Both the position numbers and the translations under genes were made by a program. Under the pieces are notes generated by a model. It ran no database searches. It was not told the DNA's origin and saw only the letters and a program-made list of their open reading frames with translations. A stretch of 64,000 nt of DNA, from assembly GCA_027405735.1 (NCBI GenBank), contig JAPEHQ010000009.1:1116001-1180000 (forward strand). Direction: 5' to 3'. Source of the stretch: Mucor racemosus (taxonomy: Eukaryota; Mucoromycota; Mucoromycetes; Mucorales; Mucoraceae). Below, one piece after another: positions 1 through 64,000 of the stretch. Numbering within the stretch: the first letter of the stretch is position 1; every line of letters begins with the position of its first letter.

Positions 1-640
1 TCCTAATCTTCTCAAAAGCTGCCCATAGAAAGGCAAAACGAAAAAAAAAGGCGAGGGGGTGATCAGCTGCGCTTCTAGCCCAGCAAGCGCAAGTTCCGAA
101 GAAAATCCGCTTACACGAGTTTCGAACCCACAACCTCTCCGTTTGAACTACTAGCTGTAGAGCGCATAAGTCTAGCAATTAGGACAAACGTCTCCTCTAT
201 GTTTGCTTTTTTTTAACTGCCGTCCTTGTACTTATCTATTATTTTGTTTTTTTTTTGATTTGTGCAATATTGAGCAATTTGGTCATAATTTTTTTCTTTT
301 GGATATAATACTGCTATTTGTTGGGTATCAGCAGCAACTTGTTTTGCAAAAAAATCTTTATTTCTGATTGAGATACAATATAAAAAAAAGTCTGTTATTT
401 TTGGTCTGTGCCGTGTAATTATGGGAGATAATATGATAACACAAAAACAGGCTTTATTCACGAAAAGTATAATATAATTAAATGTTTCAGTAGGAACATA
501 ATTAATAGATAAAAAATAACGCTACGTACAATATATATACAAAAATTGATAATAACCATTTATTAATATATATTTGCTTCTTTCCAAATTGCAAAATTAC
601 AATGTGCGCTTGATACATTTCATAGTTTTCAATTTTTATA
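1..640. other. AT-rich stretch without a recognised gene
   Basis: No convincing reading frame is seen here. The only structured piece is a tRNA-like block on the minus strand at about 70-180 (a T-loop-like GGTTCGAAACT and weak A-box resemblance), whose acceptor and anticodon stems do not pair. The rest is low-complexity T/A-rich sequence. Confidence 0.5.
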
Positions 641-2390
641 GTCAGAACGTGCCCTCTTTTCTATAAGTATTCTCATACGAATCACTTTTGAAAATACATC
701 TTAGACATTACTCAATAGGTATAAATTATTCAGATTTCATTACCTAGCCTTATGTTTATTTTTTACCTCTCGAAATACTCGAAAACGGGTAAAATTCATA
801 ATTTTCTCCCTAAAAACTAGCCATCATTTTTTATCCCTGCTTTACTTTTTTCCCCGCTAAACAACGCCAAGAAAAAATAATATAAAAATGTACCTGACAT
901 GCTCAACATTTATCCAAAAATGAGTATTCAAAAATATTCTATCTTTTGCAGTTAGTATAAATTTTTCAGTGCTAATGTTTCAGATTTTTACGCGTATTTT
1001 ACTGCTAGAAATTGGAAGCTTCTAGCCTTTATATCTCTACAAAAACATTAAGCTATACTAGCACTTTTTAATAATAAAACTTGCTTATATTAAAGCACTC
1101 AATAACATATTTCAGTATGAAAGAATTCTGAGCATTTTTATTTTTTTTCATTTTTTTAACCTTTTTATAGTATGTTTCAAAATAATCGTTAAATCAAGCA
1201 ACATTTTTTTTACATTCATGTCATTAGGCTAGTTAAGCTATCTCGGACCCAATTTAGTTTTTATCAAAATATTGATTTTTCGTGGAGATATCCTCAAAAA
1301 TGTGTATAAACAGATAACCTTGATTCTAGCTTCAATTTTCCCCTTGTATACCCTTATCCCAAATTCTGAAATTGAAAAAAAAATTGACGAAAATCTCGTT
1401 TTCTCCACAAAAAATGCAGCTAGAAGATTCAACAATAGTTCGATCGATAGATAATTTTGCTATGCATTATGTCCATTATTCAAATTTAAAATATGCTTAT
1501 AAAAAATGTTTCGTATGGTCAAAAAACCTCCAAAATTTCAATTGCATTTTAAGCGAAATTTAATGTAAAATGTTTTTTTGAATTTTATTTAGATAAATGC
1601 AGAATCAAAAACTGTACAAAAACCATTTAATATGCTAGGTCGGCTTACTTTGCAGTTTATGAACATTTAAACGATTTTGTTTTTTGAATCATTTTTTGTT
1701 CATTTTTTCAAACCAATTTTGGAACCCCGTTACTATAGGGTTGAAACTGTAATGTAAACTATTATTTCGATTATCTCGACGAAAGATCTGTATTTTTTGC
1801 CGAACCAAAAAATACAGAGTAGCTTAGAGTTGGGTCTATCTTGTGGATATAAAAAATTAAGCCTCAGTTTAGGTACTCAATTTTTAATAACCAATTTTAG
1901 GTCATTTTGGGTCAATGTTAAGTCAATGTTAGGCTAATCGGCGTACATTCTCGTATTAATTCTTTTATTTTCGAGCAGATATCAATGACACATAGATGGA
2001 TGATACATCTTCTTTGAAGATTTGTTCTATTATTGCGACTTCTATTTGGCGGAAGAATTTGAGAAATATCTGAAGAAAAGCATCTGAAACCATCAAGAGT
2101 CTATTTAACAAAGGCCCTATCTCGGCGGATTCCAATCCTAATAACTTCCAATTTTACATGAGAGTAGGTCCATATCTTTTTGACACGCTGATCTGAAAGG
2201 TCAAAGTCCACAACCTAATATGCGTCGAAAAAGTTATTAACAAAGTGCATCTATAGTTTACTGCTGCACACTTTTATGGAACACACTTAAAGTATGATCT
2301 CTATAAATATATATCGATCCAAGTAAGCTGCCACTCTACATGAACATAGAAATAAATAGATACTACACGTATTTTAGATATCAGCATCCA
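640..2390 (+). repeat. Dispersed repeat R1, copy A
   Basis: This block is clearly similar to 12780-13995, to the reverse strand of about 18570-20850, and to 49010-51430. Shared landmarks include a GTGCTAATGTTTCAG-type segment near 970, a CGGACCCAATTTAGTTTTT segment near 1245, and a CTAATAACTTCCAA segment near 2137. It carries short reading-frame remnants (1272-1563 and about 1590-1670) whose counterparts occur in the other copies, but frames are broken by stops. No transposase, reverse transcriptase or terminal repeats could be recognised, so the class is unknown. Boundaries are approximate because they were read by eye. Confidence 0.8.
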
Positions 2391-3146
2391 TGTGTTATGG
2401 TGCCTTTGGCAAATTTGAACAAGTTGGTTACCTACTATTTATGCTTATTAAGATCAGTAAGTTTAGAAGCCCTCGTCGAATATGAATACAAATGAACTCC
2501 CTGATGTATCAGAATATGTTAATGTTAAATTAAACTAGAAATTTAATCAATTAAAAAAATATAGTTTATTGGAATGAAATTAATAGGGTTTATATACTAT
2601 TTGTTTTGGGGAATTAATGATATGATAAGGTAATTTAGATGTTATTTAATAATGATGTGTCATGCTGAAATACCTTGTTGGAATATCGCACTGGAATACT
2701 ATGTTTCTGTAATCTGTACTATCATGCTTCTGTACTATGCTTTTGGAAGCATGATTTAGTTAATATTCAATTAAGTGACTTCCGGTGGTTCCGGATTTGT
2801 TATTGTTTACTTTTTTTTTTATTTGACATGATCCGGTTTGAGAATGATACATCACTCCCGTTGCAACAGTAAATACGTCTAGTGTTTATTCATAGAATTG
2901 TAAGGCTTCAGCCTCTACGAGATGCTGTGGAATGAAGAAATAAAAACGCGCACTTTTTTGAACTATTTGTTTAAGATATTTTTTGATAATTTTTATTAAA
3001 TCAAATGATGGTTCGAAATTGAATTTTGAAGTTTTATTTAATGTGTAGTAAATATATAAAAACCCTATCCTGATTATATTAGTTAATACTGTAGCTGGTT
3101 TTGGAGGAGTTTAGCACAAGTTTCAAGAAAAATCTCTCTTCCTCTG
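2391..3146. other. Non-coding sequence between R1 copy A and an LTR-like repeat
   Basis: No supported gene. The stretch around 2570-2800 has a loose resemblance in composition and wording to 50960-51250, which follows R1 copy D. It may be a further diverged part of the same repeat. Confidence 0.4.
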
Positions 3147-3369
3147 TTCCTTATATAAATACTACAAGGAAATCATTACATGATCCCTTGTAGATTTATC
3201 TGTCTTGTTACACTCCTTTTACTTTTATTATTTATTCACTAATAAATATTTAATTTACAAATAAGAACACAAACCTTCATCAATCCAGTGATCACCAATT
3301 TATAATAACAAGAATAATATATATAAGCATATTATCCACCTTTGTTGTTAGTCCAAAATTACAGATCAT
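3147..3369 (+). repeat. Diverged LTR fragment, related to the solo LTR at 18617-18895
   Basis: About 220 bp match 18665-18891 closely, starting at TTCCTTATATAAATACTAC and ending near CAGATCAT. The shared part contains a TATA-like TATATAAAT and an AATAAA-like AATAAATATT, the layout expected of an LTR R/U5 part. The upstream 50 bp and the final few bases differ from the complete copy, so this is a partial or old copy. No internal retroelement sequence is seen beside it. Confidence 0.7.
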
Positions 3370-3659
3370 GATAATCGAGTAATTTAGAAGAATTCACTTG
3401 TGAGATTAGTTTAAATTAATATCGTATGTTTTGATCAAAGTAACCTTTAAACGAAAACAAATACTTTTTTTTTATACACATGAAATTAGTGCATCTTATA
3501 TATATATATAAAGGTAAATATCAACTTCAATTTTACGATACTTGAAAGCTCAACTTTGTTATTTATGAAAATAATAATTATATAATATTTATTGATTTAT
3601 AAGATTGAATAATGAAAATAGAATGAAAGAGGTAAAAACAAGAAATATAATGAAAAAAG

Positions 3660-4980
3660 TTAATCAGATTCTTCATCTGAAGATTCCTCCTCAGAGGCAT
3701 TTTCGATCCATTCCAAGAAAGGAGCAGCAGCCTTTTTGATAGCCTTGGAAACATCACGTTCAACATAACGCTTAGAGGGCTTCTCACCCCATTTGAGGTA
3801 AACTTCATCTTCAATGATATCTAAATCGTAAAGCTTCATCAAAATGGTAGGAACCTTCTTTAAAAGAGCATCCTTGAAATCATTACCAACAAGACGTTCA
3901 ATACCACCAAGAGTTGCCTTTTGGGATTTTTCATCAGTGACAAACTTTTCAAGTAATTGAGCACGCTTAGGAATTTGAGCAACAACATTTTCATCAAAGA
4001 CACCTTGAATCAAAACTTGACAAGCCTTGTATTTACCAAGGACACCCAATTCTTCGGCCTTTTCGAGAATAGCATCATCAGAGGAAGCCTTGTTATCCAA
4101 AAGCCAGACACCAAATGCCTCAAACTTGTTTTCACCACCTTCCTCATCATCATCATCAGCAAAAGCACCGGCACCTTTAACAGAGAGTTCTTTCATACGT
4201 TGAGCAACAGCAGCTTCACTGGTATCCTCGGACCAATCTTCAAGAGCCAATTTACTCTCCATATTGAGACCAGCAGCTTGTTTATGAATACGTTGAGAAA
4301 TGATATCATCATCTGAACCATCCTCACCATCAGGAGAATTGTTGTTATCGGCATCTTCACCAGTGTTATTGGCTTGAGCAGTAGCAGCCTTACGTTGTTT
4401 ACGGACATTCTTTGAGGCAACTGCAGGAGGGTTCTTGACAATAAAGGCAGAGAGTTTGTGACGCATATCACCTTTATTTCTAGCACCACATGCTTTACAA
4501 TCCATTAAAATCTCATCATTCTTGATAATGATATCTGTTTCGGGATTCTTGCAAGATTGACACAAGACATACTTGTTGATGAAACCATCAAGAGTATTCT
4601 GGAGTTTGGTAACGTCGTGATCACCGTTTACAATATAACGTTCATTTTTATCATCGCATTTAACTTGAGCACCAAGTTCACAACCGAAATACTTGGTAGG
4701 GTCTGAATTTATATTGAAGGTCAGTTTCAGTTTATAATTAAGAAAAAATTTTCCATTGGAACTTACATGAAGGAGGACGGGATAAAGCACGGGCAATTTC
4801 AGCCATATTGGTAATGACAGTTTTGATACCATTGCCTTTACCTTCAACCTATCAATTTTTTAGCATAAACAAATCATGGGTGCTTCTCTTAATTGAGATA
4901 TTTACCTTTGCTGTGAGACGAGGCATCTTGTAACGATAGAAAGAATCCTGAACGTCACGTCTTACATTAACAGTAGCCAT
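3660..4980 (-). CDS. TIF5: Translation initiation factor eIF5
   Basis: eIF5 stimulates GTP hydrolysis by eIF2 in the 43S/48S pre-initiation complex and bridges eIF1, eIF2-beta and eIF3. The gene has three exons on the minus strand: 4906-4980, 4767-4848 and 3660-4702, with introns 4849-4905 and 4703-4766, giving 399 residues, the usual eIF5 size. The N-terminus carries the [10 protein letters not shown] block (R16 corresponds to the conserved GAP arginine), then [18 protein letters not shown] and a C-x2-C / C-x2-C zinc ribbon. A lysine/asparagine-rich and acidic linker leads to a C-terminal W2 domain ending in aromatic/acidic boxes ([18 protein letters not shown]). The start is fixed by exon 1. 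Identification is firm; exact intron ends are read by eye but keep frame. Confidence 0.96.
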
Positions 4981-6386
4981 GATGAAATAATAATATGTTT
5001 AGTATAGAGAAAATAAATGTGTTTTAGGGTTGATATAGATATATAAAGAAATCTTGTTTGTTCTTTATATGAGGAGAATTCGTGTAAATGAATAAAATTT
5101 TAGGAAAGGATTTGGCTCTTCTTTTTAACTTTTAAAAAACGATGTAATTGATGCTGCTCTATGCTGTCTTTCTGTTCGAATATTCGATTCCAAATCAATG
5201 ACATGTACAAGTTTATACAACTTTTTTTTTAACAGAAGAGGGTTTTTTTTTAAAAAATGGAAGAAGGGTTTTCTTTTTCTTTTTAAAAAAAAGTTTAGGA
5301 TGTTGGAAGAAGAAGAGTAAATACTGCGGCTAAATACGTATTTGAATTTATTTTTTTCCCTTCAAATTGTGACTAGATAAAAGCCTTTTGAAAGGGCACC
5401 TACTATGAGTACTTTTATCGTTCGCAAGACATCGAACTACCCAATCAAAAAGACATCTCGTTTGAACATTTCGTCTATGCGGATCAACTGTTTATCCATT
5501 TTCAGTTTAAATAGAGCATTATCTAATAGTCAGTATATATGATACAAGTAGTAGCATATTTTAGACTTATTCCAATGTAAAGAAATGGCAAGCAATTGGA
5601 AAATATCCTGCCTTTTTTTGCTGCCAAGTCTGTTGACATAAAAAATCTGAGATCAGATTGAGTCCATCTGAAGAATATTTAGACCACTTTAAATGATTTT
5701 AAAGTACTTTCAGCTACAAATAAATGATTCTATACACGTCTATTTTACTTGAGTATTTTTTGTTTTGTAAAAATATGTTGAATAGACATAATTTTAGCCT
5801 TTAATTCGAAGGATGTAGCATGGATTTTTAGTATTTGCAAATGGTTGAAAAATTAAACAGCCGCCCTGAAATTTCGTATCCATTTTAACGAAACAAACAA
5901 CTGTATTGTTCAGGTCATGCTAAACAACTACTGAATTTAAGGGTGAGTTCTGTAACAGATATAATCAGAATGTAACTCACACGTACCTCACTTGCTATAA
6001 TTTGATTATGCACATTTTATCACTCCAAGTTGAATATTGTCCTCAGTTTTGACATTTGGAATGTATATATAGACTATTTGAAAGCCATTTGATGGTCAAG
6101 TTTTCGATGGTCTAGAATGAATAATCAAGTAAATACATGGTTTTTTTTTTCAATTGACATGTTGTGCGACCCTTTTAAAAAGTTCAAATTTGTTTAATTA
6201 GCATTTAAATCACGCAAAGTTACGACATGTATAAATTGAAATAAGAAAGCGGAGAGTTCTTGTATGAAATTTGTTTCAGGAAGCAATTTTTGGTGCCTTT
6301 TTTTAGGTTTAATAAATTAATTGTTATTTTGGTATCACTTCTTTCTCTCTTCTTTTTACTCTTTCTACTTTTTTTTTATAAAAAAA
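4981..6386. other. Divergent intergenic region between eIF5 and the Sel1-repeat gene
   Basis: This 1.4 kb separates two divergently transcribed genes and should contain both promoters. It is AT-rich, with several A and T runs. No reading frame with support and no copy of the repeats found elsewhere in the window was seen. Confidence 0.6.
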
Positions 6387-9300
6387 ATGGGTAGCTCTAC
6401 AAGCAAAGATGAATCAACTAGCAATATCATTGTTGATTTATATGCTTCAGAAACAACCAATCAATTATTAAAGACACATTTGACAAATCAAAGAATTTCA
6501 GATGTTCTGAAACATCCAACATCGACAATTTCTTCCACTATGTCAACTGCTTCAATTACCATGTCAAATACAGATGAACATAAGCTATACGCTAGTCTTG
6601 TCAATCGCCATTCTATTCCTACACGCGTTTGGGTGGCACAATGTAAAATATATGGCTTTGGCACTCAGAAGGATGTAACCGAAGGATTCCGAGAATTAGA
6701 ACAATTACGAGACCATAAAGAAGCCTTTTATCCATTAGCATGTTATTACTATGACCAACAAGATTTTTTGAATGCATATCAATTTTTCCGTAAGCTTCGA
6801 AAAGACAATCATTTCGCCCAATATAGATTAGCGTTAATGCTATTTCATGGACAAGGCGTTTCTACCAATCATCAAAAAGCGTTTCAATATATGAAATTAG
6901 CAGCAAACAATGGTAATAAATATGCTCAATTTATTATGGGTTTTTATTATGAATACGGTATACTTGTCAGACAATCAGCTCAAACATCAAGGATGTGGTA
7001 CGAAAGATCTGCAAATCAAGGATTTGCGGAGGCCCAAACTGCAATTGCTAATTTATTGATTAATCAAACTGATCTGGGCGTTGATGGGAAGTTTATTGAA
7101 TCATCTAATGAGAATCAATTAATAAAAGATCAAGCATTAAATTGGTTATTTAAAGCAACAAATCAAGTAAGAATAACATGTTTTTATTACCAAGAAGTTG
7201 CTAACAATAAAGAAAAAAAAAAAAAAAAAAAAAGGAAAATGCAAGTGCATTGATTCTCTTAGGTGCTTTGCATGAAGAAGGCACATTAGTGGAAAAAGAT
7301 GATAATAAAACCATAGAATATTATACAAGAGCAACAAATGCTCCAATTTCTTCTACTTCAATTTTATCACTTGCACATTATTTAGTTGGCATAAATTATA
7401 GACTAGGTGGCCTTGGCCTTGAACAAGATTTTGCATTAGCATTAGAGCATTTGACATTATCTGCAGATGCAGGATATGCTCCCGCTCAACGTGCCTTGGG
7501 TCTAATGTATGCAGAAGGTATCGGAACGCCTAAAGATAACATCAAAGCCAACATTTTGTTTGAAAAGGCAGCAAATCAAGGTGATATACGATCTTTAGGT
7601 CTCATGGCAAACCAACAGCACCATCAGCAACCAAATAATTTAGCATCTGCAATTTCACTTTATGAAAAAGCAGCAAAAGATGGATCTCTTGCAGCACAAA
7701 TTTCACTTGCAGGATTATTACAACGTACCGGAAAGCATGCTTTAGCTTTCAAATGGTTTGAAACAGCATCCAAAAATGCGCCTACCGCTAATAGCAAACA
7801 TCAGAAAATTTCTATTTTGGATTTCAGTGTAGGTTTTGTGTCTCAACGCAATTTGGCTCGACTCATGGTTGCACGATATCGGTACAATGGCTGGGGTAGC
7901 GTCAAACAAGATCGATTGTGGGCCTTTGAGGAGTTTAGAGCCTTATCTGCTAATGGCTATTCCGATGCGCACTATTGGTTGGCTGCTTGTTATGAAGAGG
8001 GCGTTCAGGAATTACAGAAGTCTGATGTTCATCAATGGATTGCCAAACCTAATTTAGACCTTGCATTTGAGCTATACACAAAAGCTGCAGAAGCCGGCGA
8101 CATGGATGGTCAATTCCAAGTAGCTTATATGTTATCAAATGGTATAGGTGTACCTAAAAATGTAAATGCAGCATTTTCATGGTATATCAAATCTGCTGAG
8201 CAGGGTCATAAAACAGCACAATATAGTTTAGGCATGTATTATGAAAATGGATTAGGTATTCCGGTGAATCTTGAAAAGGCGAAACAGTGGTACGAATTGG
8301 CAGTTGAAGAATTACCTATGGCAATGGTGAGATTAGCAAAGGTATTAATTAGTTTGGGTAACGGTACTACAGCGATAAACGAGGCTACTGATTGGTTGAA
8401 TAAAGCAATTGAGAATGGAGATGTGCCTGCATTACGTGAATTAGCAACAATGTATAAAAACGGTTTAATTAATCTTGAATCATCAGCAACTACAACATTG
8501 GAAAAATATAGAATCGCATTTAACTATTTTCAACAAGCAGCAGATAAAGGTGATGCACTTTCTTGGCATGCTCTATCTAAATTTTATGAAGGCTATTATG
8601 ATACAGAAGATGAAATTATTGTACCTAGAAGTTTTGGGAAGGCTGTCATGTGTCTAAAAAAGGCTGAGGATTTAGGCTATGCACCGTGAGTTCTTTGTGT
8701 CTATAAATTCAGGTATTAGCTACTGATTCATTTTACATATTAGTGCCATTCTCGATTTAGCAGATCTTTATTATAGAAACGCCAAAATAGATGAAGCCAT
8801 GTTGATTTTTTCTGAATTAGCAACATCTGAACACGCTCAATCATTTATTGTCAAAAAAGCACGCATTGAAGCTGCTAAAATTGTTGTATTTGAAAATTAT
8901 GGAAATGAACAAAATCAAATTAAAGTACATTCGTGGTTGATGAATATTATCAAACAAGAAAATATTAAACATTTGGGCGAGCTCTGTGAAGTATACGAAC
9001 TGTTAGGTTATTGCGCTGAAAACGGTATTGGCACAAAAGTAAACAAAAATGATGCCATCTTATTTTATATCGACTGTGCAAATGAAGAAGAGCAAGATCA
9101 GCACCAACGACATAAACATTGGGCAAAACAGAGATCTTTATGTAGATTAGTGTACACGCGCATGGAAGAAAAAGATTATCAGTCTGCATTCATGTATTTA
9201 CAAATGTTACAACCTAGTCTTGAAGTAATGGGTCAATTACCATCTGCAGATGCAACTACACAAACTCGTCGTATGAAGTACTTTTTTAGTTATTTATATA

Positions 9301-11264
9301 TGTATGGCCTAGGCATTGAAAAGGATACTCACAAAGGCTTGAATTGGTTAACAGAGGCTGCTGATGAAGGAGAGGCTGATGCCGCTTTTGAAATTGGTAT
9401 GTATTTGACAAGGCAACAAAAGGATAAATTTGAACAAGAAATACGTAAACGATTTCAACAAGGTGCGTTGGCCGGACATCCAGCTTGTATGCGAGAATTA
9501 GCATTCCTTCTGCTTGCTGATGAGATGGATAAATCTGTTTTGGATGAAGATTACGATGGTGGTGCTGAAATTTTAGGTCTTTTGCAAACAGCAAGTCAAC
9601 TAGGAGATGTTAAAGCTACATATCAGTTGGGTCAAGCATATGAGAATGGTTTAGGAGACGTAATTCCAGAAAAAGATATAGAAAAGGCACTTGAATGCTA
9701 TATTGATGCTGCTGGAAACTTACATGAGGAGGCTATGCTAAAAGTAGGTGACATCCTGGGTAACATGATGGGCCGTCATGAAGAGGCTATTGAATGGTTC
9801 CAAAAAGCTGTAAATGAGTTTGACAACATCAAGGCGAAAGTGATGTTGGTTTCCTATAGCTTCCAAGGGATGTCAGTAAGCAGCAGAGAACAATTAGAAA
9901 AAGAGCCCCATGCAGCCGATATAAGGAATTTCGAACATCTTCAAAAAATAGTCGATAAAAATGTTAATTCGATGAAAAACGATACAGAATCAACATCGAC
10001 TGTCGAGGAACAAGAAGCACAGCTAAAATCAAAAAGAAATGGCCTCGGTTTAGCATTTTATATTCTTGGCCAATGTTATGAACTTGGAAGAGGCACCTCA
10101 ATCAATTTACCCATAGCTAAAGAATGGTATAATCGCTCTGTTCTTATCTCTGAGCATGTCGATGCCATGTGGCGATTAGGTGTTATTTATAGTGAACTGG
10201 AAGACAATGATGCCAGTGCGCTTGAATGGTTTCGTAATGCAGTTGAGAAGGGGAAACATTGTGAATCTCATTATCAATTGGGTGTTTTTCACTTACATGG
10301 TTTAGCTGGTTTACAAGTAAATATTGCTGTTGCAAAGAAGCATTTCTCTAAGGCTGCAGAGCAAGGACATCCCATGGCAACTTATGAGCTAGGGCGGATT
10401 GTATGGCATAAAGATGCTGATTATTTATATGGCCATGAGCTTTTTAAAGTAGCTGCTCAGCAATTACATGTTCCTGGAGCTTTAAGAGAGCTAGGTAATT
10501 TATCACATACAGGCTTTGCTGTGCATGGTATCGAAATGTGTGAACAAGATCGCAAAGCAGCATTTGCATATTATTGTGAGGCTGCTCAAATGGGGGATCC
10601 AATTGCTGCACTTATGGTAGGCAACTACTTTGAAGAAGGGTTTTTAAAAGAAGACTTGGGACAAGATAATGAACGAGCACTGCAATGGTATGAATCAGCG
10701 TATCGATTAAACTGTGGTGGTTTATCAGAATTGGCTATTGGTAAATTAAAACACACTATTGCTGATACAATTGAAGATTCAAGGGAAGCAGATGATATGA
10801 GAGAAGAGGCATTCGTTTGGTTTGAAAGTGCATCAAATAATCTGCCTGATGGCCTTAATTTCACTGCTCGAATTATGATTGCTCTCTACTACTTGAATGG
10901 ATGGGGACGTAAAACGCAAGATACAGAAACAGGGCTTGAAATGCTGCTGAAAATAGTTGAATTGGGTGGTTGTGAAGCCATTATACCTGTTGCCCAATGC
11001 TATGAGGAAGGCATTGGTACTGAATACGACATGAATAAAGCATTAAAATATTGGAAAATGGCAGCAGATATGAATGATCCTCAAGCATTAGAAAGATTGG
11101 GTGATTTTTATGCACTGGGTTTAACTGGTGAAATCGACAAATCTTTAGCCAGTCAGTATTACAATCAAGCCAAGACGTTGATAGAAAATCATTACAATAG
11201 ACGACACAGTGGATATTCTTTTGAATCATTCACTTCATCATTATCATCATCAACTAGAAATTAA
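6387..11264 (+). CDS. Giant Sel1-like repeat protein with a predicted N-myristoylation start
   Basis: Three exons (6387-7166, 7235-8685, 8744-11264) encode 1,583 residues. Introns are 7167-7234 and 8686-8743; both junctions restore frame across a Sel1 repeat. I chose the ATG at 6387 because it gives MGSSTSKDE, a strong fit to the N-myristoylation pattern (Gly2, Ser6), directly after a T/A-rich leader; the upstream in-frame residues are hydrophobic junk. From about residue 70 to the end it is an almost unbroken array of roughly thirty Sel1-like repeats of the form A-x2-LG-x2-Y-x2-G-x-G-x4-(D/N)-x2-KA-x2-(W/Y)-(Y/F)-x2-AA-x2-G. Sel1 repeats form superhelical scaffolds; in fungi they occur in chitin synthase activators (Chs4/Skt5) and Hrd3. 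No catalytic domain or membrane segment is visible. I infer a membrane-anchored scaffold; the partner is unknown. Intron 1 has an unusual acceptor preceded by about 20 A residues. Confidence 0.9.
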
Positions 11265-11413
11265 CTCATCATATTTTTTTGTATATATAATCATTTTAAA
11301 TAAAACATTTTAGAAATACGATAATGTACTCAGTAAAATAGAAAAACTGTTATAAAATGCTTGGCGTTACACGTATTTTACCCTTCTTCTTTCTTTTACT
11401 CTTATAACAAACT

Positions 11414-12724
11414 ATGTCTAAAAAACAACAACACGATTATTACTATTCATTTACTTCTCCTCCTACTCAAGAGCCAGCTTCTTCATCATCTCGAATTCCT
11501 AATCCTACAGCCCCTCCAACAACAGATACATTTTTACCTCCTCCTCCTTCATATGATGATGCTCTCGTGCCTATAAATACATCAGTTTTTCAACCAACAC
11601 CACCTCCAAATAAACCTAATTATGATGGCTATGTATTAGATGCTACTAGTCCTCCATTTAATCCAAATGTTATGCCATCGGTGTCTATGCCAACTCCAAA
11701 TAATAATATACCTTACAATACAAGCGATTATGGTCAACTTGATCAAAATGATAATAGTAACAGACCTAATGCACCTTTACTTTCAGATACCGAAGCAAAT
11801 TATAATGACAATGATGATGATCAATTTCGTGGAAGACCAGCACCACCTGGATATTCTCTTTATAGAGCCAGATATGAAATTGTGCGAGACGGTATCATTT
11901 CTCGAGACAAACACATTAATGAAGATGGCGAGGCTTTACTTCAATTCTTGTGCCAACACAACAAACCACCTCGTATGGCAATTCATTTTTATGGTAAGTT
12001 TATATTACTAAATTGATTTGCTTTTGTTTTACGTTTTATACTTAACAATGGAATCTCAATAAAAAAAGGTTACCATGAAGAAACGATTTGGGTATCACAA
12101 AGTACTCGAAACCAGGATGGAGAACTTGTTGAAGAACGTGTACCATCAACAAAACGTATAGATGACTTCGAATTTGATATTGATTGTAGTGAAAACATAT
12201 CAAATATTTGTCAAGGCATTTATATTTTACCCAACCCTAAAACAGGAGAACAAAAGACATTGCGAGAATTATGCGATGATTATTGTCATTCTAAAAACCG
12301 CTTAAAAGAACTCAAATTGACAAAGCAAGTTGACTGGGATTACAATGGATTGACGAGAGCCTTGACTTCAGCCATTCGTGATTCTGGATTCTATGAAAAT
12401 GTTGAAATTACATATGTAATGGAAAACCATGAAATTGTAGTTAAAACTAATTTTAGCATATCCCGATGGGCTGATAATAGATGGATCAAATTGTTTCTTA
12501 TATTGTCTTGTTTATGGATTCTTGTCTATCCATTTATTTGGTTGCTCAAAAAGAAATTTGGTCATTCAGATTTGAAAAGTGCTTGGAACATGAATATTTC
12601 AGAAAGAGATTGGTATGCTCTCCATATCCAAGAAGTGGTTAATTCCTGTCGTGGTAATTATATTACTAGAGGCAGACTTTTCAACAAGAGACCTTCGACT
12701 TATTCGGTGAATATGAAATTATAA
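11414..12724 (+). CDS. Single-pass membrane protein with two PPxY motifs, family not recognised
   Basis: Two exons (11414-11993 and 12069-12724; intron 11994-12068, ending in a run of A then G) encode 411 residues. The first about 140 residues are low-complexity, rich in P, S, T and N, and carry PPSY at 44-47 followed by DDAL. A second PPGY lies at 144-147 at the start of a folded-looking region (SLYRARYEIVRDGIISRDKH). A hydrophobic segment at about 333-353 is flanked by basic residues, leaving a short tail. PPxY motifs bind WW domains of Nedd4/Rsp5-type ubiquitin ligases, so a role as ligase adaptor or sorted cargo is possible but only inference. There is no signal peptide; topology would be N-terminal in the cytosol. 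It begins 150 bp after the Sel1 gene on the same strand. Confidence 0.82.
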
Positions 12725-12779
12725 ATAAAGTGTTTTTATATGTGTAAACCAAGAAAATTACTTATCTTTAAAATACGAG

Positions 12780-13995
12780 TGCGCCGTCTTTTCTATAACT
12801 TTGTCCGCATTAAACAACTATTAGGACACATGTTGGAAACTGAAAAATACATATGAGTTAGTCGCATCAAGCTACCTGTCCTGAAAGTATTTTATGTCTC
12901 CGGAAAGACTCAAAAACTGATCAAATTCACTGCTTTTTCCATAAAAAATGGGTCTCACTTTTTATCCCTCCTCTACTTTTTTTTTCACTAAATAACATCA
13001 AGAAAAAATCACATGCCAACGTACCTGAGATAATCAACTTTAATCCGAAAACAAGCATCCGGAAATATCCTATTTTTTGAAGTTGGTATAACTTTTTTAG
13101 TGCTAATGTTTCAGATTTTTAAGCATATTTCACTGCTAAAAATCAAAAAATTTAAGCCTTCATATCTCTACAAAAAATTAAGCTATACTAATACGTTCTA
13201 ATAATAAAACTTGCTTGTTTTAAAGTGTTATACAACATATTTCAGTATGAAAAAATTCTAAACACTTTTATGTTTTCATTTTTTTGACATTTTTGTAGTA
13301 GATTTCAAAATATTCGTTAATTGAGCAGCATTTTTTTTTTACATTCATGTCATTACTCTCATTGAGTTCTCTCGGACCCACTTTAGTTTTTTTCAAAATA
13401 TCAATTTTTCGTAGAAATATCATCAAAAATGTGTATAAATAGATGCCTTCATTCGCTTCTAGCTTCGATTTTTCCCCTGTATACTACTGTCATTCCAAAT
13501 TCTGAATTTGAAAAAAAAAAAGCTAACAAAATCTTATTTTCTCTACGAAAAATGCAATCAGAAGATTCAGCAATATCTAGATCGATAGATGTTGCTTTTA
13601 CGCATCATTTCCATTATTTATATTTAAAATATACCTATAAAAAGCGACGCGAATCTTCAAAAAACCTCCAAAATTTAATTGTATTTTGTGCAACATATAA
13701 TGTTAAATATTTGTTTGAATTTTGTTCAGATGGATGCAGGATTTAAAGCTGTACGAAAGTCATTTAATATGCTAATTCGACTTACTTTGCAGTTCATGAA
13801 CTGTTCAACGATTTTGTTTTTTAAATTATTTTCGATATTTTTTGGCAACTCGATTTTAAAACCCTGTTACTATTAGGGATGTTATCGAGCCCAGCTTATA
13901 CTAGTAAAATTGGCTGGCAAAACCCGGCTCGACGCCAATGCTAGTTACCATAGGTTTAAGCTGTAATGTGAACTATCATTTTGATTATCTCTGTC
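12780..13995 (+). repeat. Dispersed repeat R1, copy B (truncated)
   Basis: It aligns by eye with copy A (from about 650) and copy D (from 49020), including the CGGACCCA(A/C)TTTAGTTTTT segment near 13373 and the GGTTTAAGCTGTAATGTGAACTAT segment near 13950. It stops abruptly at about 13995-14004, where a different repeat (family E) begins. The R1 3' part present in A and D is missing, so E apparently inserted into or replaced the end of this copy. Broken reading frames (13429-13876) match those of the other copies. Confidence 0.8.
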
Positions 13996-14003
13996 TTATA
14001 TTT

Positions 14004-14330
14004 TTAGGTTTAATAAATAACACTTAAAAAAGAATACAATTAAAAGAGAATGAGTAATAAATCAGTTCTTCAATTGTATAATAAAAACAAGAATATTGTT
14101 TATTTAGAAATAAAAGCATGGCCCTTACAATGACTTGACATTGAGATCCTCCTGAAATACAATTCAAGGTGTTATTAAACTATTAGATCTGTTTGATAGT
14201 AATTTAGGAATTGAAATGGATCAATCATAATTTAGCCATGCTTTCAATGCTTGTGAGTTGTCTTGTTTCAGTGTTGCTCCAAATGTACTTAGATGTTGAT
14301 TTGATAGGTACTTGATGGCATAAAGCAGAA
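14004..14330 (+). repeat. Repeat family E, copy 1
   Basis: It starts with TATATTTTTAGGTTTAATAA and matches 53335-53880 and 61948-62480 in the same orientation. Shared phrases include AAGAATACAATTAAAAGAGA, TTGAAATGGATCAATCA and GTGAGTTGTCTTGTTTCA. There is no coding potential. Similarity to the other two copies fades after about 14330. Confidence 0.8.
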
Positions 14331-14859
14331 GGGAATATTTAAAACTACGCCATGTGTAATTGAAGATTACTTGGATCCGAGAGCTATATGTAGATAACGA
14401 TTATTTCCAATACAATAAAAGGAAGACTACATACTAGTTATTATATCACGGAGAACGTAGGGTCCTTGTCATAAACCTGTCAAGCTTAATCTATTATTAA
14501 TACTACTATCCTAATCATATCACACATTATTACCTTATCCGAATTGCATATCAATCTCCAGCTTATGCAAGACATTCTATTACTACCCGCACTGCGGCAC
14601 AACCAATGACCACATTTCAATATCAACTTACTCGCATTCAAGTTATAGAGTAATTCAGTAACACTGTGTCCCCAAAATCTAGTTCATAAAGGGAACTAGA
14701 CTCTTGAATAATTTAGTATAAATAACCATCTTATTTTCATAATTTCTTTTATTTCTTTGTCAGTTCTCCTCATCATTTCCCTTATTATATATTCTGAAAT
14801 AAACCTAAACATAACAAATAAGTCTTTGTCTGTGTCTCTTGCCCCTTATATAATATAAC
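14331..14859. other. Non-coding spacer inside the E/F mosaic
   Basis: No gene is supported. The part from about 14640 to 14820 has a TATA-like GTATAAATAACC and an AATAAA (GAAATAAACC), which would suit an LTR remnant, but I could not find matching ends or a target-site duplication. GGAGAACGTAGG at about 14450 is mirrored by CCTACGTTCTCC at about 54890. Confidence 0.35.
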
Positions 14860-15590
14860 CCTGATATGAGCATAGCAAGTTTTAACGGCTAAGTATCTTA
14901 TACTATGGGATACTGTGTATAAGTTTGAAATAAAAATGCGTTTTTTTTTACTTTTCTTATATTTAACCACGTACGGTCTGAAAATTCAGTTTTTGTAGCG
15001 GACATTTTCGGGGCTCGTTTTATCCTTACCAGCACTCATGATTTTGATCAAAAAACAGAAAAATCAAATTTTGATACCAAAATCAATGTTTAAATATACA
15101 ACATTGTGAGAGAAAATTGTAGCCATAGCTAATACATATCTTATAAAAACTTAATATTAAATGTTAATTAATGAAACTTTGTACTTTTGTCTCAAAAACG
15201 GATTTTTGGTTAAAGGATTTTCATATAATATTCTGCAATAAAAAGGTTTGTTATTTTTTATTGAGCAAATAGAGTGTTAAATGTTGTATATGTGTATATT
15301 TTTTATTTTTGTAATTGGTAGTATAATTAACTCTAAATTTGCAAAACCAGAAATAAAAAATTAAAAAATGTCAAAATTGATGATCTGGACAAGAATAATT
15401 TTCTAAATTAATATTCCGCGTATAAGCCTTGTAAGTCTTAAAAATAAGAGATTTTATAATACTTGAGAACTTTTTCAAGGATTTATGATGCTGTATCCAC
15501 TTGATTCAAGCTTATTATTACTGTAAATCTTTATACATATTAATATTGTGTGGTAATTTATTTGATGATAATAGAGTCTTAATGAATGAC
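14860..15590 (-). repeat. Repeat family F, copy 1
   Basis: The reverse complement matches 52480-53330 and 55790-56640 over most of its length, and 63630-64000 matches in the same orientation. Its hallmark is the segment TTAACCACGTACGGTCTGAA at about 14963. It contains no coding sequence. In every complete copy it abuts a dynein intermediate chain gene fragment, here at 15630-15860. Confidence 0.82.
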
Positions 15591-15629
15591 TATTGCGCTA
15601 GAGATGATTTACATTAAGTTTTATTCTTA

Positions 15630-15860
15630 CCTCCTCTCCAATATTATAAACATAAACATGGCTCCCGCTGGAACCTATTGCCATTTTTTTACCCTTTTTG
15701 TCCCAAGCCAATTTATCCGATGCTCTACCAGAACCAACGTAAGTAGTACTTACAAATGGTTCCTCGGTATATGCATTCAAATTTCATAAATTAAATTGAC
15801 TGGTTACATCTACAGTAGTATCAAACGTATCATCAGCCCGCCTTATGGTAAATGTCAATC
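15630..15860 (-). pseudogene. Dynein intermediate chain gene fragment, copy 1
   Basis: Read on the minus strand, the fragment shows RADDTFDTTVD, a degraded LWNLNAYTEEPF-like stretch, then ASDKLAWDKKGKKMAIG and HVYVYNIGEE. This order matches the last WD repeats of cytoplasmic dynein intermediate chains (LWNLN-D-TEVP ... ALN-x-W-x4-G-x4-G ... IYD-x-GE). Frames are broken and there are no flanking exons, so it is a non-functional gene fragment carried in the repeat mosaic. Related fragments lie at 52340-52475, 55208-55432 and 57248-57455. Confidence 0.75.
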
Positions 15861-15879
15861 TAAAATCAGAAATATCCCA

Positions 15880-16340
15880 TTGTCATTGTTATAAGCTATG
15901 AAAAGCTTGTTTTTTAATAATACAGCAATCAAATAAAAAACAAGGTAATACTAATAGCATATTGTGGTGAGTATTTAATATCTAAATAAGTTTAATGAAA
16001 ACCCTTTTAAAAATTCTGAGGCACAAAACACAACATCTTGGTCCTGTAATTTCTATCCATCAAAATGTTGCGGTTTCCACTACACAATGAATGCGTTTTT
16101 TATCAACCTTGACCTCGATATACATTAGGTATCAGTTTTTTACCAATTGTATTTTCTCTGATTCATTAATATTTAGCCATATTGAACGATGATTTGTAGC
16201 ATTGCCAAAAAAAAAAGAATAAATACTTTAAGAGTTTTCTGCATATCAAATTATGTGATTAAGTAACAATGATTGTACTTAATTATGCTTTTGAACCTAT
16301 TATTGATGTTAATCAGAATAATTAGGATTTTCATTTAAAA
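15880..16340 (-). repeat. Repeat segment X, copy 1
   Basis: The reverse complement matches 53880-54300 and 55130-55210. Examples are CATTTTGATGGATAGAAATT with CAGGACCAAGATGTTGT, and ATAACAATGACAATGGGATG next to the dynein fragment. It is non-coding and behaves as the continuation of the mosaic beyond the dynein fragment. Confidence 0.75.
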
Positions 16341-17089
16341 GTAAGCCCTGCTTTATACATTCATATTCACCCATTCAATAAATGGCATTGCATTTATTAT
16401 TCGTTATATCAATGAACCAAATTCATCCTGATTTGATGTATTTGATAATTAAATGCCTAAATTACACTTGAGCCACCAGGTATCGCCACAAAAAATTTCG
16501 TACAGGTCAACGGAGCATCACAGTTTGGATGATGGTTTGTGTTTATAGATATGAGCTCTCTCCTCACACATTCATAGATCTCTGCATGTGCCATATCTCT
16601 ATGTATTCGATTTAACACATTAACAGAAACACATTAAAAAACGCCAACATCGTGCTTGATAAAACGCCTTACTTTATTGCGAGTCAACACAACTAATTTG
16701 ATGCTAGTTTATCATCAGCGGTTGAATCCGATAAATTTGAAATTAGACGGCCCCTTTTAATAGCTTTGCATACCATCATGAGCTAACAATGGACAATTAT
16801 TATAGATATATAGATACGCTAATTGAGAATGGTGAGTTTACTCTAATGGGCGAATGAACTAGGCAATTAGCAGTATAAACGGAATAATATTAAAATCAAA
16901 TAGTATAGAAATGGAATGAGCAAGAAATGATAAACCATGTAAATTAGCATAATTGAATTATTTCAAGCGCTCTGAATTGAATACGCCCTTACTTTTGACT
17001 TATAAAAATTGATTCATTAGTAAAATCAATTAGCACGTAATGATTATGGTGTATCTTTGATAGTTGGTAGTCGTCGTATATAAAATAAT
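16341..17089. other. AT-rich mosaic spacer
   Basis: No reading frame, RNA gene or clear repeat partner was seen. It lies between segments X and G of the first mosaic block and is probably part of the same repetitive unit. Confidence 0.4.
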
Positions 17090-17960
17090 ATCTTATTTTC
17101 GTTTTCTTGGCTGTTGGTCATCGAACAGAAACAAATATTTTTTTAGAAATTAAATATATTAACAAGAGTTTATTTATTCATCCATTCAAATCAAGTCAAT
17201 AATACTATATATACTTTCATAATCACCAGTTTTTCTGCAGGTAGATATCGACTTTAGACAAAAAAAGCGTTGGTTATAACATAGATGGTCAAACAAAATG
17301 ACTAAATCTTGGACGCTTTTTTTGTTCGGGAAAAACATTACAAAGCACCCTAAAATTTATAGTTATTAATTTATTTCCAAATAAACAATAGGAAAAACAT
17401 GTACTTACACACTTACACCTGCTGCTTGACTTCAATTTATAAGAAATATTGGTTTTTTGTTGTAATTTTAAACATAAATAAAAGAGCTGATGAAAGAGTG
17501 GCGAAGAAACAACAAAAATAATTCTAAATCAGTTGATTTTTTGTGTTACAAACAGAACTTTACAAAGGCATAAATACTTTTAGTGTTGCCAAACAGGTTG
17601 TTGTCGTTGTTCCCATTTGGCCTCCGAAAGAAGAACATGGGCAGAAGTCTTTCAAACTCCAAGCTTCAAATTGATATATTTTGTCAATAAGGCAATTCTG
17701 TTGAATCAGAGTAACTCATGTCTGCTTTAAACCATTCAAATTATCTTCGTTATTCATTATATTATGATTGGTATACTTTAGTGAATGGAATAGAAAACCT
17801 TGATCTCATTGCTTTGCTCATCTGGGCTGCCTGATCTGCACAAAAGTTTTTATTCTATCCATCTGTGCAGGTCATTATGCCCATGAAAAACATAGTTCAG
17901 CCGTAGTGGTTTTAAAATAACTGAAAAAGTATGAAGGTATTTACTGTATAGTGATGTGGA
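17090..17960 (+). repeat. Repeat segment G, copy 1
   Basis: This block is the inverted counterpart of 51435-52230. Shared landmarks are AAAGAAGAACATGGGCAGA, TGATCTCATTGCTTTGCTCA, GGCTGCCTGATCTGCACA and CCATCTGTGCAGGTCATTAT. It is non-coding. The two copies are about 34 kb apart in opposite orientation and could mediate inversion by recombination. Confidence 0.78.
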
Positions 17961-18569
17961 GAACTTGGATAACATCAAACTTGAATGGATTTATATTTAG
18001 TAATCTTCTAGTTTTGATTACATTGTTATTAATTTAATATTTGAAAGGGTAAATCATGCAGAGCATTGGCCATAAGGGACTGATATCAAGTGTGACAATA
18101 CCGACCTTTTGGAAAATGCTTGTTTATTATTGTTATACTGTATCTATTTTACGTAACCTTGAATTAAGGAGTAATTTTTATATGCTTGAATCTTATTTAT
18201 ATTGATAGTGTAGCTTCAATATAGATGAGTAGCTGACTAAATTGATATCTTTGTTTATTATTATTATTGATTTGGATAGAATCCTGTTTGATATATATAT
18301 GTCATTTGTGTAATTGATTGCACCGTGGTTAAAGGTACTATTATTTACGCGACATGTATGATTTAAAAGGTTTTTCATATTTTTTAGTATGCGCTTGTTA
18401 TTGTGTTCCATTGAATCATTTGTTTATTATTGTCGTTTATATTTTAAGTGGCACCATATTTTATGAGCGACACTTGGAAGTTAGGTTATTTTATTATTAT
18501 CAAGCGTTTTCAGTATGTATGTAATTCCACTGGAAGGTTATTATTTTAAAAAATTAAAACTCATTATCG
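17961..18569. other. AT-rich non-coding spacer
   Basis: The only open frame (18193-18411, minus) has low-complexity N/I content and no family resemblance. No repeat partner was recognised elsewhere in the window. Confidence 0.4.
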
Positions 18570-18611
18570 ATGTGCTAAGGTTTTGTATTCGCAAGTTGGA
18601 TCCAACAAAAA

Positions 18612-18900
18612 GCTACTGTAATGAGTCAAGCATCTCAGTTTCATTCATGCAAAACCTTGCCTCATTCCTTATATAAATACTACAAGGAAATCATTACATG
18701 ATCCCTTGTAGATTTATCTGTCTTGTTACACTCCCTTTATTTTTATTTATTATTTATTCACTAATAAATATTTAATTTACAAATAAAAACACCAACCTTT
18801 ATCAGCCCAGTGACCACCAATTTATAATAACAAGAATAATATCTATAAGCATATTATCCACCTTCGTTGTTAGTCCAAAATTGCAGATCATTACAGCTAC
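18612..18900 (+). mobile_element. Solo LTR with 5-bp target-site duplication
   Basis: The element spans 18617-18895 (279 bp), begins TGTAATGA and ends TCATTACA, a perfect 8-bp terminal inverted repeat of the TG...CA type. It is flanked on both sides by GCTAC (18612-18616 and 18896-18900), a 5-bp target-site duplication as made by LTR-retrotransposon integrases. Inside are a TATA-like TATATAAAT and an AATAAATATT. The sequence outside is R1 copy C, uninterrupted in copies A and D. No internal retroelement remains, so it is a solo LTR formed by LTR-LTR recombination. The plus orientation follows the TATA and polyadenylation-like signals. Confidence 0.92.
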
Positions 18901-19778
18901 TCTGAGTTTTTTTTTCGCAGCAAAAAATATTGGTTTTTTGCCGAGATAAGCAAGATAATATTTCACATTACAGCTTACATTCTACGTTGACTGAGTTCCA
19001 AAATCGATCTGTCCAAATGATCCAAAAATGATTCAAAAACAAAATCGTTTAATGGCTCATGAACTGTAAAGTAAGTTGAACTAGCGAATTAAATGGTTTT
19101 TGTACAGTTTTAGATTTTGCACCATCTAAATAATATCCAGACAAATGTTTTAAATTAAATTTTGTGTAAAATGCGATTGAAATTCTGGAGGGTTTTCGAC
19201 GATGCACATCACTTTTTATGAGCATATTTTTAACATAAATAATGTAAATAATGCGCAAAAGTATTATCTATCGATTGAGCCATTGTGGAACCCTCTAGCG
19301 GCATTGTGCGTTGAGAAAACGAGATTTTCATCAATTTTTTTTTAAAATTCAGAATTTGGGATGAGGGTATACAGGGGAAAAATTGAAGCTAGAAGCGAAG
19401 GCATCTCTCTGTACACATTTTTGAAGATATTTCTACGAAAAATTAATATTTTGAAAAAAACTAAAGTGGGTTCGAGAGAACTTAACGAGCTTAATGACGG
19501 GATTGTAAAAAAAATGCTGTTCAATATAATGAATATTTTGAAATCCACTACAAATATGCCAAAAAAAATGAAAAAAAAAAATAAAAGTACTTAGAATTTT
19601 TTTGTACTAAAACATGTTATAGAGTACCTCGAAACAAGTAAGTTTTATTATTAGAAGTTGTTAGTATAGTTTATTTTTTTGCAGAGATATTAAGGCTCAA
19701 AGTTTGAATAATTAGCAGTGAAATACGCTTGAAAATCTGAAACATTAGCATTGAAAAATTAATATCAACTGCAAAAAA

Positions 19779-20683
19779 TAACGTGCCACCAGCTTTAAAC
19801 CTGCACAAATTTTAACTTTTTTTAAGAGCTATCAACTCACCCAAAACTAACGATACAATAAAAAAAATCCATAACAATCATTATTTAAACCTTTGTAAAC
19901 AATTGTTATGGCTCGAATACTTAATTTTACTATAAAATCATTCTGTTGATAGCCCTTGAAAATAGACGGTATTTCAAAATTTAAGCTGTGTGCTCTTAGG
20001 TGAGGGTAACTTTTGAAACAAGGATACTCTGTGACACATAACCTCCTTACCTTAAACCCAGCTTACGTAAGCAATGCGTGAAATCAGCATTTTCGCTATC
20101 AACTTTCCGAAAAATAAAGATATAATAAATCAGAGCCATAACAATCATTATTTAAACCTTTGTGAACAATTGTTATGACTTTAATAGTTATTTTTATTAT
20201 AAAATCATTTTACTGATACCCAAAGTACCATTGCGAATGCAATTGGATCAAAATGTACTGTGGTGCTGCCAAGAGGGAAGCTCGTTTGCGATGTGACTAT
20301 ACATTCAAGTCTCTGGAGAAAAACATCCATTCTTTTCTGGATACCTCTGGTAACCTGACTCAAATCAGACATTATTTCAGAAGGTCGATGGACTACATCG
20401 AAGCTTATAGCAAATGTAGAGAAGTTGTCCAAGAAGTTAAGAAATTTGTCAAAAAAAATATTTATCTCATAGAAAACTTAGAATTCCTAAAGATTTGTTA
20501 TAAAAATAAAATGTTTGTTTAAACTTATTATACTTCTCAATCTCCCAAATAACAAATGAGCTACATTATCTGCCATGAGATGCCTCCAAAAAAAATATAT
20601 ATATTGAAATAGCGGAGTTCCAAAATAAATAAAAATTGAAACAAAATTAAAGTTTACACAGATTTAAAGCTGGTGGCACGTTA
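19779..20683 (+). mobile_element. TA-flanked terminal-inverted-repeat DNA element, 901 bp
   Basis: The element occupies 19781-20681, with ends ACGTGCCACCAGCTTTAAA and its reverse complement, flanked by TA at 19779-19780 and 20682-20683. Removing it and one TA restores the R1 sequence seen in copy B. TA duplication and TIRs are the signature of the Tc1/mariner superfamily. Inside are two direct copies of a roughly 120-bp block (about 19838-19953 and 20093-20223), each holding CATAACAAT...ATTGTTATG. A reading frame at 20253-20522 (89 residues, K/R-rich) shows no DDE/D motif I can recognise. It is most likely a non-autonomous relative that depends on a transposase made elsewhere. Confidence 0.9.
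20253..20522 (+). CDS. Unknown 89-residue ORF inside the TA-flanked element
   Basis: The frame starts MYCGAAKREARLRCDYTFKS and continues with an I-R-H-Y-F-R-R segment and a basic V-K-K-F-V-K-K-N segment. It ends within the element. I do not recognise the family; a truncated transposase or a captured host exon are both possible. Expression is unproven. Confidence 0.3.
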   Translation: MYCGAAKREARLRCDYTFKSLEKNIHSFLDTSGNLTQIRHYFRRSMDYIEAYSKCREVVQEVKKFVKKNIYLIENLEFLKICYKNKMFV

Positions 20684-20850
20684 GGATATTTCCAGATGCT
20701 TGTTTTCGGATTAAAGTTGATCATCTCAGGTGCGTTGGCATATAATTTTTTCTTGGCGTTATTTAATAAGAAAGAAAGTAGAGCAATGATGAAGAGTCGA
20801 ACCAGGTTTTTGAGGAAACAAAAGTAGATTTAAACTATTTTCGACTTTCC

Positions 20851-22060
20851 ATAATTGTCTCTAGGGAAACAGAACTTGAACACAATTCGGTTTACCGGGT
20901 AAATAGAAGGATTCTCACTGGATAGTAAAGCTCAAGTTACCATATTTACTTGAAAATTGAGTTCAAAGTCAAATAATAAATTTCAAACGATATCATTTAC
21001 TTATTTAAGTGATTTCTTAGACAAAAATATTGCTATAGTTTTGGTTAAACACTTTATCTGTAGTAACCGCTCTAAGTTTCTTTTATACCAACCCATTTGT
21101 TTTTTTATGAATGAAATATTTTTTTTATTATGGATGAAAGGTTGTGTTTTTATTAAAAATGGGGGTTTAAAAAATAGAACTTATCGATGAGGGATTGAGT
21201 TATGTGCGGGGCAGAGACAAATCAAAATGATAACAAATGGGGTTAATTAAATATAGTAGTGTTTGGTAAGTACCTGGAGGTCCTTGTGGATTTAAGGAAT
21301 CACTCTTATCTGATGAAAGAGAATGTAATCAAAATGTTGGCGCCAATGAGCTTTCCAAATCTGATACATTGTGGTAACTAAAAGGTCGATAGTTGTAATT
21401 AGGAGAACGGAGGACGGAAAAGGAAAGAATCTAGAGTTACCTGAGACATATGTTTGAATACTCTATGAATAGAAAAGGACGAGAGATTGATGAGGTAAAT
21501 AGAAAAGATACCAATCCAGATATCTTTCTTATGTGGGCACGATCTAATAATAAAAAATACAACGATCAGAGTCAACAATACCAGAGATTATGTAAACTCA
21601 GCTTATTGGTTCCTTCAGTTAACAGATCTGTATATTGAATTTGATCTAAAGTTATAATTAAATATCAAAAAATGTAACATTGTATACATACGAGTAACCC
21701 GTAAAATCTGCTACATTGCATATACTTGGAACCGTCTAAGGCGCGGTCTTCTTGCCGAAGGTTGAAGGCGAATGAAGTAAAATCTGAGATTTAACGCATT
21801 ATGCATAATGCTAATTGCTAAGATCAATTGCAAGATGTTCTGATGGTTGTAAAGTACATATGTTATACTAAGTAATATATATATATATATGCTACAGGTA
21901 CTCAAGTAATCTTATCTGATACGAAATGAGTTTAATATATCATTACTTTTTTAATACTCGTGTGGATACTATTAATTAGCCTTGCAGCGACAATGTAATA
22001 CACCGAGGTTTTTTAGTGCCAGAACTCTTGATGTGCATAATCATTTAATATGTTTCAAAA
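20851..22060. other. Non-coding region upstream of the GDSL lipase gene
   Basis: Open frames at 20957-21190 and 21450-21638 show no recognisable family and no start context. A short TA run lies near 21880. The last part must contain the promoter of the lipase gene. Confidence 0.45.
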
Positions 22061-22066
22061 AAAAAA

Positions 22067-22143
22067 AATTACCAAGTTGATCCAGTAAAAAAATTGCCAA
22101 GTTGATCTAGTAAAAAAATTGCCAAGTCGATATAGTAAAAAGA
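22067..22143 (+). repeat. Three tandem copies of a 25-bp unit before the lipase gene
   Basis: Three near-identical units built on GCCAAGTTGATCTAGTAAA lie in tandem and end about 70 bp before the lipase ATG at 22215. The differences are single bases. Their position would suit a promoter element, but a chance minisatellite is equally possible. Confidence 0.7.
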
Positions 22144-22214
22144 TTTTTAATATAAATACATGTCATTTATGCAAGGTTATTTAGCTTTATCTGATCTAAC
22201 ATAAAAAACAAAAA

Positions 22215-23631
22215 ATGCTAAGATTGACCTCGTTATTCATGTTGGCTGTTGGTGCTCTCGCTACAGTAAATGCAAGAAATGTAACAAGTATATCAGATTG
22301 CCCTGCTCTTACTGCCCGCACAGGTGCCACCAGTGTTTGTGATCTTCGTATTGATGATATCAAAGTAATCGGTTTCTTGGGCGATAGGTAGAATAATTTA
22401 ATTTAAATTAAACTTTTGATTAATTTGTTATGTTATAGTTTTGCTGCTGCATTTGCTGCAATGGGTACTAATAGCAGCGCCTCGTCTTCTGACAGTAGTG
22501 ATGAATTTACTACAGTTAAAGAATATAGAGGCATTAGTTATGGTATCGGAGGTGATGATGGTGCATTGACAGTTGCTAACTACATAAAGCATTATCAATC
22601 TAATCTTACCGGTCCATCTCTTGGTTCTCATGCTACCGAATTGTGTACTAGTAAGTCGTACACTATGATTTGTTTTTCTACTATTTCTAATTTTGAGCAT
22701 TTATTCCATAGAGGATAGTTGTACTGCCAGCTGTAAATATTAAGTAATGTTTCAAATAGTTATTCGAGTGCTAATAGATCATTTTAGATATTCCTGAGCA
22801 AGATGTATTTAATTCTGCTCAAAGTGGCGCTATGGCTATGCATTTGGAGCACATGTTGGATTATTTGATTCCTGGTATTAAGGATAAATATTGATCACTT
22901 TGAAACAGAAGATTAATCAAATTTATAATTAGAAATGAAATCTGTCGAAGGCGCTAATTTTGAGAATGATTGGAAGCTAATCAATATTCAAATCGGTGGA
23001 AATGATATGTGTAGCTCCTGCAACAGCTCTGCTGATGTTACAGCTGATCTTTTTGGTGGCTATGTTGAATCTGCTATTGAAACAATTCGAGCCAACGTTC
23101 CTAAAGTCCTTGTCAATCTCATCGGCTCTTACAACACATCTCAAATCATCCCTCTTTCTGATGAACAAGGTATTGGTTATTGTACCATGACTAACAATGA
23201 TGTCAGTACTATTGAAAACAGACAGTTGTGTCAATGTGGCGCCACAGCCGAGGGTCGTGCTAATATGGTTGGACATTACAATGGTAATAAATTACAATAG
23301 AATCATAGAAATTGTAAATTATATGGCTAATATTTTGATGTTAGCTTACAACTCTAAATTGCAATCTATTTACAAGCACTATAAAAAAAATCAAACTGAT
23401 GATTTTGCGGTCGTTTATCAACAAAGTAATATCAATATCTCTAGTTTCCCTATTGAAGCATTCAGTAATATCGACTGTCTCCATCCTAGTTTAAAAGGAC
23501 ATCAATGGCTTTCAAGATTCATATGGAACCAACTCTTCTTAGATCAAGCTTCCAAGCCTCGAATCATCAATTATGAAGATAACCTCGCACTTTATTGCCC
23601 AGTAGACAGTGATAGAATTGTAATTGAATAA
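22215..23631 (+). CDS. Secreted GDSL/SGNH lipase, phospholipase B-like
   Basis: Six exons (22215-22387, 22439-22650, 22712-22732, 22788-22874, 22933-23283, 23345-23631) give 376 residues. The N-terminus is a typical signal peptide (hydrophobic core to VNA at residue 20). The catalytic serine block reads GFLGDSFAAAF, with the GDS serine split by intron 1. A GGDDGA glycine block, IGGND (block III Asn) and DCLHPS (block V Asp and His) follow in the right order, so all SGNH residues are present. QSGA and FENDWKLINIQIGGND strongly resemble fungal phospholipase B1-type lipases. Several Cys and N-glycosylation sites fit secretion. Exon 3 is only 21 nt, and the donors GTAAAT and GTATTA are inferred from family alignment, so those two junctions are less certain. 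Likely role: extracellular lysophospholipid or ester hydrolysis. Confidence 0.87.
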
Positions 23632-25482
23632 AGAGATCATCATTTGATTATTTAGCTCGTAATGATTTGCTGTTAATTCATATGTGAAAGCTCTAAAATT
23701 TGCATAACCTACCTACATTTTCTCCCTTTCTCTTTCTGTCTTTCTTTTACATCTTTTTTTTTTCAAAGTCTCGGTATATAAAACAATCAATTTAATTGTA
23801 CAAGCATTTATATAATAATGACACAATATTCTAATGAACAAAAGAATGTCGATAGGGGCTGCCTCGATCGCATTAATACAGCACCACTAAAAGATAAACA
23901 GTTGACAAATTCTAGTTATTTGGCAGTAGAAATACCATTAAAACTGGATCATTTCATGTCAAACTTATGAATTTCTGTTTCAGAGCTTTCCAGCTCTTTT
24001 TTTCTCCAAAATGGAGAATGCAATCCAGATTCAGAAAATGCTCAAATAATTTGGTTATTAGTCTGTTTATATCAGTCATAACCATTGAATCAAATGCAAC
24101 AAGCTATTTTGGATGCTCAAAGAAATGAAATGTTTAGGCCGGGCAGACAGAGAAAATGAAGAAGATCAAAAAGGCAATGCCTCTTTGGCATGACCGTTTG
24201 ATTTTTATGGATGGCCTATCGTCACAATTAACCCCTCCCCTATTCACCCATCTAACCACAAGGCAGACATAGGTTGGGGTTATATGTTGAGAAGTGGACA
24301 AATTCTATTAGCAAACGCATTGTTAATTCATTTTTTATCGAGGTATTTATATTTTTATGCAGAAACTTGATTCGATGTGCTGTAGTTCATTTATTGACCG
24401 ATGATGATTTTAGATTGGAGATGGCAAAAGCAAATACCAGCAGCAAAGAAGCAATGTGGAAAGGTAAAATAACATTCAAGGCGATGAATATGTAGCAGAT
24501 ATTGATATTTTTTTTTTACCAAGGATCATGCATTGGTTTTTGGAGGAGCTATCACTCATAGCACCTTTCTCGATCCACAGAATTGCGTTATTAGGCAAGC
24601 AATTGGACAAAAACATTGAAGAGTGGTTTGACCTTAGTAGCGCTGTTACGCTGGATGTTTTATATTAAAAATTGGAACAGACTAGTTCATTTTTATGGAA
24701 ATAACGAAAAAAAAAACTATCTGTCAAACATAACTTAAATGCTACAGATGATTGCCAAAAAAGCAATACTTTTAGATATCTTATATCCGAAAAAAAGTTA
24801 ACATATAAGCAAAGTATTGTGTTTTTTTCCTTTTTCTAAACGTGTTTTAATATGAAAATGATTTTTTAATGTGAATTGTTACAACATGTTATTTCAGTGG
24901 CGAGAAATGATGATTCATGCATCAGGAATAGAGGATTGATGTACTCGCAATAATATAATAAAGCGCGAAATGACAACGTCGATTGTCAGTATTTCTTGGG
25001 ATATGCTGAAATCAAAATTTATTGATAAATACATATCATTTCTAAACACAAGCAATTGCTTCATTTTATGTAGTATATTGGGAAGGTTGGACGAGAAATC
25101 AAATCGTACTGATACAAAGTGTATGTACACGCCATTTGAAGCAGCAACAGCATAAATCGTCAATTGAATTTACAATTCCTCTGTATTCATGTGAATCCAA
25201 AGAACATTTCAAAACCAAAACCCTACAAAAAGGCATTCAATCAAATCGATAAAGCTTCTCAACATCATAATTTAATCTCTTCTTGTTGTGAACCACGACC
25301 TGAAGCCTCGAGAATGTACCTTTGAAGATGATTTTCTTCAGTAGATCAAAAGAAGCTGCAAATAGCCCGTGACTTTATATCAAAATTTTCAAAGAAAGCA
25401 AATAATCATCATCAATCATCAACAATTCAAGTCAATTACTATTCTTCCTTTCCTTCAAGTTGGCTGTATATCCTATTCGAAA
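23632..25482. other. Intergenic region with decayed or unrecognised ORFs
   Basis: Apart from a 50-residue ORF at 23818, the region has only short frames (24274-24495, 24970-25155) with no recognisable family. Wording around 24120-24660 looks gene-like in places (MPLWHDRLIFMDGL at about 24177, IEEWFDLSSAV at about 24619) but the frames shift repeatedly. I read this as a possible decayed gene. The last 300 bp serve as promoter for the U2B''-type gene. Confidence 0.35.
23818..23970 (+). CDS. Short hypothetical ORF behind a TATA-like box
   Basis: A 50-residue frame starts MTQYSNEQKNVDRG and stops at 23968-23970. It follows a C/T-rich stretch and TATATAAAA about 40 bp before the ATG, an arrangement like a fungal core promoter. 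The protein has no recognisable domain. It might be the first exon of a decayed gene in the following kilobase. Confidence 0.25.
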   Translation: MTQYSNEQKNVDRGCLDRINTAPLKDKQLTNSSYLAVEIPLKLDHFMSNL

Positions 25483-26051
25483 ATGACTTCTATTGATCCC
25501 AATCAAACTTTATACATCACAAATTTAAATGGTCGCATCACAGTTGAAGGTAATTCACGAAAATATCTTTAAACATTCCAAGCGCGTGTATATTTACTGG
25601 AAATTATTTCATTATATTGCAGAGCTCAAGTTATCATTGTATGGATTATTCTCTACATATGGACCCATTTTAGACATCACAGCCAAAAAAACAGAAAAAA
25701 TGCGTGAACAAGCTTTTGTTGTATATAATAATGTTGCATCTGCAACCACAGCCAAGAGAAGTTTAAATGGATTTACATTTTTCGAGCGACCTATCGTAAG
25801 CAAAAAGTTGATTAGTTTACACGTTTAAGAATCCACTAACAACATCGAATGATACATAGAAAATTGAATACGCAAAGACAAAATCAGATGTTATCGCCAA
25901 GTTGGACGGTACATTTAGACTGAGGACATATAAGGACAAATCCGGAAACGAAGTGGGTTTGGCAAAGAGAAATATCGATGAAGATGATAATGAGAGATCC
26001 TCAAAAATGGCTAGAACAGAAAGTGACGAAAGTGATGAGGATCATGCATAA
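25483..26051 (+). CDS. MSL1: U1A/U2B''-type snRNP protein with a single RRM (Msl1-like)
   Basis: Three exons (25483-25549, 25623-25795, 25860-26051) give 143 residues. The RRM has RNP2 LYITNL at residues 10-15 and an RNP1 of the REQAFVVY type. It also has the family-specific ELKLSLYGLFSTYGPILDI and the block KTKSDVIAKLDGTF that follows beta-4 in U1A, U2B'' and SNF proteins. These proteins bind stem-loop II of U1 or IV of U2 snRNA in the spliceosome. Animal U1A and U2B'' have a second RRM; here the protein ends in an acidic, Ser-rich tail with a basic K-R/K-M patch, as in short fungal U2B'' proteins. Which snRNA it binds cannot be told from sequence alone. Confidence 0.9.
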
Positions 26052-26623
26052 ATATATATATATATATATATACTATACATATAAAAGTATACATTTGATA
26101 CATTGTGAAATAATAAAAAAAAAAAAAAAAAAAAGAAAAAGGATGGAAAATGAACACATGTTGATGAATTTCAAGGAACTGTTGCCCCTTTTTACATTGT
26201 TTATATATATTTGCATCGGGCAATTCGTAGCGTAAATGTCAAAAAAGAACTTCTTTCTTGATTCATGTATGCCACAACAAAATATATGTTCCTTTGCGAC
26301 ATGAATAACCCAATTGAATGATGAAACATTGACTTTCGAGCTACAATCTTCGGTCACACACATTGTATTCACTTCTCTGTAATCCTTGTTGCTTTAAATG
26401 ACCAATTAGGCCAGCATTTTCTTAATTCTTGAGGATTGTAAATAGAGACTTAGTATGTCTATAACGGCAACATTAACAATGGCAAAAAGAGTGAGCAAAA
26501 GAGCATCAAGCGGGGCCAAATACAGATCAAATGTTGCGCCGTTTTAACGAATGTAACCAGATAATCATTGCACAACAACGAAGGCGCGTTTTTCCCTTTC
26601 TTCTACTTGTAATATTAATAAAA
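26052..26623. other. Intergenic region before ERG26
   Basis: It contains a TA microsatellite (about 26048-26075) and an A run of about 20 (26114-26134). No gene is supported: the frames here are shadows with homopolymer content. The 3' half should hold the ERG26 promoter. Confidence 0.5.
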
Positions 26624-27739
26624 ATGCCTTCATACCTTGTTATTGGTGGTAATGGCTTTTTAGGTCAACATGTTCAGGAACAAATTCGTCTTCGTCAAGA
26701 TGGTTCTTCTATTGCAGTCTTTGATATGTCTGAACCCAGAGAACCTAAATCCGATGTAAAATATTACACCGGTGATCTTCGTAAATTTGAAGATGTTTAT
26801 AATGCACTCGAGGGTATTACTGCTGTCATTCATACCGCTTCTCCACCTCATGTTAATACAAGTAATCCTCCCCGTGATCTTTACTTTAGTATTAATGTTG
26901 AAGGTACCTTGAATGTTATCAAGGCTTGTCAAGAAAGAAAAATTAAAGTTTTGGTAGTGACAAGTTCAGGTAGTGTTATTTCAAATGGTGAGCCCATGGT
27001 CAATATTGATGAAAGTACTCCTTACCCTCCCCAGGCTATTGATGTTTATACTGAATCCAAGGTAAAATATTTTAGAATTTTGTCAATTATTTAGTTCTAA
27101 CAAGCCAATTCTTTCCAGATGGAGTGTGAAAAGGAAGTATTAAAGGCCAATGGTCAAGGTGGTTTATTGACTTGTACTATTCGTCCTTCTGCTATTTTCG
27201 GACCTGGTGATAGACAACTTATTCCAGGCATGCTTGAGGTATGTGAGCGTGGTCAACATCGTTTCCAAATTGGTAACAATCAATCATTGATGGATTTCAC
27301 TTATGTTGGTAATGTTGCATATGCTCATGTCCTTGCTGCCGAGAAATTAGCTATTCCTGATTCTGGAGCTGCTGGTCAAGCCTTCAATTTAACTAACGGT
27401 ACACCTGTTCCTTTCTGGGATTTCGCTTCTCGTGTCTGGACAGAAAATGGTCATTACATGCCCAACAATAAAAAGATCATCTTGTCCTACAATGCTAGTA
27501 TGGTAATTGCTCTTATTGGCGAAACTATCTTTAGTATCAAGGAATTGTTTTGGGACAGAAGTCAACTCAAGGAAGGTTTATCTCGCGCAAGAATTAAGCA
27601 AGCAATGTCCTCTCGTTATTTTGACATTTCAAAGGCAAGAACTATTTTAGGCTATGAACCTAAAGTTGGACTTGATGAAGGTATCAAGATTAGTGTTGCT
27701 TATTATAAAGCTAATCATCCTGCTCAAGTCAAGAAATAA
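26624..27739 (+). CDS. ERG26: Sterol-4-alpha-carboxylate 3-dehydrogenase (Erg26)
   Basis: Two exons (26624-27061 and 27119-27739; intron 27062-27118) give 352 residues, the family length. Erg26 is the NAD(P)-dependent C-3 dehydrogenase/decarboxylase of the sterol C-4 demethylation complex at the ER. The Rossmann motif GGNGFLG is at residues 8-14. D46 follows beta-2, the catalytic pair YTESK (Y142, K146) sits exactly at the exon junction, and CTIRPSAIFGPGD plus the LMDFTYVGNVAYAH block are diagnostic of the 3-beta-HSD/Erg26 family. The start at 26624 (MPSYLVIGG) places the glycine motif correctly; the upstream in-frame residues are rejected. It converges on RPB3, 103 bp away. Confidence 0.93.
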
Positions 27740-27842
27740 TAATACTACCTAAAATTCATTTATATACACCTTTCACATTTAAATATATATATATTCAAAA
27801 AAAAATCAGACAAAACATTTTTAATGAAATTTTTCTCTCTCG

Positions 27843-29119
27843 TTAATAATTACTCCAAGCATTGGCATTATCTTGTTCTTTAGTGTCAACTTCCTCTTGA
27901 ATTTGCATTTGAACATAAGCAAGTTTATCTACCAATGTTTTCATTGCCATAGTTACTACTTCCTCTGGTGCTAATGATCCAACAGTTTCTGCTTCGAAAT
28001 AAAATTTATCTGGTTTGGCGTTATAATCAAATGCTAAATTAAACAAAATTCAGTAGATTGTCAATGTTGCATAAATCCAATATACATACGGGCATCTTTA
28101 TCAGGTGGTGATTCGAATTGTGCATTTTTACTCAATGGCCTAAATGAAAATAATACGCATTTAATGGCGCCATCACAATATCAAACTAGACAACTAAATT
28201 TACCATTCATCCTCTGTCTCTTCAAACCAGTACGCAGTGTGTCTTAATTTATTGTATGGATCATATTCAAATGATACACCACTGACAGGACTCCACTTGG
28301 CATGTTCCTTTGCAACACCCTAATACATTGAAATAAACCAATTAAGCATTGAATAATTCACCACAACATCATCTTGTAATTACCTTTTTAGCAATACATT
28401 TTAATTTCAATTCATGCCCTTTACGTAATTTAACCAACAATACACCGGAATCATCCTTGTCTAACACAATACATTTGAATAATTGACAAAATTTATGCAA
28501 TTCTTCAAGATGTCTTACCTTGTAAAACTGGCATATATGAAGGATTAGATGATGAAAGGTCTCTAGTAGTAACATCCTTTGTTCTATCGTCGGTACATTT
28601 GACGTGAAGTGTTAATTCCACTGAACAATCAGGGCAATATTGAGAACAAGTACAATCCTACATGAATCAACATAACTTAGTTGGTGTTATTTACATTGAA
28701 TTGATCAATATTTACTCTAGTATAACGCAATTTATCTACATCTCTACTGTCGATAGCAACCATACCAAGACGATGTGCTAAAAATTCATCAGCAAGAACG
28801 GTGGTATTTGTCTCAATTTCAACCATGTCAATAGCTAGAAATGAATTAGTTCAACATGTTTTTACAGAAAAAGCTGATTTGATTGTCTTTTTTTTTTTTT
28901 TTTACCAACTGTAGGAACTTCAGCAATCATAACTCGACGAAGAGAATTAGCAACACTAGTATTTAAACAAATATTATTAATTTCAAACACGTTATGTTGT
29001 AATATGATTAAAATGTACCTCAAGTCAGTATCACTTAAAATAAACGTAATACGATCTTTTGTCAGCTCTCTAATAGTGATGTTTGGGCCACTAAGTCCAT
29101 ATGAGCCACCGATATCCAT
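27843..29119 (-). CDS. RPB3: RNA polymerase II subunit RPB3
   Basis: Eight exons on the minus strand: 29019-29119, 28906-28955, 28716-28834, 28519-28657, 28384-28460, 28204-28319, 28090-28139 and 27843-28033. They give 280 residues, close to human RPB3. The alpha-like N-terminal block reads [39 protein letters not shown] and [10 protein letters not shown]. The zinc-binding cysteines C92, C94, C98 and C101 are present ([15 protein letters not shown]), and the second half has [21 protein letters not shown]3 dimerises with RPB11 to seed Pol II assembly. The first exon supplies the start; all junctions keep frame. The gene is intron-dense: seven introns of 56-71 bp. Confidence 0.95.
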
Positions 29120-29971
29120 AATATTCTATACAAAAACAAGGTAAAAAGAAAAGAGTATTGCGTTCGTAGTTTAGCGTCAAGTCAAATATAATCAAATTCG
29201 ACTACAATTCCCACTGGAAACTAGAAGAAAAAATTCTAATTTGTCAAAACAGCGGTCTCGCCATCCACGTCAAGGCTCCATCCAACATTGAAGATTACAA
29301 ATTATGAGTTTGAATTTGATGGAATTTCCTTATGGACCTATGCATCGTTCTCGCTCTCAAACATTGAATTTTTAATATTATTTTGCAAAATAAAAAATAT
29401 TTAAACATAAATTCACATGTTCAAAAACCCTATTATATACTTTAAAATAGTTTAAATTGCCTATAATTCTTCAAAACAATCCCATGAAAAAATCGGATGT
29501 TCAAATTTGCACCTCTGCCATCATTTTCGATTCATCTTTGATACCATAAATATGATATGAATATAGCAGGAAACCTATCGCTCTTCATCTGATGTAAGAA
29601 GAGTATATATTTATTTGTTGTTGAGCGATAAAGTATGCATTTAGCTTATTATTCTCCTTTACGTAGTAATCTTGATGTATAGATGTGATCTCAGATGATT
29701 CAAGTCTATCCAGTATATTTTGCTTTTTAATTACTGATATAATAGATACATGTATATATAATTGCTAAATAATTATACTTACATTTAGTTGCCTGATTCA
29801 ATTAAACTTGTAACAATGAATATCTAAATGAATGAAATGCAAACAAATACATTTAGAAGCATTAATTCAGAGTCACGATGTGTTTGTCACCAGAAATGGA
29901 TAGGTGAAATGCGTGTACAGTTGTGTAGATTCTTTCTCTTTTTATCTCGTAGACTATATAATCTAATAAAA
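29120..29971. promoter_or_regulatory. Shared upstream region of RPB3 and DCP1
   Basis: About 850 bp lie between the divergent RPB3 (minus) and DCP1 (plus) starts. No gene is supported inside; the frame at 29828 is simply the DCP1 leader. It presumably contains both promoters, but no specific motif stands out. Confidence 0.5.
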
Positions 29972-30632
29972 ATGGACCTTGTTGCACGTAAAAAGCTCAA
30001 CTTGGAAGTTCTAAAAAGACACGATGCCAATATTTGCGATATTTTGGATCAGTCAGCTCATGCTGTTGTATACAAGTTTGATACTGAAAAAACCAGTTGG
30101 GTAAAGTAATTATAGTTTATATTCATTATGTTTTGTTGTATAATAACGATTTCCTACTTTACTCGATCAGGAAAAACTGGGTTATGAAGGTGTCATCTTT
30201 TTAACACAAGGGTAAATTATCAATTATTCGATCAAATGTGAGGCATGGCCAATTTACAATTCTACATTTTTCGTTAGAAAAAGCGCACCTTATTTTGGTT
30301 TATACGTTTTGAATAGACTTTCCATAGAAAATTTTTCGTTACATTTGACAGATTTTGAAGAAATTACCTTGACAGATGAATTTATTATTTATCAAACGAG
30401 CGAAGGTAAGAAAAAAAAACCGAGAAAAATAGATGTTTTCTTGTAATCATCGAATTGACTCGTGAGTCATTTTTAGGCGAGGCATGTGCATTATGGCTCT
30501 TTGAAAAGAAAGATCGTGAGCGAATTCTAGCAAAGATTTTAAAGTAAGCATTGCTTGATCAAATGTGAAATGATTGTAGATGTTAATGACAAACTTAGAT
30601 TACATGAAGGCATAAAGGCATTACCATTTACT

Positions 30633-30718
<86 letters not shown>

Positions 30719-31680
30719 ACAGCAGCAGCAGCAACAACAACAACAGCAGTTACAACAACAACAACAACAACAGCAGTTACAACAACAACAACAACCCAAG
30801 CCAACTGAATCAAAGGTAGATATTCTTCAAATGCTGAAAAAAGCAACAAATAATTCGCCATCGACCACTGCAAGCCCTCCTTTACAATCAGTGGGAAATG
30901 ATCTATTAAGCGTGTTGGGTCAAAAATCACAACAGCAAGCTCAACCTCAACAACCTCAACCACCTCAGCAACCACAACAACAACAACCTCAACAACAACA
31001 ACACCAGCAGCAAACGCAACATTTACCTCATCATCAACCTCCACTTATGCAACATCCATCCATGCATCATCCTTCAATGATCAATCAGACACCCCCTAAT
31101 TTTGCGATACCTATATCTGAATGTGCTGATAGAGCAGGCAATAGATTACAAGAACTATTTGATAGTACTAACCACAGTATGGCTAATTTGAATATGAATG
31201 AACCACCACAAAGACGACTTATGGCTAATGGTGAATTAACAAAGCCTTTTTACCCTCCTTTTGTAAATATGTCACCTGCTGCATCTCCAAATAATAGAAA
31301 TCCAGGTGCTTTATTACAAGCTCTTCATGGTGGACTTCCTCCTCCACCTCATCCTCCACAACAACAACAACAACAACAACAGCAATCAGTTCCTATGGGA
31401 ATGCCATTAATGCCTCAACAAGTTATGGGTTTAATGAGACCTGAAGTTGGTAGGAGGTTTGGTGGTGGTAGACCCATGTTGTCTAAACCTGAATTTATTC
31501 AACAATTATTAAACATGATTCAGGTAAGCTTTTTCTTTTTTTTTTTTTTTTTTTTTTTTTGATGTTTTAATTTGAGTATTCTGTTGATTAACATGTTTAT
31601 AGTGTGATCCTACATTTTTCGATATTCTTTATGAAAACTATAAAGGACAAATGGGTCCTCCACCTCCACCTTCTGTTTAA
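29972..31680 (+). CDS. DCP1: mRNA-decapping protein Dcp1 with long poly-Q and C-terminal trimerisation-like helix
   Basis: Six exons (29972-30100, 30171-30211, 30278-30405, 30477-30543, 30599-31523, 31603-31680) give 455 residues. The first about 120 residues are an EVH1-type Dcp1 domain: NLEVLKRHD, a YKFDTEKTSWEKLGYEGVIF core, APYFGLYVLNR and CALWLFEKKDRERI. Dcp1 activates the Dcp2 decapping enzyme in P-bodies. After this comes an almost pure poly-Q run encoded by alternating CAG/CAA (about 30634-30796), then a Q/P-rich disordered region. The last residues, KPEFIQQLLNMIQ and CDPTFFDILYENY, resemble the trimerisation helix of animal DCP1, which budding-yeast Dcp1 lacks. Intron 4 (30544-30598) was chosen because it is the only acceptor that keeps frame. 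Confidence 0.9.
30634..30796 (+). repeat. CAG/CAA repeat in DCP1
   Basis: A (CAGCAA)n hexanucleotide tract passes into CAACAG and CAA runs, coding nearly uninterrupted glutamine with only two leucines. Shorter Q tracts recur at about 30930-31020 and 31359-31385. Mixed codons make it less prone to hairpin expansion than pure CAG, but length variation between strains is likely. Confidence 0.95.
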
Positions 31681-33611
31681 ATTTCAATAAATCTATGAAA
31701 AAAAGACGTTGATCTTTTGTACCCAAAATATATTTTCAAGCATTTTTAATTGTGCAATGTATACTTTTGTCTATTTAGAACGGTTTACAGATCATTGGAC
31801 CTGATCCAGAGCAGTAATTATCATTACTGCACGTCCCTTCACACAAGAAAGCTTATACTGTAAATATTGTATTACAATTGCTTTTTTACGACGCTTGTAA
31901 TTTGTACATAAAACTAAACATTTTCGGACAAATACTCGTTGATAAACACATTTTACGTCGTTTTTTCAGCGATAATATATTTTCAACGTTGTTGCTCAAG
32001 CCAGTATGCATTTATATCACCAAAAAAATAGAAATCGTTCCTCAAAAGTCGCATAATTCATCAATTTAAGCAGACAAAATCTGAAAATTCAGTTTTAAAA
32101 TCAGACATTTTTGGACGAATTTCAGCCTTGTATATGGTCGTCCAAAATTGAAAAAATTAAAAATATCGGTTTTTTGAAACACAAAGTCCCTTAAACATAC
32201 AATAATGTGAGAAGAAAATATAGACATAAAGCATATACATTATATAAAATGTTTAAAGTGAAGATTGCATATATGAAAATTTGACTTTTGGCTATAATTT
32301 AGTTTTTTGATTAAAGAATTTTTACTCTAAAACTTTGCAGCAAATATTTATTATAGTTTGCATTATTAAATAATGCGCAAAATTTTACATGCATTCATAT
32401 TTTTTTCTTTTTTGTTTATTAACAAACGTAGTTCGCAAATGATCAAAATAGACAAAGATTTTTTTAGGATTAACAAATTTTTTGATTCTACGAAATTTTG
32501 AAATAAACAGTTAAATGCCCGCTTTTGCCTGGAAAGTCTTAAAATTAAGGTACCCTCCACAGCTTACGCGTAATTTAACGAATATACTAGGGAATCTAGT
32601 GCAATTGATACCATTTTTTTAGTGTATAAGAAGCATAATTAAAGTTATTTATCAATTTTGCCTCAATAAACAACATTATATTGGGAAAAAGAACGATAAA
32701 AACTCTTGAAAAGTGTATAAATTTAGGATGATATTTTGATAAATGCTATTGAAGAAAAGGATTTTTACTACTGTTGACGGTAAATACATCCGGTGGACAG
32801 AGCAGCAATCCTTTGATTTATCAGAGTCTTAACTGTACACCTTCCTTGTTTGTTTTTCCTCGTAATCAGTTTGAATGCAATGATGTAAATTCTCGAAACA
32901 ACTTTCAATAGACGTATAAAACGATACAAGTATTTGTAAATAACTTGTAAACACATGAATTAAAGCCAATGTATCATGTATTATAAAAGTTACTTACATC
33001 ATGTATACAAGTACTTTCTAATTAGCGATTTTCTTCTTTTTGTAACCGTTTTTAATCAAGCCTTATAATAGATAGAATCAAACAGCGTTACAACATAAAC
33101 GATTCGGTTTTCAAATCATGATACAACATAAAAACGTAATTCAGTGATAAGCATATTATTCAATATAGAATTAGGTTATATTTAGTCAAAATCGCTAAAC
33201 GTTTGTGATCCGAAATTAGAAGATTATTGGTTTTAGGGACACATTAAGCATTTCCGAGATCGCAATTACTACCTGAAATCAGTGATTCAAGACGTGAATT
33301 GTAAATGAGAATATTTTGGAACAAAATAGATGCTTTACTTTATATAGAAAATGTTCCATAATGTGTTTATATTTACAATGCATTATGCATGATTAGATGC
33401 AGGTTCACCCTTTCATTCTTTTTCTAAAGAGAACTTATCAGCCAAATAATAATTTTTTATTAAATATATATATATATGTAAAATAGAAGGTGGTATAAAA
33501 AGCATGAAAGCTAAGGGATCCAACAAGAAACAGGAGAAAGAGAAACAATCCCTTAGTTTTCATACGAAATAGAGTGAATAAATGGTATATGATATTGAAG
33601 GAGGGTTCAAT
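31681..33611. other. Non-coding region between DCP1 and the LONRF gene
   Basis: This region lies between the convergent 3' ends of DCP1 (plus) and the LONRF-type gene (minus). At 31811-31830 is a perfect hairpin with 8-bp arms (GCAGTAAT / ATTACTGC). From about 32070 to 32580 the sequence is a diverged relative of repeat family F. The remaining frames are short and unrecognised. Confidence 0.6.
32070..32580 (-). repeat. Diverged copy of repeat family F
   Basis: The order of phrases parallels 14980-15440: CTGAAAATTCAGTTTT, AGACATTTTTGGACGAATTT, AACATACAATAATGTGAGA, then a GATTAAAGAATTTT segment and AAGTCTTAAAA. Identity is clearly lower than among copies 1-4, so this is an older insertion. It is outside the main mosaic and has no dynein fragment beside it. 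Confidence 0.5.
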
Positions 33612-35015
33612 TTATTTCCCAACTTTTGCAGCAGAATTGATGGCAGTTCTTCTACAGTTACCCCATTGAGATTTGAGGTCACCGATCCAAGACAAGATAA
33701 TATCAAGACGATCTTCTAAAGTATCAGTTTTCAATAGATGATATCTATCTGTATTACTAACAGGCAATACAACAGCAGCCCACCAACACATGGCAACAGC
33801 ATTATCAGCAGGAGGTAAAGAACCATGGAGTCCTTGAACAGATTCTAACCAAACAGGACCCAAGAGGCCTTCGATGGCACTACAGAATGCAGTCGAAGGA
33901 GTAGAATGAGCTAAATCGCTGACAAAATCATGAATTCTGTTTGATAGTTTCATTTCTGGAGTGTAAATGAAAGGCTTGGTAGGTGAGGATGTAGATGAAG
34001 TTGAAATTGTACTCATAATATCTTCCATGGGGCTATCTGGGGAAGGAGGTAAACCAGTATTGTGTTGTTTTGATTGTTTCTCAAATGCTCCTTGTCGATG
34101 ATCAGTCCAATGGCTGTTTGAAGCCGATAATAGATCGTGAACATCTTCAAATTTCATTATCAAATCAGCTTGTATAAAGTCAACAGTTTCTTTTGATACA
34201 CTTGTAATTTGAAAGCGATCCAATCCAACGACATCAATAACAAGATCATTGCTTCTTTGTTCAACAGCATTGATTTTGACCATAGTACCAAAGCGACCCT
34301 TGTGGTTTGCTTTATCTTTACTCAAGATACCAAAGCAAAGTGATTGGTATTCTTTACAGAGTAATAAAGAATCGATGAAAAAAGTGCGATGATGTTCAGA
34401 GTAGATTGGAATACGAAGTTTTTGAGAAGGTAATACAGGGAATTCAGTGAGATAAATAGGAATATTTTGATAAACAATTGAAGATGATAGTGGGTTGAAT
34501 GAAATAGACATGTTGCTGATACAATTAGCAGTAGAGATATTATTCAATTGAGGTGATTGATGTTGATTGTATGCAGATAGAATCTCTTGTAAAATGAAAT
34601 TAGGGGGTTGATGTTGAATGAATTGATAGCTGGGCAATCTCTTTTGACACTTTTTGCATGAATCATTGGAGATTTTGTATTGCAACACACATAATTTACA
34701 GAAACTATGTCCACAATGAGAAGTTATAGGATGTTCTAACAAATGATTACCAATGGAGCATTGCAATGATTCAGTAATTTCTTTAGAATCAAATTGATTC
34801 AATTTGACGATTTGACTGATACAATTATCCAAATATAAATCGGGTCCAAATAAATGTGTTTTCTTGTTACATTGCTTGACAGGACAGACAAATGTTGATC
34901 TTTGGAATTCTTCTTCAGATGGTAAACAAGTCAGGCAAACGGTAAAACCACAAGATAAGGTAACAGGATCTACTAATTGATTTTGACAGACTGAACAATT
35001 CAATACAAGAGACAT
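33612..35015 (-). CDS. LONRF-type RING finger and LON substrate-binding domain protein
   Basis: A single exon encodes 467 residues. Two RING-like modules come first: residues 7-49 (CSVC...CGFTVCLTC, with the usual His replaced) and about 85-125 (CSIG...CGHSFCKLC...CKKCQKRL). A linker follows, and from about 185 a LON-type substrate-binding domain begins (TEFPVLPSQKLRIPIYSEHH, then SLCFGILSKD, RFGTMVKINAVE and DVVGLDRFQI), with a helical C-terminal part. No protease domain is present. This is the architecture of the LONRF family, thought to act as E3 ubiquitin ligases in protein quality control. The start at 35015 begins directly with the first RING module. It lies 622 bp downstream of the Fanzor stop on the same strand. 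Confidence 0.9.
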   Translation of the reverse strand: MSLVLNCSVCQNQLVDPVTLSCGFTVCLTCLPSEEEFQRSTFVCPVKQCNKKTHLFGPDLYLDNCISQIVKLNQFDSKEITESLQCSIGNHLLEHPITSHCGHSFCKLCVLQYKISNDSCKKCQKRLPSYQFIQHQPPNFILQEILSAYNQHQSPQLNNISTANCISNMSISFNPLSSSIVYQNIPIYLTEFPVLPSQKLRIPIYSEHHRTFFIDSLLLCKEYQSLCFGILSKDKANHKGRFGTMVKINAVEQRSNDLVIDVVGLDRFQITSVSKETVDFIQADLIMKFEDVHDLLSASNSHWTDHRQGAFEKQSKQHNTGLPPSPDSPMEDIMSTISTSSTSSPTKPFIYTPEMKLSNRIHDFVSDLAHSTPSTAFCSAIEGLLGPVWLESVQGLHGSLPPADNAVAMCWWAAVVLPVSNTDRYHLLKTDTLEDRLDIILSWIGDLKSQWGNCRRTAINSAAKVGK

Positions 35016-35637
35016 TTTGTAGAGTAAATAAAAGAGAAGATAGATGAATGAAATAATATGATTTTTTTTTGTTTCAAAATGGAGTTTCTATTTAAGCTCG
35101 ATTTCATTTAGTAGATTTTCATCAAGATCTGAAAAGCTACTACTGAACTTCGATTCTCAGTTCTATCAAATTTTATGTCCATATTCGTTGATCTATAATA
35201 GGTAATAATCTTGATATCACTAGATAATAATCCCTTATTTTTCAACAGATATTATACACAAATCGACATGTTTATCTCTCCCCTACAACGATTTCTATAA
35301 CAATGCAACCAACAAGAAGCCCCCCCCCCCAGATATTCTACATCTTCCCCTATTTTAAATATTTATAAATCTTCGATATTAAATTATTAAGCACATTTTA
35401 TGATTGGCTACGAATAGGATTTAGTTTACAAAATATGCTGTGTAGCATTCACGGCATCGTATAATATACTGAGAGGGTATAGCAAGCTAAGTAGTTCAAA
35501 AAGGAAAGAGAGATTTGATTAGTTGACTGGGTAACAAATGTAGAAGGATTTTACTTACCAAAGGTGAATTTGAATTTAGAAGATTAAAGAATGAATTGAT
35601 TTAGTATTGAGTTATGTCTAATGAATATAAACTTACC
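35016..35637 (-). other. Non-coding region 3' of the Fanzor gene and 5' of the LONRF gene
   Basis: This 622 bp contains the LONRF promoter and, if the Fanzor follows other loci of its family, the place where its guide RNA (omega-RNA) would be encoded. Immediately after the Fanzor TGA the minus strand shows GAG|GTAAGT, a strong splice donor, and a second GGTAAGT at about 35555. A run of 11 C lies near 35325. I found no terminal inverted repeat matching the other side of the gene and no obvious long hairpin. Confidence 0.4.
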
Positions 35638-38600
35638 TCAAAGAGCCGAAGCTCTCGTCGTACTACCCCCAACGGAGGGCCAGCTTGTCTGCTGTTTTCT
35701 ATCCGAAAATACCAGAGCTAATTGAGAAAACATTGCTTGTTTCGCTGTTGTGTTTTTTGGATCAAAGCAAGGAAAGGTGTAACCAAGCATAAGCTGAGCA
35801 GCACCAGCGAGGCCAATCGCTAATGCAGAAAGACAATCCCTGCTCATGACGACAGACTTATTTGGGCAGGCATCGTTCAAACAAATGAATGACCCATTAG
35901 TCTTCTTGACTGTACCATCTTTTGCAGTATACGGATGTGATAATTTGCTGAAACACCAAAGGCAGGTCTGAGAACTGTTGTGTTCATTAGTAATCAATGT
36001 AGGCGTATATCGAGAATGTCTCAGTTCTTTCCAATATCCACCAAATCGCAAATGTCCTTTAATAGGAGACCTGATTGCATGCCCACGATCTCCAATAAAC
36101 ATAATAGGGGACGATGATTTCGTAAATTTTCGTTCCTTTGATGCAAGTCTATCATAAAATCGATTTTTCGTTAATTCTAATCGTCTTTTTTTATTAGCAG
36201 TCGATCTTGAAAAGTAAAATTGACGAATACATGACTTTGCTTGAGAATGGCGAGTGAATGTTGCATCCAGTTCATCAATTGTACCACATTGCTGTATACT
36301 GGACTCAGAAAGATCGCTTTCAAGATCAGCAACATTTTGACCTAAGACTGTGAGGCGCTTTCTTCTATTGAGCGAAGACGAAAAAGAAGCAAGACCACTA
36401 TGTTGGCGGAGGGCGGCACTCCTTACCTTGAATGATGTGGGCAATTTCTTCAACTGAGCGTCTTCTTTCTCTTCCATATAAGCGTCTTCTAAAATTTGTG
36501 CATTGAAAATTAGCCACAAGCAAGATATCAACGAGCATTAAATTACCTTGATCTTGTAATACTTGAAAGCGATTGTACAAACGAAGATGATATTTCAACC
36601 TATCGACACCAAAAGCAACTGTCTCCGTGACATTAATAATACCGTTGTCTGTCCCTGAAAATACAAGTTGGTCTTTATCTACTTTTTGATCAATAATACA
36701 CTCCTCCACCTTGTGATGGCAAGGTTTGTTGGGCTCGACTGGTATTATCTGTCTTCTTTCAGTAGAGGAGGTAGCGTCATATCTCTGCTTGTAGATGTTA
36801 TTATTGGCACTGGACAGTTCTTGCTTTGCTTTCACTACTTCTTGAATCAATTGTCTCTTCTTTTTCTTGGCCACTTGTATCTCTTTATGCAGCGAGTCTC
36901 TATCTATATTTTCATCATTCCATTTTTTTTTCAGTTGAGAAGCACTTTCTGAACCAAGTAGATATTTATTAAGTGTAATTTGAGCGTCCTTCAACCTTTT
37001 CTCTATTGTGGTCTTCTGGTCAATCAATGCTGCAATTCTGCTGTTGATCTCATTGCTTCTTGTGGATGTCTGAGTCACAGGAGGTTGCTGTTTATTCTTC
37101 TGTTTATACTTTTGGTAATTTCTAGTACCAAGGATTCTCACACACTGAAGTCCAGGTAGTACATGCATACGGTAGGCGAATTGCAACCCGTAGCCAGCAC
37201 ATATTGTCTTTAGACGATCTATGTCGAAAAAACTACTAAACACAGCATCCTTTTGAGACGTAACTGAAGCCGCACGAATGACATTCCCTTCGAAATCATG
37301 GAGTACCATCTTATGTTCCAGCTTTCGAGCACAAAACAAAGAATGTAATGTAGTAGCATCAATCCATAACGCGTGCAGATTTGTAGGCCTGATGATGGGG
37401 GTCAATTTCACCACTTGCTCATGGTAACCAACAGAACGCAATACTTGATTAACCATCAAGAGAAAGGGAATTTGATGTGAAAAGACATGGTATGTGGCTC
37501 TAGATGCCATGTATGGCTTTACAAATTTAATAATCTTCAAGATGACCTCCACTTCTTTGTCGCTAATGTTGCTCAATTTACCAACAAAATATGCTTTGCA
37601 AATTGTTTTTTCCTCAAAAAGAGCTGCTCTTGTTATCTGCTTTAACTGGTTTATTCTTTTTCGCGAGGTGTCCTCTTCTACCAAAATATCTTCCATGTCA
37701 ACATCTTGAATCTCTTCTTCTACCAACGCTTCTTGCATTTTGATACCTTGCTCTTCTTCTTGTTGACGTTGCTGCTCTCGTCTCACCTGCCGCTTTTGTT
37801 TCTAGAAGAAGGTTGTTTAATATACTTGTTCAATTCGATTGTTCATCAATCTTACCTCTCTTTGCAAAACATCTGCATATGAGTTCAGCCTTTGCTGACA
37901 CAAGCTAGCTTTCCATTGCTTAACAACCCAATCTCCTCCTTTCTCGATACAACGATTTCTTCTTTTAATCTCGTCAGCGAAAAGCCTTCTGCGTCCATTA
38001 TAAGTTTTGTTGATGAGTGACATCGAGTTTACTGGAATGGCACAATTGTTGTTAGGAGGCTGTCTATTCTTTCCTTTATTCTTTCCTTTGAGCTCCTCGC
38101 GTTTTTTCTTGAATTCTTGATCACGAGCAGGAGATAAATGGACAATCAATAGAATATTCAAGAGCCTGTTCAATGCTTTGTTTACGATTGTATTATCTGC
38201 CCACATATTCATGAAATTGGCGATATAAACATTTCTTGCCATTTTCATAACGTGAGACGACAAATCATTGTAAACATTCTCCTCATCACGCCCAAGTAAA
38301 TTTACTATTGCTTTATGAAGTCGTGCCGTATTCAGGGTGGATTTGCTAATTCCTTTTGATCCAAAATAAGTTGAATGGATTTGATCAAAGTGAGCCTCTT
38401 GGAATAATGCATTGTACTCTTCTTTCAGGCTATCAGTCTGCAGGAATTGACAATTTAAGGGCTTAGGAACAATCACATCCTCGTGTAGATATCCTACTGG
38501 TAACACTGGATTGATACTTTGTCCCTCTTGGTGCACTAATTGAATATTGCCGCTATTTGTGATAAATTGATTGTCTTTGAAAAGCAGCAACATTTTCATT

Positions 38601-39250
38601 ACTTGCTTGCTGAAATCAGCCAAGTAATCTGAAGCTTGTTCAATGGTTTTATTGATAGTACCAATGAATGTTGATCGACAATTTTGTGGGAAATCCTTTC
38701 GAATAACTGATTAGAAGGATGCAGAGCAAGTTCTATGTGTTACGTCGTCTTCTACTTCATTATCATCTATTTCTTCCGGTTCTTCTTCACCTACTTCTTC
38801 TTGCTCTTCAACGCCTTCTTGAGCTGCAGTGGATTCTTCTTGTATCGTTACTGAATCTTTGAGGGATTCAAAATTTTCTTTTACATAGTCTTTCCAATGT
38901 TCAATGCTTTTCTTTTTTGTTGTTCTTGTTACACGATTTAGATACACTACAATTGAATTTACTGGTGCATTGATGCTCTGTTCAGCGCTCGAGACCACAC
39001 CTCTTGGAAGTTGTTTTAACTGCATCAATGTTTTGTATAAATCATTGAAAGACTCGTTTTCATCATGGCATGTTTTGATATGCTTTATGATTCTATGTCT
39101 AAATTGAGTTTTCAATGAGTTCATATAAGCTTCATCATCATCAGTTGTTGCTCTTCTACGACTAGTTGTTTGTGTTTCCAAAGTTGCTGGTAAATTTCTC
39201 CTTGTAGTGCCAGGAACGTATATATTTAATTGTTTTCTTTTTATGTGCAT
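35638..39250 (-). CDS. Fanzor (eukaryotic TnpB/OrfB-like RNA-guided nuclease)
   Basis: Exons on the minus strand are 38744-39250, 37856-38695, 36547-37801 and 35638-36488, giving about 1,150 residues. The C-terminal half has the TnpB/OrfB layout. A RuvC-I-like segment LVFSGTDNGIINV has Asp at about 834, and GDRGHAIRSPIKG lies at about 1000 where TnpB has RuvC-II. Then come NEHNSSQTC (Glu at about 1036), zinc-ribbon pairs C1043/C1046 and C1070/C1075, and RuvC-III SRDCLSALAIG (Asp at about 1085). The Glu beside the zinc ribbon, not in RuvC-II, is the rearranged site known for Fanzors. A basic Q/E-rich part and a coiled coil (exon 36547-37801) precede RuvC-I. Introns 37802-37855 and 36489-36546 are clear. 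A TAA at 38711-38713 is in frame unless the 48-bp intron 38696-38743 is real. The start is uncertain; 39250 is the first ATG in the open exon with plausible sequence. Family proteins cut DNA with a guide RNA; activity here is inference. Confidence 0.85.
38696..38743 (-). other. Proposed 48-bp intron removing an in-frame stop in the Fanzor gene
   Basis: The open frames 38744-39292 and 37817-38709 are in the same phase, separated by one TAA at 38711-38713. A candidate intron has donor GTAACA, a CTAAT branch-like site, and acceptor CGAAAG|GAT. Its length of 48 is a multiple of three, so frame is kept. The alternative is a single nonsense mutation in an otherwise intact gene. The donor is weak and the length is at the low end for this genome. 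Confidence 0.45.
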
Positions 39251-39475
39251 TGAGATGTTATTACAATAGACAAAGAAGAAAAGAAAGATCAAATGCTGTC
39301 GATGCTAATACATTCAATGTTGGCCAACAGCGGGGTTTCCTCGCTCACGCTGTGGGGCCAAATCAATCCAAATGATTTATTTGGTTTTGCAGAATGTCAA
39401 GTTCGCAAGTTGTTAAAAAAGGTTAATTGCAGATATATGAACTTCTTTGTTGTTTTGATATTATACGGTACATAC

Positions 39476-39637
39476 CCTAGTAAAAATTTTAGTATAAGGT
39501 ACAAACGTTGGGTGGTTTTGATCTACAGCATTCATGAGAACATGTTGGTTTTCGATTTCTGCTTCGATTTCTTCTTCATCTTCAACAATAAGATGTCTTT
39601 TACAAATATTATTCTCGGTAGGAGGTGGGGAGCTCAT
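39476..39637 (-). CDS. Possible 5' exon of the Fanzor gene
   Basis: A 54-codon frame starts MSSPPPTENNICKRHLIVED, is acidic, and ends at AGG|GTATGT, a good donor in phase 0. The composition suits an N-terminal exon of the gene below it. An acceptor at CGACAG|CAT (about 39295) would join it in phase, but would add an odd hydrophobic stretch. It could also be an independent small ORF. Confidence 0.35.
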
Positions 39638-40987
39638 GTTTTTTTTGTATAAAAATAATGCTTTAAGCAAAATATTGATGACAAGTATGTAGATTTTTAT
39701 TATTTATTATTTAGTAGTTAATATATTAGGTAAATCCACAGGAGAATCAAAAGATAGTTTTCTTTATTTATAGTGTTTTTAAGGGCTATTAATACAAATG
39801 AACCGAAGCAAACTACTGTGCGACTCTTATTGCCAACATGTCAAAGGTTTTTTCACAAGTCAAAACTTGTGAATACTACTACTGTCCTTGCATATTTTTC
39901 AGTATAAGCAACTCAAACCCAATATCTTCACCCTGAGACTCAACCAGACTCAAGGTATTTTTAATATTTTAAGCGGGTGACTCAAAAATACTTTTTAATT
40001 TTTCAATTTCACTGCTTAATTTCGAAGTCAGATCGAAAATACCTTGAGTCTGGTTGAGTCTCAGGGTGAAGATACTGTTAATTCTTTGATTATCAAGGTT
40101 TGTACTGTGAGATTGCATTCTGACTGCCATATTCCAGATGATTTGGTTTCTCAAAAACGATCGTGAGGAGCACCATATCCGTTGATGGCTGGAAATTTGC
40201 TGGTCCATGAAGTATGAAAAATCAATGATATTCCATATTTTCACATAGTTTGATGTGTAATGACATTGATATTTCTGTATTTGACCATGATATCGTATAA
40301 TTTAAATGAAAGGTATCATGAAAGGTTATTGCCTTAACAGAAATAATCATCCTTTTTTTTTTTTTTTTGGTTCTTTTATAATTAAGCTGAGATTTTCAAA
40401 AACTATAGAAAAAAATTCAATGAAGAGCTTTTCAAGAAATCATTATTAAAAACATAGAATAAAAATACTGGAATAAATTAAAGATGTTACTGACCATTAT
40501 GTGATTATAAAAGGATTAATTTGTAAGGTTGATGAATGAGCAAAAAACCTTTGATTTCATCATCTCGGTAGAATACTATTCATTCTGATTGAATATTATC
40601 ATGTTGAATTAATTTTGTAGCCAAAATAACATAACATAATATGATATAGCTTATACTGCAATATGATGAAGTATGTCTCATGCTTTTTATTTATAAAACA
40701 TACCATTATTTTCAGTACTTTACTACATACACATTAAAAATCTCCATATTGTGTAGTGCAACTATTTAAAACTCTACTGCTTGAATATTTGATACTACGA
40801 ACCTGTGTAATTCCTACTCATAATGATTTCATTGGGCTTCTGTTTAAGGCTATTTAGGGTTGTCCAACAATACCAACACATTTAGAATTGGTTATGAGCG
40901 GGTTGAGTGAAATAGCTGTTTTGGAATATTTGGAAAAAGTTTTAAATCTTCTTTACCCTTTTTAATGTGTATATATAAATAATAATA
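39638..40987. other. Intergenic region containing a MITE
   Basis: Apart from the 148-bp inverted-repeat element at 39925-40072, no gene is supported. The frame at 39969-40244 runs through the MITE arm and is spurious. A T run lies at about 40353. The last few hundred bases serve as promoter for the DUF218 gene. Confidence 0.6.
39923..40074. mobile_element. MITE of 148 bp with long inverted arms and TA duplication
   Basis: The element 39925-40072 begins TCTTCACCCTGAGACTCAAC and ends with its reverse complement. The arms pair almost perfectly for about 37 bp, leaving an AT-rich centre. TA flanks both ends (39923-39924 and 40073-40074), as for Tc1/mariner-type MITEs. It cannot code for protein. 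No second copy is seen in the window. Confidence 0.88.
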
Positions 40988-42166
40988 ATGAATACGAATA
41001 ATTCAAAAAGAAAGACTATATTGCCTTTACATATTGATACAACATCATTTACAGGTGGCCAAACACAAAACAGCTTATGGAGAAGACTCAACAAAAGACA
41101 ATTACCCATTTTCATCTTATTAACAATCTTGTTTTTCAGTTTATTTTTGAATATTATACAACATAATAACAAAAAATCATCAAATTATCCTGAAATATTC
41201 AACTCTCATGACTCTTTACCTCCTATTCCCTTAACAGAGAATCATCACGCTATTATTATAGCTGGACACGCTATATATACAGGTCCGGATGATATGGAAC
41301 AACTTGTAAATGATAAAAATTGGATATTAGAATCTTATCAACAAGGCGGTCAAGTAAATACATTTATTCAACATATTCAAAAGGGTATCGATATATTGAA
41401 ACAAGACCAAGTATCAGTTTTAATATTCTCAGGGTAAAAAAAGCTAATTTAAAAAGGATACATTTGTTACAAGTAAACTAATTTACATTATTTGAAAAAA
41501 AAGTGGTGAAACAAGACCAAATGCTGGTCCAAGATCAGAATCATTCTCGTATTGGAATATTGCTCAATTACTTTTAGAACAAGACACTACTATATCCACT
41601 GAATTAAAATCAAGTATAAGTGAAAGAATGATTACCGAGGAATATGCAAAAGATTCGCATGAAAATTTGTTATTTTCCATTTGCCGTTTTTCTGAAATGA
41701 CAGGCAATTATCCAAACCAAATTACAGTAGTTGGTTTTGAATTTAAAAGGAAAAGATTTGAAGATATACATAGACATTCTATAGGATACCCAGCTGAACA
41801 GTAAGTCGAAATTACTGATTAAAAGATGATCAAATGCTGATAAACCATAACATTAGATTTCATTATATCGGTATTGATCCAACAGATGAAGATCCTTCTA
41901 GAAGAGAAGGTGAATTAAATAATTCAGTCAAACCATTTGAAAAGGATTTGTATGGTTGTCATGGTACATTAAAACAGAAAAAGATACATAGAAATCCATT
42001 CCGTAGAAGGTAAATTATGAATCATTTTAATGTTATGGGATAGTAACTAAAGCAATATTCAAATAGACATCCTTATGCTACTTCATGTCCAATTTTGGCG
42101 AATTTATTAAACTATTGTCCTTCCAATAATGCTCTTTATCATGGTCCCTTACCTTGGAATTCATAA
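40988..42166 (+). CDS. DUF218-domain membrane protein
   Basis: Four exons (40988-41433, 41504-41800, 41857-42009, 42067-42166) give 331 residues. After a basic, hydrophilic N-terminus there is one hydrophobic segment at about 39-57, so a type II topology is likely. The remainder matches the DUF218 (YdcF/SanA-like) fold: AIIIAGHAIYTG at the first strand, then VSVLIFSGGETRPNAGPRSES, the segment I-T-V-V-G-F-E-F-K-R-K-R-F and a C-terminal CPILANLLNYC. The biochemical role of eukaryotic members is not established; bacterial relatives act at the cell envelope. Intron 1 ends in a run of A before AG, as in other genes of this window. Confidence 0.87.
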
Positions 42167-43103
42167 GCAAAATTCCTTTTTACATTAATATAGATATCAT
42201 TTACATTACATTATAAAATAATAATCACCTTGCAGTCATTTTATAAAATAGCAACGCTATTTTACAAAAAATACCATAAACTATTAAATGACAGCTGTAA
42301 TAACCTTTACATATTGATTTACGCTCTCAATTGCTGACTATATCTATCAAACGAAAGCATTTTTCTAGATTTGTCGGATATTGAAATATTTTGGATATGA
42401 TTTTGCAAAATTACACACAATACTCCATATCTAAGGGGTTTTTTTGAGCGTTTCAAATTTATTAAAGTATATAAAACGTGTTAAATGTTTAATTTGACAT
42501 GTCTAGTTTACTTTTGTATTTTTTACTTCACTAAAATAGTGAAATTTGATAGTCGAAAGTCAATTTAAAAGGGATTCCTATGGAAATTGGAGATAGTTCG
42601 CCTACTACTATTATTATTATTACCCAACTGGTATTAATGATAGTTAATATACCATATTATAGCATGGCCAGTCAACATGTACTATCAGCACACTCAAAAA
42701 CTTAAATTTTAGCTTACTTATTGACTCTATTCATTGATATAATGATTTTATGATTTTATTTAGGAAATGTTTCATTTGAAATTTTGATATAAAAGATAGG
42801 CTTGCACTTGAAAAATGCCAAGATCAATGAGCATATTTTGATATACTTGTAATGAACAATACGCAAAAGATGCAAGCAATGTTTTAAAGCAAATGAAATA
42901 AGGACAACAATAGCATTTCTTCGATAGTGGCTGAAATAGATTGATATGATAGATGGAAAATGTGTACACATTGTGCATTTACATGTAACAAAATTGCATC
43001 ATTGTATAAAATAAGAAATTAAGCAAACCCCGAGGTTGGTTCTCTGTCTTTCTCTTTCATTTTTTTTTTTTCTTTTTCCTTTTTTTTCACATACAAATAA
43101 ACA
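42167..43103. other. Intergenic region before the Serinc gene
   Basis: AT-rich, with short frames on the minus strand (42756-43219) that have no recognisable family. The T-rich and C/T-rich stretch just before 43104 looks like the leader of the Serinc gene. Confidence 0.5.
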
Positions 43104-44848
43104 ATGGGAGCAGCTCTAAGTTGTCTTGCTTTACCTGCTTTATCAACTGTAGGTACATGGATTGCTGGTTGTTTTTCTGCAGCAGCATGTTCATTAGCCT
43201 TTAAAAGGTAGATTGGCAAATTTATCGTATCATTATAGTTTTAATAACCTAGAAAAAATAGTTGCAACTGTAATAATTCCATAGCTACTCGTATAGGATA
43301 TGCTGTAAGTTTTGGTTTCTTTTTTATATATACGTACAGTTTTTAAAGAATATATTCTATAGATTATCTTTTTATTTAACTCTATTGTAAGCTTTGTTTT
43401 ATACCAAGAAAAGCTTGTAGTTTCTCATTATATTTTTTTATATATGTATAATAATAATAATAGCTTGCATGGCTCATGTTATCCAATTGGGCTATTAAAA
43501 AATTGGAACACCTCACACTAGATTACATGAAACTGGACTGTGCAGAAGGCAGTTGTTATGGTGTAATGGGTGTACATCGAGTATCGTTTGCCCTTGTTTT
43601 ATTCCATGCAATCTTGGGATGTTTATTAATAGGTGTTCATGACAGTCGACAAAAGAGAGCAGCTATACAAAATGGTTGGTGGGGCCCCAAGATATTAGCG
43701 TGGATAATTTTGTTGGTAATATCTTTCTTTATTCCAAGTGAATTCTTTATGGTTTGGGGAAATTATTTTGCATTGTTTGGAGCTGCCATCTTTATCTTAT
43801 TTGGTCTTGTCTTGCTGGTTGATTTTGCTCACAGTTGGACAGAAAGATGTATGGAAAATTATGAAATGAATGATTCGAATTTATGGAAAAATATCTTGAT
43901 TATCGGTACATTATTGATGTTTGCTGGTGCAATTACATTGACTGGCATCATGTACGGATTTTTCGCTACAAATGGTTGTTCCTTGAATCAATTTTTTGTT
44001 ACGTTAAATTTGATTTTATGTGTATTGGTTACCTTATTGTGTGTTTCTCCTCGTATTCAAGAAGGTAATTCAAGATCAGGTCTTTCTCAAGCTTCAATTG
44101 TTGTCATTTATTGTACATATCTTGTACTTTCTGCTGTTGCTAATGAACCTAATGATAAAGAATGTAATCCATTACGTAAATCAATTGGTCCTCAAACTAC
44201 TTCAGTTGTATTGGGTGCTGTTTTTACTTTCTTGGCTGTCGCTTATTCTACAAGTCGTGCTGCCACTCAAGATGGTGCATTTATTAGCAAGTCTGCAGGT
44301 AGGCCCAGACTAAATGATTATGAACCTTTGGATACTTCAAGCGCTGTTCCATTAATGGCTAACCAAGTAGAAGCCGGAGCTCAACGTATGAGTACTCAAG
44401 GCACTGCTAGAGAACATTTGATTGCAGCTGTTGAAGCAGGGTAAGCAATACTAAAGTGAATTATTTAATAGCGTACTCACATGATACATTTAGTGCTTTA
44501 CCTCGTTCAGTCTTGTATGAAGATGATGACGATGATGAAATGGACACTAATATTGATGATAAAGACGATGAAAGATTTGGTTCTTTATATAGTTATTCGT
44601 TCTTCCATTTTGTATTTGCAATTGCAGCAATGTATATATCTATGGTATTAACAAATTGGAATACAATTCAATTTAAGGATGGTGTAGGCCATGACGGAGG
44701 TGATCTTGTTCGAATTGGACAAAGTTACACTGCAGTTTGGGTCAAGATTGTTTCAGGATGGATCTGCCATATCATTTATATTTGGTCTTTGGTAGCACCA
44801 GTATTGATGCCTGACAGGTTTGATGTACAGTATTTTACATTGGTTTGA
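43104..44848 (+). CDS. TMS1: Serinc/Tms1 family membrane protein
   Basis: Four exons (43104-43207, 43262-43304, 43464-44440, 44494-44848) encode 492 residues. The start MGAALSCLALPALSTVGTW and the cysteine-rich SCNCNNSIATRIGYA are hallmarks of Serinc/Tms1 proteins. About ten transmembrane helices follow, with conserved MGVHRVSFAL, NGWWGPK, FFIP and CSPRIQE. The last exon begins with an acidic loop (DDDDDEMDTNIDD) before MVLTNW and the last two helices. Serincs are multipass proteins of endosomal, Golgi and plasma membranes with scramblase activity in animals; the fungal role is unclear. The 3' end is taken at the TGA at 44846; a weak alternative splice (AG|GTTTGA to AG at about 44889) would change the last residues. 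Intron 2 (159 bp) is the longest in the island. Confidence 0.93.
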
Positions 44849-44971
44849 TTTATTTCATATACTAATATTTTTATTTATTTTTTAATAGGAATATTAAACA
44901 ACTTTTGTACACATACACACATACAATAACTATATATACACATATACACACTTTTTTTAATATATAAAAAT

Positions 44972-45232
44972 TCAATTATGAGATAATTTATAATCTAAAT
45001 GTATTGGTGAAAATGTAGTAAACATATTCATTTGTGAAGCAAGTTGATTTTTACTATTTGAAAAACCGGTAGATGTAGCATGAAATGTCTTTTTGTTGTT
45101 GGTCATTTGATTTTTCAATAATGTTAAACTGACATTTTCTTCTGTTTGTTGTTGTAAATGTTGTTGTTGTGGTACAAGACTTGCAATGTAGTAAGATTTA
45201 ATAAACTTGAATAAAGACCAATTATGAACCAT
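44972..45232 (-). CDS. Short hypothetical protein, 86 residues
   Basis: The frame starts MVHNWSLFKFIKSYYIAS and ends at 44972, with Q- and N-rich middle and no domain I recognise. On its strand it is preceded by a C/T-rich tract (the GA repeat at 45250-45300 read in reverse), a leader often seen before fungal genes. The gap between Serinc and G-gamma leaves room for a gene. It may equally be a chance frame. Confidence 0.4.
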   Translation of the reverse strand: MVHNWSLFKFIKSYYIASLVPQQQHLQQQTEENVSLTLLKNQMTNNKKTFHATSTGFSNSKNQLASQMNMFTTFSPIHLDYKLSHN

Positions 45233-45249
45233 TTTTGTATTATTTTGAT

Positions 45250-45300
45250 TGATTGAGAGAAAGAGAGAGAGAGCGAGAGCGAGAGAGAGCGAGAGAGACA
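45250..45300. repeat. GA-rich microsatellite
   Basis: A degenerate (GA)n tract with interspersed GC steps lies between the 86-residue ORF and the G-gamma gene. A mirrored CT tract occurs at about 45645-45672 in the G-gamma leader. Confidence 0.9.
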
Positions 45301-45713
45301 GAAATTAAGTAAAAATCATACCTGTATAAATCAAATTATCGCCTCAAGTTGTTTATTATAAGGAGATACTCATCTTAATATCATTATTATGCTCTCCCTT
45401 TTTCCCCAAATCCTATTTGGTTAAACAACAACACTCAACTGCCTTGAAACCGGATTTTACCGTAAAAATCGGCTTTGTATCCATAATATTATCCTAATAC
45501 TCCTGCTATTTTTCTTCCCCCCTCTCTCTCTTCAAATAGAAAAAAAACACTCCTTAAAAAAATTAATTCAATCATTCTTTCTATCTATCTATTTGTAAGC
45601 TCACATTGATGTTTTAACCCCTTATTTTATATATAAACCACTATTTCTCTGTCTCTCTCTCTCTTTCTCTATTTTTTTTTCCGTTTATTTCTTTTAAAAA
45701 ACAATTATAAATA

Positions 45714-46000
45714 ATGCCACGACAAACAATTGCTGAAGCCAAATTACGAAAACTACTTGAATTAAATGATAAATTAAAAGAACAATTAGAAATATCTCGT
45801 ATACCAATTTCAGAAGCAAGTCGATCGTAAGATTTATGAAAAGCATTCCAATTCAATCAAGTTGACTAATTTGTATTAAATGTAGACTTATTGAGTATTG
45901 TCAAGCAAATCAAGACATGATGATACCGTCAGTTTGGGGAAACAGAAATCCTGATCCGTTCGCAGAACCAACAGCTGGATGTGGTTGTGTTCTTATGTAA
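45714..46000 (+). CDS. Heterotrimeric G-protein gamma subunit
   Basis: Two exons (45714-45826, 45886-46000; intron 45827-45885) encode 75 residues, normal for G-gamma. The N-terminal half is an amphipathic helix (IAEAKLRKLLELNDKLKEQL) that would form a coiled coil with G-beta. Then come ISEASRSLIEYCQ and an NPDPFAEP box typical of the family. The protein ends in CGCVLM: C72 is in a CaaX box (CVLM), so farnesylation or geranylgeranylation and membrane anchoring are expected, with C70 a possible palmitoylation site. It works in pheromone or nutrient GPCR signalling. The CT-rich leader precedes the ATG. Confidence 0.93.
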
Positions 46001-46180
46001 ATTTAAATTATATTTCTCAAATCATATCTTATATATATATATATAAAAAACCAATTATTTAATATTATATAATAATGTGTATAGAGATAATTTTATTTGT
46101 ACAAAATGAATAATGAAGGGTTGATAGCATATACAGTCAAGAGAATAATAGGATATATAAAGAGTTTTTTGTTGTTGTGT

Positions 46181-47008
46181 CTAAAGGTGAAAACGTTCTT
46201 TGTAAAGCGCAAAAGTAGGAGAAGATGTATCCAGTACATACGCATTTTGTGCAATAAGTTTGTTTGCTTGACCTTTTGTTTCATTTTGACACTCTTCTTC
46301 ATCAAATTCTTCTTCTTCTGTAATAGTTTCTATTTTTGGTGAAGGAAGACTAGATCCTCGAGATGAAGAAGAAGACAACGTGTCATTTTCAAGCCCTGGA
46401 ATAGTTTCAATATCAAGTGGTGATAAAATAACTCCTCTTCTACGGGAAATGGATGGATTATGCTTTTTTAAAGGTCTAGTTTGAGGCTTGATGTCTTGTT
46501 CGGGCTCGGAGGAAGATGTTGTCAATACACGGAATAAAGACGTGAGAGGTTGAGAACGTCTTTGTTCGGGAGTAGAGAAAGGCTGAAGTGTAGGAGAAAC
46601 AATACCAGCTTGTTCTTCTTCGTCCTCTTCTTCACTATCCAAACTCAATAATTTACATAATCTATAATTGATAGCAGAAACCCATAATTCGAGTTCAGTT
46701 TCTGATTTACATTCCATTGTCCAAATCTTTTTTTGATTTTTTGTATATTGATGTTGTTGAGCATATAAAGTTGGTTCTAATCGAAAGCTATAAGGATGAT
46801 TGGGTGAACTTGTAATGATAACTTTGGAAATATCACCAAGATTGACAGTTCTGGAAGCAGTAACAGAATGTTCGTCTTTATAATATCGCATTTCAGAATC
46901 GAGTAATACAAAATATCGAGATTGCCATCTTGATGTACCAAAAGCATTGGTGGTAGTTAATTTTTGTAGCCAACCTGAAAGTGGTGTTGTAGTAAAAGAA
47001 GAGTTCAT
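46181..47008 (-). CDS. PH-domain protein
   Basis: A single exon encodes 275 residues. Residues about 8-118 form a pleckstrin homology domain: LSGWLQKL, WQSRYFVLLDSEMRYYKDE, VNLGDISKV, SFRLEP, and the closing helix ETELELWVSAINYRL with its conserved Trp. The rest is Ser/Glu-rich and disordered. PH domains bind phosphoinositides or proteins at membranes; the ligand cannot be inferred. It converges on the G-gamma gene, 180 bp away. Confidence 0.88.
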   Translation of the reverse strand: MNSSFTTTPLSGWLQKLTTTNAFGTSRWQSRYFVLLDSEMRYYKDEHSVTASRTVNLGDISKVIITSSPNHPYSFRLEPTLYAQQHQYTKNQKKIWTMECKSETELELWVSAINYRLCKLLSLDSEEEDEEEQAGIVSPTLQPFSTPEQRRSQPLTSLFRVLTTSSSEPEQDIKPQTRPLKKHNPSISRRRGVILSPLDIETIPGLENDTLSSSSSRGSSLPSPKIETITEEEEFDEEECQNETKGQANKLIAQNAYVLDTSSPTFALYKERFHL

Positions 47009-49009
47009 GTAGTAAAATTAAATAAAGTATAGACAAGCTAAAAGAAAAAAAAGTAAAATGAAATAGTGCTTATATATATATGCTAATTGAATGATCTGGA
47101 CCCCTCTCTCATCCCCCCCCCCTCTAGTGTTCATTGTAATCTTTGTAATATAACATTTAATTAACAAAACACCGACCTTGGCAACTCTTTCACACTTGAG
47201 CCTTTTTGTCATTAGAAATACTAGACTCAATTGATCTAATCAAAAAGCCTAAATCCTAGTTTAAACATTTGGACTACAGTTTAATATTATGAATAAACAA
47301 ATAGAACTATCTTTTTCACATATTAATTGAATTGTTGTCTGCCAGGACTAAGTTTTTTGTTGAGAGATTCCAGCCCCCACCCCCCTTTTTTAATCAAATA
47401 ATGTCTTTCTTTTTAATTAAATTGCCATATAAAGTAACTTTATGTTGTCTTGGGATCTTATGCCCGGGCCATAAATTGTAGCCATGGTGCCCGGCCAAGT
47501 TATTTCTTGTGCTTTTTTGTTGTACATCTAAAAAAGTATTATATAACTTAATCTAGTCCGGCACCCCGCCATATTAAGAAGATGGATGGTTATGTTCCAC
47601 GGGTAAAGAAGCTTGAACTTTAGCGACCACACTAAAACATTTGGAACTATCTTGGCGCAAAGTATCATACAAATAAGTATGTCGAGTCTTTTTATATAAG
47701 ATAATTAACGACTTTCGGCGTTGTATGCTTACACATAATTTGTAACCATGTAGCACGAGTCCTCTTTTCTTTTTTTATTGTTCTTTAGATATATGCAATA
47801 ATGACAATAAATGATTGGTATCAAAGGCTTGCATTTGGATTGTTTTCATTTAATTACAAATTGAATTTATGTTTGTGTTGATGTTTCAAATTAGAAAGCT
47901 CATGACGATCCTCATTGTTATATATTACGTGCGTATGTATTAAATTGAGGAGGGATTGACTACTGTTGCATTAATTAATGTGGAGCGCAATCATTTTGAT
48001 GTTTCTTTGTTATAGAAATTTTATATATTATGATACTCACAAAATTTTGTACCAAAAAAATAACTATCTTTAAATATAACAACAAAAGCCAAGTCAGTGA
48101 TCCATATTCTTGTTAATGTTTTGTTGCGTTTCAATACGTTCTTTTGAGCTTTTTCGATTGCGTTACATCAAGTTACACAATAACTGTCTAGTTGTTGTCA
48201 TTCATGTTAATTCTAGAATGCCGTGTTCCTGATGCACTTTCAGATACCGATACTTTGATTTAGAGCTTGAATTAGTAAACCTTATTATTTATCATCAACG
48301 CAAGCAGATTGAAGTCTCAGATTATGAAAATCATGGCTGTATATGTCGAAAAATGTCAAACATACCACTAAATAAGCTATCAAAATGTACTGTTCACAAT
48401 GTCATGAATGTTTAAAAAAAAAGGGAGGGGGGATTTTAATCTTTTAACTATACATATTCGCAAATATATTGTTTGGGGCAGATTTGTGTAGCTACTTTAT
48501 TAATACTCTCATATTGTGTTCTGAAAAATATGTGTGATTAAGTTGCCCACCGGTCAAGTTTTCAGCTTCGCAGAGCTTTAGACCGATAATGGGCTTTCGT
48601 TCGAAAAAAAAATAAGAATGCGTTAAGAACAAATACTTATTAGCAGTAGTAATTGTATTTTTCATGGAAAAATTCAATTTTAATTGGCTTTATTTTTGAA
48701 ATCCAAAATTTGAGGGATTGTAATGCCACAATATTAATAGAAATCTCGAAGCTAAAAGACATACACGTATTTTATAAATGAAGTAATGGCTGAGTTCTCA
48801 AAATGGGGGGGGGGCGGTTTCAATGAATCAAAATTTTCAATGTTTGTTATTTGGCTTTGAAATTACTTGGTAAAGCATATAAAATACCTTGGAATCTGTT
48901 ATATATTTGTCTCTAAACCACTTTTAAGCAGACGTAATGTCAGCATATGTATATCTGGTGAACCACTTCGGCCAAGGTTTCTAGCTATTCAAACATACAC
49001 AGCGTATTA
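47009..49009. other. Non-coding region between the last gene and R1 copy D
   Basis: No gene is supported. It contains C and G runs (about 47115-47125, 48421-48434, 48805-48815) and a GC-rich patch at about 47459-47497 with the palindrome GCCCGGGC. Open frames are short and unrelated to known families. This marks the end of the gene island. Confidence 0.55.
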
Positions 49010-51430
49010 TGTACACTAGAAAAGTGAATTCACTGCTTTTTCCTAAAAACTGGGTCTCACTTTTTATTCCTGCCCTACTTTTTTTTTCACTAAATAACGC
49101 CAAGAAAAAACTATATGAAAATGTACCTGAAATGTTCAATTTTAATACAAAAACAAGTATCCAAAAATATCCTATGTTTTACAGTTGTCATGACATTTTC
49201 AGTGCTAATGTTCCAGATTTTCACACGTATTTCACTGATAAAAATTGAAAGCTTTGCGCCTTCATATCTCTGAAAAAGAAATAAGCTATGCTAACACTTT
49301 ATAATAATAAAACTTACTTGTTTTGGCGTGCCCTATAACATATTTTGAAATAAAAATTTTCAAAGCACTTTTATTTTATTTTTTTCATTTTTTGGCATTT
49401 TTCTAGTAGATTTCAAAATATTTGTTAAATTGAGCAGCGTTTGTTTTACATCCATACCATGAATCCCATCAAACTCTATTGAGCCTAATTTAGTTTTTTT
49501 CAAAATAATTATTTTTCGTAGAGATATTCTCGAAAATGTGTACAAAGGAATACTGTCGCTTCTAGCGTCAATTCTCCCCCTATATATCCTCATCCCAAAT
49601 TCTGAATTTGAAAACATTTTTGACAAAAATTAAGTTTTCTCTACGTAATATGCAGCTAGAAGGTTCAATAATAGCTCAATGGATAGACAATTGTTTTGTA
49701 CGTTATTTTCATTAATTATATTTGAAATGTGCTTATGAAACGTTATACGTATCTTCACAAAAGCTTCAAAATTTCAATCACATTTTACGCAAAATTTAAT
49801 ATACGATTTTTATTTGAATTTTATTATGATGGATGCAGAATTCAAAACTGTACAAAAAACATTTAATCAACTAGTTCAACTTAATTTGCAGTTCATGAAC
49901 CATTAAACGATTTTGTTTTTTCCATCATTTTTTGATCGATTTGGGAAATCAATTTTGAACCCCAGTCAGTATAGGTTTAAGCTGTAATGTGAATTATTAT
50001 CTTGATTATCTTGATGAAAAATCAATATTTTTTGCTGAACCAAAAAATCTCGAGTAGCTGTCAGTTGAATCTATCTTACGAATACAAAAGTTTAACAACT
50101 CAATTTATGTGCTTAATTTTTACAATCGATTTTAAGCCAATCTTGGTAAACATTAAGCCAGTACATTTATATTATTCAGGTATTAAATCTTCTATTTTCG
50201 GACAGATATCAATTGCCCGTAGAGAAAAGTTACGTCTTTGTTGAATATCTCAAGTAATTCGACTCAATGTTGGACGAAAACATTGGAACTGAAGTGAACT
50301 AAGCTAGATTCCCATCATAAAATACCTAAATTAAATGTCATCTCATTTGAAACCATGCTATCAAAGATAAGACTATATAGTAAATAGACAATTGCATAAA
50401 GATAGCAAGGGTATAATATTCAAATAAGAGATGCTAAAATACTAAAGTAATGTGGGATATCCTAAATAAAAGATACAAAAAGTACATGCTTATCAAGTAG
50501 AACAAGTAAGGGCTGTTCTGAAAGCATGATTGACAAACTATATTTAAAACACCGTTCTTGATCCACCAAATCAATAACCAAACAACCCAACATTTATACT
50601 CAAAATTAATGGAATCGCTGACAATTTCAGTGCAATTGCAAGATAGTAAATAATCACCAAATAATATAAATAGAGACGTAAAATAACCATTTTATTTCAC
50701 ATTATCCATATTTTAATAAAGAAGGATTTTAACAGTATTCTTTATCGCTTTTTACACCCATATTTTACTGCAGGAACACCATCTGAAAACCATCTAAAAC
50801 CTACTTTTTACAACTAGCATACTGTAAAAAACCGACAATAGAAAAACCTTATCTCAACAAATTTTAGTCCTAATAACTTCCAACTTTAAATTATAGTCGG
50901 TGTGCATTTTTTACGTATTGATTGATTTATCGAGACTTTGTAAATTAAAATCAACGTAAAAAGTACCGTTCATTAGAATGAATTAAATATGGGTTTATAT
51001 AGTTATTGGAATTGTGTGATAAGATCTAATGGACAGGGATCCATTAGATGTGACAATAGATATTATTATTAATGTGTATGGATATAACATGTTATGTTTC
51101 AGTGGTAATATTGCTATAAGTTATGTTTCATTATTAGTTCCTGGGTGACAGGAACCAGTTACTGGGTAGATAAGATCTACTAGATTTGTCGGAGATCTTC
51201 TATATATCGAATGTTGTAATTCTGATAGATCATTGATCTCAAAAAAGGGCAACTTCCGTAACCTAGTGTGTACCAAGAAAATCATTGCCAAAACGCTCCC
51301 ATGACTTGTTGCTACTATTGCTGAAAAAAATTAAAAATACGATATCTATGAATACTGATCCAAGTAAGCAATCACCCCACATGGATATAGGTATGAATAG
51401 ATGCTACATATATTTCAGATATATAAATAA
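49010..51430 (+). repeat. Dispersed repeat R1, copy D
   Basis: It parallels copy A throughout: the CTAAATAACGCCAAGAAAAA segment near 49090, the AATTTAGTTTTTTTCAAAA segment near 49490, CTAATAACTTCCAA near 50870, and a terminal part with ACTGATCCAAGTAAGC near 51353. It is longer than copy A because of extra AT-rich stretches (about 50270-50760 and 50950-51290), which may be secondary insertions. Frames are broken. Confidence 0.8.
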
Positions 51431-51434
51431 AATG

Positions 51435-52230
51435 TAATGGCCACTAGGGATGAACTATGCTTCCCATGGGCATAATGATCTGCATAGATGGCCAGAATAA
51501 AAAATTTTGTGCGGATCAGGCAGCCCAGATGAGCAGAGCAATGAGATCAAAATTTTTTAGTGAGTTTATTAAAGTATATCAATCATAATATAATTAATAG
51601 CAAAGATAATTTGAATGATTTAAAGCAGATGTGCGTTACCCTGATTCAACAGAATTATTACCTTATTGACGAGATACTGTATATCAATTTGAAATTTGGG
51701 GTTTGAAAGAGTTCTGCCCATGTTCTTCTTTCGGGGACCAAATGAGAACAACCACAACAACCTGTTTGGCAACGCTAAAAGTATATATTATGACTTTGTA
51801 AATTCCTGCTTGTAACACACAAAATCTTTTTTCTTCCCTATTCTTTCCTCAGCTCCTTTATTTACGTTTAAAACTACAACAAAAAGACCAATATTTTTTA
51901 TAAACTGAAATCAAGTATCAGGTACAAGTACATGTTTTTCCTATTGTTTATTTGGAAATAAATTATTAGCTGTAAATTTTAGGGCGCGTTATAATATTTT
52001 TCTCAAGCAAAAAAAGCATCCAAGTCTTAGTCATTTTGCTGCATCATCTACGTTATAATTAATGCTTTTTTGGTCTAAAATCGATATCTATCTACTAAAA
52101 AAATGGGGATTATTATAAAAGTATGTATAGTATTGACTTGATTTGAAAGAATGAATAAACTCATGTTAGTCTATTTAGTTTCTAAAAAGCCATTTTCGTC
52201 TACTTAGTGGGCACCAGCTAAGAAGAAGAA
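51435..52230 (-). repeat. Repeat segment G, copy 2
   Basis: The reverse complement matches 17090-17960 closely, for example GGGCATAATGATCTGCATAG and CTTCTTTCGGGGACCAAATG. It adjoins R1 copy D on the left and a dynein fragment on the right, so its context differs from copy 1. Confidence 0.8.
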
Positions 52231-52339
52231 AACAAGATGTTGTCTTGTATATCACTACCACCTATCAAAGGTGACACCATATTTATTACTTATTAGCTTG
52301 TTATTAATAATTGATTTTACTAATAAATCAATTTTTATA

Positions 52340-52475
52340 GGTCAAAAGTAAGTTTGTTCTGGTAAAGCATTGAATAAATTGGTTTGGGCCAACGAGGGTA
52401 AAAAGGTGGCAATAGGTTCCAATGATGGCCATGTTTATGTTTATGTTTACGGTTTATAATATTGGAGGTAAGACT
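52340..52475 (+). pseudogene. Dynein intermediate chain gene fragment, copy 2
   Basis: The plus strand reads KALNKLVWANEGKKVAIGSN followed by DGHVYVYVY, the last WD-repeat segment of the intermediate chain. The upstream LWNLN segment seen in copies 1, 3 and 4 is missing. It is directly followed by repeat F copy 2. Confidence 0.75.
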
Positions 52476-52479
52476 AATA

Positions 52480-53330
52480 AAACTTGATGTAAATTACCTC
52501 TAACGAAATAATTATAAAGTGAGACTATATTATCACCAAATACAGTAACATACAATATTAAAATGTAAAACAGTTTACAGTGATAAGCTTGAATCAAGTG
52601 GGTACAGCATTGTAAATTCTTCAAAAAGTTCTCAAGTATTATAAAATCTCTTATTTTTAAGACTTACAAGGCTTATAAGCGGAATATTATTTTCAAAAAT
52701 TATTCTTGTCCAGATCATCAATTTTGACAATTTTTAAATTTTTTTTTCTGATTTTGTAAATCTAGAGTTAATTATATTACCAACTATGAAAACAAAAAAT
52801 ATACACATATGAAAAATTTAGCGCTCTATTTGCTCAATAAAAAATAACAAACATTTTTACTACAAAATATTACATGAAAATCCTTTAACCAAAAATTCGT
52901 TTTTGGGGCAAAAGTACAAAGTTTCATTACTTAACATTTAATATTAAGCTTTCATAAAATGTGTATTATTTATGGCTACAATTTCCTCTCATAATGTAGT
53001 ATATTTAAACGTTGATTATGGTATCAAAATTTGATTTTTCTTTTTTTTTATCTAAATCATGAGTATTGGTAAGGATAAAATGAGTCCCAAAAATGTCCGC
53101 TAAAAAAACTGAATTTTCAGACCGTACGTGGTTAAATATAAGAAAAGTAAAAAAAAAACGCATTTTTATTTAAAACTTAGATATATACCATAGTCTAAGG
53201 TCTAACAGACCTAGCCGTTCGATCTTGCTATGTAGCTCAGTTACGGCGTCGCTCTGCGGGCTCGCTTTTGCAATTTTTTAACGAATCTATGATATGACTG
53301 ACGGTTTTTCTGGTAGAAAAATGTATGTTT
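52480..53330 (+). repeat. Repeat family F, copy 2
   Basis: Nearly identical to 55790-56640, including the CAGACCGTACGTGGTTAAAT segment and the tail with GACCTAGCCGTTCGATCTTG. The high similarity of copies 2 and 3 indicates recent duplication or gene conversion. Confidence 0.88.
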
Positions 53331-53334
53331 CTGT

Positions 53335-53880
53335 CGTATATTTTCAGGTTTGATAAATAATACTTAAAAAAGAATACAATTAAAAGAGAATGAGTAATTA
53401 ATCAGTTCTTTAACTGTATAATAAAAACAAGATGCCGTTTATTTAGATATAAAAGTATGGCGTTTTATATTGCTTTGACATTGAGATCCTGAGATGTAAT
53501 TTAAGGCACTATTCAACCATTAAATTTGTTTGATAGTAATCTATGGATTGAAATGGATCAATCACAATTTAACTGTTCTTGCAGAGCTTGTTGTGAGTTG
53601 TCTTGTTTCAATGCTGCGCTTAATGTGCTTATTAGATGTTGATTTGATAGCTACTTGATTGGTTAACCACTGGAATGAAATAATATGGTGTCATAATTGA
53701 GGTCCAAGCGTTCTTCTTGGTAATTACTGGATCAAGCTTGGTACGCTAGGAGTTTTTTATATCCGATATCAAGACTTTGCACTTCAATACATGTTGTAGT
53801 CAATATATTGTAAGATGTATTAGTACTGTCGAAGGTGATAATGTATGATACTAGGTAAAATACCACACAAAGCCTACTTT
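53335..53880 (+). repeat. Repeat family E, copy 2
   Basis: It matches 61948-62480 over its full length and 14004-14330 over the first 330 bp. Landmarks are GGTCCAAGCGTTCTTCTTGG and CTTGGTACGCTAGGAGTTTT. It follows F copy 2 with no gap. Confidence 0.85.
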
Positions 53881-55207
53881 TGAATGAAAATACTAATTAT
53901 TCTGATTAACATTAATAGGTTCAAAAAGCATTGTTAAGTGAAATCATTGTTATTAAATTGCATAATTTGATATGCAGAAAAACCCTGAAGTATTCATTCT
54001 TTTTTTTTTGGCAGTGCTACAAATCATCGTTCAGTATGACTAAATATTGATGAATTAGAGAAATACAGCTGGTAAAAACTGATATCCAACAATGTACATC
54101 GACATTAAGTTAGATAAAAAGTACTGCTTTCATTGTGTAGTGGTAGAAATCGCAACATTTTGATGGATAGAAATTACAGGACCAAGATGTTGTATTTGCC
54201 TCAGGATTTTTAAAAGGGTTTAAAAGCATACTTCATCAAACTTACTTAGATGTTAAATACTCATCATGTGTGTTTATATATATTCAAGATAACCAACTAA
54301 AATACAATCAGAACTAGATATATTTACTCAAGTATATGTATAAGGAAAAAAGGATCAAGATGTCCAACTATGAGTATAAAAATCAGGTATTTATATGTTT
54401 TAGGAGCGCGGATATAGGATATAACATTCGATAGTTAAATCTGGATTTCATAAGTTGGACGACCAGTTGTATGACGTTTTGATGGGAATATATTGACCAG
54501 AAGCAGTTCCAACAAGGAGGAGGCAAAGTTAAGTAGATAGAATATTTTTTGATGGTTGATTAAACGGGAGAATGTTCTTTATAACAGAAAAAATCAATGT
54601 GAATCGCAGGTAAAGATTTACATTGGCTCAGGTTAAAAAATATTACATCATCTTAGACTAAATATAATATATAATATAATAATCACTCCACCTTATTCCT
54701 TAATTGAAATAAAGTTGATATGCATTATTCCTTATGTCGGTTTTCGAGGATATCAAACAGCCAATTTTGAAGCCAATTCCATTTCTAACTCACATTGAAA
54801 TGTAATTCTTATAAATAGTCTTTTAAACCAAGACCTACTAGAAGCTCTTGGTTCTTTCTTTTACCATTAGTTTTTCTAGTAATAAAGCCTACGTTCTCCA
54901 TGATAAATGTTACTAGTCTTTATTATTATTCTTTCTATAAATAAGATTGTATGTATCCATAAACTCTCACCTTACAGTTCCTAACTCTCATCATCATGTC
55001 CAGATAACTAATTAAGAACTTATTACGATGAACCATACTTTCTGCGCTCATTATTAATAATACATATTCCATAATCCAACTCAATATTTAGTCAGTATCC
55101 TAAAAAATGTGCTATCAGTATCATCTTGTTTTTATTTAATTGCTGCATTATTAAAACCAAGCTTTTCATAGCTTATAACAATGACAATGGGATGTTTCTG
55201 ATTTTAG
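53881..55207 (+). repeat. Repeat segment X, copy 2, with inserted sequence
   Basis: The two ends (53881-54300 and about 55130-55207) are the reverse complement of 15880-16340. The middle 54300-55130 has no partner in copy 1 and may be an insertion. No coding sequence is seen. Confidence 0.65.
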
Positions 55208-55432
55208 ATTGGCATTTTTTATCATAAGGTGGGCTGATGATACGTTTGATACTACTGTAGATGGAACCAGTAAATTTAATTTATGGAATTTGAATGCAAA
55301 TACCGGGGAACCATTTGTAGGTACTACTTAATAAGTTGGTTATAGTAAAGCATTGAATAAACTGGCTTGGGATAAAGAGAGTAAAAAGGCTGCAATAGGT
55401 CTCAGTGATGGCCATGTTTATGTTCATGATTG
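55208..55432 (+). pseudogene. Dynein intermediate chain gene fragment, copy 3
   Basis: This is the longest fragment. It reads RWADDTFDTTVDGTSKFNLW, then NLNANTGEPFVGTT, two stop codons, and SKALNKLAWDKESKKAAIG with LSDGHVYVHD. It corresponds to the C-terminal WD repeats of cytoplasmic dynein intermediate chain. The stops show it is not functional. Confidence 0.8.
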
Positions 55433-55789
55433 CTACAAAAATAGTAATTAAACAAAAAAAGCGTTGCGACTACAATTATAACTCTTTGATATTTGTTTAA
55501 GATATAAAGTAAAAGCAAAAAAGGTTTATGGATTACCATAGCCTTTGTGATATAGAGTATATACTATTTTCTAATTCTATTAATAATACAGTAATAAGAT
55601 CTTGAAGCAAAATCTTCATGGTTTAGTTCCTAGTTTGGAAGTACCAGTGATACAATTTGACATTTTAAAGTTTTGTATGATTTAAAGTTATTAGATCTTA
55701 GATGTTGACTAAGATCAATTTGTTGATTACTAAACAAACTTGGTATATGTAGTTTACTACAATGATGTTGGAGGGGTAAGAGTAAAACT

Positions 55790-56640
55790 TACTGTAAATT
55801 AACTCTAGCGCAATAATTATAAAGTAAGACTATATTATCATCATATAAACTACCACACAATATTAACATGTATAAATATTTACAGTAATAAGCTTGAATC
55901 AAGTGGGTACAGCATCGTAAATTCTTGAAAAAGTTCTCGAGTATTATAAAATCTCTTATTTCTAAGACTTACAAGGCTTATAAGCGGAATAGTAATTTAG
56001 AAAATTATTTTCGTCCAGATCATCAATTTCGACAATTTTTAAATTTTTTTTTCTGATTTTGTAAATCTAGAGTTAATTATATTACCAACTATGAAAACAA
56101 AAAATATACACATATGAAAAACTTAGCGCTCGATTTGCTCAATAAAAAATAGCAAACATTTTTACTACAAAATATTACATGAAAATCCTTTAACCAAAAA
56201 TTCGTTTTTGGGGCAAAAGTACAAAGTTTCATTACTTAACATTTAATATTAAGCTTTCATAAAATGTGTATTATTTATGGCTACAATTTCCTCTCATAAT
56301 GTAGTATATTTAAACGTTGATTATGGTATCAGAATTTGATTTTTCTTTTTTTTTATCTAAATCATGAGTATTGGTAAGAATAAAATGAGTCCCAAAAATG
56401 TCCGCTACAAAAACTGAATTTTCAGACCGTACGTGGTTAAATATAAGAAAAGTAAAAAAAAAAAACGCATTTTTATTTAAAACTTAGATATATACCATAG
56501 TCTAAGGTCTAACAGACCTAGCCGTTCGATCTTGCTATGCTCAATTACGGCGTTGCTCTACGCGCTCGCTTTTGCAATTTTTTAACAAATCTATGATATG
56601 ACAGGCAAAGTTTCTGGTAGAATAATGTAGGTCTCTAGGA
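55790..56640 (+). repeat. Repeat family F, copy 3
   Basis: Almost identical to copy 2 (52480-53330); differences are scattered single bases and one short indel in the A run near 56455. It follows dynein fragment 3 after about 350 bp of unmatched sequence. Confidence 0.88.
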
Positions 56641-57247
56641 TAACAGACATTGCCTATTTTGTTTATTATTTTATGGTTGAGGCGCTGTAATAATGCTGCT
56701 TTTACATTGTGTGAAAAAATGAAAATAAAACACGTAATAAATAATATATAAGATGTTGTTTTATTCTTTTAAGATAAGATAAAGATCTTCATGGCTAATG
56801 AAAGTCTTTGCTATTTATATTAATTGTCTAATCTAAAGGGAATGGAAATCTAAAAGTAATGGATCATTGTAACTGACCAATGATTATCTAGAAAGGTTGA
56901 TGAAATGTGTTGAGTTGTTATGTACATTGGTAGATGGCAAAGTTATTGGTTCTTCATGAATGTAAAAATTTATGGACTTGTTTAATAAACATGATAAAAA
57001 ATTTATGGACTTGTTTATCAACAAGTTCCTTGGTTCTATCTTTGAATACACTTTGATTTGGTTGTACAGGATGTCAATTGTATGTACGCGAGATTGACAT
57101 TTAATTTGTGATTCAAATAATAAACTTTTACTATAATGACAATTACCGTTCTATGACACATTGGTCGAAATGAGCAGTTTAGCAGGGTTTTAATTGCGCT
57201 AAATAATGTAAATCCTTGAAAATCCTTTTCTATGTGTGTTGCTAAAC
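56641..57247 (+). repeat. Mosaic segment shared with 63480-63640
   Basis: Parts of this stretch are found inverted at 63480-63640, for example GCAGGGTTTTAATTGCGCTA with AATCCTTGAAAATCCTTTTC. Between them lies AT-rich sequence without partner. No gene. Confidence 0.6.
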
Positions 57248-57455
57248 ATGGCCATCACTGGAACCTATTATTACCACATTTTTGCCCTCTGTGTCCCAAG
57301 CCAATTTATTCACTGCCATGCCCCACCAGAACCAACTTAAGTACATACAAATAGTTCCTGAGCATTTGCATTAAAATTTCATAAATCAAATTGACTGATT
57401 CCATCTATAAAAGTATCAAACGTATCATCAGCCCGCCTTATAATAAATGTTTCGT
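57248..57455 (-). pseudogene. Dynein intermediate chain gene fragment, copy 4
   Basis: On the minus strand the order is again RRADDTFDTFID-like, a degraded NANAQEPF-like stretch, then NKLAWDTEGKNVVIGSS-like sequence and GHV. Together with copy 3 it forms the two arms of an inverted arrangement about 2.2 kb across. Frames are broken. Confidence 0.7.
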
Positions 57456-57529
57456 TGAGAGTGAGTGAACTTACTGACCTTCATACAAGGCATAAATAGA
57501 AGATAACCAACTTTTTGTTCAAACCTATC

Positions 57530-57960
57530 GAATGCACAATAGCCTGTGAAAGCTGATACTGTATCTGAAATGCTTTTAATAAATATTTATATCTATGCCC
57601 ATTTGGAGTCGCAGCTTACTTGGATCAGTATTTATAGATGCCTTATTTAAATTGTTTTCAATAAAAGTGTGCAACAAAATATAGGTGCACTTCGGCGATT
57701 ATTTTCTCAACACAAAGTAGGTTGTGGAAGCTGCCATTCAACATCATCACGTGGAAGATGATGCGTAACAAACTCTCGTGCAAATTTGGAAGTTACTTGG
57801 ATCGAAGTTCCTCAGGATACGGTTTTGTTGCCACTTGAATTTTGGATGGTTTCAGATGGTTCTCGGATAATTTTCAAAACTTTTCGTCCAATATTGAGTC
57901 AAATTCAGTTAAATTCTCAAAATAGATGTATCTTGTCTCTATAGGCCATTAATTTCTCTC
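57530..57960 (-). repeat. Dispersed repeat R1, partial inverted copy
   Basis: The reverse complement matches the 3' part of R1, including the GGCATCTATAAATACTGATC segment and CCATCTGAAACCATCC. It resembles 2000-2385 and 50760-51420. The 5' R1 part is absent. Confidence 0.6.
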
Positions 57961-58496
57961 CCGAAATAAAATTGCTAATATATACCGCTCTCTAGAACAA
58001 TAATTTCTATAACACAGATGATTGTATTTACAGTGTGGTTCAAGTTTATAAACAGCATTTCAATCAAATTACACAGAATTTTGAAGACGTCATCAATGGA
58101 ACTCAAATTTTAGGGTTTATTCAAAAACACGATGGCCCCCTGTTTTTTTTTTGTTTTTTTTTGACAACCAGGTAAATTTGATGAAGCAAAACCTTATGGT
58201 TTGGTGGAATCACGAGTCTATCTTGTACGTGCCTTATCCGTTGGCTAAGGTCTACTATAGTATCTCGCAAGATAAAGTTTTATACGTAGCTGCTGAAGGT
58301 TAGGTGGGAGTTTCGACGTTAAAGTAACGACTAGTGCGTGAAATTTTAACGAAGCTTCTATTATAAACTTTCCTAGTATTCTAGGTTTGAGTAAAAGAAA
58401 GTTAAACAAGAACAGCTTACTTGTTTAACTTTCTTTTAGCTCATCCTGGTACAGGGTTTATTCTATCTGCGTTTGGTTCTTTGGATTATTTACCTG
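57961..58496. other. Spacer with a perfect 19-bp hairpin
   Basis: No gene is supported. At 58392-58410 and 58420-58438 lie perfect inverted arms (TAAAAGAAAGTTAAACAAG and its complement) around a 9-nt loop. A T-rich run lies near 58143. Confidence 0.7.
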
Positions 58497-58858
58497 CGGT
58501 TATCAGCTGTTTGTTATCTGATTTTTGGTACACCCTTGACCCGGGTTTAAGAGTCGAAATGATTTGAACGAACAGTTGGTATCTATTGAGCTATCAGCTA
58601 TTGGCTATCTGATTTTGGCACACCCTTGGCTAGGGTTTAAGAGTCGAAATGATTTGAGCTAAAAGTTGGTAGCTACTGAGCTATCAGCTATTGGCTATCT
58701 GATTTTTGGCACACCTTTGACCAGGGTTTAAGAGTCGAAATGATTTGAGCTAAAAGTTGGTGGCTATTGAGCTATCAGCTGTTTGTTGTTTGATTTTTGG
58801 CACACCCTTGGCCAGGGTTTAAGAGCCAAAATAATTGGAATTAATGGCTGATGCCTCA
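58497..58858 (+). repeat. 90-bp tandem repeat, four copies
   Basis: Four units of about 90 bp start near 58497, 58589, 58679 and 58770. Each contains AGGGTTTAAGAGTCGAAATG and a GAGCTATCAGCTATTGGCTA-type segment. A fifth, isolated and diverged unit lies at about 60724-60790. The end units are more diverged than the middle ones, as usual for arrays evolving by unequal exchange. Confidence 0.85.
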
Positions 58859-59039
58859 ATTCTGCTATTGCACCTCTCTTTTCTTTAGCGTCTGTTCTCT
58901 TTTTTGCAAGGTCTGATCTCTGATTTTTCTGGTATGTTTCTAAACCGTAATATATTCTACTTTCTTTTAATCTAATCCTTTTTTTTTAGATATATTCAGT
59001 ACTCGTTTTTTTTGCAATATCTACCTCTCTTCTCAAAGA

Positions 59040-60530
59040 TCCGGCACCTTTTTCAGCATATCTGGTCTCATTTCTGGAACATTTGTTATCGTTACTGAAC
59101 AATTTGGTCTATCATATGCAAATCTGGTCTCTTTCTGTAATATATGGTCATCCTCTTTCAATACCTGGTAACTTTATGTTAACATTGGCTTTTTATTTAG
59201 GTTTTACTTGTCTTACATGATCCTTGATTCTCCATTTGCATTGCCCTAATTCTTTTTAATTGCGTGGTGTTTTTTTGTGTATGTCTTGTCTCGGTTCTTC
59301 ACTATAACTGGTAGTATTCTGGATATCGTATGTTATTTAAGCAATATCTGGTTTCGGTTAATTTACTTCTGGTCTCAACGCAGGTTTATATGGTCTTATT
59401 TTTTGCTCCTCAGATCTCCATTCATGTACTTTCAGTCTCAATCTATCAATGTTTGGTCCTTCTTCAAGTATTTCTGGTTTTACTCCATGTTTATCTGGTC
59501 TCATAACATGCTCTCCTAGTCTCATCTCATGCTCGTCTGGTCTCAGTACATGCTCTTCTGGTTTCAACTCGTGCTTATCTGATTTGAACGCATGCTTATT
59601 TGGTTTCCATTTAATACTTATATGGTTTCAATTCATAGTTATCTGGTTTAGGTTTATGCACATCTGGTTTTCTTTCATGCGCTCCTCATTTGAATTAATG
59701 CGCATCTTGTATCGTATCATCAGCATCTCGTCTTTCTGGTTTCATCTGGTCTCATTACATGCTTACCTTGTTTCAATGCATGCACATCTGGTATTGTTTT
59801 TTAACATCTGGTTTTCATTTATGCACTGTTGGTCTCAATTTATGTTTATATGATATACTGTAGGTTTATCAATATCTGGTTTTTATTTATGCACTTCTGG
59901 TCTCACTTAATGCACATTTGTTCTGCCTTTGTCAACATATAGTCTTTATTTTCATGCACATCTGGTCTGTATTCATGCACTTCTGGGCCCATTTTATCAG
60001 TATATCATCTCATTTTATTCTTATCTCGTCTTTAGTTTTGCTCATCTGGCCTCCATTCATGTTTATCTGTTCTCCATTATTTATGCTCGTCTCAACCCCA
60101 TTAATTTTTCTCTGGTATCAAGTGGTTTACATCTGGTCTATTTTAATCCTTGCTCATCTGATTTTTATTTATTCACAATTAATCTTGGTTCATTCAAGTC
60201 TGTTCTCAATTTATTTTTACCTGGATTCAATTAATTCTGGTTTGGTCTCCATCCATTTGTATATGGTCTCAATTTATACTCATCTGTTTTCAAGTTATCC
60301 TGATGTGGTCAAAATTCATGTTTATCGGGTCTTAATTTATCTTTAACTGGTCTCAATCTATGCTCTTTTGGTATAAAGGTATGCTCTTTTATGTTCATCA
60401 GTTTTTCAATTAATGCTCATCTGGTCTTACTTCATATTTATCTAGTCTCAATTCATCCCCATCGGGTCTCAATTCGTGTGCTTCTTGCCTCATCTCTTTA
60501 ACTTGTGGTTTCAATTTATGAAAAAGGTAT
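59040..60530 (+). repeat. Degenerate 21-bp minisatellite, about 1.5 kb
   Basis: The stretch is made of diverged units built on TCTGGTCTCAATTCATG plus a CTCA-like end, period 21 bp, most regular at about 59520-59700. Since 21 is a multiple of three, every frame repeats as heptapeptides, which explains the open frames on both strands (minus: LRPDEHE-like units; plus: CSSGLIS-like units). Stops interrupt all frames, so I do not call a gene. Confidence 0.85.
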
Positions 60531-61947
60531 ATTATAGAAAACTTAAAAAGTATCGTCAACGTCTGATCTTAATTTGGTATCTTTTTTATAATTTTGAAGG
60601 CTTCTATTGATATAACATCTCCAATCTAATGTCTCTGGTCTTGTCTCTCTGGTCGTATCATCTCTCTGGTCGTGTTTTCCTTGTTTTTATTTTATCCCAT
60701 CTAGAAGTTAAAGCATCTTTTCGTTATCTGATTTTTGATACACCTTACGTAGGTTTAAGAATCAAAATGATTTGATCGAAAAAAAGCGATAACTTTTACC
60801 ACCTTTATTGGGATAGTATCTGCTTTGGTGCTATCTTAGTAAATTCGGTTATTATACTCAGTTGTTTGTTTTTGTACAATCGGTAATCCTGAGTCAATTT
60901 AACCTGGTTGCTCTCCATTCATGGACTTGCGACCTCTCCCCCTTTTAGGGTCTTATAGTCTTCTTTCACGGTAACCGGCTGGAAACTATAGCCCTTTCTG
61001 GCAATCGGAGTCGTATTGATTTCATAGCATCTGCTTGATTTCAGTATCACTTTATAGTATGGTGGTATACAAACTATAAAGTTAAATGGCAACATGTAGA
61101 TAGACCTCCTCGTGGTGTTGCTGGAAACGTTATTTTGAACGGCTAATTATCTACTCCATTAAACCAATTATATCAAAAGTTACTTTTCCTCCATCTTAGA
61201 GCATTTCATCGATCCATAATTTTTTACTTGATTTGTTTTTTCTTGGATTCTTTATATTGCATAATACAAATTACAAGATTGAAATTAATTGTTTTATCCA
61301 TCTATTTATTATTTCTTATTTTTTGTTCTGATACAAAAAAGTATTGAATAATACAACTAAGCACTTATAAACCATTGACAGTATTAAAAAAAAAACGTAG
61401 ACTGCACAGAATATATATGTATTGATGTATTTTCTATAAACCCACCACGCAGTTTCAAAAAAACTACGCAAATTTGTTTGATTGTTATATATATACAAGA
61501 AAATTATTTACCGACAGTATACGTCGTATACTGTATATATATATATATATATATTCGAGAGCCCTTTGCTTTTACGCCAGGAAATTATATCAAGTTAGAA
61601 GCTAAAACATGTACTAAATTATTTATTAAAAATGAAGAAAAACTGCTATCAAATGAAAGAGCACATTAAAACTAAAGAACTTTATTATAAGATCAAAGCA
61701 TCTTCTTTTATATTCACATTCTCTAATTATATGGCTAGTCTAAAATGAGCCTATTTAAATACATATGTGCCTCCAATCAATTCTAGGTGACACACACCAG
61801 TTCCACATTCCTCAATACGTACAGTATAAACTGAGCTTTATACCATAATACACAGCAATGTAGAACGTATCATATCAATCTTTGTTGTAATATTAACCAA
61901 GGAATGTACACAGACTTGTGGACGCAACAATCTAGTTTTAACTTTGC
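60531..61947. other. Non-coding AT-rich region with short palindromes
   Basis: It includes one diverged 90-bp unit (about 60724-60790) and a palindrome at 61514-61534 (ACAGTATACG / CGTATACTGT) followed by a TA microsatellite. No gene is supported; short frames at 61316-61669 run through low-complexity sequence. Confidence 0.5.
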
Positions 61948-62480
61948 CGTATATTTTTAGGTGTGATAAATAACACTTAAAAAATAATACACTTAAAAGA
62001 AAATTAGTAATGAATCAGTTCTTCAACTGTCTAATAAAAACAGGATATCGTTTATTTAGATATACAGTAAAAGTATGGCCTATTATATTGATTTGAGATT
62101 GAGATTCGGAGATGTAATTTAAAACACTATTGAGCCATTAGATCTGTTTGATATTATCGATGGATTGAAATGGATCAATTATAATTTAACCGTGCTTGCA
62201 AAGCTTGTGAGTTGTCTTGTTTCAATGCTGCGCTAAATGTGCTTGGATGTTGATTTGATAGCTACTTAATTGATTAACTGCTGGGATAAAATAAGATGGT
62301 GTCATAATTGAGGTCCAAGCTTTTTTGGTAATTATTGAATTAAACTTGGTACGCTAGGAGTTTTTCATATCCGATGATATCAAGACTTTGCACTTCAATA
62401 CATGTCGTAGTCAATAGATTTTAAGATGTATTAATACTGTAGAAGTCGATAACGTATGATACTATCTAGGTGGCATACAA
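61948..62480 (+). repeat. Repeat family E, copy 3
   Basis: It matches copy 2 (53335-53880) along its length. It begins GTATATTTTTAGGTGTGATA and ends near GATACTATCTAGGTGG. Orientation is the same as copies 1 and 2. Confidence 0.85.
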
Positions 62481-63479
62481 AACACATGGACACAACAAAA
62501 GAAACTGCACACTAGCAAAACAAAAAGCCTGTATGTGGAGGATTAAAAATTCTGTCCGTGTGAATAATGACATTAATCCCATGATAGTAGAATTGCCCAT
62601 AAGCATATCTTTATCCCTATTTGTGCATCATAATAAAATCTGACTATAAGCATAATGAGCTGATCGTATGGGCACAAATTGGTTTATACATGAGCATTGT
62701 GCCGTTCTCAAAATTTCATTGCATTTTTTACTAGAATATGGTTTTAAATTATATTTGCTTTCATTAATATATATTACAGATAATACAATCCAATAAATTT
62801 TTGTTGTAGAGCAATAAATACAACTGCCAATATATTCACAATTATTATTATCATTTGTAAATGTGTTTATAGCTATAATTTTTGTAGCAATAATGGTTTT
62901 TTTTGCTCGAGCATAAACTTAAATAACACTTTCTGTTTAAATTTATATGCAAACCAAACCTAAGGTTATACATGTTACTTTATCACATATAAAATTTAAA
63001 CAAATTAACGATTTTTAAACTTACTATCTTAAATTACGATTGTCAGCTGTAAGATTTGTTTCCAAGCATAGCTACGATCAAAACTATGGCTATTATTAGC
63101 CAAGACATCAGACTATTCTTTTTTTGTGTTTCTATATCGTTTGAAATTGTATCACTTTTCTGGAACATTTTGTGGGTCTGCAGTAGCCAGTTCTAGCTTT
63201 GCATTGATCAGATATAAATATGATTGCCTTCGATTTGATCTTGTAATCACAAAATACGTCCAATAATACGGTAGTAAATAATGATATTTGACCTTAGAAT
63301 GCGGTTAAATGAAACTTTAAGTCTTTAATATAGACTGTTACCTATATTAAAAGCATTAGTCTCTTGTGTTAGCATGCTTATTTAGATAAAAGAAAAGGAT
63401 ATCGGCTTGATAATAGTATGATATACCTTATCAAACAGTGAATATATTCTCAGAATAATATGAAAACAAAAAGAGAGAA
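62481..63479. other. Non-coding spacer between E copy 3 and F copy 4
   Basis: AT-rich sequence with no gene and no clear partner inside the window. It occupies the place of 14331-14859 in the first mosaic block but is not similar by eye. Confidence 0.45.
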
Positions 63480-64000
63480 ACAACACAGGTAGAAAAGGAT
63501 TTTCAAGGCTTTACATTATTTAGTGCAATTAAAACCCTGCTAAATTGCACATTTCAGCCAATGTCAAAAGCAGTATTACGGCGTATGAACCATAAACTAA
63601 ACAACATAGGCAATATCTGTTATCATAAAAACATACATTATTCTACCAGAAAAATTGCCTGTCATATTATACATTTATTAAAAAATTGCAAAAGCGAGCC
63701 CGTAGAGCGACGCCGTAATTGAGTATAACAAAGTTGAACGACTAAGTCTCTTATACTATTATGGTATATCTAAGTTTTAAATAAAAAGGTGTTTTTTTTT
63801 TTTACTTTTCTTATATTTAACCACGTACGGTCTGAAAATTCAGTTTTTGTAGCGGACATTTTCGGGGCTCATTTTATCCTTACTAACACTCATGGTTTTG
63901 ATCAAAAAATAGAAAAATTAAATTTTGATACCAAAATCAACGTTTAAATATACTACATTGTGAGAGAAAATTGTAGCTATAGATAATACACATTTTATAA
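63480..64000 (-). repeat. Repeat family F, copy 4, cut by the window end
   Basis: The reverse complement matches 56470-57230 in part and F copies 2 and 3 (TTAACCACGTACGGTCTGAA at about 63817). The E then F order repeats that of 14004-15590. A dynein fragment would be expected just beyond the window. Confidence 0.85.

Follow-up and report, generated by a model that had tools for sequence, protein, structure and literature searches.

The Fanzor-like gene and its carrier element

The window, i.e. the whole analysed stretch of 64,000 nucleotides from Mucor racemosus, contains on its minus strand a Fanzor-like gene (39250-35638) with three exons and two inferred introns, which is the cargo of a 4.6-kb transposon. 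The limits of the gene agree with those of the original prediction (35638..39250), the strand being minus. The features of the element are:

35466..40079, minus strand: the entire transposon copy (4614 bp), running from its 5' end at 40079 to its 3' end at 35466; limits common to copies with unrelated flanks
40072..40077, minus strand: left terminal CAGTAT with AA before it, from the end comparison of copies
39952..40079, minus strand: 128 bp (first palindrome arm, spacer and start of second arm) that match the left end of L029, the Crypton-bearing element, at 99% identity
39920..40077, no strand assigned: left-end palindrome, 42-nt arms at 40036-40077 and 39920-39961 with a 74-nt spacer
37856..39250, minus strand: Fanzor exon 1, ATG at 39250, broken by a stop
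38711..38713, minus strand: premature TAA at codon 180, missing from 19 of the 19 other copies aligned
37802..37855, minus strand: intron 1, 54 nt, GTAAG..TAG, with frame stops within; junction spanned by the intronless paralogue L034
36547..37801, minus strand: Fanzor exon 2, with the RuvC-I region (FSGTDNGII) at its end
36489..36546, minus strand: intron 2, 58 nt, GTAA..TAG; retention shifts the frame and L034 spans the junction
35638..36488, minus strand: Fanzor exon 3, with the alternative RuvC-II Glu, C4 zinc finger, RuvC-III Arg-Asp and stop codon
35466..35637, minus strand: 3' non-coding region, the expected place of an omega RNA; no significant constraint and no fold better than those of shuffled sequences
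35466..35471, minus strand: right terminal CAGTAT, just outside which the expected guide would begin

The stops within intron 1, the frame shift on retention of intron 2 and the reading through both junctions by L034, a single open frame of 1196 aa, are the grounds on which we infer the splicing of the two introns. A structure of four exons in one joined frame, as claimed earlier, is not confirmed: the supposed first junction, at 38713-38711, is an in-frame TAA. Because of this stop the RuvC parts of the window copy lie downstream of a premature termination; the catalytic residues said to be present are indeed there, in a frame that is otherwise continuous, but the copy should not yield a full-length protein. 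An intact frame of 1166-1169 codons was found in 16 of the 20 copies read, the exceptions being the window copy, L016, L022 and L026. A merged 720-aa frame in L033 was considered as a case of intron loss and rejected, as its intron-2 stretch is still there and read through in frame, with no spliced-out junction.

Next to the element, a gene with RING finger and LON substrate-binding domains occupies 33615-35087 on the minus strand, and with about 380 bp between the right end of the transposon and the upstream end of that frame, the insertion may sit in the promoter of this gene. Three reading frames with Sel1 repeats are clustered on the plus strand at 6321-11261.

Copies, termini and mobilization of the element

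A search of the same genome with the last exon recovered at least 91 matches. Family 1 comprises about 23 dispersed loci (22 matches at 97-100% and one degraded locus) and family 2 is represented by 13 matches at 49-51%, with intronless frames at about 37% and weaker matches besides; 21 of the 23 family-1 loci and four of the 13 family-2 loci were examined. Most family-1 copies have all or nearly all of 35466-40079 in common and nothing outside it, the left parts being changed, shorter or broken in L010, L012, L015, L018, L022, L024 and L025. Two copies differ at only 4 of 4442 sites, and hence the original description of the gene as recent suits the transposon family, while the window copy itself is broken. 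The coding copies are mostly intact and under purifying selection: pN/pS is 0.29 over a set of 20 copies that excludes L022 and includes L033, with values of 0.49, 0.16, 0.38 and 0.21 for codons 1-200, 201-465, 466-860 and 861-1166, respectively.

CAGTAT or a close variant was found at both ends of the copies, the variants being CGGTAT on the left (L028, L030), CAGTAA (L012, L018) and TTAGTAT (L021) on the right, and CAGTAC (L032). The left core is preceded by AA in 17 of 19 tabulated copies, and at the right end the base next to AGTA is T in 22 of 25 copies, with T again as the third base in 21 of 25. When the left end was compared with the right flank of the same copy in the 24 of 25 copies with both ends readable, the shared-base sum was 105 against a shuffled mean of 77, and none of 20000 shuffles scored as high. 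The sharing extends over 4-5 nt in 17 of these 24 copies and 8-13 nt in the remaining 7; L033 has an odd left core and no match to its right flank. This pattern fits exchange at a short core, with target bases at times replacing those of the element, and a minority of the copies may have undergone target duplication. The elements have short terminal direct repeats, a feature of CryptonF elements, and no terminal inverted repeats joining both ends were seen among the pairs listed (25 of 38). A search of the same genome with 19 joined flank pairs, taken from the 25 copies read, found no empty site among the 40 of 123 candidates that were scored; two half matches from this search were inspected and proved not to be empty sites either.

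The 74-nt spacer of the palindrome is inverted in L015, L023 and L027, that is, in three of the 19 copies with a nearly whole spacer. Four Rfam microRNA matches to the palindrome all fall below the gathering score (one with E 9.5e-7), and were set aside as fits to a long palindrome. The family-1 copy L010 is devoid of the palindrome, and over 100 nt its left end instead has 89% identity with the one in the family-2 copy L032. As L010 nests within the palindrome-bearing copies (nearest fork support 75/78), element ends may have been exchanged between copies.

The ends of the window element are shared with an element encoding a recombinase and a GCR1_C domain: the left end is 99% identical over 128 bp to that of L029, and the right end agrees with it over only about 16 nt (less with L030 and L031). 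The second palindrome arm is mostly not common to L029. Among 24 candidates scored, all genomic matches to the left end lie at family-1 or family-2 loci, except for one 63-bp fragment on contig C19. About the first 128 bp open a composite element at three family-2 loci, on contigs C26, C13 and C12. The order in L029 is the shared left end, a gene encoding NDC10_II and GCR1_C domains, CAGTAT and then a complete family-2 Fanzor unit, and the same unit also stands alone in L032, without the Crypton gene and with CAGTA ends of its own. CryptonF elements are described as encoding a recombinase and GCR1_C, most fungal ones having 6-bp terminal direct repeats (PMC3212892). The recombinase copies of all three composites are defective, L030 and L031 having shifted frames. 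Relative to these two, L029 has lost two Arg, which we take to be catalytic from the R-H-R-Y tetrad. A related recombinase group in the same genome, recognized by sequence match, gave 40 matches at 33-34% identity to L029 with no stop in the matched stretch; these score very alike and lie on contigs C2, C8, C13, C11, C1 (two) and C19. In seven same-strand pairs the recombinase genes are 2.9 kb from each other, the arrangement that tandem insertions at one core would give.

Taking the above together, namely a multicopy element with shared ends and CAGTAT repeats, mostly intact copies under purifying selection, the Fanzor-like fold of a relative (see below) and a left end whose 128 bp recur in an element encoding a CryptonF-type recombinase, we consider it probable that the window holds a defective copy of a recently mobile, non-autonomous, Crypton-mobilized element carrying a large Fanzor1. 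The strongest competing account, which we regard as unlikely though deserving of weight, is that the mover was not a Crypton but, for example, a Helitron2-like or unidentified transposase, the common left end having been gained by recombination. The hairpin at the left end is in keeping with such a mover, as the Helitron2 elements described with Fanzors have hairpins at their ends and duplications that vary (PMC3627910), and the 8-13 nt shared in 7 of the 24 copies could be target duplications of variable length; the hairpin-free, different left end of L010 and the brevity of the right-end match to the composites point the same way. However, only 4-5 nt are shared in the 17 other copies, CAGTAT starts both types of left end, and the family-2 unit is bounded by CAGTA with (L029) or without (L032) the Crypton gene, as would be expected of recombination at a fixed core.

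The protein family and its predicted nuclease domain

The motifs listed in the original prediction (CLWC and CLNDAC of the zinc ribbon, SRDCLSALAIG, FSGTDNGII and NEHNSSQTC) do occur in the TnpB order. In the spliced product of the intact copy L013 (1166 aa), the RuvC-I Asp of TDNG is residue 850, followed in the order of Fanzors by the alternative Glu at 1052, CLWC at 1059, CLNDAC at 1086 and the RuvC-III Asp at 1101. The spacings fit the published Fanzor/TnpB motif, with 204 residues from the Asp to Ser-Ser and 8 from the last Cys to Arg-Asp. Six residues separate the alternative Glu from the first zinc-finger Cys in L013, as in 17 of the 18 family proteins (P0002 ends there), and the rearranged Glu of the earlier analysis is thereby borne out. 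The Fanzor1 pattern D-X(125,275)-[TS][TS]XX-C4 zinc finger-X(5,50)-RD is matched by 15 of the 18 aligned family proteins; of the others, P0002 and P0014 end early at the zinc finger, and P0010 has an altered Thr/Ser position. As these fits are accompanied by TDNG in 18 of 18 proteins, the pattern is, on sequence grounds, not one of chance.

Database searches returned 17 relatives, with Mucor or Rhizopus as the source of all 14 for which an organism is given; none is called Fanzor and one is called Up in starvation. About 8000 candidates were scored in each such search, from which distant relatives can escape. In a tree of 18 rows, excluding P0002 and P0014, families 1 and 2 group with P0001, P0003, P0004 and P0005 with support of 100/99, the inner order being partly unsettled.

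The match to the PF07282 zinc ribbon falls below the profile's cut-off (13.3 bits, E 0.095, against 26.3) and three of 18 family proteins match it, at E 0.085 or worse. Sequence searches of Pfam, NCBIfam and PDB yielded nothing above cut-off; for the scan of the 18 members the cut-offs are those given for the first, the best E elsewhere being 0.0053. A Fanzor-like bridge gene in the same genome (PF07282 E 7e-4) connects the family to that profile. A canonical Fanzor-like exon, L037, has an hhalign probability of only 3.8 against the family profile, and a single BLASTP comparison with the bridge gene gave E 5e-4. The other Fanzor-like genes of the genome, L037 and L038 (C11:325800-328300 and C19:91900-94300), comprise canonical exons, one of which passes PF07282, and the bridge gene, which as we read its sequence has GIGPG at the expected position of the RuvC-I Asp.

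The seven best matches of the predicted structure of a relative are all Fanzor structures, over about 390-430 residues, the absence of other families among them being uninformative. This predicted model has the overall Fanzor fold, its remaining parts having been barely probed, and its RuvC catalytic core region has a block pLDDT of only 23-41; the structural prediction favours a Fanzor-like fold, with the RuvC block at low confidence. The bridge gene and this fold comparison together support the assignment of the family proteins as predicted Fanzors, as originally proposed.

The second zinc knuckle of the aligned family proteins is CX4C instead of CX2C, and RuvC-I has DNG, not DPG, in every one of the 18, whereas DPG is near exclusive, though not universal, in Fanzors (PMC10711439). 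These departures would favour the idea that the proteins have lost nuclease function and only help transposition by binding DNA or RNA. We hold this to be improbable, because all 18 proteins keep the RuvC-I Asp and the alternative Glu, and the 16 of 18 that reach that far also have the Arg-Asp. Moreover, the active SpuFz1 reportedly binds metal via E541, D383, N385 and D606 (PMC10432273), indicating that the residues after the Asp vary, and its D383 and N385 are the reason why we do not take DPG as defining Fanzor1. The first suggestion, of one host gene that is domesticated or active, is very remote for the window copy, even with its catalytic residues present and its frame continuous apart from the stop: about 23 dispersed loci have common ends, the stop is in no other aligned copy, and unless it is an assembly error it refutes this reading for the window copy.

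Proposed mechanism and comparison with known systems

Based on these observations we propose that a Crypton-type tyrosine recombinase, acting in trans, would excise and insert the element through recombination at the AGTAT core. If it works as TnpB and the characterized Fanzors do (PMC10432273, PMC10711439), the Fanzor would take an RNA from the right end of the element, with the flanking host sequence as guide, and would cut the corresponding site without the element, the core (about AACAGTA) serving as TAM; repair off the element-bearing copy could then keep or spread the element. Since the guide would be the flank and the target an element-free site preceded by the core, this scheme predicts a TAM at or within AACAGTA; the TAM of SpuFz1 is CATA (PMC10432273). 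The window copy could still be moved by, and give guide RNA to, the proteins of other copies.

In the 3' region, 23 of 172 sites vary against 47 of 429 four-fold sites, with no significant constraint (Fisher p 0.40), and its fold is no better than those of shuffled sequences (z-score -0.02; -1.35 for the 3' region of family 2). Pairwise diversity is 0.017 here and higher, at 0.031, in the left non-coding part; the variable-site counts do not separate the two (p 0.72).

More tentatively, and with rather less than even confidence, we suggest that very large DNG-type Fanzors of Mucorales, missed by standard profiles, are exchangeable cassettes on a CryptonF core, which would also be the TAM of the nuclease. 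If so, a recombinase and an RNA-guided nuclease would read one short sequence. The many closely similar intact copies make guide (right flank), core and insertion site readable genome-wide, such that the role of Fanzors for their transposons becomes testable in one fungus by asking whether nuclease and recombinase use the same core.

The association of Fanzor1 with Cryptons is already in print: a 2013 study reported Fanzor1s from Mucor, Rhizopus and Phycomyces, among them a Mucor family of many copies that contains part of a Crypton sequence (PMC3627910), and Crypton recombinases are among the listed partners of Fanzor1 (PMC10711439). What is possibly new is the lineage of roughly 1100-1200-aa DNG-motif proteins in Mucorales, together with the predicted recombinase-core TAM. 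The Fanzor literature searched, in the portions available, describes neither a DNG-type group nor one of 1100 residues, which is weak evidence of absence. With nearly twice the usual Fanzor size, a different RuvC-I motif and a zinc ribbon below the Pfam cut-off, the group may, on account of the latter two, be missing from profile- or pattern-based surveys.

The family resembles the Fanzor1 proteins SpuFz1, GtFz1 and PpFz1 in its fold over about 390-430 residues (in the relative's model), the position of the alternative Glu, six residues ahead of the zinc finger, the order Asp-...-[TS][TS]XX-C4-RD and its residence on transposons. It differs from them in size (1166 aa here, 1114 in P0001 and 1196 in L034, against 600-700 for most Fz1; PMC11423790), in DNG for DPG, in the CX4C second knuckle and in scoring below the Pfam cut-off. 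The MCi-2 Fanzor elements of Mucor (Bao and Jurka 2013) are likewise multicopy, with a conserved 3' part and varying 5' ends, and one MCi-2 subfamily has a partial Crypton gene; by their published description, on which this comparison rests, they have 11-12 bp duplications of the pattern ATAATTNNNN(N), in contrast to the CAGTAT cores found here (PMC3627910). The present family may nevertheless be one of the MCi families. Like CryptonF transposons, the element ends in short direct repeats, with no terminal inverted repeats seen, and it has a sister element that encodes a recombinase and GCR1_C; it differs from them in encoding no recombinase itself, in its Fanzor gene and in the palindrome at its left end. 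Finally, it is reminiscent of the IS607 TnpB and pro-Fanzor systems, in which a nuclease gene likewise rides on an element that a site-specific recombinase inserts at a short core (PMC10711439); there the recombinase is of the serine type, whereas here it would be a tyrosine recombinase, and the gene is eukaryotic with introns.
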